DNA of 64,000 nt, from positions 1 to 64,000 of the forward strand of contig NZ_BJYX01000013.1 in assembly GCF_007991735.1 (NCBI RefSeq), written 5' to 3'. This document shows positions 1 to 64,000 of this stretch, piece by piece (positions within the stretch are counted from its first letter, which is position 1; each line of letters opens with the position of its first letter). A program made the translations under genes and the position numbers. The notes under the pieces are model-generated. The model saw only the letters and a list, made by a program, of their open reading frames with translations. It made no database searches and was not told the origin of the DNA. The DNA is from Terrabacter aerolatus (GTDB taxonomy: Bacteria > Actinomycetota > Actinomycetes > Actinomycetales > Dermatophilaceae).

Positions 1-1
1 G

Positions 2-2656
2 GCTCCGGCGTCGTCGACGCCCGCCGCACCTGCGGCCCCCGCCGCCCGCGCGGCAGCTCCGTCGCCCGCCCGGGCGACTCCCGCACCCTCGGCTCCGGCC
101 CCCAAGGCTCCGGCACCGGCTGCTCCGGCGCCGGCCGCCCCGGCACCGGCGGCTCCCGCCGCGCCGGCCGCCTCGGCTCCGAGCCGGGTGCAGTCCAGCC
201 GTGACGGTGGTCAGCAGACCTCCGGCGTCCCGGCCTCCCCGCGTCCGGCTCCCCGTCCGGGGCAGCCGCGTCCGGGCAACAACCCGTTCGCCCCGAGCCA
301 GGGCATGGGCCAGACCCGTGCTCCCCGTCCCGGTGGCGACGCCGGGCCGCGCCCGGGCAACAACCCGTTCAGCACGAGCCAGGGCATGCCGCGTCCGCAG
401 CAGCGTCCCGGCGGCCAGGGTGGTCCCGGCGGCCAGCGTCCCGGCGCTCCCGGCGGCGCACCGCGTCCCGGTGCCGCTCCCGGCGGTCGTCCTGCTCCCG
501 GTGGCGCACCGCGTCCCGGTGGTCCGCGTCCCAGCCCGGGCATGATGCCCGAGCGCAGCACCGTCGGTCGTCCGGGCCAGCGCCCGGCCGGCGGCCCGGG
601 CCGTGGTGGCCCCGGTGGCGGTGGCCGCGGTGGTTTCGGTGGTGGCCCCGGTGGCGCCCCCGGCGGCCCCAACCGCGGTGGCTTCGGTGGCCCCCGTGGC
701 GGTGGCGGCGGTCGCGGGTCGACGGCTGGTGCCTTCGGCCGCGGTGGCGGTCGTCCGGTGCGAGGCCGCAAGTCCAAGCGCGCCAAGCGCCAGGAGTTCG
801 AGCAGATGCAGGCCCCGAGCCTGGGTGGCGTCACCGTCCCCCGTGGCGACGGCAAGACGACCATCCGCGTCCGTCGTGGCTCCTCGCTGACCGACTTCGC
901 CGACAAGATCAACGCCAACCCGGCATCGCTCGTCACCGTGCTCTTCCACCTCGGTGAGATGGCCACGGCCACGCAGTCCCTCGACGAGGACACCTTCAAG
1001 GTGCTCGGCGCCGAGCTCGGCTACGACATCCAGGTCGTCTCCCCGGAGGAGGAGGAGAAGGAGCTCTTCGACGCCTTCAACATCGACCTGGAGACGGGTA
1101 TCGAGGGCGAGGACGACGAGGACCTCGAGGCGCGCCCGCCGGTCGTCACGGTCGTGGGTCACGTCGACCACGGAAAGACGCGCCTGCTCGACGCGATCCG
1201 CAACGAGGACGTCGTCGCCGGCGAGGCCGGTGGCATCACCCAGCACATCGGTGCCTACCAGGTCCACCGCGAGCACGAGGGCGTGGAGCGCGCGATCACC
1301 TTCATCGACACCCCGGGTCACGAGGCGTTCACCGCCATGCGTGCCCGTGGTGCCAAGGTGACCGACATCGCGATCCTCGTCGTCGCCGCCGACGACGGCG
1401 TCATGCCGCAGACCATCGAGGCGCTCAACCACATGCAGGCCGCCGACGTGCCCATCGTCGTGGCCGTCAACAAGATCGACGTCGAGGGTGCCAACCCGGC
1501 CAAGGTGCGCCAGCAGCTGACCGAGTACAACCTCGTCGCCGAGGAGTACGGCGGCGAGACGATGTTCGTCGACGTGTCGGCCCGCCAGGGTCAGAACATC
1601 GACGGGCTCCTCGAGGCGGTCCTCCTCACGGCGGACGCAGCCCTCGACCTCCGGGCCAACCCGGAGAAGGAGGCCCGCGGTGTCGCGATCGAGGCCAACC
1701 TCGACCGCGGTCGAGGCGCCACGGCCACGGTGCTCGTCCAGACCGGAACGCTGCACGTCGGTGACTCCATCGTCGCCGGCTCGGCCCACGGTCGCGTCCG
1801 CGCCATGCTCGACGAGCACGGCCAGAACGTCGACGAGGCCGGTCCGTCCCGCCCGGTCCAGGTGCTCGGTCTCAGCTCGGTGCCGCGCGCCGGTGACACG
1901 TTCGTCGTGGCGCCGGACGACCGCACGGCCCGTCAGATCGCCGAGCGGCGTGAGGCTGCCGACCGTCAGGCCGTGCTCGCCAAGGCCCGCAAGCGCATCT
2001 CGCTCGAGGACCTCAACGAGGCCCTCGCGGCGGGCAAGGTCGAGACCCTCAACCTCATCCTCAAGGGTGACGTGTCGGGCTCGGTCGAGGCGCTCGAGGA
2101 CGCGCTGCTCAAGATCGACGTCGGCGACGACGTGGACCTGCGCATCATCGACCGCGGTGTCGGCGCCATCACGATGAACAACATCAACCTCGCGATGGCC
2201 TCGAACGCCGTCATCATCGGCTACAACGTCCGGGCCGAGGGCCAGAACGCCGACTACGCCGAGCGCGAGGGCGTCGAGATCCGCTACTACTCGGTGATCT
2301 ACCAGGCCATCGACGAGGTCGAGGCGGCGCTCAAGGGCATGCTCAAGCCGGAGTTCGAGGAGGTCGAGCTCGGCACGGCGGAGATCCGCGAGATCTTCCG
2401 TTCGAGCAAGTTCGGCAACATCGCCGGCTCGATCGTGCGCAGCGGCGAGATCAAGCGCGGCACCAAGGCGCGCATCACCCGCAACGGTGTCGTCGTGTCC
2501 GAGAACGTCGAGGTGGCCGGTCTGCGCCGCTTCAAGGACGACGTCACCGAGGTCCGTGAGGGCTTCGAGTGCGGTATCAACCTCGGGTCGTACAACGACC
2601 TGCAGCTCGGTGACCTCATCGCCACCTACGAGATGCGCGAGAAGCCGCGCGCCTGA
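2..2656 (+). CDS. infB: Translation initiation factor IF-2 (5' end outside window)
   Basis: IF-2 is the GTPase that brings initiator tRNA to the 30S subunit and promotes subunit joining. The open frame runs into the left edge, so the N-terminus is missing and 884 residues are visible. The first ~270 codons encode a low-complexity Ala/Pro then Gly/Arg/Pro-rich linker with PRPG-type repeats, as is usual in actinobacterial IF-2. An IF2_N-like segment ([17 protein letters not shown], about nt 833-1070) follows. The G domain then shows G1 GHVDHGKT (about nt 1158), G3 DTPGHEAF (about nt 1309) and G4 NKID (about nt 1469). The C-terminal domains are complete and end in EKPRA. A GTG at 188 is not the true start, because the same Ala/Pro linker continues upstream in frame. 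A stem-loop follows the stop, then rbfA. Confidence 0.97.
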
Positions 2657-2675
2657 GCACGGCTGCACGTACGCG

Positions 2676-2707
2676 ACGGCGCCGGCCCCCACGGGGGTCG
2701 GCGCCGT
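2676..2707 (+). terminator. Stem-loop after infB
   Basis: The near-perfect inverted repeat ACGGCGCCG...CGGCGCCGT lies 20 nt after the infB stop. It has no T-run, as is common in high-GC actinobacteria. It may be a terminator or attenuator before rbfA, which has its own candidate promoter. Confidence 0.5.
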
Positions 2708-2778
2708 CGCCGTCCGCAGGGACCACCCGACCTGCGACGCACCGGGCCGGGGAATGCAGCACGTCCCCGGCCCGCTAC

Positions 2779-2784
2779 TAGGGT
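2779..2784 (+). promoter_or_regulatory. Candidate -10 box for rbfA
   Basis: TAGGGT lies 63 nt before the rbfA ATG and after the infB stem-loop. It matches the TAnnnT boxes seen before many starts here, but would give a leadered transcript. Confidence 0.45.
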
Positions 2785-2847
2785 GAACACCACGCCGACC
2801 CGGCTCGACCCGGTCCGGCCGCACGACACACGAAAGCAGAGGTAGCC

Positions 2848-3339
2848 ATGGCTGACCCCGCCCGCGCCCGCAAGATCGCCGACCGGATCAAGGTCATCGT
2901 CGCCGAGTACCTCGAGTTCCGGCTCAAGGACGAACGCCTCGGGTTCGTCACCATCACCGACGCCCGCGTCACGGGTGACCTGCAGCAGGCGTCCGTCTTC
3001 TACACCGTCTTCGGCAGCAACGAGGACCGTGCGGCCACGGCCGAGGTCCTCGAGGCCAACAAGGGGCGCATCCGCTCGGCCGTGGGCAAGGGCATCGGCA
3101 TCCGCCTGACGCCGTCGATCGAGTTCATCGCCGACGCGCTGCCCGAGGGCGCCGCGCACCTCGAGGACCTCGTGGCGCAGACGCGTGCCCGCGACGAGGA
3201 GCTCGCCCGTGCCGCCGCCAACGCCAAGCCCGCGGGCGACGCCGACCCCTACCGCAAGCCGGTCGACCGCTCCGAGGACGAGGGTGACGGCAGCGACCTG
3301 ACCGGTGCCGGGGTGGACGCCGACGTCGACGCACGATGA
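2848..3339 (+). CDS. rbfA: 30S ribosome-binding factor A
   Basis: RbfA is a small KH-fold assembly factor that binds the 30S subunit and helps mature the 5' end of 16S rRNA. The protein has 163 residues. The N-terminal ~110 residues match the family, including 'MADPARARKIADRIKVIVAE', the RLGFVTITDARVTGDLQ region and a segment near residue 85 containing RLTPSIEF. The C-terminal ~45 residues are an acidic, low-complexity actinobacterial extension. The ATG at 2848 is preceded by AGAGG at a suitable distance. The gene overlaps truB by 4 nt (ATGA), so the two are translationally coupled. Confidence 0.96.
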   Translation: MADPARARKIADRIKVIVAEYLEFRLKDERLGFVTITDARVTGDLQQASVFYTVFGSNEDRAATAEVLEANKGRIRSAVGKGIGIRLTPSIEFIADALPEGAAHLEDLVAQTRARDEELARAAANAKPAGDADPYRKPVDRSEDEGDGSDLTGAGVDADVDAR

Positions 3340-4286
3340 CCGACCGTTCGGGAGGCCTGCTCGTCGTCGACAAGCCGGCCGGCTGGACGAGCCATGACGT
3401 CGTGGCGCGGGCACGCCGGCTCTGCGGCACCCGCCGCGTCGGTCACGCCGGCACCCTCGACCCCATGGCGACGGGCGTGCTCGTGCTCGGTGTCGAACGG
3501 GGCACGAAGCTGCTGACCTTCCTCGTCGGCTGCGACAAGTCGTATGCCGCCACGATCCGTCTCGGGATGGCCACCCTGACCGACGACGCCGAGGGGGAGA
3601 CGACGCAGGCGCTCGGTGTCGACGACGTCCCTGCCCTCGAGGCGGCACTCCCGGCCGCCGTGGCCGCGCTGACCGGTGACATCGAGCAGGTCCCGAGCTC
3701 CGTCAGCGCCATCAAGGTCAAGGGCGTGCGCAGCTACACGCGGGTGCGCCAGGGCGACACGGTCGACCTGCCGGCCCGTCCGGTGACGGTGAGCCGCTTC
3801 GAGGTCCTGTCGGTGCGTCCGGCGTCCGAGACGCCCGAGGTCGGTCCGCCGATCGACGTCGTCGACGTGGACGTCGAGGTCGACGTGTCCTCGGGCACCT
3901 ACGTCCGCGCGCTCGCCCGCGACCTCGGCGAGGCCCTCGGTGTCGGCGGGCACCTGACGGCGCTGCGGCGCACGCGCGTGGGACGCTTCGAGATCGGTGA
4001 CGCGGTGTCGCTCGACGACCTGACGGCCACGTCCGAGACCGACGGGCCGGACGGCATATCCCTGCTCCCCATCGCCGCCGCGGCCCGCGCCCAGCTGCCC
4101 GTGCACGAGGTGTCGGCCCAGGAGGCCACCGCGCTCGGCTACGGCCAGCGCATCCCGAGCGCGGTGCGGGGCGCCGACGCCGTCGCGGCGATCGACCCGG
4201 ACGGGCGTCTGGTCGCCGTGCTCGACGAGACCCGCGACACGGCACGGGCCAAGGTGGTCTTCGCCGCCTCCGGGACCGGCGCCTGA
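3336..4286 (+). CDS. truB: tRNA pseudouridine(55) synthase
   Basis: TruB converts U55 in the T-loop of tRNAs to pseudouridine. The 316-residue protein begins GGLLVVDKPAGWTSHDVV and carries the catalytic motif GHAGTLDPMATGVL, with the Asp nucleophile near residue 42. A VKGVRSYTRVRQG-type segment and a C-terminal PUA-like region follow. The start overlaps the rbfA stop as ATGA. The stop overlaps a possible ATG for ribF, but a better ribF start lies downstream. The order infB-rbfA-truB-ribF is the conserved actinobacterial order. Confidence 0.96.
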   Translation: MTDRSGGLLVVDKPAGWTSHDVVARARRLCGTRRVGHAGTLDPMATGVLVLGVERGTKLLTFLVGCDKSYAATIRLGMATLTDDAEGETTQALGVDDVPALEAALPAAVAALTGDIEQVPSSVSAIKVKGVRSYTRVRQGDTVDLPARPVTVSRFEVLSVRPASETPEVGPPIDVVDVDVEVDVSSGTYVRALARDLGEALGVGGHLTALRRTRVGRFEIGDAVSLDDLTATSETDGPDGISLLPIAAAARAQLPVHEVSAQEATALGYGQRIPSAVRGADAVAAIDPDGRLVAVLDETRDTARAKVVFAASGTGA

Positions 4287-4341
4287 TGTCCTCGGGCGGG
4301 CACACGGGCGGACCCTCGGGCGCCCGCTCGGACGCGGCCAC

Positions 4342-4357
4342 TACAGTGGGCGCCGTG
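4342..4357 (+). promoter_or_regulatory. Leaderless promoter box and start of ribF
   Basis: TACAGT ends 7 nt before GTG 4355. Transcription would begin at or next to the start codon, which supports GTG 4355 over ATG 4286. Confidence 0.5.
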
Positions 4358-5326
4358 CAGCGCTGGTACGGACTCGACGACATCCCTGCCGACCTCGGGC
4401 CCACCGTCGTCACCCTCGGCAACTTCGACGGGGTGCACCGCGGGCACCGCGAGGTCCTGACGCGCGTCGTGCGCGAGGCCGCTGCCCGCGACGCCCTCCC
4501 GGTCGCGGTGACCTTCGAGCCGCACCCCATCGCGGTGCTCTACCCCGAGCGGGCGCCGGCCGCCGTCATGTCGTTGGCGCAGCGTCTCGACGCGCTCGAG
4601 GCCGTCGGCCTCTCGGCGGTGTTCGTCATCGAGTTCACGCACGAGTTCGCCCAGCAGACGCCGGAGCAGTTCGTCCGCAGCACCTTCGTCGACGCGCTCG
4701 GAGCGTGCGCCGTGGTCGTCGGCAAGGACACCCGGTTCGGGGTGCGCAACTCGGGCGACGTCGCCACGCTCCGTGAGCTGGGGGAGGCGCACGGCTTCGA
4801 CGTCGTCGCGCTCGACGACATCGGCGAGGGCGCCGCGGAGGGGGCTCGCTGGAGCTCCACGCAGCTGCGGGCCGAGCTGCTCGGCGGCAACGTCGACCAC
4901 GCCACCCAGATCCTCGGGCGCCCCCACCGCGTCACCGGTGCCGTCGTGCACGGCGACCACCGCGGCCGCGAGCTCGGCTACCCCACGGCGAACCTCTCCC
5001 AGGACCATGAGGGCCTCGTGCCCGCCGACGGGGTGTATGCCGGGTGGCTCGTCCGCTTGGACCTCGACGGGAGTGCCCCCGACCGCACGCTGCCGGCGGC
5101 GGTGTCGGTCGGCACCAACCCGACGTTCGACGGGCACCAGCGCCGGGTCGAGGCCTACGTCCTCGACCGCACCGACCTCGACCTCTACGGGGAGCGGGTC
5201 GCGGTCGAGTTCGTCTCGCACCTGCGGCCCACGCTGAGGTTCGACACGATCGACTCGCTCGTCGAGCAGATGGCCCAGGACGTGGCCCGGTGTCGCGAGA
5301 TCCTCTCGGCGATCGTCCCGTCCTAG
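4355..5326 (+). CDS. ribF: Bifunctional riboflavin kinase / FAD synthetase
   Basis: RibF phosphorylates riboflavin to FMN and adenylylates FMN to FAD. The 323-residue form starts at GTG 4355 (QRWYGLDDIPADLG). The N-terminal nucleotidyltransferase domain has VVTLGNFDGVHRGH and an FEPHP motif. The C-terminal kinase domain has GRPHRVTGAVVHGDHRGRELGYPTANL and the late VEAYVLD/DLYG motifs. An in-frame ATG at 4286 would add 23 low-complexity residues; GTG 4355 is preferred because of the adjacent TACAGT box and the family length. rodA follows 38 nt after the stop. Confidence 0.95.
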   Translation: MQRWYGLDDIPADLGPTVVTLGNFDGVHRGHREVLTRVVREAAARDALPVAVTFEPHPIAVLYPERAPAAVMSLAQRLDALEAVGLSAVFVIEFTHEFAQQTPEQFVRSTFVDALGACAVVVGKDTRFGVRNSGDVATLRELGEAHGFDVVALDDIGEGAAEGARWSSTQLRAELLGGNVDHATQILGRPHRVTGAVVHGDHRGRELGYPTANLSQDHEGLVPADGVYAGWLVRLDLDGSAPDRTLPAAVSVGTNPTFDGHQRRVEAYVLDRTDLDLYGERVAVEFVSHLRPTLRFDTIDSLVEQMAQDVARCREILSAIVPS

Positions 5327-5364
5327 CGCGGACGGCGGTCCGACCCGCACGGAACGTCTCGCCG

Positions 5365-6528
5365 GTGAACTCCGGTGAGGGCATCAGGGGCGTCAGGGGC
5401 AGGGCCTCGACGTGGCTGCGCAACGACGTCGGGCTGCTCATCGGAGCCCTCGGGCTCTCCCTCGTGGGGGTCGTGCTCGTGTGGTCCGCGACGCGGGCCT
5501 CCTCAGGAGGCTCCGCGGCGCTCAAGCAGCTCGTCGCGCTCGCCGTGGGGATGGGCTGCGCGGCCGCCGTGACGCGCCTCGACGTGCGTACCGTGCGCGC
5601 CCTCGCCCCCGTCGTCTACGTGCTCGCCGTCCTCGGCCTGGCAGCCGTCGTCACACCGCTCGGCTCGACGGTCAACGGCTCGCGCTCCTGGATCCGGCTG
5701 CCGGGCGGCATGAGCCTGCAGCCGTCGGAGTTCATGAAGGTGGCCCTCGCGGTCGGGCTCGCCATGCTCCTGGCGGAGCGCGCCGAACGCGGGCTGCGCC
5801 AGCGCCACCGTGACGTCGTGCTCGCGTGGGTCGTGGCCGGCATACCCGTCCTGCTCGTCCTCGCCCAGCCCGACCTCGGCTCGGCGCTCGTGCTCGTGGC
5901 GATGTCCGTCGTCATCATCGCCGCGGCGGGCGCGCCGTGGCTCTGGACGGCGGCGGTGCTCGTCGCGGGGGCGGGGGCCGTGGCGGCGGCCTTCCTCACC
6001 CCGGTGCTCTCGGGCTACCAGCGCAACCGGCTCCGGGCCTTCCTCGACCCGACCCTCGACCCGCAGGGCATCGGCTACCAGACCCGGCAGGTGCGCATCG
6101 CGATCGGCTCGGGCGGCCTGGGCGGCCAGGGCCTGTTCGCGGGACGACAGACCCAGGGCGGGTTCATCCCCTTCCAGGAGAGCGACTTCGTCTTCTCCGT
6201 CGCCGGGGAGGAGCTCGGCTTCCTCGGGGCCGCGGGCGTGGTGCTGCTCATCGGGTTCATCGTCGTGCGCTGCCTCGTCGTGGCCCGGCGGGCCGATGCC
6301 TTCGGGCGCCTCGTCGCGATCGGCGTGGCCGTGTGGCTGGGGGTGCAGGCCTTCGAGAACGTCGGCATGAACCTCGGGCTCATGCCGGTGACGGGCCTTC
6401 CCCTGCCGTTCGTGTCGAGCGGGGGCTCCTCGCTCATCGCCTCGTGGGTCGCGGTGGGTCTCGTCGGCAACGTCGCGAGGGCGTCCGGTCGGGTGCGTCG
6501 CACCGTGCCGCGGCAGGCGACCGGCTGA
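5365..6528 (+). CDS. rodA: SEDS-family peptidoglycan polymerase (RodA/FtsW)
   Basis: RodA is the membrane glycosyltransferase that works with a class B PBP during cell elongation. The 387-residue protein is highly hydrophobic, with about ten predicted membrane segments. It carries SEDS signatures: LQPSEFMKVAL, QPDLGSALV, the periplasmic-loop motif YQTRQVRIAIGSGGLGGQG, ESDFVFSVAGEELGF and GLPLPFVSSGGSS. GTG 5365 is the most upstream plausible start after ribF; no strong Shine-Dalgarno is visible. The location is unusual, because its normal partner mrdA with mreBCD lies about 18 kb downstream. RodA rather than FtsW is inferred from the absence of division genes nearby and the presence of an mreBCD/mrdA set without its own SEDS gene. 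Confidence 0.88.
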   Translation: MNSGEGIRGVRGRASTWLRNDVGLLIGALGLSLVGVVLVWSATRASSGGSAALKQLVALAVGMGCAAAVTRLDVRTVRALAPVVYVLAVLGLAAVVTPLGSTVNGSRSWIRLPGGMSLQPSEFMKVALAVGLAMLLAERAERGLRQRHRDVVLAWVVAGIPVLLVLAQPDLGSALVLVAMSVVIIAAAGAPWLWTAAVLVAGAGAVAAAFLTPVLSGYQRNRLRAFLDPTLDPQGIGYQTRQVRIAIGSGGLGGQGLFAGRQTQGGFIPFQESDFVFSVAGEELGFLGAAGVVLLIGFIVVRCLVVARRADAFGRLVAIGVAVWLGVQAFENVGMNLGLMPVTGLPLPFVSSGGSSLIASWVAVGLVGNVARASGRVRRTVPRQATG

Positions 6529-6721
6529 CCTCGGCAGGGACCTCGGCAGGGACCTCAACCGGGGCGCCGTGGCCCGACCTCGTGGGTTACCCGGCGGTCA
6601 CGTTTCGATGAGGAACGTCGACAGTGCGTGACTGAGGAGGCGATTGTTGACATCATCCCGGCATGGCGGGCGCCCGCTGACGCCGATGACGGGCAGGCCC
6701 GCAGTGACGAAGGAGTCCACC

Positions 6722-8584
6722 ATGCCTCTCCAGGCCCTTGCCGACCGGACCGTCGACCAGAACGTCCTCGACGGCCGCGCCCCGAGTGTGGGCGCGCTCT
6801 TCCGCAGCCGGGTCCGGGCCACGCCCGAGGCGCCCGCCTACCTCTACTTCGCCGAGGGATCGAGCGAGCTGACGACCCTGACCTGGGCGCAGACCCACGA
6901 GGTCGTCGAGCAGTGGGCAGCCGGACTCATCAGCCTCGGGATGCAGCTGGAGGACCGCGTCGCCATCGCGTCGACGACGCGCGTCGAGTGGATCCTCGCG
7001 GACCTCGCCGTCATCTGCGCCGGTGGCGCGACCACGACCGTCTACCCGACGACGATCGCCGAGGACGTCGCCTACATCCTGGCCGACTCGGGCAGCGGCA
7101 TCGTGTTCGCCGAGAACGAGGAGCAGGTCGCCAAGCTCCAGCGCGTGCGCTCCGAGGTGCCCGGCGTGCGCCAGGTCATCGCCCTGACCGGCCCCGGCAG
7201 CGACGACGGCTGGGTCATCACGACCGACGAGCTCGCCGAGCGCGGGCGTGAGTGGCTCGCCGCGACCCCCGACCTCGTCGACTCGCGCATCGACCAGCTG
7301 ACGCCCGAGTCCCTCGCCGTCGTCATCTACACCTCCGGCACGACCGGCCGACCCAAGGGCGTGCGGCTCGTCCAGGACAGCGTCGTCTACGAGGGTGCCG
7401 TCATCGACGCCATCGGCACGTTCACCAGGGACGACCTGCAGTACCTGTGGCTTCCCCTGTCGCACGTCTTCGGCAAGATGCTCCTCGCCACGGGGCTGCA
7501 GATCGGCTTCCCGACGGCCGTCGACGGCCGGGTCGACAAGATCGTCGAGAACATGGCGATCGTCAAGCCGACCTTCATGGCCGGTCCGCCGCGCATCTTC
7601 GAGAAGGCGTACGGCCGGATCGCGTTGATGTTCGCGGGGGAGACGGGCGTCAAGAAGCGGCTCATCGACTGGGCCCTCAAGGTCGGTGGCGAGATGCGCG
7701 ATGTCCAGGCCCGGGGCGAGCAGCCCTCGTCGGGGCTGCAGCGTCGGCACGCCCTCGCGACGCGTCTCGTGCTGCACAAGGTCCAGGAGCGTTTCGGTGG
7801 CCGGGTCCGTTTCATGATCAGCGGCTCGGCCCCGCTCAACGCCGACGTCGCCCGCTGGTTCGGCTCGGTCGGCCTGCTCGTCCAGGAGGGCTACGGCCTC
7901 ACCGAGACCTCGTCCGGCACGACCGTCAACGCCCCCGACCACGGCGCCTACCAGTACGGCTCGGTGGGCTGGCCGCTGCCAGGCACCGAGGTGCGCATCG
8001 CCGAGGAGGATGGCGAGATCCTCGTCAGGGGCCCGGGCGTCATGCGTGGCTACCACAACAACCCCGAGGCGACGGCCGAGGTGCTGACCGAGGACGGGTG
8101 GTTCCACACCGGCGACATCGGCCGCATCGACGAGCGCGGGTTCCTCTACGTCACCGACCGCAAGAAGGACGTCTTCAAGACCTCGGGCGGCAAGTACATC
8201 GCGCCGGCCGAGATCGAGGCGCGCTTCAAGGGCCTCTGCCCGTTCGTCAGCCAGTTCCTCGTGCACGGCGCCGGGCACAACTACGCCACGGCGCTCGTGA
8301 CCCTCGACCCGGACGCGGTGACCGGCTGGGCGCCGACCGTCGGGCTGGCGGGCAAGCCGTATGCCGAGGTCGTGGCCTCGTCGCAGGCCCGCGCGCTCGT
8401 CCAGCGCTACGTCGACCAGCTCAACGACGGCCTGAACCGGTGGGAGACGATCAAGAAGTTCACGATCCTCGACGCGGACCTGACCGTGGAGGGTGGCGAC
8501 CTCACCCCGAGCATGAAGCTGCGCCGCAAGGCCGTGACCGAGAAGCACCGCGCCGAGCTCGACGCGATGTACGACGGCGCCTGA
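6722..8584 (+). CDS. Long-chain fatty-acid-CoA ligase (AMP-forming)
   Basis: This ANL-superfamily enzyme activates a fatty acid to the acyl-adenylate and then the CoA thioester. It has 620 residues. It shows the P-loop-like motif YTSGTTGRPKGV (near residue 203), GYGLTETS, and TGDIGRIDERGFLYVTDRKKD followed by KTSGGKYIAP. The C-terminal lid contains WETIKKFTIL. It resembles the FadD15-type long-chain group. ATG 6722 has AAGGAG eight nucleotides upstream. A longer frame starts at 6644 but lacks these signals. The preceding 193 nt hold short direct repeats (CCTCGGCAGGGA) but no clear operator. The 3' end faces the leftward MBL-fold gene with a 9-nt gap. Confidence 0.92.
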   Translation: MPLQALADRTVDQNVLDGRAPSVGALFRSRVRATPEAPAYLYFAEGSSELTTLTWAQTHEVVEQWAAGLISLGMQLEDRVAIASTTRVEWILADLAVICAGGATTTVYPTTIAEDVAYILADSGSGIVFAENEEQVAKLQRVRSEVPGVRQVIALTGPGSDDGWVITTDELAERGREWLAATPDLVDSRIDQLTPESLAVVIYTSGTTGRPKGVRLVQDSVVYEGAVIDAIGTFTRDDLQYLWLPLSHVFGKMLLATGLQIGFPTAVDGRVDKIVENMAIVKPTFMAGPPRIFEKAYGRIALMFAGETGVKKRLIDWALKVGGEMRDVQARGEQPSSGLQRRHALATRLVLHKVQERFGGRVRFMISGSAPLNADVARWFGSVGLLVQEGYGLTETSSGTTVNAPDHGAYQYGSVGWPLPGTEVRIAEEDGEILVRGPGVMRGYHNNPEATAEVLTEDGWFHTGDIGRIDERGFLYVTDRKKDVFKTSGGKYIAPAEIEARFKGLCPFVSQFLVHGAGHNYATALVTLDPDAVTGWAPTVGLAGKPYAEVVASSQARALVQRYVDQLNDGLNRWETIKKFTILDADLTVEGGDLTPSMKLRRKAVTEKHRAELDAMYDGA

Positions 8585-8593
8585 CCTCCGGCC

Positions 8594-9748
8594 TCAGGCC
8601 CGCGCCGGCAGGTCGACCACGACGCCGGAGTCGGCCCGGTCGGGCTGGGGGAAGACGACCCGGTGGCCGTGGGCCCGGACGAGCCCCGGGTCGGCCCAGC
8701 GCGCCGTGCGGGCGGTGCGGTAGTTGAAGCACAGCGTCGGCCCGGCCGGCGCGTCGAGCACGACCCGGGCGATGGCAGGGTCGTCCGGGTGGTGGAAGAC
8801 GTCGCCGTTGGTCGAGACGAGGTAGTGACCGGCCGGCGCCGCGGCGAGGAGCGCCGCCACGACGTTGGCCTGGCTGCCGTGGTGCGGGAGCTTGATCGCG
8901 TCGACGGGGAGGCTCTGCTGACCCCGGGCCCGGGCCACACCGTGCAGTCCCGCCGCGAGCACGTCGCCGTAGGCGTCGGCCCCGAGCACGATGCTCGCGC
9001 CGCGGTGCTCGAGGAGCAGCGCGATGCTGCTGCCGTTGGGCACCGACGAGTCCGTGGGTGTTCGCTCGCCGGCGAGGTGGGGCAGGTCGTCGAGCGGTCC
9101 GAGCACGTCGACGGGCGGCGTGAGGCCCCGGTCGCGGGGTTGCAGCGCGGCGTGCAGGGTCGAGGTCCAGGTGGCGGCGAGCTTGGCGAGACCTGCTGGG
9201 GTGGGCGAGAGCACCGTGAGCGTGGGGCCGTCGGGAACCGTGACCGTGGTGGGTCCGCCGCTCGGTGCACCGGCCGGTGCGGCCTCGACGGGCCCGCCCC
9301 CGAAGGCGGTGTTCCACGGCAGGGGGTGATTGGGGGTCTGCGCGCCGGGCCTGCCGGACTTCGCGGTGCCGAGCGGTCCGAGCAGGGCGGTGACGAGGCT
9401 CTCGCCCTGCTCGATGCTGCGGGTCGCGCCGGGGGCGCTGGGGGACAGGTGCGTGCGGCCGTTGAACCAGAAGTCCCCGACGTCCGCCGCGAGGTCGCTC
9501 GAGAGGAAGGGGATCATGCCCCCGATGTGGTCGTTGTCGACGTGGGTGACGACCACGACGTCGATGTGGCGGTCGGCGGGGTCGAGGCGGCGCAGTCGCG
9601 CCTCGAGGAGGGGCCACGTGTCGGGGGGGCCGCCGTCGACGACCATCCGCCAGGTCGGGCCTCCGGGGCGTGGGCACTCGACGAGGAGGCAGTCGCCCAG
9701 GCGCGCGGGCAGCACCTCCACGTGGATCGCCGTCGGCACCGTCGCCAC
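8594..9748 (-). CDS. Metallo-beta-lactamase-fold hydrolase, ComEC C-domain-like
   Basis: The 384-residue protein opens with 'IHVEVLPARLGDCLLVE' and carries THVDNDHIGG, the HxxDDH-type metal-binding motif of MBL-fold hydrolases. A late LPHHGS motif is typical of the ComEC/Rec2 nuclease-like branch. It has no ComEC transmembrane domain and no signal peptide, so it is probably a stand-alone cytoplasmic hydrolase; the substrate is unknown. GTG 9748 is preceded by GAGGAGG and, further up, a TAGTCT box. It is divergent from the radical SAM gene. Confidence 0.85.
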   Translation of the reverse strand: MATVPTAIHVEVLPARLGDCLLVECPRPGGPTWRMVVDGGPPDTWPLLEARLRRLDPADRHIDVVVVTHVDNDHIGGMIPFLSSDLAADVGDFWFNGRTHLSPSAPGATRSIEQGESLVTALLGPLGTAKSGRPGAQTPNHPLPWNTAFGGGPVEAAPAGAPSGGPTTVTVPDGPTLTVLSPTPAGLAKLAATWTSTLHAALQPRDRGLTPPVDVLGPLDDLPHLAGERTPTDSSVPNGSSIALLLEHRGASIVLGADAYGDVLAAGLHGVARARGQQSLPVDAIKLPHHGSQANVVAALLAAAPAGHYLVSTNGDVFHHPDDPAIARVVLDAPAGPTLCFNYRTARTARWADPGLVRAHGHRVVFPQPDRADSGVVVDLPARA

Positions 9749-9851
9749 CCTTGCCTCCTCGGGCCCAGACTAGGACGGCCCGCGGTGCGTGTCCGGGGGT
9801 TCGTGCAGCCGGTGCGCTCTCTGGTGTTTTCGCACGCCCGGCGCCCCCACG

Positions 9852-9866
9852 TACGATGGTCCAATG
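9852..9866 (+). promoter_or_regulatory. Leaderless promoter box and start of radical SAM gene
   Basis: TACGAT ends 6 nt before ATG 9864, which supports this start over a GTG at 9789. Confidence 0.5.
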
Positions 9867-11855
9867 CCCGGTGAGTCACTGTTCAACGCCCTCGAGCCCC
9901 TGCTGGAGCGGGTCAACAAGCCCATCCAGTACGTCGGTGGCGAGCTCAACTCGACGGTCAAGGACTGGCACGTCGGTGGCCACGGCCCCGGCGGCGAGGA
10001 GCTGACCACGCGGTGGGCGCTCATGTACCCCGACGCCTATGAGGTCGGTGTCCCCAACCAGGGCGTCATGATCCTCTACGAGGTCCTCAACGAGCGTGCC
10101 GACGCGCTCGCCGAGCGGACGTATGCCGTGTGGCCCGACATGGAGGCACAGCTGCGCGAGGCGGGCCTGCCGCAGTTCACCGTCGACGGGCACCGCTCCG
10201 TGCGGGACTTCGACCTCTTCGGGCTGAGCTTCTCGACCGAGCTCGGCTACACGAACATGCTCACGGCGCTCGACCTCGCGGGCATCCCGTTGCACTCGGG
10301 CGATCGCGACGTCGACGACCCGATCGTCATCGCGGGTGGCCACGCGGCGTTCAACCCCGAGCCGATCGCCTCGTTCATCGACGCCGCCATCGTCGGCGAC
10401 GGCGAGCAGGCGGTGCTCACCGTCACCGACATCGTGGGGGAGTGGAAGGCCCAGCGCCGGCCCGGTGGTCGCCGCGAGGTGCTGCTGCGCCTCGCGCGGA
10501 CCGGCGGTGTCTACGTGCCCGCCTTCTACGACGTGTCCTACCTGGCCGACGGCCGCATCCAGCGTGTCGCCCCCGCAGCCGATGCTCCCGGCGTGCCGTG
10601 GCGCGTGTCCAAGCACACCGTCATGGACCTCGACGCGTGGCCCTACCCGAAGCAGCCGCTCGTGCCGCTCGCCGAGTCCGTGCACGAGCGCATGTCGGTC
10701 GAGATCTTCCGCGGCTGCACGCGCGGCTGCCGTTTCTGCCAGGCGGGCATGATCACCCGTCCCGTGCGCGAGCGGTCGATCACCGGCATCGGCGAGATGG
10801 TCGAGCGCGGTCTCGCCGCAACGGGGTTCGAGGAGGTGGGTCTGCTCTCGCTGAGCTCGGCCGACCACTCCGAGATCGCCGACCTGGCCAAGGGCCTCGC
10901 CGACCGCTACGAGGGCACCCAGACGGGCCTGTCGCTGCCGTCGACGCGTGTCGACGCGTTCAACATCGACCTCGCCAACGAGCTGACCCGCAACGGTCGC
11001 CGCTCGGGCCTCACCTTCGCCCCCGAGGGCGGCTCCGAGCGCATCCGCAAGGTGATCAACAAGATGGTGTCCGAGGAGGACCTCATCAAGACCGTCGCCG
11101 CCGCCTACGGCGCGGGCTGGCGCCAGGTCAAGCTCTACTTCATGTGCGGCCTGCCCACCGAGACCGACGAGGACGTGCTCCAGATCGCCGAGCTCGCCAA
11201 GAAGGTCATCGAGACGGGCCGTCAGGTCTCGGGTCGCCGTGACATCCGGTGCACCGTGTCGATCGGTGGCTTCGTGCCCAAGCCGCACACGCCGTTCCAG
11301 TGGGCCTCCCAGCTCGGCGTCGAGGAGACCGATGCCCGGCTGCTCAAGCTGCGCGAGGCGATCCGCGCCGACAAGCGCTACGGCTCGTCCATCGGCTTCC
11401 GTTACCACGACGGCCAGCCGGGCATCGTCGAGGGACTGCTCTCGCGCGGTGACCGCCGGGTCGGCAAGGTCATCGAGGCCGTGTGGCGTGACGGAGGTCG
11501 GTTCGACGGGTGGAGCGAGCACTTCTCCTACGAGCGCTGGATGCGCTGCGCCGACGAGGCCTTCGCCGACGTGCCCGTCGACCTCGCCTGGTACACCACC
11601 CGTGAGCGTGGCGAGTCCGAGGTGCTGCCCTGGGACCACCTGGACTCGGGCCTCGACAAGGACTGGCTGTGGGAGGACTGGCAGGACGCGCTCGACGAGA
11701 CCGAGGTCGACGACTGCCGCTGGACCCCGTGCTTCGACTGTGGCGTGTGTCCCCAGATGGGCACCGAGATCGAGATCGGCCCCACCGGCAAGACCCTGCT
11801 GCCGCTGACGGTCCTCGGCTCCGGCCGCCAGGACCTGCTCGAGCACCAGCACTGA
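9864..11855 (+). CDS. B12-binding-domain radical SAM protein (TIGR03960-like)
   Basis: The 663-residue protein has an N-terminal cobalamin-binding-like domain (residues ~50-190, beginning TRWALMYPDAYEVGVPNQG). A radical SAM core follows, with the 4Fe-4S motif CTRGCRFC near residue 284. The C-terminal region contains a further cluster, CFDCGVCPQMG. This architecture matches a conserved but uncharacterised actinobacterial/clostridial family usually followed by a DUF2344 partner and an RNase E/G gene. Neither is present here; a leftward Ig-repeat gene follows instead. Its reaction is unknown. A possible link to tRNA/rRNA modification is speculation from the usual gene neighbourhood. Confidence 0.9.
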   Translation: MPGESLFNALEPLLERVNKPIQYVGGELNSTVKDWHVGGHGPGGEELTTRWALMYPDAYEVGVPNQGVMILYEVLNERADALAERTYAVWPDMEAQLREAGLPQFTVDGHRSVRDFDLFGLSFSTELGYTNMLTALDLAGIPLHSGDRDVDDPIVIAGGHAAFNPEPIASFIDAAIVGDGEQAVLTVTDIVGEWKAQRRPGGRREVLLRLARTGGVYVPAFYDVSYLADGRIQRVAPAADAPGVPWRVSKHTVMDLDAWPYPKQPLVPLAESVHERMSVEIFRGCTRGCRFCQAGMITRPVRERSITGIGEMVERGLAATGFEEVGLLSLSSADHSEIADLAKGLADRYEGTQTGLSLPSTRVDAFNIDLANELTRNGRRSGLTFAPEGGSERIRKVINKMVSEEDLIKTVAAAYGAGWRQVKLYFMCGLPTETDEDVLQIAELAKKVIETGRQVSGRRDIRCTVSIGGFVPKPHTPFQWASQLGVEETDARLLKLREAIRADKRYGSSIGFRYHDGQPGIVEGLLSRGDRRVGKVIEAVWRDGGRFDGWSEHFSYERWMRCADEAFADVPVDLAWYTTRERGESEVLPWDHLDSGLDKDWLWEDWQDALDETEVDDCRWTPCFDCGVCPQMGTEIEIGPTGKTLLPLTVLGSGRQDLLEHQH

Positions 11856-11873
11856 CGCGTCCGCCGCTCGCTC

Positions 11874-11909
11874 AGGACGGCCCGACCGGTGAACCGGTCG
11901 GGCCGTCCT
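11874..11909. terminator. Bidirectional terminator between radical SAM and Ig-repeat genes
   Basis: A perfect 17-bp inverted repeat (AGGACGGCCCGACCGGT and its complement) with two central bases sits between convergent genes and could serve both. Confidence 0.75.
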
Positions 11910-11970
11910 GTTCCAGGTGGTGCTGCCTGCTGTGGTGGTCCGGCCGCCCCGTCGGCCGGTCCACGGGCTC

Positions 11971-14523
11971 TCAGTTGGTGATGGTGAGCTGAGTCGACTC
12001 GCAGTGGTTGCTGCCGGACACGAGGTCGTTGGTGCTCGTGAAGACCACCTTCCAGGACACGGTCTTGGACGTGCCGACCGAGACCGTGGTGTTGCTCGTC
12101 GACTTCGTCGCGGGCGAGGCCTGGTCGACCGGCACCGTCTCGGTGGCACGAAGGACGGTGCCCGTGCAGTCGGGGCTGTCGTACAACGTGAAGGCGATCG
12201 AGCCCTTGAGGGCGGTCCCGCCGACCGAGGTGATCGTGGCCGAGTCGTTCGGCAGCCACGTCTGCGCGGAGGTGGCTCCCGTGGTGTCACTCACCGTGAA
12301 GCACTCGCTGACCCTGGAGTCGCTCGAGTTGGTGTAGTTGTCGGTGCTCGACTTGTACTCGGCACGGAAGCACCAGGTTCCCACCACGTCGGCGACGACG
12401 GCGTTCGAGTCCGCCGTTGCCGTGTTGGTGCCCGTGACGGCTGACAGAGGCTTGCCGGGCTGCGCCGGCGTCGCGGTGCCACCGGTGTTGCAGGTGCCGC
12501 CGTTGGCCGTGACCTGGCTCGGGTTGCAGATGTAGAAGTCCACCGATCCAGCGGGTGCGCCGCCGGCAGCGGTGCCCGTGACCACGGCGTGGTCGGTGAC
12601 GGACGTGTTGACTGCGACGTTGCCGGAGATGGGTGAGCCGGACACCTGAGGTGTGGTGACGGTGGTCGTGGAGTCAGGGTTGACCTTCACGCACTCTGTG
12701 GTGCTGCCGGTGTCGTCGGACGGATCGTAGGTGGAACCCGAGGGGACGTACGTGGCGCGGAAGCACCACACCCCGGCGATGCTGCCTGTGACGGCACCCG
12801 ACACCGCTGCTGCGGCGGGCGGGCTGCTGCTCGCGACAGCCGACAGGGTCTTCGGGTTGCCGGTCACTGCGGTGCCGGTCCCTGCGGCGCAGGCTCCGCT
12901 GGTCAGCTGGTTCGGGTTGCAGACGAAGAAGTTGACTGCGCCTGTCGGAGTCCCGCCCACGGCGGTCCCCGTCACGACCGCACGGTCGAAGAGGGACGTC
13001 CCCAGGGGGACACCGGTCGTGGTGGGGTTGGGGATGGCGACCCCGGAGCTGTCGCTCGGCGTCGTGACGGTCGTCGTCGGGATGGTCCGCACGACGAAGC
13101 ACTCGGCAGCCGAGTTGGTCTCGGTCAGGGCGTCAGGGTAGTTGCTGTCGCCCGCATAGCTCGCCCTGAAGCAGTACCGGCCGGGCACGAGGGCCTTGGT
13201 CGAGGTGTTCACCGCAGAGGACGTCGCCTGGACCTGGCCCGCGACCGGCGGACTGGCCGCAGCGAGCGCGACAGGGCTTCCGACCTGAGTGCCTGCTGGC
13301 GCGACGCAGTTCCCGGTGGCGATCGGCCCGCAGAGGAAGAACGTCACGTTGCCGGTGGGGAGCACGGTGGATCCCTTGAAGGCCACGACGGCCGTGTCGG
13401 TCACCGGTGTCCCGGGAGACACCGCTCCGCTCGGGGTCTCATCGGCGCTCGGCGTCGTCGTCATGGACGCGCTGCAGAGGGCGAACTGCCCCAGGACGAA
13501 GTCCTTGAGGGTCGCGGTGGTCGAGGTCGAGGATCGGGTCTCGGCCGCGAAGCTCGAGAAGCACTCGCCGCCGAGGTTGATCGCAGGATCGCTCAGGTTG
13601 ACGCCGCCCTCGTAGAACTCGCCGTTGAGGTAGCTGCTGTTGCCGCTCTTGTCCTTGAAGGGCCAGGGTGCAGCGGTCGCGTTGTTCGGGTTGACCAGTC
13701 CGCAGAACACGTCGTTGGTCGACGTGCCGCACTCTGCGCTGGCGCTGCCGTTGAGCAGCGTGAGCGTCCCGCTGGAGGCGGATCCGGTCCACCGGTAGAT
13801 GTTGATGGTCGACGTCGTGCCGCCGTTGCTGAAGTCGCTGAGGATCAGCAGGTCCCCGTCCTTGTGCTGCGCCGGGTTGCCCTTGCTGTCGACGAAGGCC
13901 CCGGTCGTGGGGTCGACCTTCACGGTGTTCTGGAAGAACCAGAAGCCCTGCTGGGCGTCTCCGCTGTTGTCGAAGCGGTCGGAGCCGAAGTAGAGCACCT
14001 CGCAGTTCGCAGCCGTTGCCGGGGCCTTGCAGGACGTGGTGTTCTTCGGGACGGAGTAGCGCGCAGCGAAGGCGTGCTGCAGGTTGTCCTTGTCCGGAAG
14101 ACCACCGAGCTGGTCCTTCGAGGCCCACCCCGACAGCGGCAGGGGGTCCTTGGACCCTCCACCGGTGAAGATCGTGGCGTTCTGTGCGCCGTCGTCCGCC
14201 CAGGCAGCCGCCGTGTTGCTGGTCGCGAGCGCGCCGGCGGCGGTACAGAGCGGGGTCGCCGCCGTGGCGGTGACGGCCCTGCAGACCTCGTCCCAGTCGT
14301 CCGGTGCGTGAGTCGTGGCGTTCTGTGCCCCGTTGGTCACGGCGTTGCCGTCCAGCTCGAGGAGGTTCAGCTCGTGCACGGCCAAGGCGGAGGGCGCGAG
14401 GAAGAGAGCTCCTGAGAGGGCCAGTGCGGCCGAGGCGACCATGACGGTGGCTTTGCGGTGCGGCGTGGTGTTGCGTGGCCTCGACGAGGCCTTCCCCCGA
14501 GACACGTTCCATGAAAGGTGCAT
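11971..14523 (-). CDS. Secreted protein with cysteine-rich Ig-like repeats
   Basis: The product has 850 residues from ATG 14523, which has GGAGA six nucleotides upstream. An upstream in-frame ATG (14655) lacks a ribosome-binding site. A twin-basic N-region, a hydrophobic stretch and LAPSALA form a signal peptide cut near residue 48. The mature N-terminal ~350 residues contain FTGGGSKDPLPLSGW, LYFGSDRFDNSGDAQQGFWF and ILSDFSNGGTTSTINIYRW, a pattern I recognise as a widespread but functionally uncharacterised extracellular actinobacterial domain. Three Ig-like repeats of ~130 residues follow, each with four Cys (patterns like FFLC, YCFRASY, ECF), then a degenerate fourth. There is no LPxTG or C-terminal anchor, so it is probably released. 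GC content looks lower than in neighbours, and the gene appears accessory. Function unknown; adhesion or surface structure is possible. Confidence 0.85.
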   Translation of the reverse strand: MHLSWNVSRGKASSRPRNTTPHRKATVMVASAALALSGALFLAPSALAVHELNLLELDGNAVTNGAQNATTHAPDDWDEVCRAVTATAATPLCTAAGALATSNTAAAWADDGAQNATIFTGGGSKDPLPLSGWASKDQLGGLPDKDNLQHAFAARYSVPKNTTSCKAPATAANCEVLYFGSDRFDNSGDAQQGFWFFQNTVKVDPTTGAFVDSKGNPAQHKDGDLLILSDFSNGGTTSTINIYRWTGSASSGTLTLLNGSASAECGTSTNDVFCGLVNPNNATAAPWPFKDKSGNSSYLNGEFYEGGVNLSDPAINLGGECFSSFAAETRSSTSTTATLKDFVLGQFALCSASMTTTPSADETPSGAVSPGTPVTDTAVVAFKGSTVLPTGNVTFFLCGPIATGNCVAPAGTQVGSPVALAAASPPVAGQVQATSSAVNTSTKALVPGRYCFRASYAGDSNYPDALTETNSAAECFVVRTIPTTTVTTPSDSSGVAIPNPTTTGVPLGTSLFDRAVVTGTAVGGTPTGAVNFFVCNPNQLTSGACAAGTGTAVTGNPKTLSAVASSSPPAAAAVSGAVTGSIAGVWCFRATYVPSGSTYDPSDDTGSTTECVKVNPDSTTTVTTPQVSGSPISGNVAVNTSVTDHAVVTGTAAGGAPAGSVDFYICNPSQVTANGGTCNTGGTATPAQPGKPLSAVTGTNTATADSNAVVADVVGTWCFRAEYKSSTDNYTNSSDSRVSECFTVSDTTGATSAQTWLPNDSATITSVGGTALKGSIAFTLYDSPDCTGTVLRATETVPVDQASPATKSTSNTTVSVGTSKTVSWKVVFTSTNDLVSGSNHCESTQLTITN
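12295..13465 (-). repeat. Three Ig-like protein repeats within the secreted protein
   Basis: Three tandem repeats of about 385 nt encode TTTVTTP...DxAVVTGTAxGGxPxGxVxFFxCxP...WCFRAxY...ECF modules. They are recognisable at the protein level but diverged at the DNA level, so the duplication is old. Confidence 0.8.
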
Positions 14524-14804
14524 GTGTGTCTCCATGTGTGCAGGTGTGAACCCGTCCCCCCGCGCCGGGATGGAGAGCGCTGTCCGGCGATGTGACCGCG
14601 GCTCGCGGGACAAGGGGTCGACCACGAGAGATGCCGGTGTCACGAAGTCGCCCACACAGGGTCGGCCAACGCTCAGTTGTCGACGTTAGGCCCGTGCTCC
14701 GGGTCACACGGGCGATCCTCAGAAGCCGTCCCTTATGGGAGGCAAGTCCATGACCAAGTCACGAACTGTCCTGTCTTTCAGGCTATTCCAACCGGTAGGC
14801 GCCT
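14524..14804. other. Intergenic, no gene supported
   Basis: This 281-nt spacer separates two leftward genes and is visibly more AT-rich than the surroundings. It should hold the promoter of the Ig-repeat gene, but no clear -35/-10 pair stands out. A short rightward frame at 14750 was considered and rejected. Confidence 0.4.
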
Positions 14805-15338
14805 TTAGACGGGGAAACCCACGTGCGCCAGGGCCTGGCGGACGAGGACGCCGTGGGAGCCCGGCATCTCACCCCGAGCCGCGAGCGACGCGGCCTCCTC
14901 CGGGGTGACCCAGGAGAGGTCGAGGGCGTCCTGCTGCGGACGGCAGTCGCCGCTGACCGCGATGACGAAGGCCAGCGACACGGCGTGCTGGCGCGGGTCG
15001 TGGAAGGGCGTCACGCCGGGGGTGGGGAAGAACTCGGCGACCGTGAACGGCTGCGGCGAGAGCGGGATGCGGGGGAGGGCCATCGGGCCGAGGTCGGACT
15101 CGACGTGACGCACGAGCGCGTCGCGGATCCGCTCGTGGTAGAGCACCCGACCCCCGACGACCTCCTGGCCGATGCCACCGTCGCTGTCGGCGCGCAGCAG
15201 CAGCCCGACGTGGGTCACGACGCCGCGGTCGTCGACGCGGACCGGGATCGCGTGGACGTAGAGGATCGGGAGTCGGTCACGGGCGTTGTCGAGGTCTTCG
15301 CGGCTCAGCCACGCACCCGTCGTGTCCACTTCGGTCAT
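14805..15338 (-). CDS. NUDIX hydrolase family protein (DUF4916-like)
   Basis: The 177-residue protein matches a conserved actinobacterial NUDIX-like family through the segments LPILYVHAIPVRVDDRG, VGLLLRADSDGGIGQEVVGG, ESDLGPMALPRIP, FTVAEFFPTPGV and DPRQHAVSLAFV. The canonical Nudix box GX5EX7REUXEEXGU is not intact; the region around LYHERIRDALVRHVESDLG is the degenerate equivalent. Hydrolase activity is therefore doubtful. It starts at ATG 15338, about 95 nt from the divergent ileS promoter. Confidence 0.85.
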   Translation of the reverse strand: MTEVDTTGAWLSREDLDNARDRLPILYVHAIPVRVDDRGVVTHVGLLLRADSDGGIGQEVVGGRVLYHERIRDALVRHVESDLGPMALPRIPLSPQPFTVAEFFPTPGVTPFHDPRQHAVSLAFVIAVSGDCRPQQDALDLSWVTPEEAASLAARGEMPGSHGVLVRQALAHVGFPV

Positions 15339-15435
15339 GACGTCATCCTGCCAAACGTGGGCGGGGACCTCGGGCGGGGTCCGTCCGCGGCGCGTCGCGC
15401 AGGTCCGCTCGGGCCGGCCCGGCGCGCCGAGAGGC

Positions 15436-15441
15436 TAGACT
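15436..15441 (+). promoter_or_regulatory. Candidate -10 box for the ileS T-box transcript
   Basis: TAGACT lies just upstream of the T-box leader and would start transcription near 15448. Confidence 0.55.
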
Positions 15442-15445
15442 GACG

Positions 15446-15645
15446 CCCACAGGCGTTCGAGCCGTCATCAGCGGTGAGCCTCCGGAAGAACAGGGCGCAA
15501 GCTCCCACTAGACCCGGACGGGTGGGCCCGTCACAGCCTTCGACAAGAGCGGCCGTATGCCGTCTGCCCGAGCGGGTGGGAGCGTGCGGCAAGCGGGGTG
15601 GTACCGCGGCAGCCTCCGGCAGGAGACGTCGTCCTCGTGGCACGG
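15446..15645 (+). promoter_or_regulatory. T-box leader of ileS
   Basis: T-box RNAs sense uncharged tRNA and switch on aminoacyl-tRNA synthetase expression. The conserved T-box core GGGGTGGTACCGCGG lies at 15595-15609. An ATC specifier codon for isoleucine is visible at 15467-15469, in the short actinobacterial stem I context TCATCAGCGGTGAGCC. No T-run terminator follows, so control is probably on translation, as known for actinobacterial ileS T-boxes. CTCGTG (15634-15639) can pair with CACGAG (15659-15664), a candidate switching stem around the first downstream ATG (15646). That ATG opens a six-codon frame (MSDQHE). Confidence 0.9.
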
Positions 15646-15697
15646 ATGAGTGACCAGCACGAGTGACCAACAGACGCGAACGCAGGAGACCACGAGC

Positions 15698-18600
15698 ATG
15701 ACCTACCCCAGGGTCACCACGAACGACGACGCCGACCGGCCCGCCACCGGCGGGGTCCCGTCCAACCCGCGCTTCCCCGAGATCGAGCAGCGGGTCCTCG
15801 CGTACTGGGCCGAGGACGGCACGTTCCTCGCGTCCGTCGAGGGCCGTGACGCGGGCACCGACGGCGACAACGAGTTCGTCTTCTACGACGGTCCGCCGTT
15901 CGCCAACGGACTGCCGCACTACGGCCACCTGCTCACCGGCTACGTCAAGGACATCGTGCCGCGCTACCAGACGATGCGCGGCAAGCGGGTCGAGCGCCGG
16001 TTCGGCTGGGACACCCACGGACTGCCGGCCGAGCTCGAGGCCCAGCGCCAGCTCGGCCTCAAGACGAAGCAGGACATCGTCGAGCTCGGGATCGACCGCT
16101 TCAACGACGCGTGCCGGAGCTCCGTGCTGAAGTACACCGGCGAGTGGCGCGACTACGTGACGCGCCAGGCCCGCTGGGTCGACTTCGACCACGACTACAA
16201 GACGCTCGAGCCCGACTACATGGAGTCGGTCATCTGGGCGTTCAAGCAGCTCCACGACAAGGGCCTCGTCTACGAGGGCTTCCGCGTGCTGCCGTACTGC
16301 TGGAACGACCAGACGCCGCTGTCCAACCACGAGCTGCGCATGGACGACGACGTCTACAAGATGCGCCAGGACCCGGCCGTCACCATCGGCCTGCGCCTCG
16401 AGACCGGCGAGCTCGCCCTCGTGTGGACGACGACGCCGTGGACCCTCCCGGCCAACCTCGGCATCATGGTCGGCCCCGACATCGACTACGTCGTCGTCGA
16501 GTCCGACGTCACGGGCACGACGGAACGCTACGTCATCGGCGAGGCCCGCCTCGCGGCATACGCCAAGGACCTCTTCGGCCCGGACGTCGACCGCGACACG
16601 CTCGACGAGCGGGTCGTCGAGCGCCTCAAGGGCTCCGACCTGCTGGGTCGCGCGTTCACCCCGCCGTTCTCCTACTACCGCGGCCACGAGCGCGCCCACC
16701 GCGTGTTCCCGGCCGACTTCGTCACCACCGAGGACGGCACGGGTCTCGTCCACACGGCCGGTGCCTTCGGTGAGGAGGACAAGATCGTCACCGACGCGGC
16801 GGGCATCGAGCCCGTCATCCCGGTCGGGGCCGACGGCCGGTTCCTCTGGCCCGTCACCGACTACGAGGGCATGCACGTCTTCGACGCGAACGCCCACATC
16901 ATCGACCACCTCAAGGCCGCCACCCGTGGCGAGGGCGAGACCGGCTCCGTCACGCCCGGCACGGTGCTGCTGCGCCGCGAGACCTACGACCACAGCTACC
17001 CCCACTGCTGGCGCTGCCGCGAGCCCCTCATCTACATGGCCGTCTCGTCGTGGTTCGTCGAGGTCACGAAGATCAAGGAGCGGATGCTCGAGCTCAACCA
17101 GCAGATCGAGTGGACGCCCTCGCACATCAAGGACGGCCAGTTCGGCAAGTGGCTGGCCAACGCCCGCGACTGGTCCATCTCGCGGAACCGCTTCTGGGGC
17201 AGCCCGATCCCGGTGTGGAAGTCCGACAACCCCGAGTTCCCGCGCATCGACGTCTACGGCTCGTTCGAGGAGCTCGAGCGCGACTTCGGCGTCGAGGTGA
17301 AGGACCTGCACCGACCGTTCATCGACAGCCTCACCCGGCCCAACCCGGACGACCCGTCCGGGCGCTCCACCATGCGCCGTGTCGAGGACGTGCTCGACGT
17401 GTGGTTCGACTCCGGGTCGATGAGCTTCGCCCAGGTGCACTACCCGTTCGAGAACGCCGACTGGTTCGAGCACCACTTCCCGGGCGACTTCATCGTCGAG
17501 TACATCGGGCAGACCCGCGGCTGGTTCTACACGATGCACATCCTCGCGACGGCGCTCTTCGACCGGCCCGCGTTCAAGACGTGCGTCAGCCACGGCATCG
17601 TGCTCGGCTCCGACGGCCAGAAGATGAGCAAGTCGCTGCGCAACTACCCCGACGTCTCCGAGGTCTTCGACCGCGACGGCGCCGACGCGATGCGCTGGTT
17701 CCTCATGAGCAGCCCCATCCTGCGCGGTGGCAACCTCATCGTCACCGAGCAGGGCATCCGCGACGGCGTGCGCCAGGTGATGATCCCGCTGTGGAACGCG
17801 TGGTCGTTCTTCTCGCTCTACGCCAACACCGCCCGCGGCGGCGAGGGCTACGAGGCCAAGCGCTCGACGAGCTCCGCCGACGTGCTCGACCGCTACCTGC
17901 TCGCCAAGCTGCGCGAGTTCGTCGGCGACATGACCGAGCAGCTCGACACCTACGAGATCGCCGCCGCGTGCGACACGATGCGGGGCTTCCTCGACGTGCT
18001 CACCAACTGGTACATCCGGCGCTCCCGCGACCGGTTCTGGGGTGGTGAGACCGACGAGTCCCTCGCCGCCTTCGACACCCTGTGGACCGCGCTCGAGACC
18101 GTCACGCGGGCGACCGCCCCGCTGCTGCCGCTCGTCAACGAGGAGATCTGGCGCGGTCTGACGGGGGAGCGCTCGGTCCACCTGACCGACTACCCGACGA
18201 CCGACGACCTGCCGGCGGACCACGAGCTCGTCGTGGCCATGGACCGGGCCCGTGAGATCTGCTCGACGGGATCGAGCCTGCGCAAGGCGCGCGGCCTGCG
18301 CGCGCGACTGCCCCTCGCGGAGCTCACGGTCGTGACCCCCGACCCGGCGAGCCTCGAGCCGTTCCGCGCGATCATCCAGGACGAGCTCAACGTCAAGGCT
18401 CTGACCCTCGTCGAGCTCGCCTCGGCGAGCGAGTCCGACTTCGGGGTCAGCCAGCGCCTGACCGTCAACGCCCGCGCGGCCGGTCCGCGCCTGGGCAAGG
18501 ACGTCCAGCGCGCCATCAAGGGCAGCAAGTCCGGTGACTGGACCGTCGACACCGACGGCACGGTCACCGCGGGAGGCCTCGCCCTCGTAAAGGGCGAGTA

Positions 18601-18985
18601 CACCCTCGAGACCGTCGTCGCTGGCGACGGTGGCTCCGGGGCCACGGCCATGCTGCCCTCGGGCGGCTTCGTCGTGCTCGACACGACGGTGACCCCGGCG
18701 CTGGCCTCCGAGGGGCTGGCCCGCGACCTCGTCCGTGCCGTTCAGCAGGCGCGGCGGGACTCCGGTCTGCACGTCAGCGACCGCATCAGCCTCACGGTCC
18801 TCGGCGGTGACGAGGTCTTCGAGGCCACGGTGACCCACCGCGACCTCATCGTCGGCGAGACGCTGGCCACGCAGTTCGCCGCGGCCGGTCCTGACCACGC
18901 CCTGCCGGCCGGACTGCCGGGCAGCACGACCGACGTCGTCGTCGGTGACAACCACGAGGCGACGATCCTGGTGGTGAAGCGATGA
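15698..18985 (+). CDS. ileS: Isoleucine-tRNA ligase
   Basis: IleS charges tRNA-Ile and edits valine. The 1095-residue protein has the HIGH-type motif in [14 protein letters not shown] (near residue 73) and KMSKS in [10 protein letters not shown] (near residue 641). It also has the class I core [12 protein letters not shown] and a long C-terminal tRNA-binding region. The size and the GLPHYGH signature resemble the longer, eukaryote-like IleRS group rather than the ~930-residue bacterial type. ATG 15698 has CAGGAG upstream. A GTG at 15650 would add 16 residues and lies within the T-box switching region. The gene overlaps the downstream GNAT frame by 4 nt if that gene starts at ATG 18982. Confidence 0.97.
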
Positions 18986-19023
18986 TCGCCGGGAACCGAG
19001 AGCACGAGCTGGAGGCCGCTGAC

Positions 19024-19578
19024 GTGAGCACCACCCCCCGACCACACGCTGACGAGGCACACGCCACCACCGTGGCCGGCGACGGGATCGTCATCCGGGG
19101 GGCCGTCGGCGACGACCTCTCGGGTGTCCTGTCGGTCGGTCACCGCACGTGGCTCGCGACGTACGAGCCCATCGCCGGCCCGGAGTACGTCGCCATGGGC
19201 CTGGCCAAGTGGTGGACCAGCGACGTCGTCACCGACTCGATCCGCAAGGGGCGCACCCTCGTGGCCGTCGAGGGCGACGACGTGGTCGGGGTCGCGACCT
19301 TCGGTCCGCAGGACGACGCCTTCGTCCTGTGGAAGCTCTACGTCCTGCCCGGGCACCACGGCCACGGGATCGGCTCGCGCCTCATGGATGCCGTCGTCGA
19401 CCGGGCGCTCGAGAGCGAGCAGTCGCGCATCACGCTGTCCTACCTCGAGGGCAACCAGCAGGCGGCGCGCTTCTACGCCAGGCGCGGCTTCGTCGAGACG
19501 CACCGTGAGACGCCCGGCTCCGGGCTCCCGGAGAGCGTGTGGATGGTGCGCGAGCTCGACGGGGGTGACCGGGCATGA
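19024..19578 (+). CDS. GNAT family N-acetyltransferase
   Basis: The product has 184 residues from GTG 19024, which has GGAGG eight nucleotides upstream. An alternative ATG at 18982 overlaps the ileS stop as ATGA and would give 198 residues. The GNAT fold is shown by LWKLYVLPGHHGHGIGSRLM (acetyl-CoA-binding motif A, Q/R-x-x-G-x-G/A type) and by NQQAARFYARRGFVE. The substrate is unknown. Its position between ileS and folC with ATGA coupling to folC suggests cotranscription, not function. Confidence 0.87.
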   Translation: MSTTPRPHADEAHATTVAGDGIVIRGAVGDDLSGVLSVGHRTWLATYEPIAGPEYVAMGLAKWWTSDVVTDSIRKGRTLVAVEGDDVVGVATFGPQDDAFVLWKLYVLPGHHGHGIGSRLMDAVVDRALESEQSRITLSYLEGNQQAARFYARRGFVETHRETPGSGLPESVWMVRELDGGDRA

Positions 19579-20966
19579 ACGGACGTCCCGACGCCGCCGC
19601 GGTGGAGGCAGCGCGCAACCTCGAGGAGATGAAGCGGATGCGCGAGATCGAGGAGGAGATCCTCGGCCGCGCCCCGGAGAACGACATCGGCCCGTCGCTC
19701 GAGCGCATCCGTGCGGTCATGGAGCTTGCCGGCGACCCCCAGCGCAACTACCCCTCGATCCATCTGACCGGCACCAACGGCAAGACCTCGACGAGCCGGA
19801 TGATCGACTCGATCCTCCGCGAGAGCGGTCTGTCGACCGGACGCTTCACCTCTCCACACCTGCACGACATCCGTGAGCGGATCACGCTGTCGGGCAAGCC
19901 GATCCCGCGCGAGAAGTTCATCGCCGCCTACGACGAGGTGGCCCCGCTCATCGAGCTCGTCGACGCCCGGTCGCTCGAGTCCGGCGGTCGGCGGATGAAC
20001 TTCTTCGAGGTGCTCGTCGCGCTCGCCTACGCCGCCTTCGCCGACGCACCCGTCGACGTCGCCGTCATCGAGGTCGGGCTCGGCGGCTCGTGGGACGCGA
20101 CGAACGTCGTCGACGCCCAGGTGGCCGTCGTGACACCCGTCGACCTCGACCACACCCAGATCCTCGGTGACGACGTCGTGTCGATCGCCGAGGAGAAGAG
20201 CGGCATCATCAAGGCCGACTCGGTCACCGTCTCCGGCGTCCAGGACGAGGACGTCGCACGCGTGCTGCTCGACCGGGTGGAGGAGGTCGGCGGCGCGCGG
20301 ATCGTCTTCGAGGGCAACGACTTCGGAGTCCTTGCCCGTGAGGTCGCCATCGGCGGCCAGCAGGTCTCGATCCGCGGCCTCGCCGGGGAGTACGCCGACC
20401 TCTTCCTGCCGCTCCACGGCGCCCACCAGGCGAGCAACCTCGCAACCGCCATCGCAGCCGTCGAGTCCTTCGTCGGCGGTGGCGAGCAGCGCATCGAGCC
20501 CGAGGTGCTCACGGCGGCCGTCGCCTCGATGACGTCGCCCGGGCGGCTCGAGGTCGTCCGGCGGTCACCGACCGTCCTCGTCGACGCGGCCCACAACCCG
20601 CACGGTGCCCGGTCCCTCGTGGCCGCCCTCGACGAGGCCTTCTCCTTCACGCGGCTCGTCGGGCTCGTCGGCATCGTCGCCGACAAGGACGCCACCGGGA
20701 TGCTGGAGGTGCTCGAGCCCGCGCTCGACCACATCGTCGTCACGCGCAGCTCGTCCCCGCGCGCGATGCGTCCGGACGACCTCGGCAAGCTCGCGGTCGA
20801 GCTCTTCGGCGAGTCGCGCGTGACCGTCGTCCGGGACCTGCCGGACGCGCTCGAGCAGGCCGTGACCCTGGCCGAGTCCGAGGGGATGGGCGGCGGGGTC
20901 GTGGCCACCGGCTCGGTCATCACCGCGGGCGAGGTCCGCATGCTGCTCGGCCTCACCGACGTCTGA
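19575..20966 (+). CDS. folC: Folylpolyglutamate synthase / dihydrofolate synthase
   Basis: FolC adds glutamate to dihydropteroate and to reduced folates, trapping them in the cell. The 463-residue Mur-ligase-type enzyme has the P-loop LTGTNGKTSTSRM near residue 64, the GRFTSPHL motif, EVGLGGSWDATNV, and the C-terminal-domain motif VDAAHNPHG. The first ~35 residues are a charged extension common in actinobacteria. It starts in an ATGA overlap with the GNAT gene. The next gene has its own TAGGCT box. Confidence 0.95.
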   Translation: MNGRPDAAAVEAARNLEEMKRMREIEEEILGRAPENDIGPSLERIRAVMELAGDPQRNYPSIHLTGTNGKTSTSRMIDSILRESGLSTGRFTSPHLHDIRERITLSGKPIPREKFIAAYDEVAPLIELVDARSLESGGRRMNFFEVLVALAYAAFADAPVDVAVIEVGLGGSWDATNVVDAQVAVVTPVDLDHTQILGDDVVSIAEEKSGIIKADSVTVSGVQDEDVARVLLDRVEEVGGARIVFEGNDFGVLAREVAIGGQQVSIRGLAGEYADLFLPLHGAHQASNLATAIAAVESFVGGGEQRIEPEVLTAAVASMTSPGRLEVVRRSPTVLVDAAHNPHGARSLVAALDEAFSFTRLVGLVGIVADKDATGMLEVLEPALDHIVVTRSSSPRAMRPDDLGKLAVELFGESRVTVVRDLPDALEQAVTLAESEGMGGGVVATGSVITAGEVRMLLGLTDV

Positions 20967-20991
20967 CCCGACCACCCCCTCGACCCCGATC

Positions 20992-21007
20992 TAGGCTGGC
21001 CCCCATG
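20992..21007 (+). promoter_or_regulatory. Leaderless promoter box and start of the L7/L12-like gene
   Basis: TAGGCT ends 7 nt before ATG 21005. Confidence 0.45.
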
Positions 21008-21451
21008 CCCCCCTTGGTGAAGCTCGTCCTCATCGTCATCGTCATCCTCGCGGCCGTCGTCCTCTGGGGTCGTGTCATGGGGCGCCGGGACCCCGACCGC
21101 GAGCTCGTCGGCCTCACCGACGGGGTGCGTGCCAGGGTGAGCCGCGAGATCAGCGCCGGGCACAAGATCAACGCCATCAAGATCTACCGGGAGGCCACCG
21201 GGGCGCCGCTGGCCGACGCCAAGCGTGCCGTCGACGGCTGGTTCGTCCCCGGCCAGGGCCCCGGGGTCCGTGACGCCGCGGCGTCCTACACCGAGGGGCG
21301 GCTCACCGACGAGGGCCGGGCACGCATCAGCCAGCTGATCCTCGCCGGGCGACGCGAGGACGCCATGACCCTCTACGCCGAGGCGACGGGGGCCAGTGGC
21401 TCCGAGGCGCGAGCCATCATCCGGACGTGGGACACGACCCAGGACTACTGA
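21005..21451 (+). CDS. Membrane-anchored protein with ribosomal L7/L12-like domains
   Basis: The 148-residue protein begins with a single transmembrane segment (residues ~4-22, VKLVLIVIVILAAVVLW). It is followed by two related helical modules: INAIKIYREATGAPLADAKRAVD near residue 53, and EDAMTLYAEATGASGSEARAI near residue 118. The first resembles the L7/L12 C-terminal fold (xxAIKxxRexTGxxLkEAKxxV). The hinge and N-terminal dimerisation domain of true L7/L12 are missing, so it is not a ribosomal stalk protein. It may bind proteins at the membrane; the function is unknown. Confidence 0.8.
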   Translation: MPPLVKLVLIVIVILAAVVLWGRVMGRRDPDRELVGLTDGVRARVSREISAGHKINAIKIYREATGAPLADAKRAVDGWFVPGQGPGVRDAAASYTEGRLTDEGRARISQLILAGRREDAMTLYAEATGASGSEARAIIRTWDTTQDY

Positions 21452-21515
21452 GCCACCAGCCGCCCACGACGGCACCGACCACCAGCAGCACGACAGCCGA
21501 GGCGACACCATCCCC

Positions 21516-21956
21516 ATGAGCCCGACCATCTTCTACGGCCAGACCGGCAAGTTCACCTTCCGCATGCTCGCGACGGTGCTCGGCGGCCAGTCCATCTGCA
21601 TCCTGCTCGGCGCCCTCGTGGCGCGGGCGATCGCGGCGGCCGACGAGGGCAGCAGGTCCGGCACGGCATACCTCGTCGTCGGCCTCGGCCTCGGTGCGCT
21701 CTGCATCGTGGCGGCAGGCCTGATGCGCCGCCCCTGGGGCGTGACCCTGGGCTGGGTCGTGCAGGCCCTGACGCTTCTCAGCGCCCTCGTCGTCCCGATG
21801 ATGTTCGTCGTCGGGTTGTTCTTCCTCGCCCTGTGGGTGACCTGCCTCGTCAAGGGGGCCAAGGTCGACGCCGAGATGGCCCGCCGCGAGGCCGCCGCGG
21901 GCACGGGTGAAGCGGGCGCCGGCGCCGGCGACGCGGCCGATAGGGTGGACGGGTGA
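21516..21956 (+). CDS. DUF4233 family membrane protein
   Basis: The 146-residue protein has about four hydrophobic segments and an Ala/Gly-rich acidic tail. It contains the family-like segments GKFTFRMLATVLGGQSI and GLMRRPWGVTLGWVVQ, with a conserved RPWG in the second cytoplasmic loop. DUF4233 proteins commonly sit between folC and ndk in actinobacteria, as here. Function unknown. The stop TGA is contained in the GTGA start of ndk. Confidence 0.85.
   Translation: MSPTIFYGQTGKFTFRMLATVLGGQSICILLGALVARAIAAADEGSRSGTAYLVVGLGLGALCIVAAGLMRRPWGVTLGWVVQALTLLSALVVPMMFVVGLFFLALWVTCLVKGAKVDAEMARREAAAGTGEAGAGAGDAADRVDG
21941..21955 (+). promoter_or_regulatory. Leaderless promoter box and start of ndk
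   Basis: TAGGGT ends 6 nt before GTG 21953, inside the 3' end of the DUF4233 gene. Confidence 0.5.
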
Positions 21957-22381
21957 GCATCGAACGATCCCTCGTCCTCGTCAAGCCCGACGGTTTCCAG
22001 CGCGGCCTCACCGGTGAGGTCCTGCGCCGCATCGAGGGCAAGGGCTACCGCCTCGTCGCCCTCGCGGTGCTGACGCCCACCCGCGAGCAGCTGGCCGCGC
22101 ACTACGCCGAGCACGAGGGCAAGCCGTTCTACGAGCCCCTCGTCGAGTTCATGAGCTCGGGTCCCGTCACGGCCGTCGTCGTCGAGGGCCAGGACTGCGT
22201 CAAGGGTTTCCGCAGCCTCGCCGGCGCCACCAACCCGACGGACGCCGCTCCCGGCACCATCCGCGGTGACCTCGGTCGCGACTGGGGGACCAAGGTCCAG
22301 CAGAACATCGTGCACGGATCGGACTCCCACGAGTCCGCCACACGCGAGATCGGCATCTGGTTCCCCGATCTCGAGGGCTGA
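21953..22381 (+). CDS. ndk: Nucleoside-diphosphate kinase
   Basis: Ndk transfers gamma-phosphate from ATP to nucleoside diphosphates through a phosphohistidine. The 142-residue protein has ERSLVLVKPDGFQRG, EFMSSGPVTAVVVEG, ATNPTDAAPGTIRGDLG and the active-site motif NIVHGSDS, with the catalytic His near residue 121. The length is typical. It can be read from both the upstream transcript (GTGA overlap) and its own TAGGGT box. Confidence 0.97.
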   Translation: MSIERSLVLVKPDGFQRGLTGEVLRRIEGKGYRLVALAVLTPTREQLAAHYAEHEGKPFYEPLVEFMSSGPVTAVVVEGQDCVKGFRSLAGATNPTDAAPGTIRGDLGRDWGTKVQQNIVHGSDSHESATREIGIWFPDLEG

Positions 22382-22387
22382 TCGGGG

Positions 22388-22399
22388 CACAATCCCTGC

Positions 22400-22402
<3 letters not shown>
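22388..22402 (+). promoter_or_regulatory. Possible leaderless promoter box and start of mreB
   Basis: CACAAT ends 6 nt before ATG 22400. It is a weaker match to TAnnnT but has the same spacing as the other leaderless starts. Confidence 0.35.
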
Positions 22403-23434
<1,032 letters not shown>

Positions 23435-23438
23435 CCGT

Positions 23439-24272
23439 ATGCAGCCCTCCGCCCCCCGCCGTCTCCTCGTCGTCCTCGCGTCGCTGACCCTCGCGATCCT
23501 CCTCGCCGACCTGGCGGGCTGGGCGGGAGCGGACCGGGTCCGTGACGTGGGCGGACTCGTGCTGGGTCCGGTTCAGCGTGCCCTGTCGGGGGCGCCGCAC
23601 GACGAGCTGGCGCGGGTCGAGGCCGAGAACGTCAGGCTGCGCACCCTCACGGCGGACCAGCAGCACCGCCTCGACGAGCTCGGCCGGGTCGAGGAGCTGC
23701 TCGGGTCCGCGTCCACGGTGGGTCGCAGGGTCATCCCGGCACGCGTCGTCGCCACCGACCTCAGCCCGCTCGGTGGCCGCAGCGTCACGATCGACGTCGG
23801 GTCGCGCGACGGCATCCGGACGGACTCGACCGTCGTGGCCGCCGACGGCCTCGTCGGTCGGGTCGTGGCCGTGTCGCCGTGGACGAGCGACGTCCAGGTC
23901 CTCGGCAGCGCGGACTCCGTGGTCGCTGTGCGCGTCGGGCCGGCCGGCGCCCTCGGCACCGTCTCGGCGCCGGCGCCCGGAGACTCGGAGTCGCGGCCCC
24001 GCGGCTCCCTCCGGCTCGAGCTCGTCGTCCCCTCCGCGCCCGTCGTCGGCGACCTCGTGCGCACCCTTGGCAGCATCGACGACACCCCGTATGCCGCGGG
24101 CCTCGTCGTGGGGACCGTGACCGCCGTCGACCCGGACCGCGGGCAGCAGACCCGCAGCGCCACGGTGCGCCCGGCGATCGACCCGGACGCCATCGACGTC
24201 GTCGCCGTCCTCGTGCCGACCGCACGCACGGCGCCACGGCAGGCCACGCCTGCGCGGGGGAGCGGTCGATGA
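23439..24272 (+). CDS. mreC: Rod-shape-determining protein MreC
   Basis: MreC links MreB to the periplasmic wall machinery and activates PBP2. The 277-residue protein has an N-terminal membrane anchor (residues ~8-26). A coiled coil follows (ELARVEAENVRLRTLTADQQ, ~50-80), then the beta-rich domain with PARVVATDLSPLGGRSVTIDVG and DGLVGRVV. The ATG at 23439 starts 4 nt after the mreB stop; the stop overlaps mreD as ATGA. Confidence 0.94.
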   Translation: MQPSAPRRLLVVLASLTLAILLADLAGWAGADRVRDVGGLVLGPVQRALSGAPHDELARVEAENVRLRTLTADQQHRLDELGRVEELLGSASTVGRRVIPARVVATDLSPLGGRSVTIDVGSRDGIRTDSTVVAADGLVGRVVAVSPWTSDVQVLGSADSVVAVRVGPAGALGTVSAPAPGDSESRPRGSLRLELVVPSAPVVGDLVRTLGSIDDTPYAAGLVVGTVTAVDPDRGQQTRSATVRPAIDPDAIDVVAVLVPTARTAPRQATPARGSGR

Positions 24273-24769
24273 GGCCGACGCTGCTCGGGGTGCTGCGGAC
24301 GGCATACGTCGTCGTCGCGGCGCTGCTCGTGGCGACCCTGCTCCCGCGACTGGGCGTGCCACCCCCGTGGGTGCCCGACCTCGTGCTCGTCGGCGTCGTC
24401 GCGACCGCGGTCCTCCGCGGCCCGGTGCACGGCGCACTCGTCGGGCTGCTCGCCGGCTGGGTCGTCGAGCTCGTGCCGCCGGCCGGCAACCCGATCGGGC
24501 TGACCGCGCTCGTGACGATGGTCGCCGGCCTCGTCGCGGGGCTCTTCCGTCGCACCTCCTCCAGGTCCCGGCTCCGGGCCCCGGCGGCCCTGCTGGCGGC
24601 GTCCGCCGTCGTCCTCGCCGGCCACCTCGGCTCGGCCGTAGTCGCCGACGGCAGCGTCGAGGTCGTCGACGGACTCTCGCGCCTGCTCGTGACGGTGGCC
24701 GTCGGGGGTCTGCTGCTCCCGGCCTTCCTGGCGCTCGACCGCGCCCTCGTGCGCCGGAGGCTCGGGTGA
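24269..24769 (+). CDS. mreD: Rod-shape-determining protein MreD
   Basis: The 166-residue integral membrane protein has about five hydrophobic segments. It has an MreD-like segment PDLVLVGVVATAVLRGPVHG followed by LLAGWVVELVPPAGNPIGLTAL. It is identified mainly by its position between mreC and mrdA with ATGA/GTGA overlaps, and by length and topology. It belongs to the elongation complex at the inner face of the membrane. Confidence 0.92.
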   Translation: MRPTLLGVLRTAYVVVAALLVATLLPRLGVPPPWVPDLVLVGVVATAVLRGPVHGALVGLLAGWVVELVPPAGNPIGLTALVTMVAGLVAGLFRRTSSRSRLRAPAALLAASAVVLAGHLGSAVVADGSVEVVDGLSRLLVTVAVGGLLLPAFLALDRALVRRRLG

Positions 24770-26772
24770 GGCCGCGCCCACGTCGCCGGAGGGTCGGTGT
24801 CGCCGGCGTCGTCCTCGTCCTGCTCGTGACGCTCTTCGGGCTGCTGCTCGGCCGGCTCGGCCAGCTCCAGCTCGTCCAGGGGCCGGAGCTCGCCCGCGCG
24901 GCCGTCACGCTCAACACCCGGACGGTCACCGAGCAGGCGCTGCGTGGCCGCATCCTCGACCGCACGGGTGCGCCCTTCGTCGACAACACCTTCGAGACCG
25001 TCGTCACCGTGCAGCGCTCGGTGCTCGTCGACGCGGCGGACGGCGGCCGCGACCTCGTCACGCGGGTCGCTGCGGCGCTCGGGCTGCCCTTCGAGCGGCT
25101 GTGGGGCAAGACGATGCTGTGCGGCACGGTGGATGCCCCCGCGGCCCCGGCGTGCTTCAACGGCTCGCCCTACGTACCGATCCCGGTCGCCACGGGTGTC
25201 GACGCGCGCCGGGCCCTGACCCTGCTCGAGCAGCCGGAGAAGTTCCCCGGGGTTGGGGTCGCCGCCCAGCCCGTGCGCTCCTACCCCCACCCCGACGGTG
25301 CCCTCGCTCCGCACCTGCTCGGCTGGGTGGCGCGAGCCGACGCCGCGGAGGTCACCGGGAGCGGGGGCCGCATCGGCGCCGAGGACGTCGTGGGCCGCTC
25401 GGGCCTCGAGGCGCAGTACGACGCCGTGCTCCGTGGCACCAACGGCGCGACCGTGGTCTCCATCGACCCGCGCGGGATCGTCACGGGCACGGTCGGGTCC
25501 ACCGCCCCGGTACCGGGCCGCGACGTCGTGACCCACCTCGACGCCCGCCTGCAGGCACGCACCGAGGCCGCGCTCGCCCGCGCCGTCGGCTCGGCCCGTG
25601 CGCAGAAGCTGCGCGCCGACACCGGCGCCGCCGTCGTCGTCGACGTGACGAACGGTGCCGTCGTCGCGGCCGCGAGCTACCCCTCCTACGACCCGTCCGT
25701 CTTCGCCGGCGGCATCAGCAGCGCCGACCTCGCGCGCCTCGACGACGAGCGGGCCGGCACCCCGCTGCGCTCGCGGCTCACGGCCGAGACCTTCCCGCCG
25801 GCGTCGACCTTCAAGGTCGTCTCGGTGCCGGCGGCGGTCAACGCGGGGGCCGACCTCAAGGGGACCTACGACTGCTCGCCGAACCTCTCGGTCGGCGGCC
25901 GCGTCTTCGACAACTACGAGTCCCGGGGCTACGGACCGATCGACCTCCACAAGACCCTCGTCATCTCGTGCGACACCGTCTTCTACCGCCTCGCGTATGC
26001 CGCCTGGCTCGCCCAGGGCGGTCTGGCCGCGCCCGTGACGACCCCCGACCCCTTCGTGTCGATGGCCAAGGCTTTCGGGCTCGGGCAGCGCACCGGGGTC
26101 GACCTGCCGGGTGAGGCCGCCGGGCGCGTCCCGGACCGCGCGTGGAAGCAGCAGTACTGGCTCGCGACCAAGGACGAGACGTGCCGGCGGGCGTCCTCCG
26201 GCTACCCCGAGGTCGCGCGCACCGACCCGGCCCGGGCCGCCTACCTCAAGGAGCTGGCGGTCGAGAACTGCTCCACCGGCTACCAGTACCGCGCGGGCGA
26301 CGCCGTCAACTTCTCGATCGGCCAGGGCGACACGGCCGTGACGATCCTGCAGATGGCCGGGGTCTACGCCGCGATCGCCAACGGCGGCACCCTGTGGCAG
26401 CCGCAGGTGGCCGCCGCGTACCGGTCCCCGGCGGGCACGACGACGATCCCGCCCCACCGCCTCGCCACGGTGCCCCTGCGAGCCGACGTCGCGGCATACG
26501 TCCGGTCGGCACTCGGCGACGTGACGCGTCCCGGCGGGTCGGCAGGCACCGCCTTCAAGGGCTTCCCGCAGGACCGCTACCCGGTCGCCGGCAAGACCGG
26601 CACCGGTGAGGTGTTCGGCAAGCAGGCGACGGCGTGGTTCGCCGGCTTCGGCCCCACGACGAAGCCGAAGTATGCCGTCGTGGTCGTCGTCGGGCAGGGC
26701 GGCTCCGGTTCGAAGGTGGCAGCCCCTGCCGTTCGCCAGATCTTCGATGCGATCCTTGCCCTGGGCCTCTAG
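24766..26772 (+). CDS. mrdA: Penicillin-binding protein 2 (elongation transpeptidase)
   Basis: This class B PBP cross-links peptidoglycan during elongation with RodA. The 668-residue protein starts at GTG 24766, overlapping the mreD stop. It has one N-terminal membrane anchor (residues ~10-30) and a dimerisation domain with RGRILDRTGAPFVDN. The transpeptidase domain has SxxK in PPASTFKVV (Ser near residue 346), an SxN-position motif SCDTVFY, and AGKTGTGEV (near residue 610). An insertion with two Cys (DETCRRASS...VENCSTGYQY, near residue 480) lies before the NFSIGQGD motif and is a possible disulfide. rodA, its usual partner, is 18 kb upstream. Confidence 0.95.
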   Translation: MRPRPRRRRVGVAGVVLVLLVTLFGLLLGRLGQLQLVQGPELARAAVTLNTRTVTEQALRGRILDRTGAPFVDNTFETVVTVQRSVLVDAADGGRDLVTRVAAALGLPFERLWGKTMLCGTVDAPAAPACFNGSPYVPIPVATGVDARRALTLLEQPEKFPGVGVAAQPVRSYPHPDGALAPHLLGWVARADAAEVTGSGGRIGAEDVVGRSGLEAQYDAVLRGTNGATVVSIDPRGIVTGTVGSTAPVPGRDVVTHLDARLQARTEAALARAVGSARAQKLRADTGAAVVVDVTNGAVVAAASYPSYDPSVFAGGISSADLARLDDERAGTPLRSRLTAETFPPASTFKVVSVPAAVNAGADLKGTYDCSPNLSVGGRVFDNYESRGYGPIDLHKTLVISCDTVFYRLAYAAWLAQGGLAAPVTTPDPFVSMAKAFGLGQRTGVDLPGEAAGRVPDRAWKQQYWLATKDETCRRASSGYPEVARTDPARAAYLKELAVENCSTGYQYRAGDAVNFSIGQGDTAVTILQMAGVYAAIANGGTLWQPQVAAAYRSPAGTTTIPPHRLATVPLRADVAAYVRSALGDVTRPGGSAGTAFKGFPQDRYPVAGKTGTGEVFGKQATAWFAGFGPTTKPKYAVVVVVGQGGSGSKVAAPAVRQIFDAILALGL

Positions 26773-26826
26773 CCCGCACGCACGCCCGCCGGCACCTGCG
26801 GCGAGGCCCGACCGAGAGGCGCCCTC

Positions 26827-27963
26827 GTGGACGACTACCTGAGGAGCGACGCCCCGGTCGTCGAGGCGCTCGACCGCGCATGGGACCGGAGCCGGCTCAG
26901 CCTGCGCACGCGCCTCGACCGGCTGCGCTCGCGGATCTTCCTCCTCGTCCAGTGCGCCGTCTCCGCGGGAGTCGCCTGGTGGCTCGCGACCGACGTCTTC
27001 GACCACCGGTCACCGTTCTTCGCGCCGGTCGTCGCCGTGGTCTGCCTCGGGATGTCCTACGGCCAGCGGCTGCGCCGGGTCTTCGAGGTCGCGGTCGGCG
27101 TCGCCGTCGGGGTGTTCACCGCCGACGTCTTCGTCCACGTCGCCGGCAGCGGCCCGTGGCAGATCTCCGCGGTCGTGCTCGTCTCCATGGGGATCGCGAC
27201 GCTCCTCGACGGCAGCGCGGTCATCGTCACGCAGTCGGCCGTGCAGGGGATCGTCATCGCCGCGCTCGTCGCGAGCCCGGGGCAGGCCTTCGGGCGCTGG
27301 ACCGACGCCCTCATCGGCGGGGCGATCGCCCTCGTCGCAGCGACCGTCGTCCCGCAGGCTCCGCTGCGCCGGCCCCGGGTCGCCGCCGCCGAGGCGGTGC
27401 GCAAGATCGGGGAGCTGCTGCGCCGGGCCGCTGCCAGCGCGCGCGACGACGACGTGGAGGGCGCGGCAGAGGTGCTCGCGTCGGCCCGTGGCACCGAGTC
27501 GCTCCTGCGGGACCTCCGGTCCGCCGCCGACGAGGGCCTCTCGGTCATCACGTCGTCGCCCTTCAAGCGGCACCACCGCGCCGGCGTGCGCAAGATGGTC
27601 GACCTCGTCGAGCCGCTCGACCGGGCCATGCGCAGCACGCGCGTGCTCGTGCGCCGGGTCACCGTCGCGGTCGGACGCGGCGAGGCGCTGCCGCCCGGCT
27701 ACGAGGCGCTCCTGCTCGAGCTGGCCGAGGCCACCGACATCATCGGACGTGCGCTGTCCGAGAACGCGTCGCCCGAGATCGGGAGACCGGCGCTCCTCGC
27801 GGTCGCCACGGCGACGGGCTCGGTGCCGCGCACGTCGAGCCTGGCGACCGAGACGGTGCTGGCGCAGGTCCGCTCGACGATCGTCGACCTGCTCCAGGTC
27901 ACGGGGCTCGACGTCGACCAGGCCATCGCGGCCCTCCCTCCGGAGAGCCCTCGCGGCCCCTGA
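26827..27963 (+). CDS. FUSC / aromatic acid exporter-like membrane protein
   Basis: The 378-residue protein has a half-size FUSC arrangement. Roughly five to six hydrophobic segments lie between residues ~38 and ~170 (VQCAVSAGVAWWLATDVF, FAPVVAVVCLGMSYGQRLRR). A soluble helical C-terminal half follows. The motif SPFFAPVVAVVCLGMSYG followed by RRVFEVAVGVAVGVF resembles the FUSC/ArAE core. Transport of aromatic or other organic anions is possible, but the substrate is unknown. It starts at GTG 26827, 54 nt after mrdA, with AGGCG-type weak ribosome-binding sequence. A strong stem-loop follows. Confidence 0.8.
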   Translation: MDDYLRSDAPVVEALDRAWDRSRLSLRTRLDRLRSRIFLLVQCAVSAGVAWWLATDVFDHRSPFFAPVVAVVCLGMSYGQRLRRVFEVAVGVAVGVFTADVFVHVAGSGPWQISAVVLVSMGIATLLDGSAVIVTQSAVQGIVIAALVASPGQAFGRWTDALIGGAIALVAATVVPQAPLRRPRVAAAEAVRKIGELLRRAAASARDDDVEGAAEVLASARGTESLLRDLRSAADEGLSVITSSPFKRHHRAGVRKMVDLVEPLDRAMRSTRVLVRRVTVAVGRGEALPPGYEALLLELAEATDIIGRALSENASPEIGRPALLAVATATGSVPRTSSLATETVLAQVRSTIVDLLQVTGLDVDQAIAALPPESPRGP

Positions 27964-28044
27964 CGGGTCGTCTGGGGCCGGGGCGCCCCCGGTGTCGTCG
28001 GGATCCGTACGTCCGCGGGGCCTCTCGACGGGGGAGCGGACGTG

Positions 28045-28078
28045 CGCAGGGCCGGGTCCTCGTGGACCCGGCCCTGCG
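28045..28078. terminator. Terminator between FUSC-like and symporter genes
   Basis: A perfect 15-bp stem (CGCAGGGCCGGGTCC and its complement) with a TCGT tetraloop lies between convergent genes. Confidence 0.8.
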
Positions 28079-28097
28079 TCCTACCTGCGTCGACGGG

Positions 28098-29783
28098 TCA
28101 GGCGGACGGCGTCGACTCGTGCGGTCCGACGGCGAGCTTCTCCACCCGGGGGTCACCCGCGTCGGCGAAGTAGTCGGCCGGGATCGTCTCGTCCTTGCCC
28201 TCCGGAGCCTTGGCGGCCCGCAGGACGAGGGTGAGCACCGCTGCGAGGATGACGTTGATCGCGAAGGCTGTCACGGCGATGTAGCCGAGCTGGCCGATGA
28301 CCGGGATGCTGGCCACCGAGCCGGCGAACGGGGACCCGTTCGACTTGTTCGTCACGTTGTAGGCGGCGACGGTGCCGTAGACCATGCCGACGGCCCAGCC
28401 CGCGAGCAGCGCCCACCGGTGGAACCAGCGCGTGTAGAGGTAGAACACCAGCGCGGGGAACGTCTGCAGGATCCAGATGCCGCCGAGGAGCTGGAAGTTG
28501 ATCGCGTTGCTCTTGTCGAGGGTCAGCACGAAGATCAGTGCGAAGCCCTTGACGACGAGCGAGGTGACCTTGCTGACCTTGGCCTCCTGCGCCGTCGTCG
28601 CGTCGGGCTTGATCCACGCCTTGTAGATGTTGCGCGTGAAGGTGTTGGCCGCGGCGATCGACATGATCGCCGCCGGCACGAGCGCGCCGATCGCGATGGC
28701 CGCGAAGGCGACTCCCGCGAACCACGCCGGGAACATGTCCTCGAAGAGCTGCGGGATGACGAGCTGCCCGTTGACCTTGCCGTCGAGGCCGACCGGCTTG
28801 GTGCCGGCGGCGATCGCGACCCACCCGAGGAGCGCCAGCAGGCCGAGGAGGAAGGAGTATGCCGGCAGGATCGAGGCGTTCTTGCGGATCGTGTTGCGGC
28901 TCTTGGCCGACAGCGTGGCCGTGACCGAGTGCGGGTACATGAACAGCGCCATCGCCGAACCGAGCGCCAGCGTCGCGTAGGCCCAGTAGGCGCCGGCACC
29001 GGGGATGAAGACGTTGGGCTTGCCGGTGGCCGCGTTGGTCGTCGTCTTCATCTTGTGCTCGGCCGCGTCGAAGACGTGGCCCCACCCGCCCACCTTCGAG
29101 GGGAGGTAGATGACCGCGACGATGATGACGATGTAGATGAGGATGTCCTTGACGAACGCGATGATCGCCGGCGCGCGCAGACCCGAGGTGTAGGTGTAGA
29201 GCGCCAGGACGAGGAAGGCGATGAAGAGGGGCAGGTCCTTGGCGACCCAGTTGCCGCCGCCACCGACGCCCGCGACCTCGAGGACGGCCTGGATGCCGAC
29301 GAGCTGGAGGGCGATGTAGGGCATCGTCGCGAGGAACCCGGTGACGGCCACGGCGAGGGACAGGCCACGCGAGCCGGACCGGCCGTGGACGAAGTCGGCG
29401 GGGGTGACGTAGCCGTGACGGTGCGAGACCGACCACAGGCGCGACATGAAGATGAAGATGATGGGGTAGAGGATGATCGTGTAGGGCACGGCGAAGAACC
29501 CGTTGACGGCGCCGAAGGCCCACATCGCGGCCGGCACGGCGACGAACGTGTAGGCCGTGTAGAGGTCGCCGCCGAGCAGGAACCACGTGATCCACGTGCC
29601 GAACGACCGGCCGCCGAGCCCCCACTCCTCGAGGCTCTCCATGCTCGCGGGCCGACGCCAGCGCGCCGCCCAGAAGCCGGCCGCCGCGACGACGACGAAG
29701 AAGAAGATGAGCACGGCGAGCGCGACGCCGTTGACGCCGCCGGTGTCGGCGGCCGGGGCGATGGCGAGGCTGCGGGCGGTCAT
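28098..29783 (-). CDS. Sodium:solute symporter (SSS family), monocarboxylate type
   Basis: The 561-residue protein has about 13 membrane segments. SSS-family motifs include LGGRSFGTWITWFLLGGDLYTAYTFVAVPAAMW, described here only by its first part LGGRSFGTWITW at residue ~50, and SAMALFMYPHSVTATLSAKS, with GALVPAAIMSIAAANTF later. The upstream DUF3311 gene overlaps by 4 nt. SSS + DUF3311 pairs resemble the MctP monocarboxylate transporter arrangement, so a small carboxylate such as acetate, lactate or pyruvate is a reasonable but unproven substrate. ATG 29783 is chosen because it overlaps the partner stop. Confidence 0.88.
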   Translation of the reverse strand: MTARSLAIAPAADTGGVNGVALAVLIFFFVVVAAAGFWAARWRRPASMESLEEWGLGGRSFGTWITWFLLGGDLYTAYTFVAVPAAMWAFGAVNGFFAVPYTIILYPIIFIFMSRLWSVSHRHGYVTPADFVHGRSGSRGLSLAVAVTGFLATMPYIALQLVGIQAVLEVAGVGGGGNWVAKDLPLFIAFLVLALYTYTSGLRAPAIIAFVKDILIYIVIIVAVIYLPSKVGGWGHVFDAAEHKMKTTTNAATGKPNVFIPGAGAYWAYATLALGSAMALFMYPHSVTATLSAKSRNTIRKNASILPAYSFLLGLLALLGWVAIAAGTKPVGLDGKVNGQLVIPQLFEDMFPAWFAGVAFAAIAIGALVPAAIMSIAAANTFTRNIYKAWIKPDATTAQEAKVSKVTSLVVKGFALIFVLTLDKSNAINFQLLGGIWILQTFPALVFYLYTRWFHRWALLAGWAVGMVYGTVAAYNVTNKSNGSPFAGSVASIPVIGQLGYIAVTAFAINVILAAVLTLVLRAAKAPEGKDETIPADYFADAGDPRVEKLAVGPHESTPSA

Positions 29784-30097
29784 CGGGTGCCGTCCTCTCG
29801 GGGAGCTCGACCGGACGGGTCGTCGTCGAGGTAGGAGTCGCCCTCGGGGTTCATCGGCACGTGCGGGCGCGCCCTGAGCACGATGCGGTAGGCCGAGTAG
29901 GTCAGCACCGAGCAGAGGATGACCCAGAGGAACTGGTACCAGATGAAGAACGGGAAGCCCCCGAGGCGGGGCTCGTCCTTGGCGTAGGTGCCGACGAGGA
30001 GCAGGGCGACGATGGGGATGGCGAGGAGCACGCCGGCGAGGACCAGCAGGCCCTTGTTCGCCGGGGGCGCCTCGTGGCGGTGCGGAGTGGTGCTCAC
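29780..30097 (-). CDS. DUF3311 small membrane protein, partner of the symporter
   Basis: The 105-residue protein has two hydrophobic segments (NKGLLVLAGVLLAIPIVALLL and YQFLWVILCSVLTYSAY), joined by the DUF3311-like LGGFPFFIWYQFLWV. It starts at GTG 30097 with GGAGG nine nucleotides upstream; the longer upstream frame lacks family similarity. It is cotranscribed with, and overlaps, the symporter gene, and is probably an accessory subunit. The 175-nt divergent spacer with lpdA must hold both promoters. Confidence 0.85.
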   Translation of the reverse strand: MSTTPHRHEAPPANKGLLVLAGVLLAIPIVALLLVGTYAKDEPRLGGFPFFIWYQFLWVILCSVLTYSAYRIVLRARPHVPMNPEGDSYLDDDPSGRAPREDGTR

Positions 30098-30260
30098 TCG
30101 GGTGACCTCCGTTGGTCGGGCCGGATTGTTCGGCCGTGCGTCGCGGAAACTTACTCTCGCGGCACGCCGCCATGTGGCCTGCGACACCGGCAATTGCCCG
30201 GTTCTGTGCAGATCGTGACGTGGTGCCGGGACGCCGTCCCGAGGCGCTCGCGTGCACGGA

Positions 30261-30275
30261 TAGGGTGGACACATG
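30261..30275 (+). promoter_or_regulatory. Leaderless promoter box and start of lpdA
   Basis: TAGGGT ends 6 nt before ATG 30273. Confidence 0.55.
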
Positions 30276-31670
30276 GCTGATTTCGATGTCGTTGTGCTCG
30301 GTGCCGGTCCTGGTGGCTACGTCGCGGCGATCCGCGCGTCGCAGCTCGGCAAGAAGGTCGCCGTCGTGGAGAAGCAGTACTGGGGCGGCGTCTGCCTCAA
30401 CGTCGGCTGCATCCCGAGCAAGGCCCTGCTCAAGAACGCCGAGCTCGCGCACACCCTGACCCACGAGAAGGCGAAGTACGGCATCGAGGGTGACGCCACG
30501 ATGAGCTTCGGCCCGACGCACGCCCGCAGCCGCAAGGTGTCCGAGGGCATCGTCAAGGGCGTCCACTTCCTCATGAAGAAGAACAAGATCGAGGAGATCG
30601 ACGGCTGGGGCACGCTGACCTCGCCGACCTCGATGGACGTCGCCCTCAACTCCGGCGAGCAGCGCTCGATCACCTTTGACAACCTCATCCTCGCGACCGG
30701 CTCGGTCACCCGCATGATCCCCGGCGTCGAGGTCAGCAAGAACGTCGTCACCTACGAGGAGCAGATCCTCGACCCCGAGCTGCCCGGCTCGATCATCATC
30801 GCCGGCTCGGGCGCCATCGGCGTCGAGTTCGCCTACGTCATGAAGAACTTCGGCGTCGACGTGACCATCGTCGAGTTCCTCGACCGCATGGTTCCGACCG
30901 AGGACGCCGACGTGTCCAAGGAGCTGCTCAAGCACTACAAGAAGCTGGGCGTCAAGGTCATGCTCGGCACCAAGGTCGAGTCCGTCCAGGACACCGGCTC
31001 CGGCGTCAAGGTCACGGTCAGCCCCGCGGCCGGCGGCGACCAGCAGGTCCTTGAGGCGGACCGTCTGCTCTCGGCGATCGGCTTCGCCCCGCGCACCCAG
31101 GGCTTCGGTCTCGAGGCCACCGGCGTCGAGCTGACCGAGCGCGGCGCCATCGCCATCGACGCGTACGGCCGCACCAACGTGCCGGGCGTCTACGCGATCG
31201 GCGACGTGACGGCCAAGCTCATGCTCGCCCACGTCGCCGAGGCCATGGGCATCGTCGCCGCCGAGACGATCGCCGGCGTCGAGACGATGGCCATCGACTT
31301 CGCCTTCATCCCGCGAGCCACCTACTGCCAGCCGCAGATCGGCTCGATGGGCCTGTCGGAGGCGCAGGCCAAGGAGGCCGGGCACGACGTCAAGACGGCG
31401 ACGTTCCCGTTCTCGGCCAACGGCAAGGCCATGGGCCTCGGCGAGCCGGTCGGCTTCGTCAAGGTCATCGCCGACGCGGAGCACAACGAGATCCTCGGCG
31501 CAGCGATGATCGGCCCCGACGTCACCGAGCTGCTCCCGGTCCTCAACCTCGCGCAGACGTGGGACCTCACGGCCGACGAGGTCTCGCGCACCGTCTTCGC
31601 GCACCCGACCCTCGGCGAGGCCGTCAAGGAGGCCGTCCACGGCATCGCGGGGCACATGATCAACTTCTGA
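30273..31670 (+). CDS. lpdA: Dihydrolipoyl dehydrogenase
   Basis: Lpd is the E3 flavoprotein of 2-oxoacid dehydrogenases. It reoxidises dihydrolipoamide with NAD+. The 465-residue protein has FAD-binding [13 protein letters not shown] and the redox-active disulfide [13 protein letters not shown] (Cys near 41 and 46). The NAD-binding segment is [15 protein letters not shown], and a second FAD motif, GVYAIGDVT, follows. The C-terminal His-Glu pair lies in [13 protein letters not shown]. It stands alone, without E1/E2 genes, so it probably serves several complexes in trans. Confidence 0.97.
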
Positions 31671-31693
31671 GCACCGCGCACCACCCCCACGAC

Positions 31694-31730
31694 GTATGCC
31701 GTCCGCTCGACTCGAGCGGACGGCATACGG
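31694..31730. terminator. Perfect 18-bp inverted repeat after lpdA
   Basis: CGTATGCCGTCCGCTCGA and its exact complement are separated by one base, 23 nt after the lpdA stop. It is probably the lpdA terminator. Each arm holds a copy of the window's over-represented GTATGCC word. Confidence 0.75.
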
Positions 31731-31763
31731 CATGAACGGGTGACGGCCCGGCCGGGAACGGCA

Positions 31764-31794
31764 AGACGCCCCCGCGGAGTCCGCGGGGGCGTCT
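31764..31794. terminator. Terminator of the small membrane protein gene
   Basis: A perfect 15-bp inverted repeat (AGACGCCCCCGCGGA and its complement) lies 28 nt beyond the leftward stop at 31822. Confidence 0.75.
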
Positions 31795-31821
31795 GGCTGT
31801 GTGGTCGGTGGCCGAGACCGA

Positions 31822-31980
31822 TCAGTACCAGTGCTTACGGCCGCCGATGGCGCGACCCGTCGCGCCGAGCACGAAGAGCACGATGCCGATGACCAGGATG
31901 ATGGCGCCGATGGTCACAAGGATGCTGAGGGACTTCACGAGAAGTCCGATGATCAGCAAGATGAGTCCGAGAACGATCAT
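31822..31980 (-). CDS. Small hydrophobic protein, DUF6131-like
   Basis: This 52-residue frame is too short for most gene finders. It begins MIVLGLILLIIGLLVKSLSI and ends GATGRAIGGRKHWY. It has two hydrophobic segments (residues ~2-14 and ~19-38) and a basic C-terminus. The pattern matches a family of tiny actinobacterial membrane proteins. AAGGAG lies upstream of the ATG, though 12-13 nt away. It has its own terminator, and the frame is clean. Function unknown. Confidence 0.82.
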   Translation of the reverse strand: MIVLGLILLIIGLLVKSLSILVTIGAIILVIGIVLFVLGATGRAIGGRKHWY

Positions 31981-32129
31981 GGTGTCGCTTAGCTCCTTCA
32001 AGATGGATTCCCCGAGCAGTCAGGTCGTACCCAGCGGGCCGAGGTCCCCAAACGTCCTGTCGGTCACGAAACGGTCACGCGCCGCCGGACCCGGCCCGGT
32101 CTACGGTCCGCGCTGCACGCCCGGGCCGA

Positions 32130-32253
32130 TTAGGACGGCCGGAGGGCCGCTGTTACGCTTGGAGACGCCGTAGATCGGCCGCGGATCGATAGCGCCCAGG
32201 TGGACATGCCCTGGAGCACCGCGCAACGAGAATGAGAAGGAGTCGGTGCATCC
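32130..32253 (+). promoter_or_regulatory. rpsO promoter and leader
   Basis: TTAGGA (32130-32135) and TACGCT (32154-32159), 18 nt apart, form a candidate promoter. A leader of about 90 nt follows, with a CCAGG/CCTGG hairpin and AAGGAG before the ATG. S15 binds its own leader in several phyla, so autoregulation here is possible but unproven. The spacer 31981-32130 shows nothing else. Confidence 0.4.
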
Positions 32254-32523
32254 ATGCCTTTGGAAGCTGACGTGAAGAAGCAGATCATGACCGAGTACGC
32301 CACGGTCGAGGGCGACACCGGCTCTCCCGAGGTCCAGATCGCGATGCTGACGCAGCGCATCAAGGACCTGACCGAGCACGCTCGGGCCCACAAGCACGAC
32401 CACCACAGCCGTCGTGGTCTCCTCCTGCTGGTCGGCCGCCGCAAGCGCATGCTGCGCTACCTCGAGGCGACCGACATCGAGCGCTACCGTTCGCTGATCA
32501 AGCGACTCGGCCTGCGTCGATGA
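32254..32523 (+). CDS. rpsO: 30S ribosomal protein S15
   Basis: S15 is a primary 16S rRNA-binding protein of the platform. The 89-residue protein has the normal length and the motifs [34 protein letters not shown] and [19 protein letters not shown] precedes the ATG. In most actinobacteria it follows ribF directly; here ribF is 27 kb away. It is followed by pnp, as usual. Confidence 0.98.
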
Positions 32524-32529
32524 GTTCGT

Positions 32530-32572
32530 GACGAAAGGCGGTCACCGCGTCCTGCGGGGACCGCCTTTCGTC
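32530..32572 (+). terminator. Stem-loop between rpsO and pnp
   Basis: A 14-bp stem (GACGAAAGGCGGTC and its complement) with a 15-nt loop lies just after rpsO. In other bacteria this region holds a terminator plus an RNase processing site that controls pnp. Confidence 0.75.
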
Positions 32573-32691
32573 GTAGGTGCAGGCAGCCGACGCCCGTCGT
32601 AGCCGCACCAGGGCCAGCCGGCCCGAAGAAGAAACCACGCACACAACGACGATGTGCGCGGGCACTTGAGAAAAAGAAAGCGAGGGCCCAC

Positions 32692-34950
32692 ATGGAGGGT
32701 CCAGACATCACCTTCGCCGAGGCCGTCATCGACAACGGCAGCTTCGGCACCCGCACGGTCCGGTTCGAGACCGGCCGCCTCGCCCGACAGGCCGGCGGCG
32801 CCGTCACGGCCTACCTCGACGACGACACGATGCTCCTGTCGACGACGTCCGCGGGCAAGTCCCCCAAGGACCAGTTCGACTTCTTCCCGCTGACGGTCGA
32901 CGTCGAAGAGCGCATGTACGCGATCGGCAAGATCCCCGGCAGCTTCTTCCGCCGCGAGGGCCGCCCGTCCACCGAGGCGATCCTCACCTGCCGCCTCATC
33001 GACCGCCCGCTGCGCCCGACCTTCAAGAAGGGTCTGCGCAACGAGGTCCAGGTCATCATCTCGGTGTTCTCGCTGAACCCCGACCACCAGTACGACGTGC
33101 TCGCCATCAACGCGGCCAGCGCCTCGACGCAGATCTCCGGCCTCCCGTTCTCGGGCCCCATCGGTGGCGTGCGCGTCTCGCTCATCGACGGCCAGTGGGT
33201 CGCCTTCCCGAACTTCTCCGACATCGAGCGCTCGGTCTTCGACATGGTCGTCGCCGGTCGCGTCGTCAAGCACGCCGACGGCAGCGACGACGTCGCGATC
33301 ATGATGGTCGAGGCCGAGTCCACCGAGTCGACGTGGGACCTCGTCAAGAACGAGGGCAAGCAGGCGCCGACCGAGGAGGTCGTCTCCGAGGGCCTCGAGG
33401 CCTCCAAGAAGTTCATCAAGCAGCTCTGCGAGGCCCAGGCCCAGCTCGCTGCCGAGGCCGCCAAGCCGGTCCAGGACTTCCCGATCTTCCTCGACTACGA
33501 GGACGACGTCTACGCCGCCGTCGAGTCCGCCGTCGAGGCCGACACGACCGCTGCCCTCACGATCGCGGGCAAGCAGGAGCGCGAGGAGCGCCTCGACGAG
33601 ATCAAGGCCGCCGCCAAGGCGCAGCTCGCCGAGCAGTTCGAGGGGCGTGACAAGGAGGTCTCGGCCGCCTTCCGCTCCGTGCAGAAGAAGCTCATCCGCC
33701 AGCGCATCCTGCGCGACAAGGTCCGCATCGACGGCCGTGGCCTCGCCGACATCCGCGCCCTGGGCGCCGAGGTCGAGGTCCTGCCGCGCGTGCACGGTTC
33801 GGCGATCTTCGAGCGTGGCGAGACCCAGATCATGGGCGTCACGACGCTCAACATGCTCAAGATGGAGCAGCAGCTCGACACGCTGAGCCCCGTCACGCGC
33901 AAGCGGTACATGCACAACTACAACTTCCCGCCCTACAGCACCGGTGAGACCGGCCGCGTCGGTTCGCCGAAGCGCCGCGAGATCGGTCACGGCGCCCTGG
34001 CCGAGCGTGCGCTCATGCCCGTCCTGCCGACGCGCGAGGAGTTCCCGTACGCGATCCGTCAGGTGTCCGAGGCGCTCGGCTCCAACGGTTCGACGTCGAT
34101 GGGCTCGGTCTGCGCCTCGACCCTGTCGCTGCTCAACGCCGGTGTGCCGCTGCGCGCCCCGGTCGCCGGCATCGCGATGGGCCTCGTGTCCGACACCGTC
34201 GACGGCGAGACGCAGTACGCCGCGCTCACCGACATCCTCGGTGCCGAGGACGCCTTCGGCGACATGGACTTCAAGGTCGCCGGCACCAAGGAGTTCGTCA
34301 CGGCCATCCAGCTCGACACGAAGCTCGACGGCATCCCCGCCTCGGTCCTCGCCGGCGCGCTGACCCAGGCCCGCGACGCACGTCTGCACATCCTCGACGT
34401 CATGGCCGAGTCCATCGACGTGCCCGACGAGATGAGCCCCTACGCGCCGCGGATCATCACGGTGAAGGTCCCCGTCGACAAGATCGGTGAGGTCATCGGC
34501 CCGAAGGGCAAGATGATCAACCAGATCCAGGACGACACGGGCGCCGACATCTCCATCGAGGACGACGGCACCGTGTTCATCGGTGCGGTCGACGGCCCCT
34601 CGGCCGAGGCGGCTCGCGCGGCGATCAACGCCATCGCGAACCCGACGATGCCCGAGGTCGGCGAGCGCTTCCTCGGCACCGTCGTCAAGACGACGACCTT
34701 CGGTGCGTTCGTCTCGCTGCTGCCCGGCAAGGACGGCCTGCTGCACATCTCCGAGGTGCGCAAGCTCGTCGGCGGCAAGCGGATCGACAGCGTCGACGAC
34801 GTCGTCAAGATCGGCCAGAAGATCCAGGTGGAGCTCAAGGAGATCGACCCGCGCGGCAAGCTCAGCCTCGCAGCGGTCCTCGCCGAGGGCGACAACGGTG
34901 ACTCGGCCGCCGAGGCCGACGCTCCGGCCACGGAGTCCGCTGACGCCTGA
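32692..34950 (+). CDS. pnp: Polyribonucleotide nucleotidyltransferase (PNPase)
   Basis: PNPase degrades RNA phosphorolytically from the 3' end. The 752-residue protein has two RNase PH cores. The first contains [17 protein letters not shown] and [25 protein letters not shown]; the second contains [13 protein letters not shown]. The catalytic-side motif [37 protein letters not shown] is present (described by its start, MGLVSD, near residue 497). A KH domain ([19 protein letters not shown]) and an S1 domain ([22 protein letters not shown]) follow. It ends with a short acidic tail. Confidence 0.98.
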
Positions 34951-34970
34951 CCGGTCCCGGATCCACACGG

Positions 34971-35003
34971 ACGGCCCGCCACCCCACCGGGGTGGCGGGC
35001 CGT
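34971..35003 (+). terminator. Terminator after pnp
   Basis: A perfect 15-bp stem (ACGGCCCGCCACCCC and its complement) with a 3-nt loop lies 20 nt after the stop. Confidence 0.8.
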
Positions 35004-35115
35004 TCGCCGTCCCCGACCTCGAGTCCGGGGGATCGCGGTTGCGCGGGCGTCGTCCTCCGACAGGCGCGCCCGGCCCGGGAGGCAGGGGAGGAACGGCGGT
35101 GGCGACAGCCGTGGG

Positions 35116-36180
35116 TCAGTCGCGGCGACCGAAGCGGCCGGAGAGCCGCGGGTCGGTCTCCCACCACAGACCCGATGCGGCGGGCGCCTCGCTGCCCTGC
35201 TCGCCGTCCGCAGCGTCCACCTGGGCCCCGTCGACCTGAGCCGCCGGCCCGGACCGCGACCCAGACTGCACGACCCCGACCGGCGCGCCAGGGCGCGAGG
35301 TGGCGGGTCGGTTGGTGACGTCGCGCTGCTCGGCCTCGAGCTGCTCGTCGATGGCGCGCGCGTCCCGCTCGTCGCTGCGCACCCACTCCATGAAGACGGC
35401 ACCGATGACCGGGAGCCCCACGGACTCCGCGACCGCGAGCAGCGCCCCGCCGCCGAGCTTCTGGTCGAGCGCCGGGTCGATTCCGCTGACGGGGCTGGAG
35501 AAGCCGGGGAAGTGCGGTGCCAGCAGCGTCGAGGAGGTCATGACGAGGATGCCGGGGATCGCGTCGAGCAGCCCGTCGACGAAGGCGAGGAAGGCGCGGA
35601 CCGGAGGCGTGGCCCAGCGCGGCAGCAGCTCCTCGACGAGCAGCGGCAGCACGAAGAGCAGGCCCGAGCCGAGCAGCACGACGTAGAGCAGGGCGGCCAC
35701 GGCCTCGGACTGCACCGACCGCTCGAACCAGGGGGTGTAGAAGACCGCCAGCAGCGTGCCCACCGCGAGCAGGGTGCTGACGGCCGGGAACATCAGGGCC
35801 CGTGCGAGCCGGCTGTCGAGGAGCCGCAGCAGCCAGTGCCCGGACCCGGAGGAGGTGGCCTTCAGCAGGCGCACGGGGTCGCCGAGCGCCAGCCCGACCG
35901 GGGTGAGCGACGCCAGCACCCCGACCTGCAGCGCACCGATCCAGAAGACCTGCGTGCGGTAGACCGCGAGGGGTCCGCACACGGCATACGCCAGCGTCCC
36001 CACCCCGAGACCGAGGTAGAGGGCGGGCCGCCACCACGACCAGGGCACCCCGCCGCGGCGCGCACGCCGCAGCCACACCGCATAGGGCACCACCGCGAGG
36101 GCCACGAGGGCCAGCCCGACCGGTGCCGGGGTCCACGCGGTGAGCAGGGACGTCGGGGTGAACACGGGCACGACCGGCAT
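35116..36180 (-). CDS. Cytochrome c oxidase assembly (CtaG/caa3-type) membrane protein
   Basis: The 354-residue protein has about seven membrane segments. The caa3_CtaG-like pattern is seen in FWIGALQVGVLASLTPVGLALGDPVRLL, given here by its core VGVLASLTPVGLALGDP, in FYTPWFERSV, and in LLDAIPGILVMTSS. It probably takes part in haem-copper oxidase (CuA/CuB) assembly. The last ~70 residues are a hydrophilic, low-complexity cytoplasmic tail. ATG 36180 was chosen because the N-terminal membrane segment begins just after it. It is divergent from dapB. Confidence 0.82.
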   Translation of the reverse strand: MPVVPVFTPTSLLTAWTPAPVGLALVALAVVPYAVWLRRARRGGVPWSWWRPALYLGLGVGTLAYAVCGPLAVYRTQVFWIGALQVGVLASLTPVGLALGDPVRLLKATSSGSGHWLLRLLDSRLARALMFPAVSTLLAVGTLLAVFYTPWFERSVQSEAVAALLYVVLLGSGLLFVLPLLVEELLPRWATPPVRAFLAFVDGLLDAIPGILVMTSSTLLAPHFPGFSSPVSGIDPALDQKLGGGALLAVAESVGLPVIGAVFMEWVRSDERDARAIDEQLEAEQRDVTNRPATSRPGAPVGVVQSGSRSGPAAQVDGAQVDAADGEQGSEAPAASGLWWETDPRLSGRFGRRD

Positions 36181-36300
36181 CGTCGCGCCCGGTCCTGAGT
36201 GTCCGGTGGGAACGGGGCGCCGCGGGGAGCGTGGCCGTCGCCGGCTCACCGTCGCGGGTCCGTATGCCGTGGGCGGCCGCCCACGCCCGAGCGCGCTCGT

Positions 36301-36315
36301 TAGGGTGGCCGGGTG
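36301..36315 (+). promoter_or_regulatory. Leaderless promoter box and start of dapB
   Basis: TAGGGT ends 6 nt before GTG 36313. Confidence 0.55.
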
Positions 36316-37101
36316 AGCGACACGACAGGCAGGCAGTCCCGCGACACCAAGGTCGCCGTCATCGGGGCCAGCGGCCGGATGGGGTCCGAGGCGGTGCGTG
36401 CCGTCGAGACGGCCTCGGGGCTGTCCCTCGTCGGGGCCTACGGGTCCGGCGACGACCTGGGCGACCTCGGGGGTGCCGAGGTCGCCGTCGAGCTGACCGT
36501 GCCCGGCGCCTCGCCCGCCAACGTCGCCCACTGCGTGGAGCGCGGCGTCCACGTCGTCGTCGGCACCACCGGCTGGGACGACGAGCGGCTCGAGACGCTC
36601 CGTGGGCAGCTGACGCAGGCCCCGCCGGCGGCCTCCGGGACCGGGGTCGGCGTGCTCATCGCGCCGAACTTCGCCATCGGGGCGCTGCTCATGATGTCGT
36701 TCGCCGCCAAGGCCGCCCCCTTCTTCGAGTCCGTCGAGGTCATCGAGCTGCACCACCCGGCCAAGGTCGACGCGCCGTCCGGCACGGCCGCGCGCACCGC
36801 GGCGATGATCGGGCGGGCCCGCTCCGAGGCCGGGTGCGCTCCCGTGCCCGACGCGACGACGCACGACCCCGACGGCGCCCGCGGCGCCCGGGTGGACGGC
36901 ATCCCCGTGCACTCCGTGCGGCTGCGGGGACTGACCGCCCACCAGGAGGTGCTGCTCGGCAACGCGGGCGAGATGCTCACGCTGCGTCACGACTCCTTCG
37001 ACCGGGACAGCTTCATGCCCGGTGTCATCGCAGCGGTGCGCGCGGTCGCCGACCACCCCGGCCTGACCGTCGGGCTCGAGCACTACCTCGGTCTGGCCTG
37101 A
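36313..37101 (+). CDS. dapB: 4-hydroxy-tetrahydrodipicolinate reductase
   Basis: DapB reduces HTPA to tetrahydrodipicolinate in the diaminopimelate/lysine pathway. The 262-residue protein has the Rossmann motif [18 protein letters not shown]. It also has [13 protein letters not shown] and the active-site region [17 protein letters not shown], where the catalytic His and Lys lie. It ends in LEHYLGL. The length is usual. dapA lies 10 kb downstream; the paa and azl genes come between. Confidence 0.96.
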
Positions 37102-37138
37102 CCGGCGCCGCCGAACGATCCTGCTGAACGAGCCTGCC

Positions 37139-38002
37139 GTGGCCATCCCCAAGGTCGTCCTCTTCTACGCGTTCCGGCCGCTCGCCGACCCCGACGCGCT
37201 CCGACTGTGGCAGCGTGACCTCTGCGAGGGCCTCGGGCTGCGCGGTCGGATCCTGCTGTCCCCGCACGGGATCAACGCGACGGTCGGCGGCGACGTGACC
37301 GTGCTCAAGACCTACGTGCGCAAGACCCGCGAGTACGCCCCCTTCCACGACATCGACGTGAAGTGGAGTGACGGGACCGGGCTCGACGGCGCCGGGCGCA
37401 GCCTCGACTTCCCGCGTCTCGTGGTCAAGGTCCGCGACGAGATCGTCTCGTTCGGGGTGCCCGACGAGATCGTCGTCGACGAGAGCGGTGTCGTCGGCGG
37501 CGGCACCCGGCTGCGTCCCGACGAGCTCGACGCCCTCGTGGCCGAGCGCGGGGACGACGTCGTGCTCTTCGACGGACGCAACGCCGTCGAGGCGCAGGTG
37601 GGGCACTTCCGCGGCGCGGTCGTGCCCGACATCGGGCACACGAGCGACTTCGTGCGCGAGCTCGACGCCGGCCGGTGGGACGCGCTCAAGGGCCGCCCCG
37701 TCGTCACCTACTGCACGGGCGGCATCCGGTGCGAGGTGCTGACCAGCATCATGCGCTCGCGCGGCTTCGAGGAGGTCTACCAGCTGGACGGGGGCATCGT
37801 GCGCTACGGCGAGGAGCGCGGTGACCGCGGCCTGTGGGAGGGCCACCTCTACGTCTTCGACGAACGGATGGCCGTGCCCTTCACCGACGAGGCCGTGCAC
37901 CTGGCCGCGTGCCACGTGTGCGGCACGCCGACGAGTCGCCTGCACAACCGCGAGGACCTGCCCGGGCGTCCGCTCCAGCCGGTCTGCGACGCCCACGCCT
38001 GA
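37139..38002 (+). CDS. trhO: tRNA uridine(34) hydroxylase, rhodanese-domain protein
   Basis: TrhO/YceA makes 5-hydroxyuridine at the tRNA wobble position. The 287-residue protein has the N-terminal acylphosphatase-like domain ([29 protein letters not shown]). The rhodanese domain has the conserved Cys in [10 protein letters not shown] (near residue 191) and [14 protein letters not shown]-terminal pair [10 protein letters not shown] ... VCDAH may bind a metal. GTG 37139 has no clear ribosome-binding site, 37 nt after dapB, so coupling to dapB is likely. The 3' end converges on yjbR. Confidence 0.92.
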
Positions 38003-38008
38003 TCTGCC

Positions 38009-38365
38009 TCAGGGGCCTGGCTGCTCCTCGGGAGCACGCATGCGCCAGGCGTCCGTCACGAGCTCCTCGAGCCGAGTGGTGTCGACGCTCTCGAGCCGCA
38101 GCATGACGAGCGGGGCGCCGTCATAGCCCGGCGTCGTGAAGAAGAGGTCGGGCTCACCGAGGAGCAGCGCCTGCTTCTCGGCCTCGTCGCCGACGTAGAG
38201 CACGGCGACGTCGGTCCGGATGACGCGTCTCTGCCCCGGCACCCGCTCGGGCCAGGACCAGATGAAGCCCTTGTCGCCGACCCGGAAGTCGAAGCCCTGG
38301 CTCGGGTTCTCCTCCACCCCGGGCAGCGCGAGGGCCAGTCGGCGCACGTCGTCGGCGTCGGCCAC
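38009..38365 (-). CDS. MmcQ/YjbR family protein
   Basis: The 118-residue protein shows the family pattern: RRLALALPGVEENPSQGFDFRVGDKGFIWSW (given by its start RRLALALPGVEE), FFTTPGYDGAPLVMLRLE, and LEELVTDAWRMRAP at the C-terminus. YjbR proteins are small, double-wing, putative DNA-binding proteins of unknown role. It starts at GTG 38365, 4 nt after azlD, as the last gene of a leftward group. Confidence 0.85.
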   Translation of the reverse strand: MADADDVRRLALALPGVEENPSQGFDFRVGDKGFIWSWPERVPGQRRVIRTDVAVLYVGDEAEKQALLLGEPDLFFTTPGYDGAPLVMLRLESVDTTRLEELVTDAWRMRAPEEQPGP

Positions 38366-38369
38366 CGGA

Positions 38370-38684
38370 TCAGGCCCAGCCCAGCGCGCGCAGGACGGCC
38401 GCCGTGGCGGCGCCCAGCACGACGACGACGATGAACGGCGCGCGGAGCAGGAGCGCGACGACGGCGACGGCGACGGCGGCTGCCCGGGCGTCGAGCACGA
38501 ACGAGCCGCCGGGACCCGTGAAGGCCTGCGTCGCGACGAGGGCTGCGAGCAGTGCGATGGGCAGGGCGGCCGTGATCCGGCGGACGCGCGGGGCGTCGAG
38601 CAGGTGAGCGGGCACGAGGTGTCCGGCGAGCTTGAGGCCGAAGGCGATCGCGGCTGCGACGAGGATGGCGGTCCACAGGCTCAC
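38370..38684 (-). CDS. azlD: AzlD-family branched-chain amino acid exporter subunit
   Basis: The 104-residue membrane protein has about four hydrophobic segments. It contains LVPAHLLDAPRVRRITAALP and LRAPFIVVVVLGAATAA, typical of AzlD. It overlaps azlC by 4 nt (GTGA). AzlC and AzlD together form a two-component exporter for branched-chain amino acids and analogues. Confidence 0.88.
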   Translation of the reverse strand: MSLWTAILVAAAIAFGLKLAGHLVPAHLLDAPRVRRITAALPIALLAALVATQAFTGPGGSFVLDARAAAVAVAVVALLLRAPFIVVVVLGAATAAVLRALGWA

Positions 38685-39379
38685 GGCTGCTCCCGCCGGG
38701 GAGTGTGCCACGCGAGCAGCGATGCCGCGGCGGCCGTCACGACGGGTATGCCGGGTGGCAACGTCGGTGACAGCACGATGGCCACGACGGCGCCCACGAC
38801 CGCGATGGCGACCGCGTCCCGGTTGCGCAGTCGCGGCCAGAGCAGGGCGGTGAACGCGGCGCAGGCGGCCGCGTCGAGACCATAGGTGCGCGGGTCGCCG
38901 ATGAGGTTGCCGATGAGGGCCCCGGCGAGCGTCGTGAGGTTCCACAGCACGAAGACGGTCAGGCCGGTGACCCAGAAACCCAGCCGGGAGGTGCGCTCGT
39001 CGTCCTGGGCCACGGCCACGGCGGTCGACTCGTCGATGGTCAGGTGGGCTGCCGCGACCCGGACGGGCCCGCGCGCGCCGAGCAGGTGGGTCAGCTCGAG
39101 GGCGTAGAGCCCGTTGCGGATGCCGAGCATCGACGAGGCCGCGATCGCTGCAGGCGCGGCGTGGAGGCCGTTCGCGATGATGCCGACGAAGGCGAACTGC
39201 GAACCGCCGGTGAACATCAGCAGCGACAGCGCCATCGCCTGCCACGTGTCGAGCCCGGCCGCGACGGCCAGCGCACCGAAGCTGATGCCGTAGGCGCCGG
39301 TGGCGACTCCCACCGACAGGGCCTGGCGCACGACGGCGCGGCGGGCCCCCGAGGCGGCGGCAGCTCCCGCCGGGCTCAC
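38681..39379 (-). CDS. azlC: AzlC-family branched-chain amino acid exporter
   Basis: The 232-residue membrane protein has the AzlC core ISFGALAVAAGLDTWQAMALS and the segment LMFTGGSQFAFVGI. It also has SSMLGIRNGLYAL and HLTIDESTAVA. It probably exports branched-chain amino acids with AzlD. GTG 39379 overlaps the stop of the upstream GNAT gene, so azlC, azlD and the GNAT are one transcript. Confidence 0.9.
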   Translation of the reverse strand: MSPAGAAAASGARRAVVRQALSVGVATGAYGISFGALAVAAGLDTWQAMALSLLMFTGGSQFAFVGIIANGLHAAPAAIAASSMLGIRNGLYALELTHLLGARGPVRVAAAHLTIDESTAVAVAQDDERTSRLGFWVTGLTVFVLWNLTTLAGALIGNLIGDPRTYGLDAAACAAFTALLWPRLRNRDAVAIAVVGAVVAIVLSPTLPPGIPVVTAAAASLLAWHTPRREQP

Positions 39380-40002
39380 GCCTGCTCCGCGCCCTCGCTG
39401 TCGACGACGGCCGCCGACAGGCGGATCTCACCGGTGGTGTTGCCGTCCTGGGACACGACCCGCTCGCGGTGCGCGCCGTCGGCGAGCATGCCGGCGGCGG
39501 TGAGGAAGCCCCTGGTGGCCTCGTCGGCTGCGAGCACCCAGGCTGCGAGCTCGGACCGGCCGCGACCGCGCGTCGTGTCGACCACGGCGTGCAGCAGGCG
39601 TGACCCGTGGCCCTGGCGGCGGGCGTCCGGGTGCACCCCGAGCACGAGCAGCTCGGCCGTGCCGGCGTGCGCGTCGGCGTCGTCCGAGGCCCCGACGGCG
39701 GCGAACCCGACGACCTGCTCACCGGCGCAGGCCACGAGCAGCACGCCGTCGCCGGACTGGTCGCCCTCGAGCGTCGCGCGCCAGGCGTTCGCGAACGCCC
39801 GCGGCTCGAAGGTGGCGAGGACCTCGGGAGCGAGCACCGCGGCATACGCCTCCCGGAAGACGACGGCCTGCACGAAGCCGACCGCGGGGGCGTCGGAGGC
39901 CCGCGCGACCCGCACCGACGCGTCGGCGACCGGCCCGCGCTCGTGCCCGTGGTCGTGCCCGTGGTCGTGCCCGTGTGCGTTCTCGTCCTCGTGTGCCACC
40001 AC
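39376..40002 (-). CDS. GNAT acetyltransferase with His-rich N-terminus
   Basis: The 208-residue protein has a GNAT core with [23 protein letters not shown] (motif A) and a C-terminal region containing [15 protein letters not shown]. The N-terminus [15 protein letters not shown] is an unusual metal-binding-type His/Asp stretch encoded by three 12-nt repeats. GTG 40002 has GAGAGG upstream. Substrate unknown. Coupling to azlCD might mean amino acid or analogue detoxification (inference). Confidence 0.85.
39941..39976 (-). repeat. 12-bp tandem repeat coding the His-rich segment
   Basis: Three near-identical units of TCGTGCCCGTGG (plus strand) encode HGHD on the minus strand and keep frame, so copy-number change would only lengthen the His tract. 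Confidence 0.85.
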
Positions 40003-40088
40003 GGCATCCTCTCAGGCCGGAGCTCGCCCCCGGACACTCGCCGACGCCCCCGAGCACCCCGGCTTTGGACGCCCCCGGCCGCATCTCG

Positions 40089-40103
40089 CATACTGGACTC
40101 ATG
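40089..40103 (+). promoter_or_regulatory. Possible leaderless promoter box and start of paaA
   Basis: CATACT ends 6 nt before ATG 40101. No PaaX/PaaR-type palindrome was recognised upstream. Confidence 0.4.
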
Positions 40104-41159
40104 TATGGCAACGACGTCATCGACCCGAACGAACCGCTGAACGCGGCCGAGACCGACGCGTACGACGCGGCGACGGCGCACGAGGACCAGCGGGACGCCG
40201 TCGGGGATGACTTCGAGGCCCTCATCGCCGCCGACCAGCGCATCGAGCCGCGCGACGCGATGCCGGACACCTACCGCGAGACGCTGATCCGCCAGATCGC
40301 CCAGCACGCGCACTCCGAGATCATCGGCATGCAGCCCGAGGGCAACTGGATCACGCGGGCGCCCTCGCTGCGCCGCAAGGCCATCCTCATCGCGAAGGTC
40401 CAGGACGAGGCCGGCCACGGGCTCTACCTCTACTCCGCGGCCGAGACGCTCGGCATCGACCGGCAGGAGCTGCTCGACCGGCTCCACGACGGCAAGCAGA
40501 AGTACTCCTCGATCTTCAACTACCCGACGCTGACGTGGGCCGACTGCGGAGCCATCGGCTGGCTCGTCGACGGTGCGGCCATCATGAACCAGGTGCCGCT
40601 CTGCCGGTGCTCCTACGGCCCGTACGCCCGGGCCATGATCCGCGTGTGCAAGGAGGAGTCCTTCCACCAGCGGCAGGGGTTCGAGATCCTCTGGAACCTC
40701 ATGCGCGGCACCGAGTCCCAGAGGGCCATGGCCCAGGACGCCGCCGACCGCTGGTGGTGGCCGGCGCTCGCGATGTTCGGACCGCCCGACACGGGCGAGG
40801 CCGCCAAGGGTGGCCACACCGCGCAGTCGATGGCGTGGGGCATCAAGCGGTTCAGCAACGACGACCTCCGCCAGAAGTTCGTCGACATGATGGTGCCGCA
40901 GGCCGAGAAGCTCGGCATCGTGCTGCCCGACCCCGACCTGCGCTGGAACCCCGAGCGCGGCCACTACGACTTCGGCGAGGTCGACTGGGACGAGTTCTGG
41001 CGGGTGCTGCGCGGCGACGGCGCCTGCAACGCCGAGCGCATCGCCCACCGACGCCGGGCCCACGAGGAGGGCGCGTGGGTGCGCGAGGCCGCCAACGCGT
41101 ACGCCGCCAAGCAGGCCACCCGCGAGCAGCAGCAGCAGCAGAAGGAGAGTGCCGCGTGA
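40101..41159 (+). CDS. paaA: Phenylacetyl-CoA 1,2-epoxidase catalytic subunit PaaA
   Basis: PaaA is the di-iron catalytic subunit of the PaaABCE complex, which epoxidises phenylacetyl-CoA. The 352-residue ferritin-like protein has the first iron-ligand region [17 protein letters not shown] and the second [28 protein letters not shown] is also typical. It ends with a Gln-rich tail ([12 protein letters not shown]). The gene begins a GTGA-coupled operon. Confidence 0.96.
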
Positions 41160-41506
41160 GCGGAGCCACCACCGCGTCCACGAGTGCCGGGGCGCCGTCC
41201 GAGCCTGCCCCGGCCGCACCGGGGGAGCGGAGCTGGCCGCTCTGGGAGGTCTTCGTCCGGGGCAAGCGCGGCCTGTCGCACGTGCACGTCGGCTCGCTCC
41301 ACGCGCCCGACGCCGAGCTGGCGCTGCGCAACGCCCGCGACGTCTACACCCGTCGTCAGGAGGGTGTCTCGATCTGGGTCGTCAAGGCCGACGACGTCAC
41401 GGCGAGCAGCCCGTCCGAGAAGGACTCCTTCTTCGACCCGGCCGGCGACAAGATCTACCGGCACCCGACGTTCTACGACGTGCCCGAGGATGTCGAGTAC
41501 CTGTGA
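41156..41506 (+). CDS. paaB: Phenylacetyl-CoA epoxidase subunit PaaB
   Basis: The 116-residue protein has the PaaB core [20 protein letters not shown], then [15 protein letters not shown] and a C-terminal [15 protein letters not shown]. PaaB is a small structural or bridging subunit. The first ~25 residues are an Ala/Pro-rich extension. It overlaps both paaA and paaC by GTGA. Confidence 0.95.
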
Positions 41507-42354
41507 GCGACCACGTGACCTCAGCGGCCCCCTCGGCCTCGGAGTCCGCCGAGCGCGAGTCGCTGCCCGGCGCCGCCGAGAACACCGGCGCCGCCCCGGG
41601 CGCCAAGCCGTACGCCACCTACCTCCTCGGCCTCGCCGACGACGCGATGGTCTACGCCCAGCGCCTCGGTGAGTGGATGACGAACGCCCCCCAGATCGAG
41701 GAGGACATGGCGCTCGGCAACATCGCCCTCGACCTGCTCGGTCAGGCGCGCGGCCTCTACCCCTACATCGGCTCGATCGACGGCACCGGCCGCGGCGAGG
41801 ACGACTACGCCATGCTGCGCGACGAGCGGCGGTGGCACAACGTCCACCTCGTCGAGCAGGAGCGGGGCGACTTCGCCGACGAGATGGCCCGGCTCCTGTG
41901 GTTCTCGGCCTACCAGGTCGAGCTGCACACGGCCCTGACCGCATCCGCCGACGATGTCGTCGCCGGCGTCGCGGGCAAGGCGCTCAAGGAGGTGCGCTAC
42001 CACCTCGACCACGCGTCACTCTGGGTCGTGCGACTCGGGGACGGCACCGAGGAGTCCCACCGGCGCATGCAGGCAGCCCTCGAACACGTGCTGCCGCACC
42101 TGGCCGAGCTCTTCGACCACGACGAGGCCTCGGTGCTCGCGGCCGACCTCGAGGTCGGGGTGCTGCCCTCGACCCTGCACGACGCGGTCGTGGCCCGGGT
42201 CGCACGCGTCGTCGAGCAGGCGACGCTGACCCTTCCCGACGGCTCCCGGTGGCGCTCGCGAGGAGGTCGTGCGGGCATCCACTCGCGGCCCATGGGCTCG
42301 CTCCTGGCCGAGATGCAGCACATCGCGCGGTCCCATCCCGGCGCGACGTGGTGA
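41503..42354 (+). CDS. paaC: Phenylacetyl-CoA epoxidase subunit PaaC
   Basis: PaaC is the non-catalytic ferritin-like partner of PaaA. The 283-residue protein has GLADDAMVYAQRLGEWMTNAP, EEDMALGNIALDLLGQAR, AYQVELHTAL and KEVRYHLDHASLWVVRLGDG. The first ~35 residues are low complexity. GTGA overlaps occur at both ends. Confidence 0.95.
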   Translation: MSDHVTSAAPSASESAERESLPGAAENTGAAPGAKPYATYLLGLADDAMVYAQRLGEWMTNAPQIEEDMALGNIALDLLGQARGLYPYIGSIDGTGRGEDDYAMLRDERRWHNVHLVEQERGDFADEMARLLWFSAYQVELHTALTASADDVVAGVAGKALKEVRYHLDHASLWVVRLGDGTEESHRRMQAALEHVLPHLAELFDHDEASVLAADLEVGVLPSTLHDAVVARVARVVEQATLTLPDGSRWRSRGGRAGIHSRPMGSLLAEMQHIARSHPGATW

Positions 42355-42860
42355 CTGTGGTGGCCGTGGGTTCAGCTCTCGCAGAGGCGATCTCGCGCAT
42401 CCCCGACCCCGAGGTCCCCGTCATCAGCATCGCCGACCTCGGCATCCTGCGGGACGTCGACGTCGACGAGCAGGCGCACACCGTCGCGGTGACGATCACC
42501 CCGACCTACAGCGGGTGCCCTGCCATGGAGGCCATCGCGTCGCGCATCGTCTTCGAGGCAGGCCGCCAGGGGTATGCCGCCGACGTGCGCACACAGCTGT
42601 CGCCGGCGTGGACCACGGACTGGATGAGCGACGCTGGACGAGAAGCCCTGCGGCGCTTCGGGATCGCGCCCCCGGGGGCCGTGCCGACGGGGGAGGGGAA
42701 GGGCCCGGTGGCCGTGACGCTCAGCCGCCACGTCGTCACCTGTCCGCTCTGCGGCTCCACCGACACCACCGAGATCGCCCATTTCGGCTCGACCGCGTGC
42801 AAGGCCCTGCGTCGCTGCAACGCGTGCCTCGAGCCCTTCGACGAGTTCAAGGCCATCTGA
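42351..42860 (+). CDS. paaD: PaaD, DUF59-type Fe-S assembly protein of the Paa operon
   Basis: The 169-residue protein has an N-terminal MIP18/DUF59 domain (IPDPEVPVISIADLGILRDV, TPTYSGCPAMEAI). A C-terminal zinc-finger-like segment (CPLCGSTDTTEIAHFGSTAC, then RRCNACLEPF) is characteristic of PaaD. It is thought to help iron-cluster insertion into the epoxidase system. GTG 42351 overlaps the paaC stop. A single base separates its stop from the paaE ATG. Confidence 0.94.
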   Translation: MTVVAVGSALAEAISRIPDPEVPVISIADLGILRDVDVDEQAHTVAVTITPTYSGCPAMEAIASRIVFEAGRQGYAADVRTQLSPAWTTDWMSDAGREALRRFGIAPPGAVPTGEGKGPVAVTLSRHVVTCPLCGSTDTTEIAHFGSTACKALRRCNACLEPFDEFKAI

Positions 42861-42861
42861 C

Positions 42862-44091
42862 ATGACCGACGTCACCACCCCCGGCGCAGTGCCCGCTCCG
42901 GCCTCCGTCCCTGCGACCGGATCAGCCGAGACCGGGTCGTCCGGGACCGGGTCGTCCGGGACCGGGTCGTCCGGGACCGGGTCGGCCGGGACCGGCGGTG
43001 CCCGACACCGTGCGCGCTTCCATCCGCTCACCGTCTCGTCGGTCGAGCGCCTGACCGAGGACGCCGTCGCCGTGACCTTCACCGTGCCGGATGAGCTCGT
43101 CGACGAGTTCGCCTTCGAGCCGGGCCAGCACCTGACGCTCCGGGCCACCATCCGCGGCGAGGACGTGCGCCAGTCCTACTCGATCTGCCAGTCGCGCCGG
43201 GCCGACCCCGCGGGGCGCCGGCTCCGCGTTGCAGCCGCCCGCGTGCCGGAGGGGCGGATGTCGAACTGGCTCAACGACGGCGTGTCCCCGGGGGACGTCG
43301 TCGAGGTCATGACCCCCCAGGGGTCGTTCACGTGCGCGACCCGGCCCGACGGCATACGCCATCACGTCGCGATCGCCGCGGGATCGGGCATCACGCCCGT
43401 CCTCTCGCTCCTGACGACGGCGCTCGAGGAGGAGCCGGGCTCGCGCGCGACGCTGCTCTTCGGCAACCGCCGCACGAGCTCGATCATGTTCCTCGAGGAG
43501 CTCGAGGACCTCAAGAACCGCTTCCCGGGGCGTTTCCACCTCGTCAACGTGCTCTCGCGCGAGGCCCAGGACGTCGAGCTGTTCCACGGCCGGCTCGACT
43601 CCGAGCGGCTCGCGGCGATCTTCGGCTCGCTGCTGCCGGTCGGGTCGGTCGACGAGTGGTACCTCTGCGGGCCGTTCGCCATGGTGACCGGTGCCGAGGC
43701 GCTGCTCACGGGCCGCGGCGTCGATGCCCGGCACATCCACCACGAGATCTTCCACGTCGACGACGGGACCGAGCCCAGGCGCAAGGTCGTCGTCGACGCC
43801 GGCGCACCGCCCGAGGCCACCGTCACCGTCAACCTCGACGGGCGCACGACGGTCATCCCCATGCCGAGTCGCGAGGAGACGATCCTCGACGCGACCCTGC
43901 GCGCCCGGCCCGACGCGCCCTACTCGTGCACCGGGGGAGTCTGCGGCACCTGCCGGGCCAGGCTCGTGTCGGGTGAGGTGCGGATGGACCGCAACTACGC
44001 GCTCGAGCCCGAGGAGGTCGCGGCCGGCATCGTGCTCGCGTGCCAGAGCCACCCGGTGACCGACGCCGTCAGCCTCGACTACGACGCCTGA
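42862..44091 (+). CDS. paaE: Phenylacetyl-CoA epoxidase reductase PaaE
   Basis: PaaE passes electrons from NADPH to the di-iron subunit. The 409-residue protein has an FAD domain (RQSYSICQ), an NAD(P) domain (IAAGSGITPVLSLL, EWYLCGPFAMV), and a C-terminal plant-type 2Fe-2S domain (YSCTGGVCGTCRARL with a fourth Cys in LACQSHP). The N-terminal ~45 residues are a variable Thr/Gly/Ser linker built from a 15-bp repeat. It is the last gene of the paa operon here; paaK, paaG, paaZ and paaJ are not in the window. Confidence 0.96.
   Translation: MTDVTTPGAVPAPASVPATGSAETGSSGTGSSGTGSSGTGSAGTGGARHRARFHPLTVSSVERLTEDAVAVTFTVPDELVDEFAFEPGQHLTLRATIRGEDVRQSYSICQSRRADPAGRRLRVAAARVPEGRMSNWLNDGVSPGDVVEVMTPQGSFTCATRPDGIRHHVAIAAGSGITPVLSLLTTALEEEPGSRATLLFGNRRTSSIMFLEELEDLKNRFPGRFHLVNVLSREAQDVELFHGRLDSERLAAIFGSLLPVGSVDEWYLCGPFAMVTGAEALLTGRGVDARHIHHEIFHVDDGTEPRRKVVVDAGAPPEATVTVNLDGRTTVIPMPSREETILDATLRARPDAPYSCTGGVCGTCRARLVSGEVRMDRNYALEPEEVAAGIVLACQSHPVTDAVSLDYDA
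42916..42990 (+). repeat. 15-bp tandem repeat in paaE
   Basis: Three exact copies of ACCGGGTCGTCCGGG, one copy with a single change and one degenerate leading copy encode TGSSG units in frame. Copy number could vary between strains without breaking the gene. Confidence 0.9.
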
Positions 44092-44110
44092 CCCTCGGGA
44101 CCACCTCGCT

Positions 44111-44150
44111 GTGTGCATTAGGCGTCGTTCAGGCACCGCTGACTGCACAC
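44111..44150. repeat. Left GTGTGCA...TGCACAC palindrome
   Basis: The 7-bp arms GTGTGCA and TGCACAC enclose 26 nt. The element lies 20 nt after the paaE stop and 10 nt before the end of the leftward AbiEi/DUF559-like gene. It shares arms and spacing with the right element at 45206-45245. It may also act as a terminator. Confidence 0.6.
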
Positions 44151-44159
44151 GGCACCGGG

Positions 44160-45134
44160 TCAGGCCGCAGCTGACAGCGTCGAGGAGCACCGCCGTCTGC
44201 GGCACGGCTTCACCGACCCTCGCCAACCGCGCACGCGCAGGAGGTCGCCGACCTCCGCTGCCAGCGCGCAAGGAGTGACGGCCACGTCTGTCCAGAACAC
44301 CCGCACGGTGACCCGCCCCAGCCGCGCCGAGCCTCGATCGCGTATGCCGTCGCGGACCCGCGCGGCCCATCCGTCGTGCCCGAGCCTCCCGTCCACCTCG
44401 AGCACGACCTGCTCCGCCTCGTAGAGGTTGTCGCAGCGACGGCCCGAGCCGATGTGGTGCTGCCGGAGGGCGAGCGGCAGACCGTGGGCGCGCTCGACGT
44501 CGCGGATGTAGCGCACCTCGGCGGCGCTCTCGGCGCCGGCGCCCACGTCGGTGAGGCACTCGCGGAGCAGGGCGCGGTGCGTCTGGTCCGGTCGAGCCGC
44601 GAGGGCCTCCGCGAGACGGCCCTCGTCCGTGAGGCGCCGTTGGCACGCGCGAGCGGCGAGGGCCAGCACCCGATCGAGCGGTGAGCGCATGCCGAGGTCG
44701 AGAACGGTGTGCTCGACTGTGGTCCGGTGCGGCCACGCCCAGTCGTCGAGACGTTCGTCGAAGCGCCTCGACCGCGTGACCTGTATGCCGTCGCGGATGC
44801 TGGCCCGCCGACCGGCCGGGACGATGACGTGGACCGACTCAGGCTCGCGCCGTTCCAGCCCCCAGGCCAGGGCAGCGCTCGGTCCGGCGAGGGCAGCGGG
44901 GCGCCCGACGAAGAGCAAGGCCGCCACGGCCCGGACCTCCCAGTCGTCCCGGCCCGGGGTCGTGAGGTAGACCCCCGGATGCACGGCGACCCATCGACCG
45001 GACGCGACGGCCCACCGGATGGCCTCGTCGCCGATGCCTGCCGCCAGGGCCTGCCCGCGGCTGATGAGCCCCGCCTGACCGGACACCCTGGCTCGGAGAC
45101 GCGGTGACTCCTCCAGAACGCGGTCGGCCAGCAC
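44160..45134 (-). CDS. AbiEi-like winged-helix / DUF559 nuclease-like protein
   Basis: The 324-residue protein has an N-terminal segment (SGQAGLISRGQALAAGIGDE, AIRWAVASGRWVAVHPGVYL) like the AbiEi antitoxin winged-helix domain. A middle linker follows. The C-terminal DUF559/restriction-endonuclease-like domain contains CDNLYEAEQVVLEVDGRLGH, where E-V-D may be part of a PD-(D/E)xK-type site. No AbiEii-type nucleotidyltransferase toxin is adjacent, so it is an orphan. The start is uncertain: GTG 45134 or GTG 45086, neither with a clear ribosome-binding site. GTGCAC-containing palindromes lie in the promoter region and at both ends. The gene breaks the paa-thyA interval and looks accessory. Role unknown. 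Confidence 0.75.
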   Translation of the reverse strand: MLADRVLEESPRLRARVSGQAGLISRGQALAAGIGDEAIRWAVASGRWVAVHPGVYLTTPGRDDWEVRAVAALLFVGRPAALAGPSAALAWGLERREPESVHVIVPAGRRASIRDGIQVTRSRRFDERLDDWAWPHRTTVEHTVLDLGMRSPLDRVLALAARACQRRLTDEGRLAEALAARPDQTHRALLRECLTDVGAGAESAAEVRYIRDVERAHGLPLALRQHHIGSGRRCDNLYEAEQVVLEVDGRLGHDGWAARVRDGIRDRGSARLGRVTVRVFWTDVAVTPCALAAEVGDLLRVRGWRGSVKPCRRRRCSSTLSAAA

Positions 45135-45167
45135 GTGACCATGCTGCCGACCAGCTGCGCTGTACCG

Positions 45168-45190
45168 CTCCCACCGTGCACAGGTGGGAG
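45168..45190. promoter_or_regulatory. Inverted repeat upstream of the AbiEi/DUF559-like gene
   Basis: CTCCCACC and GGTGGGAG enclose GTGCACA. It lies 34 nt upstream of the leftward GTG start, a good place for an operator bound by the gene's own winged-helix domain. Confidence 0.45.
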
Positions 45191-45205
45191 TCTCGCGGGG
45201 CTGGT

Positions 45206-45245
45206 GTGTGCATGAATCGGGGTCCTGACCCCGAGCGGTGCACAC
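45206..45245. repeat. Right GTGTGCA...TGCACAC palindrome
   Basis: The outer arms GTGTGCA/TGCACAC and inner arms TCGGGGTC/GACCCCGA around CT form a 40-nt two-part hairpin, interrupted by a 4-nt mismatch on each side. It lies between the DUF559-like gene and thyA. Confidence 0.7.
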
Positions 45246-45295
45246 AGCGCGGTGCGTCGGCGGCGGCATGTGGTCGTGGGGTCGGGGGGCAGGGT

Positions 45296-45311
45296 TAGGC
45301 TGCGGAGCGTG
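45296..45311 (+). promoter_or_regulatory. Leaderless promoter box and start of thyA
   Basis: TAGGCT ends 7 nt before GTG 45309. Confidence 0.5.
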
Positions 45312-46124
45312 CGTCAGTACCTCGACCTCCTCGACCACGTCCTGACCCACGGTCAGGAGAAGTCCGACCGGACCGGCACCGGGACGCTCAGCGTGTTCGG
45401 CCACCAAATGCGCTTCGACCTCGCCGACGGCTTCCCGGCCCTGACGACGAAGAAGCTGCACCTGCGCTCGATCATCGGCGAGCTGCTGTGGTTCCTGCGC
45501 GGTGACACCAACGTGCGCTGGCTCCAGGAGCGCGGCATCAGCATCTGGGACGAGTGGGCCGACCCCGCCACGGGCGACCTCGGTCCCATCTACGGCTACC
45601 AGTGGCGGTCCTGGCCCACCCCCGACGGCCGGCGCGTCGACCAGATCGCCAAGGTCATCGAGCAGATCCGCACCAACCCCGACAGCCGCCGGCTCATCGT
45701 CTCGGCGTGGAACGTCGCCGACGTCGACGACATGGCGCTGCCGCCCTGCCACACGATGTTCCAGTTCTACGTCTCGCCCCCCGGAGCCGACGGCCGGCGG
45801 CGCCTGTCGTGCCAGCTCTACCAGCGCAGCGCCGACATCTTCCTCGGCGTGCCGTTCAACATCGCCAGCTACGCCCTGCTCACGCAGATGGTGGCGCAGC
45901 TGACCGACCTCGAGCCGGGGGAGTTCGTGCACACGCTCGGCGACGCCCACCTCTACCTCAACCACCTCGACCAGGCCCGTCTCCAGCTGACCCGCACGCC
46001 GCACCCGCTCCCGACGATGCGGATCAACCCCGACAAGAAGGCGATCGACGACTTCGACCTCGAGGACTTCGAGCTGGTCGACTACGTCGCCGACCCCGGC
46101 ATCAAGGCCCCCATCGCCGTCTGA
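45309..46124 (+). CDS. thyA: Thymidylate synthase
   Basis: ThyA methylates dUMP to dTMP with methylene-tetrahydrofolate, producing dihydrofolate. The 271-residue protein has [41 protein letters not shown], the catalytic Cys in [12 protein letters not shown] (near residue 147) and [19 protein letters not shown], ending in IKAPIAV. folA follows 27 nt later and recycles its dihydrofolate product. Confidence 0.98.
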
Positions 46125-46151
46125 GGCCGGACGTCTGGGAGCCTTGGCGCC

Positions 46152-46631
46152 ATGACCACCGTGCTGCCGAACGTCACCCTGATCGCTGCCGTCGGGCGCA
46201 ACGGGATCATCGGCGACGGCCTGACGATGCCGTGGCACATCTCCGAGGACCTGAAGTTCTTCAAGCGCACCACGATGGGTCACCCGATGGTCATGGGCCG
46301 CCGGACCTTCGACTCCATGGGCGCGCTGCCCGGCCGTCGCAGCGTCGTCGTGACCCGGCAGGCCGACTGGAGTGCGCCCGGGGTCGAGGTCGCGCACTCC
46401 CTGCCCGACGCGCTCGCGCTCGTCGCGGACGACGAGCAGGTCTTCGTCGTCGGCGGGGGAGAGATCTACCGCCAGGCGATGGCGTATGCCGCCCGCCTCC
46501 TCGTCACCGAGGTCGATCAGTCCCCGGAAGGCTCCGTCACCTTCCCCCCGATCGATGCCGCGGACTGGGCCGAGACGGCGCGAGAGGAGCGCTCCGGCTT
46601 CGCCTGGGTCACCTACGAGCGACGCGGCTGA
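46152..46631 (+). CDS. folA: Dihydrofolate reductase
   Basis: FolA reduces dihydrofolate to tetrahydrofolate with NADPH. The 159-residue protein has LIAAVGRNGIIGDGLTMPWH, the substrate-site region DLKFFKRTTMGHPMVMGRRTFDS (given by DLKFFKRTTMG), RRSVVVTRQ and VFVVGGGEIYRQAM. It forms the thyA-folA pair common in bacteria. It is the target of trimethoprim-type antifolates in general; no resistance change can be judged here. Confidence 0.96.
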   Translation: MTTVLPNVTLIAAVGRNGIIGDGLTMPWHISEDLKFFKRTTMGHPMVMGRRTFDSMGALPGRRSVVVTRQADWSAPGVEVAHSLPDALALVADDEQVFVVGGGEIYRQAMAYAARLLVTEVDQSPEGSVTFPPIDAADWAETAREERSGFAWVTYERRG

Positions 46632-46707
46632 CGCGGCATACGTTCTCTTCGGGAAAGAAGGTCGGATCGGGCTGTGACGCCTCGCCGACCCGACCGATGT
46701 AGGGGGT

Positions 46708-46749
46708 GGCGAGGCACTACTCGGACCCCCGAGCGAGTAGTGCCTCGCC
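46708..46749. terminator. Long hairpin after folA
   Basis: A perfect 16-bp stem (GGCGAGGCACTACTCG and its complement) with a 10-nt loop lies 76 nt after folA and 85 nt before dapA. It is probably a terminator. The rest of the 203-nt spacer shows only the dapA promoter. Confidence 0.7.
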
Positions 46750-46821
46750 TCTCTCGTGCTCGTGGCGAGGTGGCGCGTGCGGCGGGCGTGGGCGTGGCGT
46801 CGGGCGGGCAGGTGTGAGCGC

Positions 46822-46837
46822 TAACCTTGGGCCCATG
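46822..46837 (+). promoter_or_regulatory. Leaderless promoter box and start of dapA
   Basis: TAACCT ends 7 nt before ATG 46835. Confidence 0.5.
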
Positions 46838-47719
46838 GCTGACGCACCCGCCCTCGGACGTGTTCTCTCGGCGATGGTCACCCCCATGAGGTCTGACGGT
46901 TCCATCGACCTCGACGCCGCTCAGCGCGTCGCGACCCACCTCGTCGACGCAGGCCACGACGGCCTCGTCGTCTCGGGGACCACCGGCGAGTCGCCGACGA
47001 CCTCCTCCGAGGAGAAGGACGAGCTGCTCCGCGCCGTCATCGACGCCGTGGGGGAGCGGTGCGTCGTCATCGCCGGTGCCGGCAGCAACGACACCGCCAA
47101 GAGCGTCGAGTCGGTGCGCCTGGCCCAGAAGGCCGGTGCCCACGCCGTCCTGGCGGTGACGCCCTACTACAACAAGCCTCCGCAGGCCGGCCTCGTCGCG
47201 CACTTCCGGGCGATCGCCGACGCGAGCGACCTGCCCGTCATGGTCTACGACATCCCCGGCCGGTCCGGCATCGCCATCGCGCGCGAGACCTACCTCCGCA
47301 TCGCCGAGCACGAGCGCATCACAGCCGTCAAGGACGCGCGTGGTGACCTCTGGTTCGCCGGCGAGATGATGGAGCAGACGGGGCTGGACTGGTACTCCGG
47401 CGACGACGCGATGAACCTCGCGCACTTCGTCAACGGCGCGGTCGGTTTCGTCGGCGTCACCTCTCAGGTGGCCCCGGTGGCCTACCGCGAGATGGCCGAC
47501 GCCGTGGTCGAGGGCCGCTGGGACGACGCACGCGCCGTGCACCACCGGCTCGTCCCGCTCGTCAACGCCGTCATGAACGTCACGCAGGGCGCGATCATGG
47601 CCAAGGCCGGCCTCGCGCTCCAGGGCGTCATCGGGTCCCCGACCCTGCGCCTGCCGCTCGTCGAGGCCGACGACGCCGAGACGGCCCTGCTCCGCGAAGC
47701 ACTCTCGGCGGTCGGATGA
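46835..47719 (+). CDS. dapA: 4-hydroxy-tetrahydrodipicolinate synthase
   Basis: DapA condenses pyruvate with aspartate semialdehyde, the first step of diaminopimelate/lysine synthesis. The 294-residue TIM-barrel has GTTGESPTTSSEEK, VTPYYNKPPQAGL (catalytic Tyr) and VYDIPGRSGI. The Schiff-base Lys lies in ITAVKDARGDLW (near residue 166). ATG 46835 was chosen over an upstream frame because the TAACCT box precedes it and the length fits. rnj follows, as in many actinobacteria. Confidence 0.97.
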   Translation: MADAPALGRVLSAMVTPMRSDGSIDLDAAQRVATHLVDAGHDGLVVSGTTGESPTTSSEEKDELLRAVIDAVGERCVVIAGAGSNDTAKSVESVRLAQKAGAHAVLAVTPYYNKPPQAGLVAHFRAIADASDLPVMVYDIPGRSGIAIARETYLRIAEHERITAVKDARGDLWFAGEMMEQTGLDWYSGDDAMNLAHFVNGAVGFVGVTSQVAPVAYREMADAVVEGRWDDARAVHHRLVPLVNAVMNVTQGAIMAKAGLALQGVIGSPTLRLPLVEADDAETALLREALSAVG

Positions 47720-47784
47720 CCGCCCCCTGACCAGTGACCGGAGCCCACGACGGCCCGGCAGCACCACCGAATGACAGGACACCT

Positions 47785-49470
47785 GTGAGCCATCCCCACC
47801 CCGAGCTGACCACGCCACCAGCCCTTCCCGACAACGGCCTGCGGGTCGTCGCGCTCGGCGGGCTCGGCGAGGTCGGGCGCAACATGGCCGTCCTCGAGAC
47901 GAAGGGCAAGCTCCTCGTCATCGACTGCGGCGTGCTCTTCCCCGAGGACCACCACCCCGGCGTCGACCTCATCCTCCCGGACTTCAGCTACATCGCCGAC
48001 CGGCTCGACGACATCGTCGCCATCGTGCTGACGCACGGCCACGAGGACCACATCGGCGCGGTGCCCTACCTGCTCAAGCTCAAGGGCGACATCCCGCTCA
48101 TCGGCTCCACGCTGACCCTCGCCCTCATCGAGGCCAAGCTCAAGGAGCACCGCATCCGGCCGTACTCCATGGCCGTCAAGGAGGGCCAGCGCGAGAAGCT
48201 CGGCGTCTTCGACCTCGAGTTCGTCGCGGTCAACCACTCGATCCCCGACGCGCTCGCCGTCTTCGTGCGCACCGAGGCAGGCACGCTGCTGCACACCGGT
48301 GACTTCAAGATGGACCAGCTGCCGCTCGACGGTCGCCTCACCGACCTGCGCGCCTTCGCCCGGCTCGGCGAGGAGGGTGTCGACCTCTTCCTCACCGACT
48401 CGACGAACGCCGACGTCCCCGGCTTCACGACGCCCGAGCTCGAGATCGCGCCGGCCATCGACAAGGTCTTCCGGCACGCCGAGCGCCGGATCATCGTCGC
48501 CTGCTTCAGCAGCCACGTCCACCGGGTGCAACAGGTGCTCGACGCCGCCGAGAAGGCCGGGCGCAAGGTCGCCATGGTGGGCCGCTCGATGGTGCGCAAC
48601 ATGGGCATCGCCGCCGACCTCGGCTACCTCAGGGTGCCCGACGGCATCCTCGTCGACATCAAGAAGATCGACGGGCTGCGCGACGACGAGCTCGTCCTCA
48701 TCTGCACCGGCTCCCAGGGCGAGCCGATGGCTGCGCTGTCGCGGATGGCCAACCGCGAGCACCGGATCGACGTCGGCCCCGGCGACACCGTGCTGCTCGC
48801 GAGCAGCCTCATCCCCGGCAACGAGAACGCCGTCTACCGCATCATCAACGGCCTCATGCGGCTCGGTGCCAACGTCGTGCACAAGGGCAACGCCAAGGTG
48901 CACGTCTCGGGGCACGCCAGCGCGGGCGAGCTGCTCTACTGCTACAACATCGTCAAGCCCGGCAACGTCCTGCCCGTCCACGGCGAGTGGCGCCACATGT
49001 ACGCCAACGCCCAGCTCGCGATCCAGTCCGGCGTGCCGGAGGAGAACGTCGTGCTCGCCGAGGACGGCGTCGTCGTCGACCTCGTGGACGGCGTGGCCCG
49101 GGTCGTCGGGGTCGTCGAGTGCGGCTACGTCTACGTCGACGGCAGCAGCGTGGGCGGTGCCGACGAGGCGCTGCTCAAGGACCGCCGGATCCTGCGCGAC
49201 GAGGGTTTCATCACCTGCGTCGTCGTCCTCGACGCAGCCACCGGCAAGATCGCGAGCGGGCCGGAGATCACGGCCCGCGGGTTCGTCGAGGACGACGAGA
49301 TCTTCCAGCAGGTCATCCCCAAGGTCGAGCGCGCCATCGAGGAGGCCGTCGCCAAGGGCGTCCGCGACGACCAGCAGCTCCAGCAGGTCATCCGCCGGGC
49401 CGTCGGATCGTGGGTCGGCGGCAAGATCCGCCGCCGCCCCATGATCATCCCGGTCGTGCTGCAGGCCTGA
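47785..49470 (+). CDS. rnj: Ribonuclease J
   Basis: RNase J is an endo- and 5'-exoribonuclease of the beta-CASP family. The 561-residue protein has GLGEVGRNMAVLE and the metal-binding HGHEDHIGAVPYLL. It also has LLHTGDFKMDQLPLDG, LTDSTNADVPG and CTGSQGEPMAALSRMA. The late beta-CASP motif is VSGHASAGELLY, followed by PVHGEWRHMYANAQLA. GTG 47785 has AGGA six nucleotides upstream; an in-frame GTG at 47734 would add 17 residues. Confidence 0.95.
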   Translation: MSHPHPELTTPPALPDNGLRVVALGGLGEVGRNMAVLETKGKLLVIDCGVLFPEDHHPGVDLILPDFSYIADRLDDIVAIVLTHGHEDHIGAVPYLLKLKGDIPLIGSTLTLALIEAKLKEHRIRPYSMAVKEGQREKLGVFDLEFVAVNHSIPDALAVFVRTEAGTLLHTGDFKMDQLPLDGRLTDLRAFARLGEEGVDLFLTDSTNADVPGFTTPELEIAPAIDKVFRHAERRIIVACFSSHVHRVQQVLDAAEKAGRKVAMVGRSMVRNMGIAADLGYLRVPDGILVDIKKIDGLRDDELVLICTGSQGEPMAALSRMANREHRIDVGPGDTVLLASSLIPGNENAVYRIINGLMRLGANVVHKGNAKVHVSGHASAGELLYCYNIVKPGNVLPVHGEWRHMYANAQLAIQSGVPEENVVLAEDGVVVDLVDGVARVVGVVECGYVYVDGSSVGGADEALLKDRRILRDEGFITCVVVLDAATGKIASGPEITARGFVEDDEIFQQVIPKVERAIEEAVAKGVRDDQQLQQVIRRAVGSWVGGKIRRRPMIIPVVLQA

Positions 49471-49471
49471 G

Positions 49472-50551
49472 GTGACGGTGCACGAGGTCGAGAAGGGCAC
49501 CGGCCGGCCCGGTGACGACCTCGCCGCGACGGACGTCGAGGACAACGAGCAGGCCGCGCCGGCCCGGGAGGCGGCACGACGCCGTGTGCCGGCCCGCCGG
49601 TGGCTCGACGTCGCCATCGGTGTGGTCCTGGTCGGCCTGGGCGCGGTCGGTGCGCTCCGGTGGTGGGACTCGACGGCATACGTCGTCGTGGTGCTCCAGA
49701 CGGCGGGTCCCTTCGTCGTCGTGGGCCTCGGGCTGCTCGCCGTCGCCACCCTCCTGCTGCGCCGGTGGTGGATGCTGGTTCCGGTCGTCGCCGTGCTCGT
49801 CGTCGCGTCCGCGGTGGCGGCGCCGGCCTTCCGGGCGTCGACGTCGCCCAAGGCCGACCGCGACCTCACCGTCATGTCGGCCAACGTGTGGATCGGCTCG
49901 GCCAACGCCGCGCAGCTGATGGACGCCGTGCGCTTCCACTCCGTCGACGTGCTCGTCGTCACCGAGGCGACGCCCGAGTTCGTGCGCAGGCTCGACTCCG
50001 AGGGAGCCACCGACTACTTCAACCACCGGGAGGGCGTCGCGCGATCCGAGACGTACACCGGCACCATGGTGCTCTCGCGCTACCCGCTCTCGGTCCGCAG
50101 CCTCGGCACGGACCCCGCCGTCGAGGGCACCCGGAGCATCCAGCCGGAGCTCGACGTGACGGTGCCCAACGGCACGGTCCGCCTCAAGGTCGCCCACCCG
50201 ACGGCGCCCCTGCAGGGCGACACCGCCGAGTGGCGTGCCGGTCTTCGGGCGCTCCAGACGTGGAAGGAGCGGCTCGACGGCGACGAGCCGCTCGTCATGG
50301 CCGGCGACTTCAACGCGGGCTTCGGCCACCCGGGCTTCCGTGACCTCGCCGACGGCCTCGACGACGCCCAGCGCACCGACGGCCAGGGCTGGGTGCGCAC
50401 GTGGCCCTTCGCGGGCCACCGCCTGCCGGCGTTCGTCCAGCTGGACCACCTGCTGAGCCGCGGCCTGACGGTCGTCGAGGCCGGGCAGGTCGCGTTCAAC
50501 CGTGCCGACCACGCGGCGGTCTGGGCGAGCTACCACCTGCCGGCCCGCTGA
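49472..50551 (+). CDS. Endonuclease/exonuclease/phosphatase-family membrane protein
   Basis: The 359-residue protein has about three membrane segments (residues ~45-115), then an extracytoplasmic EEP domain. The EEP motifs are VMSANVWIGSAN, VLVVTEATPEFV, AGDFNAGFGHPGF and FVQLDHLL. It resembles the VanJ/EEP family of membrane-anchored actinobacterial phosphatases or nucleases. The start directly follows the rnj stop (one base), so it is cotranscribed with rnj. Substrate unknown; a lipid-linked or extracellular phosphodiester is possible. Confidence 0.85.
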   Translation: MTVHEVEKGTGRPGDDLAATDVEDNEQAAPAREAARRRVPARRWLDVAIGVVLVGLGAVGALRWWDSTAYVVVVLQTAGPFVVVGLGLLAVATLLLRRWWMLVPVVAVLVVASAVAAPAFRASTSPKADRDLTVMSANVWIGSANAAQLMDAVRFHSVDVLVVTEATPEFVRRLDSEGATDYFNHREGVARSETYTGTMVLSRYPLSVRSLGTDPAVEGTRSIQPELDVTVPNGTVRLKVAHPTAPLQGDTAEWRAGLRALQTWKERLDGDEPLVMAGDFNAGFGHPGFRDLADGLDDAQRTDGQGWVRTWPFAGHRLPAFVQLDHLLSRGLTVVEAGQVAFNRADHAAVWASYHLPAR

Positions 50552-50584
50552 GCAGGAGGCGACGGACCCAGCGCGCGGGCGGGG

Positions 50585-52066
50585 TCACCAGGGGCGCTCG
50601 ACCTCGACGTCCCGGGGGTCGGTGCCCTCGACCGTCCAGCCGCTGTCGGTGAGCGTCCACGTCGCGTCGGTGCCGCGCTCCACGAGCCGCGCGACGGCGG
50701 CGACGAGACGCTCGACGCCCTCGAGGGTGCTGCCGAGGCCGATGCTCGCGCGGACCGCCGTGGAGGCGCGCTCGCCCCACGGGTCCTCGAGCAGCTCGTC
50801 GACGAGCAGGTGGGCGCAGAACTTGCCGTCGCGGACGCCGATGCCGTGCTCGACGGACAGGACCTGCGAGACGAGCGAGGAGTCCCAACCGTCGACCGTG
50901 AAGGCGACGACGCCGACACGGTCGCTGTCGTCCCCGAAGATCGAGAGGACCTCGACACCCGGCACCTCGTCGAGCCCGGCGCGCAGGCGCTCGAGCAGGA
51001 GCGTCTCGTGCTCCTCGATGGCGTCGCGGTGGCGGTTGATCGTCGCGCAGGCGGCCGCCAGGGCGATGGCACCGATGACGTTGGGGCTGCCGCCCTCGTG
51101 GCGGGCCGGTCCGGTCGCCCACGTCGTGCCGTCCTCGGTGACCGAGCGCGTCGCTCCGCCGCCCAGCAGGTAGGGGTTGCCCGAGTCGAGCCAGTCGGAG
51201 CGCCCGGCGAGGACGCCGGTGCCGTAGGGGGCATACGTCTTGTGGCCCGAGAAGGCGACGTAGTCGGCGTCCCAGGCGGCGAGGTCGATGGTGCGGTGAG
51301 CCGAGAGCTGGGCGGCGTCGACGGCGATCCGCGCGCCGTGCTCGTGCGCGAGGGCCGCGAAGCGCTCGACCGGCCACACCTCGCCCGTGACGTTCGAGGC
51401 CGCCGCGACGACGACGAGACGGTGGCGCGACGGGTGGTCGACCAGGGCCTCCTCGAGGAGCGCGTGGGCGTCCTCGAGCGTCTGCGGGACGGGGAGGCGC
51501 ACCGTGCGGAAACGTCCCCACGGCAGCAGGGTCGAGTGGTGCTCGGTGTCGAAGACGAAGACGGTGGTGCGGCTCGGCAGGGCCTTGCTCAGCAGCGACC
51601 ACGAGTCGGTGGTCGTGCGGGTGAAGACGACCGTGTCGTCCTCGCGCGCGCCGACGAAGGCCGCCACCTCGTGCCGTGCCTGCTCGTACCACGCGCTCGT
51701 CAGGCGCGAGGCGAAGCCGGCGCCGCGGTGCACGGACGAGTAGGTCTCCAGCGCGCGGTCGACCGCCGCCTTGACCGTCTCGAGCGCGGGCGTCGACGCC
51801 GCGTGGTCGAGGTTGGCGTATGCCGTGTCGCCGCGGAGCGTGGGCACGTGCAGTCCCGCGCCGACGACGGCGGGCAGCTCACGCCCCTCGGGTACGACGT
51901 GCAGCGCCCGGGTGCGGACGGCCGGGGCCGAGGAGCCGCCACAGAGCGAGGCGGACGGTGAGGCGTCCGGGCTGGCCGGGGGGCGGTTCGAGGGGTGCGC
52001 CGAGACGTGCGCCGCCGGACGGGTCGAGGGACGGCTCGAGGGACGGGTCGAGGAAAGGACCGACAT
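50585..52066 (-). CDS. Class V aminotransferase (cysteine desulfurase-like)
   Basis: The 493-residue PLP enzyme has YANLDHAASTPAL and SVHRGAGFASRLT. The Schiff-base Lys lies in FSGHKTYAPYGTGVL (near residue 275). GIGVRDGKFCAH carries a Cys at the position of the cysteine desulfurase active-site loop. The SAM-IV-like leader points to sulfur/methionine metabolism. The first ~60 residues are a Ser/Pro/Arg-rich extension made partly of a 12-bp repeat. ATG 52066 has CAGGAG seven nucleotides upstream. Desulfurase activity is likely but not proved; the scaffold and Suf genes are not nearby. Confidence 0.86.
   Translation of the reverse strand: MSVLSSTRPSSRPSTRPAAHVSAHPSNRPPASPDASPSASLCGGSSAPAVRTRALHVVPEGRELPAVVGAGLHVPTLRGDTAYANLDHAASTPALETVKAAVDRALETYSSVHRGAGFASRLTSAWYEQARHEVAAFVGAREDDTVVFTRTTTDSWSLLSKALPSRTTVFVFDTEHHSTLLPWGRFRTVRLPVPQTLEDAHALLEEALVDHPSRHRLVVVAAASNVTGEVWPVERFAALAHEHGARIAVDAAQLSAHRTIDLAAWDADYVAFSGHKTYAPYGTGVLAGRSDWLDSGNPYLLGGGATRSVTEDGTTWATGPARHEGGSPNVIGAIALAAACATINRHRDAIEEHETLLLERLRAGLDEVPGVEVLSIFGDDSDRVGVVAFTVDGWDSSLVSQVLSVEHGIGVRDGKFCAHLLVDELLEDPWGERASTAVRASIGLGSTLEGVERLVAAVARLVERGTDATWTLTDSGWTVEGTDPRDVEVERPW
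52019..52054 (-). repeat. 12-bp repeat at the start of the class V aminotransferase gene
   Basis: Three units of ACGGGTCGAGGG (plus strand, with single changes) encode SxRP repeats and keep frame. Confidence 0.75.
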
Positions 52067-52109
52067 GCCAGTGCTCCTGGGTCAAGGGACCCACCCGGTG
52101 CGGGTCCGC

Positions 52110-52233
52110 GCTTGCCGACCTCGATGACGCGTTCGGACCGAGGGCGGCCCGGTCGTCACCCGGAGCACCCCACCGCGGAGGAGGGTTGCTGGCCAGCGAG
52201 CCGGGGCTTGTCACTGGCACTCATGACCTGTCG
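52110..52233 (-). promoter_or_regulatory. SAM-IV-type riboswitch
   Basis: Read leftward, the leader contains GGTCATGAGTGCCAGTGACA, then AAGCCCCGGCTCGCTGGCC, AGCAACCCTCC, GCGGTGGGGTGCTCCGGGTG and a closing strand ACGACC. This matches my memory of the actinobacterial SAM-IV aptamer. Such riboswitches bind S-adenosylmethionine and turn off sulfur-related genes. Downstream, GGACCC/GGGTCC and TGGGTC/GACCCA can form alternative hairpins just before the ribosome-binding site, which suggests translational control. Confidence 0.8.
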
Positions 52234-52236
52234 AGG

Positions 52237-52266
52237 ACGATAGGGGAGCCCGTCCGCGACTGTCCA
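52237..52266 (-). promoter_or_regulatory. Promoter of the riboswitch transcript
   Basis: On the minus strand, TGGACA and TATCGT are separated by 18 nt, and the -10 box ends about 7 nt before the aptamer. The remaining spacer to ftsK shows no gene. Confidence 0.5.
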
Positions 52267-52416
52267 CCGGTCGGTCTCCGGGTGTCGCGATCTGAGACGG
52301 AGGGCGGGGCGAGGGGTGTGGCTCGGCGGTCCCGCGTGCCTCCCGGAGGGCGAGATCCCCACAGACCCATCGGTCGTGGTGCGCGTGTGACGCGTGAGTT
52401 CACCGGTGCGTTGACG

Positions 52417-52431
52417 TACGGTGCGAGCATG
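52417..52431 (+). promoter_or_regulatory. Leaderless promoter box and start of ftsK
   Basis: TACGGT ends 6 nt before ATG 52429. Confidence 0.5.
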
Positions 52432-55392
52432 GCGTCACGTCCGTCCAGCACCCAGCGCTCGAGCACCTCCGCGGCCACCCGCGCCAAGGGGTCCTCGACG
52501 AGCGCCACGTCGCGCCCTCCCGCAGCCCGGTCGACCCGGCCCGCGCAGCGCAAGCCCGCGGCCCGCAAGCCGGCGGCCAAGTCCGGCTCGCGGACGCCGT
52601 CCAAGGCCCGCGGTGGTGGACTCCCGTTCCCTCTGGGGGCGATGCGCAACACGTGGATGGGCGTCTCGCACATGGCCGGGGGAGCGGTGCGCCGCGTCGG
52701 GCACAGTGCCGCGGACCTCGAGCCGGAGCACAAGCGTGACGGCCTCGGCTTCGCCCTCATCGCCCTGGCGGTCGTCGTCGCGGCCCGTGAGTGGTGGGGT
52801 GTCTCGGGCACCTTCGGCCAGGTCGTGCACGCCGTCTTCGCCGGCACGTTCGGCCGCGTCGCGTATGCCGTCCCGCTCGTCCTGCTGGCCCTCGGCCTGC
52901 GCATGCTGCGCGCCCCCCAGGACGACGCCGCCACCAACCGCATCGTCGTCGGCACCATCGCGCTGACCTTCGCGGCGTGCGGACTCGCGCACCTCGCCGA
53001 CGGCATCCCCAACCCGCCCGACGGCGCCGACGGCATGCGCGCCGCCGGCGGCATCCTCGGCTTCCTCGCGTCGAGCCCGCTCGCCGCCGCCGTCTCGACG
53101 TACGGCGCCCTCGCGCTGCTCATCCTGCTCGGGCTCTTCGGCCTGCTCGTCATCACCGCCACGCCGGTCAACATGATCCCGACCCGGATGCGCCAGCTGC
53201 GGTCCCTCGTCATCGACCGCGGCCACGAGGCCTACGACGACCACGACGCGGGCGAGCCCGACGACGCACCGGCCGCAGCGGTCAAGCGGGCTCGTCGCAA
53301 GCCCGTCGACCTTGCCGACCGGGACGGCGACGAGGCGTTCCGGCAGGCCGCGCAGAAGGCGCTGGAGGACGAGACCGGGTCACGTCCACGACCGGGTGAG
53401 AAGCGTCCGACGCCTCCCGGGCTCGTCGTCCCCCGACCCGGCGGCGAGAAGACCGAGAAGGTCATCGACGCGACCGACCCGAAGACGCTCGGTGCCCCCG
53501 ACACGAGCAAGGTCGGGCCCAAGGCCGAACTCATCCCGCCGCCCATGTCGGACCTCCCCGCCCGCGTCGAGCAGCTGAGCCTCGGCGGCGACATCACCTA
53601 CCGACTGCCCGACCCCGGGATGCTGACGCCGGGACCCCCGCACAAGACGCGCAGCGAGACCAACGACCGCGTCGTCGAGTCGCTGACCAACGTCTTCGAC
53701 CAGTTCGACATCGACGCCGCCGTGACCGGCTTCACGCGTGGCCCGACGGTCACCCGCTACGAGGTCGAGCTGGGCTCGGGCACCAAGGTCGAGCGCGTCA
53801 CCGCGCTGTCGAAGAACATCGCGTATGCCGTCGCCTCGGCCGACGTGCGCATCCTCAGCCCGATCCCCGGCAAGTCCGCGATCGGCATCGAGATCCCCAA
53901 CCTCGACCGCGAGAACGTCTCGCTCGGTGACGTGCTGCGCAGCAACACGGCGCGTGCCAACGAGCACCCGATGGTCATGGGCGTCGGCAAGGACGTCGAG
54001 GGCGCCTACGTCATCGCCAACCTCGCGAAGATGCCCCACCTGCTCGTCGCCGGCGCCACGGGCTCGGGCAAGTCGAGCTTCGTCAACTCGATGATCACCT
54101 CGATCCTCATGCGCTCGACGCCGGAGGAGGTGCGCCTCATCCTCGTGGATCCCAAGCGCGTCGAGCTCACGGCATACGAAGGCATCCCGCACCTCATCAC
54201 CCCGATCATCACCAACCCCAAGAAGGCCGCCGAGGCCCTCGCCTGGGTCGTCAAGGAGATGGACCAGCGCTACGACGACCTCGCCGCGTTCGGCTTCAAG
54301 CACGTCGACGACTTCAACAAGGCGGTCCGCGCGGGCAAGGTCAAGCCCCTGCCGGGCTCCGAGCGCCAGCTGACGACCTACCCGTACCTGCTCGTCGTCG
54401 TCGACGAGCTCGCCGACCTCATGATGGTCGCCCCGCGCGACGTCGAGGAGTCGGTGGTCCGCATCACCCAGCTCGCCCGCGCCGCGGGCATCCACCTCGT
54501 GCTGGCGACGCAGCGGCCCTCGGTCGACGTCGTCACGGGCCTCATCAAGGCCAACGTGCCCTCGCGCATGGCCTTCGCGACGAGCTCCCTCGCGGACTCC
54601 CGGGTCGTGCTCGACCAGCCGGGTGCCGAGAAGCTCATCGGCCAGGGTGACGCGCTCTTCCTGCCCATGGGGGCGAGCAAGCCGATGCGTGTGCAGGGCG
54701 CCTGGGTCAACGAGTCCGAGATCCACGAGGTCGTCAAGTTCGTGACGACCCAGCTCAAGCCCAACTACGTCGAGGACGTCACCGTCGCGGCGCCGAAGAA
54801 GCAGATCGACGACGACATCGGCGACGACCTCGACGTGCTGCTGCAGGCGACCGAGCTCGTCGTCACGACGCAGTTCGGCTCGACCTCGATGCTCCAGCGC
54901 AAGCTGCGCGTCGGCTTCGCCAAGGCCGGCCGCCTCATGGACCTGCTCGAGTCGCGCGGCGTCGTCGGACCGAGCGAGGGCTCCAAGGCCCGCGACGTCC
55001 TCGTGCGCCCGGACGACCTCGAGCAGACCCTCGCGCTGCTGCGCGGCGACGACGTGCCGCACCCGAACGAGCCCGTCGACGACGACGACCTCGCCGGGAT
55101 CATCGAGGCCGCCGAGCCGTATGCCGCGCCGCCCGTCGACATCGAGCCCCCCGAGGTCTCGGCGCACTACGCCGCCGAGGAGGAGGCGGACGCCGCTCCC
55201 CAGCGGACCGCCGCCCTCGTGGCCCAGCGCGGTGAGCAGCGGCTCGCCGACGACGAGACGACGGCCGTGCCGACGGCCCGGTGGACGCCCGGCGACATGA
55301 CGCGCACGGTCGACGAGGACGACGACGAGGAGTCCGAGGACGCCTGGAACCTCACCGACCGCGGAGCGCGCGGCTACCGCGAGCGCGACTGA
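52429..55392 (+). CDS. ftsK: DNA translocase FtsK/SpoIIIE
   Basis: FtsK pumps chromosomal DNA through the closing septum. The 987-residue protein has a basic Ser/Ala/Pro-rich N-terminus and about four membrane segments (residues ~105-240). A linker with charged repeats follows. The motor has SLGDVLRSNTARANEHPM, Walker A in VAGATGSGKSSFVNS (near residue 541), Walker B in LLVVVDELADLMM, and VLATQRPSVDVVTGLIKANV. The C-terminal gamma-like winged-helix region (SMLQRKLRVGFAKAGRLMDL) is present, then an acidic tail. The DUF and regulatory spacer upstream is shared with the divergent riboswitch gene. Confidence 0.96.
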   Translation: MASRPSSTQRSSTSAATRAKGSSTSATSRPPAARSTRPAQRKPAARKPAAKSGSRTPSKARGGGLPFPLGAMRNTWMGVSHMAGGAVRRVGHSAADLEPEHKRDGLGFALIALAVVVAAREWWGVSGTFGQVVHAVFAGTFGRVAYAVPLVLLALGLRMLRAPQDDAATNRIVVGTIALTFAACGLAHLADGIPNPPDGADGMRAAGGILGFLASSPLAAAVSTYGALALLILLGLFGLLVITATPVNMIPTRMRQLRSLVIDRGHEAYDDHDAGEPDDAPAAAVKRARRKPVDLADRDGDEAFRQAAQKALEDETGSRPRPGEKRPTPPGLVVPRPGGEKTEKVIDATDPKTLGAPDTSKVGPKAELIPPPMSDLPARVEQLSLGGDITYRLPDPGMLTPGPPHKTRSETNDRVVESLTNVFDQFDIDAAVTGFTRGPTVTRYEVELGSGTKVERVTALSKNIAYAVASADVRILSPIPGKSAIGIEIPNLDRENVSLGDVLRSNTARANEHPMVMGVGKDVEGAYVIANLAKMPHLLVAGATGSGKSSFVNSMITSILMRSTPEEVRLILVDPKRVELTAYEGIPHLITPIITNPKKAAEALAWVVKEMDQRYDDLAAFGFKHVDDFNKAVRAGKVKPLPGSERQLTTYPYLLVVVDELADLMMVAPRDVEESVVRITQLARAAGIHLVLATQRPSVDVVTGLIKANVPSRMAFATSSLADSRVVLDQPGAEKLIGQGDALFLPMGASKPMRVQGAWVNESEIHEVVKFVTTQLKPNYVEDVTVAAPKKQIDDDIGDDLDVLLQATELVVTTQFGSTSMLQRKLRVGFAKAGRLMDLLESRGVVGPSEGSKARDVLVRPDDLEQTLALLRGDDVPHPNEPVDDDDLAGIIEAAEPYAAPPVDIEPPEVSAHYAAEEEADAAPQRTAALVAQRGEQRLADDETTAVPTARWTPGDMTRTVDEDDDEESEDAWNLTDRGARGYRERD

Positions 55393-55438
55393 CCCCCGCC
55401 ACCGTCGAGAGGCCCAGAGTTCGTGGGTGCACGAGGGC

Positions 55439-56116
55439 TCAGGGGTTGAAGCGGTAGCCGAGCCCGGGCTCGGTGACGAGGTGGCGGGGGTTGGCCGGGT
55501 CGGGCTCGAGCTTGCGGCGCAGCTGGTTGGCGTAGACGCGCAGGTAGTTCGACTCCCTGCCGTACGACGGGCCCCACACCGCACGCAGCAGGTCCTGCTG
55601 CTGCACGAGGTGTCCCGGCTCGCGGCACAGCGCCTCGAGCAGTCGCCACTCGGTCGGTGTGAGCCGGACCTCCTCGCCCTCCACGGTGGCCCGCCGCTCT
55701 GCGAAGTCGAGGGCGAAGTGACCGGTGACGACGGGACCGAGCTGGCGGCCGAGATCGCTGCCGCGACGCACCGCAGCTCGCACCCGGGCGAGCAGCTCCT
55801 CCACCCCGAAGGGCTTGGTCACGTAGTCGTCGGCCCCGAGGTCGAGCGCCTCGATCTTGTCGTCGGACTCGTGCCGGGCCGACAGGACGATGACCGGCAC
55901 GACGGACGTCGCCCGGATGCGGCGGAGCACCTCGGTGCCGTCGATGTCGGGCAGGCCGAGGTCGAGGATGACGAGGTCCGGGGCGTCCTCGCTCACCGAC
56001 TGCACCGCCGTGCGACCGTCGGCGGCGGTGACGACCTCGTTGCCGTGGGCGCGCAGCGCGATGGCCAGGGTGCGCTGGAGCCGGGGGTCGTCGTCGACGA
56101 CGAGCACTCGTGTCAC
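55439..56116 (-). CDS. kdpE: KdpE response regulator
   Basis: KdpE is the OmpR-type activator of kdpFABC. The 225-residue protein has a receiver domain with the acidic pair VVDDD, the phospho-acceptor Asp52 in ILDLGLPD, and Lys in YVTKPFG. The winged-helix DNA-binding domain has LTPTEWRLLEALC and SNYLRVYANQLRRKLE. It overlaps kdpD by 4 nt and is the last gene of the kdp operon. Confidence 0.95.
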   Translation of the reverse strand: MTRVLVVDDDPRLQRTLAIALRAHGNEVVTAADGRTAVQSVSEDAPDLVILDLGLPDIDGTEVLRRIRATSVVPVIVLSARHESDDKIEALDLGADDYVTKPFGVEELLARVRAAVRRGSDLGRQLGPVVTGHFALDFAERRATVEGEEVRLTPTEWRLLEALCREPGHLVQQQDLLRAVWGPSYGRESNYLRVYANQLRRKLEPDPANPRHLVTEPGLGYRFNP

Positions 56117-58647
56117 GCGTCCTCCTGGGCGGTGGGGTGGGCGGCAGCCGGGGTCAGTGGCAGCTCGATGACCATGGTCAGGCCACCGCCGGGGGTGTCC
56201 TCGGGCACGAGTGAGCCTCCCATGACGGTCATCAGCCCGCGGGCGACCGCGAGGCCCAGACCGAGGCCGTCTCCCTGGGGTGCGTCGCCCGCTCGCTGGA
56301 AGGCGGCGAAGATCCGCTCCTTGTCCGGGTCGGCCACGCCCGGTCCACGGTCGATGACGCGCAGCTGCACCGTCGCGCCGATGCGGCCGGCGGTGATGCG
56401 CACGTCGGCGTCGCCGCTGTGCCGCAGGGCGTTCTCGACGATGTTGGCGAGCACGCGATCGAGGAGCCCGAGGTCGGCCCGGACGAGGGGGAGGTCGGGC
56501 TCGAGGGCGATCTCGACGCGCTCGGGGGCCGAGGTGGTGCGCACCGTCGACACCACGGCGTCGAGCAGGTCGATGGAGTGGTGGTGGGCCCGGACCGCTC
56601 CGGTCTCGAGGCGCGAGAGGTCGAGCAGGTTGCCGATGAGGGCGTCGAGGCGGTCGGCACTCTCCTCGACCGACTCGAGCAGCTCGGCCTCGTCCTCGGT
56701 CGACAGGGCGAGGCCCGACTGCCGCAGCGTCGACACGCCCGCCTTGATGCTGGCCAGGGGTGTGCGGAGGTCGTGCGAGACGGCGGCGAGCAGGGTCGTT
56801 CTCGCGGCGTTGTCGCGGGCGAGACCGGCGGCCTCCCGCGCGGCCCGGACGAGCTGCTCACGCCCGCGCAGGATCGAGGCGTGCGCCGCGTAGACCCCGA
56901 CGACCCGCTGGTCCTCGGCGGCCACCGGTGGTCCGTCGAGGAGCAGGTGCAGTCCGTCCTCGACGGTGACGTCGAGCGCCCACGTCGCCCCCGCAGGGAG
57001 CAGGCTGCCGGTGGGCAGGGCCGGGTCGGTGGAGGCGATGACCCTAGAGGGCTGGTCGGGTCGGGCCTCGGAGAGCACGGCCGCGCGCATCCCGAGGTCG
57101 TCGCGGGCCCGGACGAGCAGGGCCGGCAGCGGCCGCGGCTCGGCGAGCAGGTCGCGGCTCATGGCCGCCAGCGCCGACGACTCGCGCTCGGCCGAGACGG
57201 CCTGCTCGGTCCGGCGGGCCGCGACGTTGACGACCGACGACACCGCCATGGCGACGAGGACGAAGACGGCGAGGGCCAGGGCGTTCGGCGGGTCGCTGAT
57301 CGTCAGCGTCCCGCGCGGCTCGGTGAAGAACCAGTTGACGACGAGCGACCCGACGACGGCGCAGAAGAGCGCGGGCCAGATGCCGCCGACGAGGGCGCAC
57401 ACGACGGTGAGGGCCAGGTAGAGCAGCAGGTCGAGCGAGAGCGTGTGGCCCTCGCGCGTCGCGACGAGCACGCCGGTCAGGGCCACGAGGGCGACGACCG
57501 CGAGCAGCAGCCCGGTGACGACCCTGCGGAGCGGGAGACCGGTGGCGCGGGGTCGACGGTGACCCACGCGTGAGCCCTCGTGCGGCACGAGGTGCACGTC
57601 GATGTCGCCCGAGCCGTCGGCCACCTCGGAGGCGATGCTGGGACGCAAGGTCTGCTGCCAGCGGCTGCGCCGGCTGACGCCGACGACGATCTGCGTCGCG
57701 TTGACGCCGCGCGCGTGGTCGAGGATCGCGTCGGCGACGTCGTGTCCCGAGACGTCGTGGAACTCGGCGCCGAGGTCACGGGCCAGACGTCTCAGTCGCT
57801 CGAGCACGACGGGATCGGTCGACGCCAGGCCGTCGGCGGAGCGGACGTGGCAGGCGATGAGGTCGCCCCCGGCGGCCCGGGTCGCGATCCGGGCACCGCG
57901 CCGCAGCAGGGTCTCGCTGCCGGCGCCACCGGTGAGGGCGACGACGACACGCTCCCGGGCCGGCCACTGGGCGTCGATGCCCTGGTCGGCCCGGTAGCGC
58001 TCGAGCGCCTCGTCCACCCGGTCGGCGAGCCAGAGCAGGGCGATCTCGCGCAGCGCCGAGAGGTTGCCCGTGCGGAAGTAGTTGGCGAGCGCGGCGTCGA
58101 CCTTTTCGGGGCCGTAGATGTTGCCGTGCGCCATCCGTCGTCGCAGGGCCTCCGGCGACATGTCGACGAGCTGCACCTGGTCGGCGCGCCGCACCACCTC
58201 GTCGGGCACGGTCTCCTGCTGGCGGATGCCGGTGATGGACTCGACGACGTCGTTGAGCGACTCGAGGTGCTGGATGTTGACCGTCGAGATGACGTCGATG
58301 CCGGCCTCGAGGATCTCCTCGACGTCCTGCCACCTCTTCTCGTGCCCGCCCTCGCCGACGTTGGTGTGGGCGAGCTCGTCGACGAGGACGACCCCCGGAC
58401 GGCGCTCGAGGACGGCCTCGACGTCGAGCTCGGAGAGGTGGCTGCCGCGGTGCTCGACCTGGCGGCGGGGCAGGACCTCGAGTCCCTCGACGAACGCCTC
58501 GGTGTGGGCCCGTCCGTGCGTCTCGACGAGGCCGACGACCACGTCGGTGCCCCGCTCGAGCCGGCGGTGCGCCTCGTCGAGCATGGCGACGGTCTTGCCG
58601 ACTCCCGGCGCCGCGCCGAGGTAGATCCGCAGCGAGCCACGCCCCAT
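56113..58647 (-). CDS. kdpD: KdpD sensor histidine kinase
   Basis: KdpD senses potassium limitation and osmotic stress and phosphorylates KdpE. The 844-residue protein has the N-terminal KdpD domain with Walker A GAAPGVGKT (residues 11-19) and VDELAHTNVGEGGHEKRW. A USP-like domain follows, then four membrane segments (residues ~370-470) and a GAF-like region. The kinase core has the phospho-His in AVSHDLRTPLASI (near residue 624) and the ATP-binding motifs NIVENALRHSG and DRGPGV. ATG 58647 has GAGAGGA upstream. Confidence 0.95.
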   Translation of the reverse strand: MGRGSLRIYLGAAPGVGKTVAMLDEAHRRLERGTDVVVGLVETHGRAHTEAFVEGLEVLPRRQVEHRGSHLSELDVEAVLERRPGVVLVDELAHTNVGEGGHEKRWQDVEEILEAGIDVISTVNIQHLESLNDVVESITGIRQQETVPDEVVRRADQVQLVDMSPEALRRRMAHGNIYGPEKVDAALANYFRTGNLSALREIALLWLADRVDEALERYRADQGIDAQWPARERVVVALTGGAGSETLLRRGARIATRAAGGDLIACHVRSADGLASTDPVVLERLRRLARDLGAEFHDVSGHDVADAILDHARGVNATQIVVGVSRRSRWQQTLRPSIASEVADGSGDIDVHLVPHEGSRVGHRRPRATGLPLRRVVTGLLLAVVALVALTGVLVATREGHTLSLDLLLYLALTVVCALVGGIWPALFCAVVGSLVVNWFFTEPRGTLTISDPPNALALAVFVLVAMAVSSVVNVAARRTEQAVSAERESSALAAMSRDLLAEPRPLPALLVRARDDLGMRAAVLSEARPDQPSRVIASTDPALPTGSLLPAGATWALDVTVEDGLHLLLDGPPVAAEDQRVVGVYAAHASILRGREQLVRAAREAAGLARDNAARTTLLAAVSHDLRTPLASIKAGVSTLRQSGLALSTEDEAELLESVEESADRLDALIGNLLDLSRLETGAVRAHHHSIDLLDAVVSTVRTTSAPERVEIALEPDLPLVRADLGLLDRVLANIVENALRHSGDADVRITAGRIGATVQLRVIDRGPGVADPDKERIFAAFQRAGDAPQGDGLGLGLAVARGLMTVMGGSLVPEDTPGGGLTMVIELPLTPAAAHPTAQEDA

Positions 58648-58664
58648 GTCCCGATCCTCTCAGG

Positions 58665-59237
58665 TCACCCGGCGCTCGACGCCGCGAGGCGCGCGAGAGC
58701 GAGGTTGAGCTCGAGGACGTCGACCCGCGGCTGACCGAGGAAGCCGGCCGTGCGCCCCTGCGTGTGCGCCACGACGAGCGAGCGCACCTGCCCGACGTCG
58801 AGACCGCGGGCGGCGGCGACGCGCTCGACCTGGGCTGCGGCATACGCCGGCGAGATGTGCGGGTCGAGCCCGCTGCCCGAGGCGGTCAGCGCGTCCGCGG
58901 GCGCGGAGGCGATGTCGAGCCCCGCGGCCGCGGCGCGCTCGGCCACCGTGGCATCGAGAGCGGGGCCGGGGCCCAGGTTGGTGCCGCCGCTCGTGGCGCC
59001 GGCATAGTCGCTCGCCGAGGGCCGCGAGTGGAACCACTCGCCGCCCTTCCACTGCTGCCCGACGAGGCTCGAGCCGACGACCTTGCCGCCGTAGGAGACG
59101 AGCGACCCGGCGGCCTGGTCACGTGCCACGACCTGGCCGACCCCCCAGACCGCGGCGGGGTAGAGCACCCCGAGCAGCACGGTGAGCACCAGCATGGCCC
59201 TCAGTCCGGCCAGCGACTGCTTGACGACGTTGTTCAT
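58665..59237 (-). CDS. kdpC: K+-transporting ATPase subunit C
   Basis: KdpC is the small single-span subunit that stabilises KdpA and KdpB. The 190-residue protein has one N-terminal membrane segment (residues ~13-33). It also has GSSLVGQQWKGGEWFHSRPS, DPHISPAYAAAQVERVA and LGQPRVDVLELNLAL. The length is typical. It starts 7 nt after kdpB. Confidence 0.95.
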   Translation of the reverse strand: MNNVVKQSLAGLRAMLVLTVLLGVLYPAAVWGVGQVVARDQAAGSLVSYGGKVVGSSLVGQQWKGGEWFHSRPSASDYAGATSGGTNLGPGPALDATVAERAAAAGLDIASAPADALTASGSGLDPHISPAYAAAQVERVAAARGLDVGQVRSLVVAHTQGRTAGFLGQPRVDVLELNLALARLAASSAG

Positions 59238-59244
59238 CTCTGCC

Positions 59245-61296
59245 TCACATCATTCCGGGAAGGTGGCTCACGACGAGGTCGATCAGCTTGATGCCGATGA
59301 ACGGCGCGATGACGCCGCCGACGCCGTAGACGAGGAGGTTGCGTCGCAGCAGGGCCGTGCTGCCGGCGGGCCGGTAGCGAACCCCCCTCAGCGACAGGGG
59401 AATCAACGCGACGATGATGAGCGCGTTGAAGATGACCGCCGAGAGCATGGCCGACTTCGGTGTCGCCAGGCCCATGACGTTGAGCGCGTCGAGGCCGGGG
59501 AAGAGCACGACGAACATGGCCGGGATGATCGCGAAGTACTTGGCGATGTCGTTGGCGATCGAGAACGTCGTCAGGGCGCCGCGCGTGATGAGCAGCTGCT
59601 TGCCGATCGAGACGATGTCGATGAGCTTGGTGGGGTCGGAGTCGAGGTCGACCATGTTGGCCGCCTCCTTGGCCGCGGAGGTGCCGGTGTTCATCGCGAC
59701 CCCGACGTCGGACTGGGCCAGGGCCGGTGCGTCGTTGGTGCCGTCGCCCGTCATGGCGACCAGCCGGCCGCCCTCCTGCTCCTTCTTGATGAGGGCCATC
59801 TTGTCCTCGGGCGTCGCCTCGGCGAGGAAGTCGTCGACGCCGGCCTCAGCCGCGATGGAGGTCGCGGTGAGGGGGTTGTCCCCGGTGATCATGACGGTGC
59901 GGATGCCCATGGCCCGCAGCTGGCCGAAGCGCTCCTTCATGCCGGGCTTGACGACGTCCTTGAGGTGCACGACCCCGAGCGCCCGCGGCTGTTCGCCGGG
60001 TCGGGCGGTGGCGACGACGAGGGGTGTGCCGCCCGCACGCGCGATCGTGTCGACCATGGTGAGCACCTCCGGCGGCACCTGACCACCGTGGCGGGCGACC
60101 CACCTGCAGACCGCGTCCGACGCGCCCTTGCGGACGGCGGTGCCGTCGCAGAGGTCCGCGCCGGACATGCGCGTCTGCGCCGTGAACTCCACGAAGGTGG
60201 CGCCGTCGCGGCGTACGCCGTCCAGCCGCGCCCGCGTCCCGTCGGGCAGCCCGGTGGCCGCGAGATCGACGATCGAGCGGCCCTCCGGCGTCTCGTCCGC
60301 CAGCGACGAGAGGTAGGCCGCCTCGACGAGCTCCACGTCGTCCGGTCGGGGCGCTGACAGCAGCTCGGTCGCCCGCCGGTTGCCGAACGTGATGGTGCCG
60401 GTCTTGTCGAGCAGCAGGGTCGACACGTCGCCGGCCGCCTCGACGGCGCGGCCCGACATGGCCAGCACGTTGTGCTGCACGAGCCGGTCCATGCCGGCGA
60501 TGCCGATGGCCGAGAGCAGCGCGCCGATCGTCGTGGGGATGAGGCACACGAGCAGGGCCACGAGGACCACGACCGACTGCTCGTGGCCCGAGTAGACGGC
60601 GAGGGGCTGGATGGCCATGACGGCGAGGACGAAGATGATCGTCAGGGTCGTGAGCAGGATGGTCAGGGCGATCTCGTTCGGCGTCTTCTGCCGGGCGGCC
60701 CCTTCGACGAGGGCGATCATACGGTCGATGAACGTCTCGCCGGGCTTCGTCGTGATGCGCACCGTGATGCCGTCGGAGAGCACGGTCGTGCCACCGGTGA
60801 CGGCGCACCGGTCGCCGCCGGACTCGCGGATCACGGGGGCCGACTCGCCGGTGATGGCCGACTCGTCCACCGTGGCCATGCCCTCGACGACGTCGCCGTC
60901 GCCGGGGACGACCTCACCCGGGCGCACGACCACGAGGTCACCGACCATGAGGTCCGAGGCGGCGACGGTCGTCAGGGAGCCGTCCACCGCTCGGCGCTGC
61001 GCGGTCGTCGTCGTGCGGGCCGCGCGCAGCGTCGCGGCCTGGGCCTTGCCCCGACCCTCGGCCACGGCCTCGGCCATGTTGGCGAAGAGGACGGTGGCCC
61101 AGAGCCACAGCGTGATGCTCCAGGCGAACCACGACGGGTCGGTGACGGCGACGACCGTCGTCACGAGCGATCCGACCCAGACGACGAAGACGACGGGGCT
61201 GCGCCACACGTGGCGGGGGTCGAGCTTGCGCACCGCCTCCGGGAAGGTCGCGACGAGCTGCCGCGCCAGGAGCGTGAGCGACATCGAGTGGGTCAT
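59245..61296 (-). CDS. kdpB: K+-transporting P-type ATPase subunit B
   Basis: KdpB is the ATP-hydrolysing subunit. The 683-residue protein has the actuator TGES in [12 protein letters not shown]. The phosphorylation motif [11 protein letters not shown] lies near residue 300, and the hinge motif is [20 protein letters not shown]. Membrane segments flank these. ATG 61296 overlaps the kdpA stop as ATGA, which excludes the longer upstream frame. Confidence 0.97.
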
Positions 61297-62945
61297 GACA
61301 GTGCCTCCGCGAGGGGACCGAGCGCCAGTGCCGGGAAGAAGGTGAGTCCGGTGACGATGACCGCCACCCCGACGAAGAGGGCTGCGAACGTGGGTGTGTG
61401 GGTGGGCAGGGTGCCGGCGTTGACGGGCCGGCGTCGTTGTGTCACGAGAGAACCGGCGAGGGCGAGCACGAGCACGATCGGCACGAAGCGTCCGAGGAAC
61501 ATGCACAGGGCCAACGTGAGGTTGACGTAGGGCGTGTCCGCCGAGAAGCCGGCGAACGCGCTCCCGTTGTTGTTGGCGGCCGAGGCGTACGCGTACATCA
61601 CCTCGGTCAGCCCGTGCGGCCCCGTGGCCAGCATCTGCGAGGAGACGAGGGGTGCGACCATCCCGATGCCGGTGAAGACGAGGACGAGGGCCGGCATGAC
61701 GAGCAGCGCGAGCGCGGTCAGCGTGATCTCGCGGCGCCCGACCTGCTTGCCGAGCAGCTCGGGCGTGCGCCCGACCATGAGCCCGGAGATGAAGACCGTG
61801 AGGACGGCGAGCAGCAGGGCGCCGTAGAGCCCCGACCCCACGCCTCCGGGCGACACCTCGCCGAGCAGCATCGAGAAGAGCACGCCGCCCCCGCCGAGCG
61901 GGCTGAAGCTCTCGTGCATCGAGTTCACGGCCCCCGTCGAGGTCCCCGTCGTGCTCGCGGCGAAGAGCGCCGAGGGCCAGACGCCGAAGCGCAGCTCCTT
62001 GCCCTCGAGCCCGCCGAGCCGGCCGCCGGCGGCACTCACCTCGGCCCAGGTCACCGCGGCGACCATGAGGCCCCACAGGGTCGCCATGAAGCCGAGCACG
62101 GCCCAGCCCTGCCGGCGGTCGCCGACGAGGACGCCGTAGGTGCGCGGCAGCGAGAACGGGATGACGAGCAGCAGGAAGATCTCCAGCAGGTTTGTGAACG
62201 CGTTGGGGTTCTCGAAGGGGTGGGCCGAGTTCGCGTTGAAGTAGCCACCGCCGTTGGTCCCCAGCTCCTTGATCGCCTCCTGCGAGGCGACGAGGCCGCC
62301 CTGGAGCACCTGCGAGCCGCCCGACACCGTCGGCACCGTGGTCGGCGCCGAGAGGTTCTGGATGACGCCGCCCAGGAGCAGCACGACAGCAGCCACGGCC
62401 GCGAGCGGCAGGAGCACCCGGACGGTGCCGCGCACGAGGTCGACCCAGAAGTTGCCGACCGCCGACCCGCTCGACCGTGCCAGCCCGCGCACGAGCGCGA
62501 CGGCCACGGCCAGACCCACGGCCGGCGAGACGAAGTTCTGGACGGTCAGCCCCAGGGTCTGCACGAGGGGCGACGTGCCGGCCTCACCGGCATACGACTG
62601 CCAGTTCGTGTTCGTCACGAAGGAGACGGCGGTGTTGAGCGCGGTGTCGAGGTTCATCGCGGCCCCGCGGTCGAGCGGCAGCACGCCCTGCAGGGCGATG
62701 AGGGCGAAGAGCAGCACGATCCCGACGACGGAGAAGCCGAGGACGGCGACGGCGTACGTCGTCCACCGCTGCTCCGACGCGGGGTCGACGCGGCACAGGC
62801 GGTAGACGAGGCGCTCGACGCGCCAGTGGCCCCGGTCGGTGTCGGTGAAGACCCGCGCCATCCACGTCCCGAGGGGCACGTGGACGGCGGCGAGGGCGGC
62901 GACGAGGACGGCGATGGTGAGCAGGCCGCTGGCGGTGTCGCTCAT
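61293..62945 (-). CDS. kdpA: K+-transporting ATPase subunit A
   Basis: KdpA is the potassium-binding, channel-like subunit. The 550-residue membrane protein has the four selectivity-filter-type segments: [47 protein letters not shown] and [13 protein letters not shown] (given by [11 protein letters not shown]). ATG 62945 overlaps the kdpF stop by one base, and kdpB overlaps at the other end. Confidence 0.97.
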
Positions 62946-63031
62946 CAGAAGCGGTCCGCGTGGAGCAGGACGTGGACGAGGTAGGCCAGCACGGCGACCC
63001 CGACCACGAGCAGGAGGACGTTGGTGAACAT
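62945..63031 (-). CDS. kdpF: KdpF small subunit
   Basis: This 28-residue frame is too short for usual gene finding. It reads MFTNVLLLVVGVAVLAYLVH then VLLHADRF: a single membrane span with the KdpF pattern L-x-Y-L-x-x-x-L. AAGGAGG lies just upstream of the ATG, and the stop overlaps the kdpA start. KdpF stabilises the KdpABC complex. Confidence 0.92.
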   Translation of the reverse strand: MFTNVLLLVVGVAVLAYLVHVLLHADRF

Positions 63032-63072
63032 GCCTCCTTCCTAGGTCCGGGGGACGCCCCTCCCCACGGCCG

Positions 63073-63109
63073 TTGACCGCGTGCTGACGCCTCTTGACGC
63101 GTTCTTGAC
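63073..63109. promoter_or_regulatory. Four phased TGAC direct repeats
   Basis: TTGAC, CTGAC, TTGAC and TTGAC begin at 63073, 63084, 63094 and 63105, one helical turn apart, between kdpF and the channel gene. This is a candidate activator site, perhaps for KdpE. Confidence 0.5.
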
Positions 63110-63120
63110 GGGGGCGCCAC

Positions 63121-63136
63121 TAGAGTCCGGGACGTG
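63121..63136 (+). promoter_or_regulatory. Leaderless promoter box and start of the channel gene
   Basis: TAGAGT ends 7 nt before GTG 63134. Confidence 0.5.
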
Positions 63137-63877
63137 AGTGCGTCGCTGGAGCTCTGGCCGTCATCGCCGCGTCGTGCGGGCCCCCCGTCACGGCTGGACC
63201 GCTTGCGCCGCAAGGTCTCCGAGCTGCCGTGCGCGTTGCTCCTCTTCGCCCAGCTGGCGGCGCTCGTCGCCTACCCGTTCGTCGAGACGCGTGCGGGCGA
63301 CGTGCGCGAGACGGGTCGGGCGATCTTCGGCCTCATCGGCCTCGTCGTGCTCTTCCTCGCGGTGCGGGCGGTGCGCGCGACGCCGGCCCTGACGTGGGTG
63401 GCGGCCGTGCTCGGCGGCCCCGTCGTGCTGCTGACGGTCGCCGAGGCGGTGTGGGCCGACAACGAGACGATCGCCTTCTGGAGCGCCCTGCTGCACGCGC
63501 TCTTCTACCTCTACACCGGCTACGGCCTGCTCCGGTACATGTTCGCCGACAACTGGGTCACCCGCGACGAGCTCTACGCGACGGGGGCCACCTTCACCGT
63601 CGTGGCGTGGGGTTTCGCCTACCTCTACGTGGCCGTCCAGATCCTGTGGCCCCACTCGTTCACCATCTACGGCGTGGCGGCCCCGGGCACGCGCACGTGG
63701 TTCGAGCTGCTCTACCTCTCGATCACGACGATGACCTCGACGGGCCTGTCCGACATCATCGCCGTCGAGCCGCACGCCCGTGCCTTCGTGCTGCTCCAGC
63801 AGATCGCCGGCATGCTCTACGTCGCGCTCGTCGTGGCCCGACTCGTCGGGCTCACCATCGCCCGGTTCCGGCAGTAG
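63134..63877 (+). CDS. Potassium-channel-like membrane protein
   Basis: The 247-residue protein has about six hydrophobic segments, the last two enclosing a pore loop: SITTMTSTGLSDIIAVEPHA (near residue 198). The usual TVGYG filter is replaced by TSTGLSD, which resembles a divergent Ion_trans_2 family. The N-terminal ~25 residues are basic and hydrophilic. It is divergent from kdpFABC and shares the phased TGAC region, so a role in potassium or membrane-potential homeostasis is likely by context. Ion selectivity is not known. Confidence 0.8.
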   Translation: MSASLELWPSSPRRAGPPSRLDRLRRKVSELPCALLLFAQLAALVAYPFVETRAGDVRETGRAIFGLIGLVVLFLAVRAVRATPALTWVAAVLGGPVVLLTVAEAVWADNETIAFWSALLHALFYLYTGYGLLRYMFADNWVTRDELYATGATFTVVAWGFAYLYVAVQILWPHSFTIYGVAAPGTRTWFELLYLSITTMTSTGLSDIIAVEPHARAFVLLQQIAGMLYVALVVARLVGLTIARFRQ

Positions 63878-63931
63878 CGGGCTGCCCCCACCGATGGCGT
63901 ATGCCGTGTGCCCGGGTCCCGCCGGTCGTGC

Positions 63932-64000
63932 TCAGCGGGTGTCGTCGAGCTCTGCGAACGTCTTGAGGCTGGGGGAGCGGGTCGTCTGGAGGTCGCGGGC
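63932..64000 (-). CDS. Possible C-terminal end of a leftward gene
   Basis: A leftward frame enters from the right edge and ends with the 22 residues ARDLQTTRSPS...FAELDDTR before a TGA at 63934-63932. The codons are GC-rich at third positions, as in neighbours. It is too short to identify; the assignment is tentative. Confidence 0.35.
   Translation of the reverse strand, partial: ARDLQTTRSPSLKTFAELDDTR

Follow-up and report, generated by a model that had tools for sequence, protein, structure and literature searches.

Two palindromes with identical arms bracket a gene of Terrabacter aerolatus that joins an AbiEi-type DNA-binding part to a Vsr/DUF559-type nuclease part, and the question raised by this locus is what connects the gene with its flanking sequences. 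The window, i.e. the whole stretch of DNA analysed, comprises 64,000 nucleotides of contig NZ_BJYX01000013.1. The gene (44160..45134, minus strand, 324 codons), which was assigned from sequence, profiles and predicted fold, runs leftward and is flanked by a PaaE-type reductase gene (paaE) and thyA; its start codon is uncertain, because the frame remains open upstream. As the original prediction had stated, the gene appears to be an orphan: there was no AbiEii toxin among the three neighbours scanned (PaaE-type reductase, ThyA and DHFR). The downstream palindrome (44111..44150) separates the 3' end of the gene from that of paaE, and the upstream palindrome (45206..45245) separates the start of the gene from that of thyA. 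Both are GTGTGCA-N26-TGCACAC, with the identical arms and 26-nt spacers that had been claimed for them.

The AbiEi-like winged helix was confirmed with Pfam AbiEi_4 (E 5.8e-9) and with the PADLOC AbiEi profile (E 2.5e-21). On the evidence of Pfam and an AlphaFold (AF2) model of the protein (pLDDT 94.4), the wing-helix domain occupies residues 1-62 (44949..45134, minus strand; AbiEi_4 covers residues 12-57), and the AbiEi C-terminal domain was placed at residues 63-198 (44541..44948, minus strand) by structural alignment with 6y8q. Residues 2-198 of the model aligned with the whole of the S. agalactiae AbiEi (6y8q; Z 13.0, rmsd 3.9), and M. tuberculosis Rv2827c (1zel) matched the model with Z 9.4. 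Residues 202-305 (44220..44531, minus strand) were assigned to a Vsr-like nuclease domain by structural matches and conserved residues. The structure comparison returned many middling nuclease folds and only rows with Z > 9 were used, namely the endonuclease-like protein 3hrl (Z 12.0), the catalytic domain of the homing endonuclease I-Bth0305I (3r3p; Z 11.9) and E. coli Vsr (1cw0, Z 10.1; 1vsr, Z 9.2). The proposed nuclease-like domain thus agrees with the predicted fold, but the DUF559 label holds only in part: the window protein did not reach Pfam DUF559, which was matched by 26 of 67 aligned homologues (E 0.1), while AbiEi_4 was found in 61 of the 67. This alignment consists of the window protein and 66 of the 80 named loci described below. 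Residues E206, D235, E246 and D266 are invariant in it, and H253 and D262 are at least 90% conserved. The step of 18 residues from D235 to H253 equals that from D51 to H69 in Vsr. Comparison of the window gene with three orthologues gave dN/dS values of about 0.13-0.26 (dN 0.054-0.060 and dS 0.40-0.42 for the two closest), and 0.21-0.36 was obtained for gene pairs of a second site (site D, see below), so the protein is under purifying selection. The gene product is probably a protein that binds and cuts DNA, as judged from its folds and conserved residues.

A chance origin of the palindrome pair was ruled out, since the two arms with a spacer of 20-32 nt occur twice in the window compared with 0.01 expected from shuffles. 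The bare word was present 10 times (6.84 expected), and both the ordinariness of the word and the unusual nature of the paired arrangement are therefore as the original prediction had them. The whole genome of 4.42 Mb contains five matches to the pattern, and none when the pattern is read backwards; these five copies are the window pair, a pair on contig 12 and one 39-bp variant on contig 5. In the genus, a half-site could be defined from 10 gene-flanking and 8 solo palindromes as an outer GTGTGCA and an inner CGGkGyC, 12 bp apart from start to start. The inner block is common to the solo copies although it formed no part of the search pattern. Between orthologues the palindrome arms are identical (14/14) in every comparison made, whereas the 26-nt interior agrees at 9-22 positions.

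Comparison with homologous loci indicated that the arrangement is not private to the window. The locus set consisted of 40 homologue loci from relatives and 80 named loci, 78 of which came from actinobacterial records; for the 110-locus set, 10 duplicates and one locus without a stop codon were removed and L180 was kept in the count. Palindromes, mostly of 40-56 bp, often occur before and after the homologue genes; their arms are matched in a given locus and change from one locus to the next (e.g. CGTGGAGGGTTGACG, CGTAGGGAGCGGATC, GTGGAGTTCTTCCGGCACC and GAGTCTTCGGAA in different loci). A score of at least 37 was reached by 54 of the 110 loci, compared with none of 109 control genes taken from the same DNA; shuffled sequences gave a mean of 0.1. 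The 110 loci are related to one another, so that the counts are not independent, and two of the 54 are weak (L180, a near copy of L182, and L084, spurious by eye). The link between palindromes and AbiEi/DUF559 genes suggested by the original prediction is therefore repeated in relatives. In the remaining 56 loci the pair was below the strict threshold, and the window locus itself scores 35. When the upstream flank of one locus was paired with the downstream flank of another, a mean of 14.2 loci reached 37, because the arms of different loci are partly alike; at a score of 42 the mean was 0.83, compared with 35 observed. A second pairing measure, for which L180 and two loci with a missing stop or a short flank were dropped, detected 25 of 78 loci, no control gene out of 78, and 1.0 when the pairing was rotated. 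Pairs were also found in 7 of 16 distant paralogues and in 8 of 16 further close ones, 32 extra loci that include two already in the 110 (L235 and L236).

In the pairing profile two blocks are separated by a dip, 8-10 bp out from the centre; the outer block is partly an effect of how the palindromes were chosen. Paralogues of one genome differ in their arms, as with GTGTGCA and GTGGAGTTC in G007 and G008. Arm similarity tracks protein similarity weakly (Spearman 0.14-0.16) and no domain stands out. The two palindromes of a locus were in direct orientation in 21 cases, inverted in 11 and undecided in 21 (n=53, L180 excluded). The homologue gene is also contained in L180 from a Verrucomicrobiia bin and L181 from a Gemmataceae bin; misbinning of the former is likely, because it is nearly identical to the Micropruina locus L182.

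A third inverted repeat, between the upstream palindrome and the gene, had been part of the original prediction. The repeat is present (CTCCCACC-GTGCACA-GGTGGGAG, 45168..45190), but it is not a conserved hairpin. It was not seen as a repeat in G007 and G008, and it surrounds CCGTGCACAGG (45174..45184, plus strand), the form that a conserved DnaA-box-like motif, T[TC][AG]TCCACAGG, takes in the window. The core TCCACA was found on either strand within 160 bp upstream of 90 of 110 homologue genes compared with 7 of 108 controls, and the longer form T[TC][AG]TCCACA upstream of 52 of 110 homologue genes and none of 108 controls. The motif is typically some 20 bp inward of the upstream palindrome, at a widely varying position, and was present both in loci with a detected pair (47/54) and in those without (43/56). 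It resembles the DnaA-box consensus.

Palindromes around a gene might simply be ordinary bidirectional terminators or chance hairpins, and common terminators had been considered in the original prediction. Some convergent gaps do hold ordinary hairpins, for example the gene-less site B described below. The window palindromes, however, have no terminator character, as not one terminator-like site (a hairpin followed by a T run) was found in 43900-45500; two divergent genes start on either side of the upstream palindrome, the 109 control genes are without any matched pair, and the downstream palindrome folds as a single strand little better than its shuffles (z -1.07, DNA parameters). We give terminators and chance hairpins next to no probability. 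Control at the RNA level, in which the hairpins would act in the transcript and the nuclease part would process its own mRNA, is consistent with the folding of the upstream palindrome and the inner repeat as single strands (z -3.52 and -2.55, DNA parameters). Selection for an RNA hairpin was nevertheless rejected, as mismatches on the coding strand were G.T in 129 cases and A.C in 111, without a clear excess or strand bias. There was also no Rfam match, and the closest solved folds are those of DNA nucleases, so that RNA-level control appears very improbable. The lack of a clear strand bias in the mismatches favours recognition of the palindromes as double-stranded DNA.

The paaE-thyA interval (site A) was compared among relatives. 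All five site-A copies in the genus (G000, G002, G005, G007 and G008) have both exact 40-bp palindromes, so the orthologous loci share them, and the gene with both palindromes lies in the paaE-thyA interval of G000, G005, G007 and G008. In the other loci read, thyA had no paaE that was found nearby, or the locus came from another genus. Neither gene nor palindrome is present in the intervals of G003 and G006. The G004 interval (L110) is without the gene and retains one decayed palindrome, GTGCGCA-N25-TGCACAC, with 13 of 14 arm bases; it lies 33 nt past the paaE stop, which is approximately the position of the downstream palindrome elsewhere, and was reached by none of 500 shuffles. Tandem GGCGTGTGCCG-type repeats are also contained in this gene-less interval. 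The G005 gene (L078, G005:C1:200246-201188) is probably broken, because it is split over two reading frames; both of its palindromes remain. In two Humibacillus loci of the nine at site A, the gene is reversed between the same neighbours and the palindromes score low. A tree rebuilt without the frame-shifted G005 copy, which had a long branch, did not reject a single clade of the Humibacillus and other site-A genes (p 0.25-0.30), and the reversal may represent an inversion in place or a separate arrival.

At site B, beside gpm, the gene is present in G002 and G008 and absent from 10 other genomes, none of which has such a palindrome in the gap; the upstream palindrome is not recognisable in G008. 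At site D, beside a metallo-beta-lactamase-type gene, six genomes carry the gene (G003, G005, G006, G007, G008 and G024) and five of them have a scored pair, G006 having only the downstream palindrome with 17 of 18 arm bases. Gene and palindromes are both missing from site D in G000 and G004, and three other genomes have different surroundings there and no such palindrome. The genes at site D, which come from two genera, group in a single supported clade and share one location. Gene and palindromes thus come and go jointly at the intergenic sites compared. As for the clean empty site that the original prediction had proposed to look for, gene-less paaE-thyA intervals exist in relatives, but neither a target duplication nor a base-exact empty site was seen at the sites compared. 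With the exception of G004, palindromes are missing at the gene-less sites, which counts against simple excision leaving a palindrome behind.

Copies away from the gene were unevenly distributed. The GTGTGCA pattern was found 86 times in 58 genomes, with 5 backward matches: 42 copies in G050, 9 in G023, 22 in the genus of the window and 13, near background, in the other 47 genomes. Within one family, 3 of 13 genomes (G050, G063 and G065) have 42, 11 and 11 palindrome copies and the rest 0-1. One pair in G050 brackets a homologue, leaving 40 extra copies; two copies in G063 bracket its gene exactly, leaving 9 extra; and none of the copies in G065 brackets a gene. Genomes in the genus of the window have 0-3 extra copies. 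For the GTGGAGTTC family of site D, no exact copy away from the gene was found in 36 genomes. Only 7 of 41 placed copies lie inside a crudely predicted reading frame, the rest being intergenic or at contig ends, and all eight 40-bp solo copies from the genus lie outside such frames. According to a crude gene caller, the 21 placed G050 copies are in tandem (6), convergent (5) and divergent (3) gaps, in frames (3) and at contig ends (4). The orthologous gap of G005 lacks the second contig-12 palindrome of G000, the genome of the window, as part of a length difference of 74 nt. The two contig-12 palindromes (G000:C12:64553-65910, L008), separated by 1.3 kb, enclose genes for a carbon-nitrogen hydrolase and a glyoxalase-like protein; since no homologue is among these genes, the bracketing is probably accidental. 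The idea that solo palindromes are the remains of decayed genes was rejected, as no protein remnant was found beside 42 loci, nor beside 10 loci in G063 and G065 apart from the real G063 gene.

Several further observations concern these solo repeats. Nine palindromes with GTGTGCA arms on G023:C1 (L253-L261), most of 41-43 bp and with a TTCCTGCC-like inner block, have no bracketed homologue, and G023 has perhaps lost its bracketed gene. Upstream of thyA in the same genome (L113), a solo palindrome has CGATGTATCTG arms similar to the CGATGTATT arms that bracket a distant homologue in G001 (L218). Two species share a conserved inverted repeat of 39 bp, GTGTGCAAC...GTTGCACAC, whose interior is different (L243, G000:C5:140717, and L248, G008:C15:32915); this repeat, of which G025 (L047) has a similar one, seems unrelated to the 40-bp family. 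An 8.5-kb inversion between G063 and G065 (L347-L350, G063:C60 and G065:C5) starts within about 25 bp of the G065 solo palindrome described below and reaches from there to an ordinary terminator-like hairpin. Phage or plasmid cargo was also considered and rejected: no relative was found in viral contigs, none in 72,556 plasmid records and one in 50,697 phage records. This one match (MT835975.1:8494-9432) is a 51% identical homologue in an unannotated 14-kb faecal phage record.

One G065 solo palindrome sits at the left junction where G063 has palindrome, gene and palindrome. This might indicate a homing-type gene, whose nuclease would cut the palindromes of gene-less relatives so that repair copies the gene in; the one-mismatch solo palindrome at gene-less site A of G004 and the closeness of the nuclease fold to I-Bth0305I would fit. 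Homing sites, however, are normally destroyed by insertion. Here both palindrome copies are intact beside the gene, and the other gene-less sites (2 at A, 2 at D and 10 at B) have no palindrome. Homing is in our opinion improbable. Vsr/DUF559 endonucleases and the EDxHD enzyme I-Bth0305I share the fold of residues 202-305 and the conserved acidic and histidine residues with the window protein, but this protein carries its own AbiEi reader and flanking palindromes, and its gene is neither beside a methyltransferase nor inside a split target.

The AbiE type IV toxin-antitoxin systems are relevant for the DNA-binding part. AbiEi is reported to bind two 23-bp inverted repeats, 3 bp apart in S. agalactiae and 13 bp apart for Rv2827c, and to repress its own operon (PMC7319586). 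The window protein has the whole AbiEi fold of these two proteins, wing-helix and C-domain, and its gene is preceded by what appear from the sequence to be paired inverted half-sites of about 20 bp. It differs in having no adjacent AbiEii, in the fusion to a nuclease domain and in the second site downstream of the gene. The likeness of the two half-sites to the AbiEi repeats, together with double-stranded recognition, suggests that the upstream palindrome is probably an operator. The autorepressor proposed in the original prediction is supported to this extent; binding and repression we infer from the comparison with the repeats described in PMC7319586.

The main rival to the reading preferred below is an autorepressor without mobility. 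The palindromes would be two operators, with the downstream one looping or shielding, the nuclease would serve defence or repair elsewhere, and solo copies would be other regulated sites or by-products. This is concordant with the resemblance of the half-sites to the repeats at AbiEi promoters (PMC7319586), with the conservation of the arms while the interiors drift, with the likely vertical descent of the site D genes, which are one clade at one place in two genera, and with the absence of matches from plasmid records. On the other hand, operators are seldom placed as the downstream palindrome is, beyond a stop codon in a convergent gap, the distribution of G050 copies over tandem, convergent and divergent gaps is unlike a regulon, and a solo palindrome is present in one orthologous gap and absent from the other. 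We consider repression alone rather unlikely. An operator does not suffice for the downstream palindrome, for arms private to each gene or for additional copies; these would require a nuclease acting at the sites, with recombination as a by-product, as in REP/RAYT.

In REP/RAYT systems (REPtrons, REPINs), according to the published accounts, an enzyme gene is likewise bracketed by its own specific palindromes, copies of which are scattered in some genomes, and several distinct systems per genome and signs of vertical descent are also described (PMC3116915, PMC3733652). The window protein, by contrast, is unrelated, with AbiEi and a Vsr-like nuclease instead of a Y1/HUH transposase. A Pfam scan of the window protein and the 67 aligned sequences, in which 15 families were listed, gave no Y1/HUH transposase: AbiEi and DUF559 families recurred, and the other matches were weak and confined to 1-4 members; the window system is consequently not a member of REP/RAYT. 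The GTAG tag at the hairpin foot is absent from both window palindromes when these are read directly, the half-sites are two-block and look like double-stranded binding sites, and only some of the arm families counted here are dispersed. Of the small mobile or REP/RAYT-like unit proposed in the original prediction, the joint presence and absence of gene and palindromes and the dispersal of the palindrome in some genomes were observed; membership of REP/RAYT was not, and movement we infer from these patterns.

The reading that we prefer, and to which we give an even chance, is that the locus belongs to a widespread actinobacterial class of palindrome-bracketed nuclease elements, with a REP/RAYT-like mechanism built on an unrelated protein. 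In each palindrome, the two half-sites would be recognised in double-stranded form by two AbiEi parts, and binding at the upstream palindrome would repress the gene. This would place the nuclease parts at the centre of the palindrome. A nick or break made there could set off recombination, through which the palindrome, or the unit as a whole, might be inverted, copied or lost, in a dependence like that of REP on RAYT. The DnaA-box-like motif may link expression or action to replication. Besides the matched pairs, the joint presence and absence and the dispersed copies, the reversed site-A gene in Humibacillus and the G065 solo palindrome beside the inversion speak for this reading; against it stand the 56 loci below the strict threshold, the GTGGAGTTC family with no exact copy elsewhere, the G023 and G065 copies that bracket no gene, the weak relation between arm and protein similarity and the mixed orientation of the palindromes. 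A broader form of this reading is more tentative, and we place it somewhat below an even chance: the Actinobacteria would harbour a large class, still without a name, of elements, either selfish or domesticated, which have re-invented REP/RAYT with an AbiEi-Vsr-like enzyme, two-half-site palindromes of their own and a DnaA-box-like, replication-linked switch, each paralogue having a private palindrome that multiplies alone in some lineages.

Each part alone is already known, and the combination appears to be new. The system falls outside both REP/RAYT and AbiE, because the enzyme that defines the former and the partner that defines the latter are missing here. No description of such palindrome-bracketed AbiEi/DUF559 elements, and no report joining AbiEi with DUF559 or RAYT/REP sequences with Actinobacteria, was found in the literature searched, which was that outside subscription journals and preprints. 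The recurrence across actinobacteria, with palindromes that differ by gene, suggests a family of self-marked nuclease elements that has not been described before. AbiEi/DUF559 relatives are present in several copies per genome in the group, with 7 matches in the genome of the window, and a defence-gene library labels 64 of the 67 aligned homologues AbiEi. If these genes belong to private palindrome pairs, a large family without an assigned function becomes testable, with a likely DNA target that can be read from the flanks of each gene. If true, this would represent an independent origin of palindrome-plus-enzyme elements, and the family would supply many sequence-specific binding proteins whose sites can be predicted.
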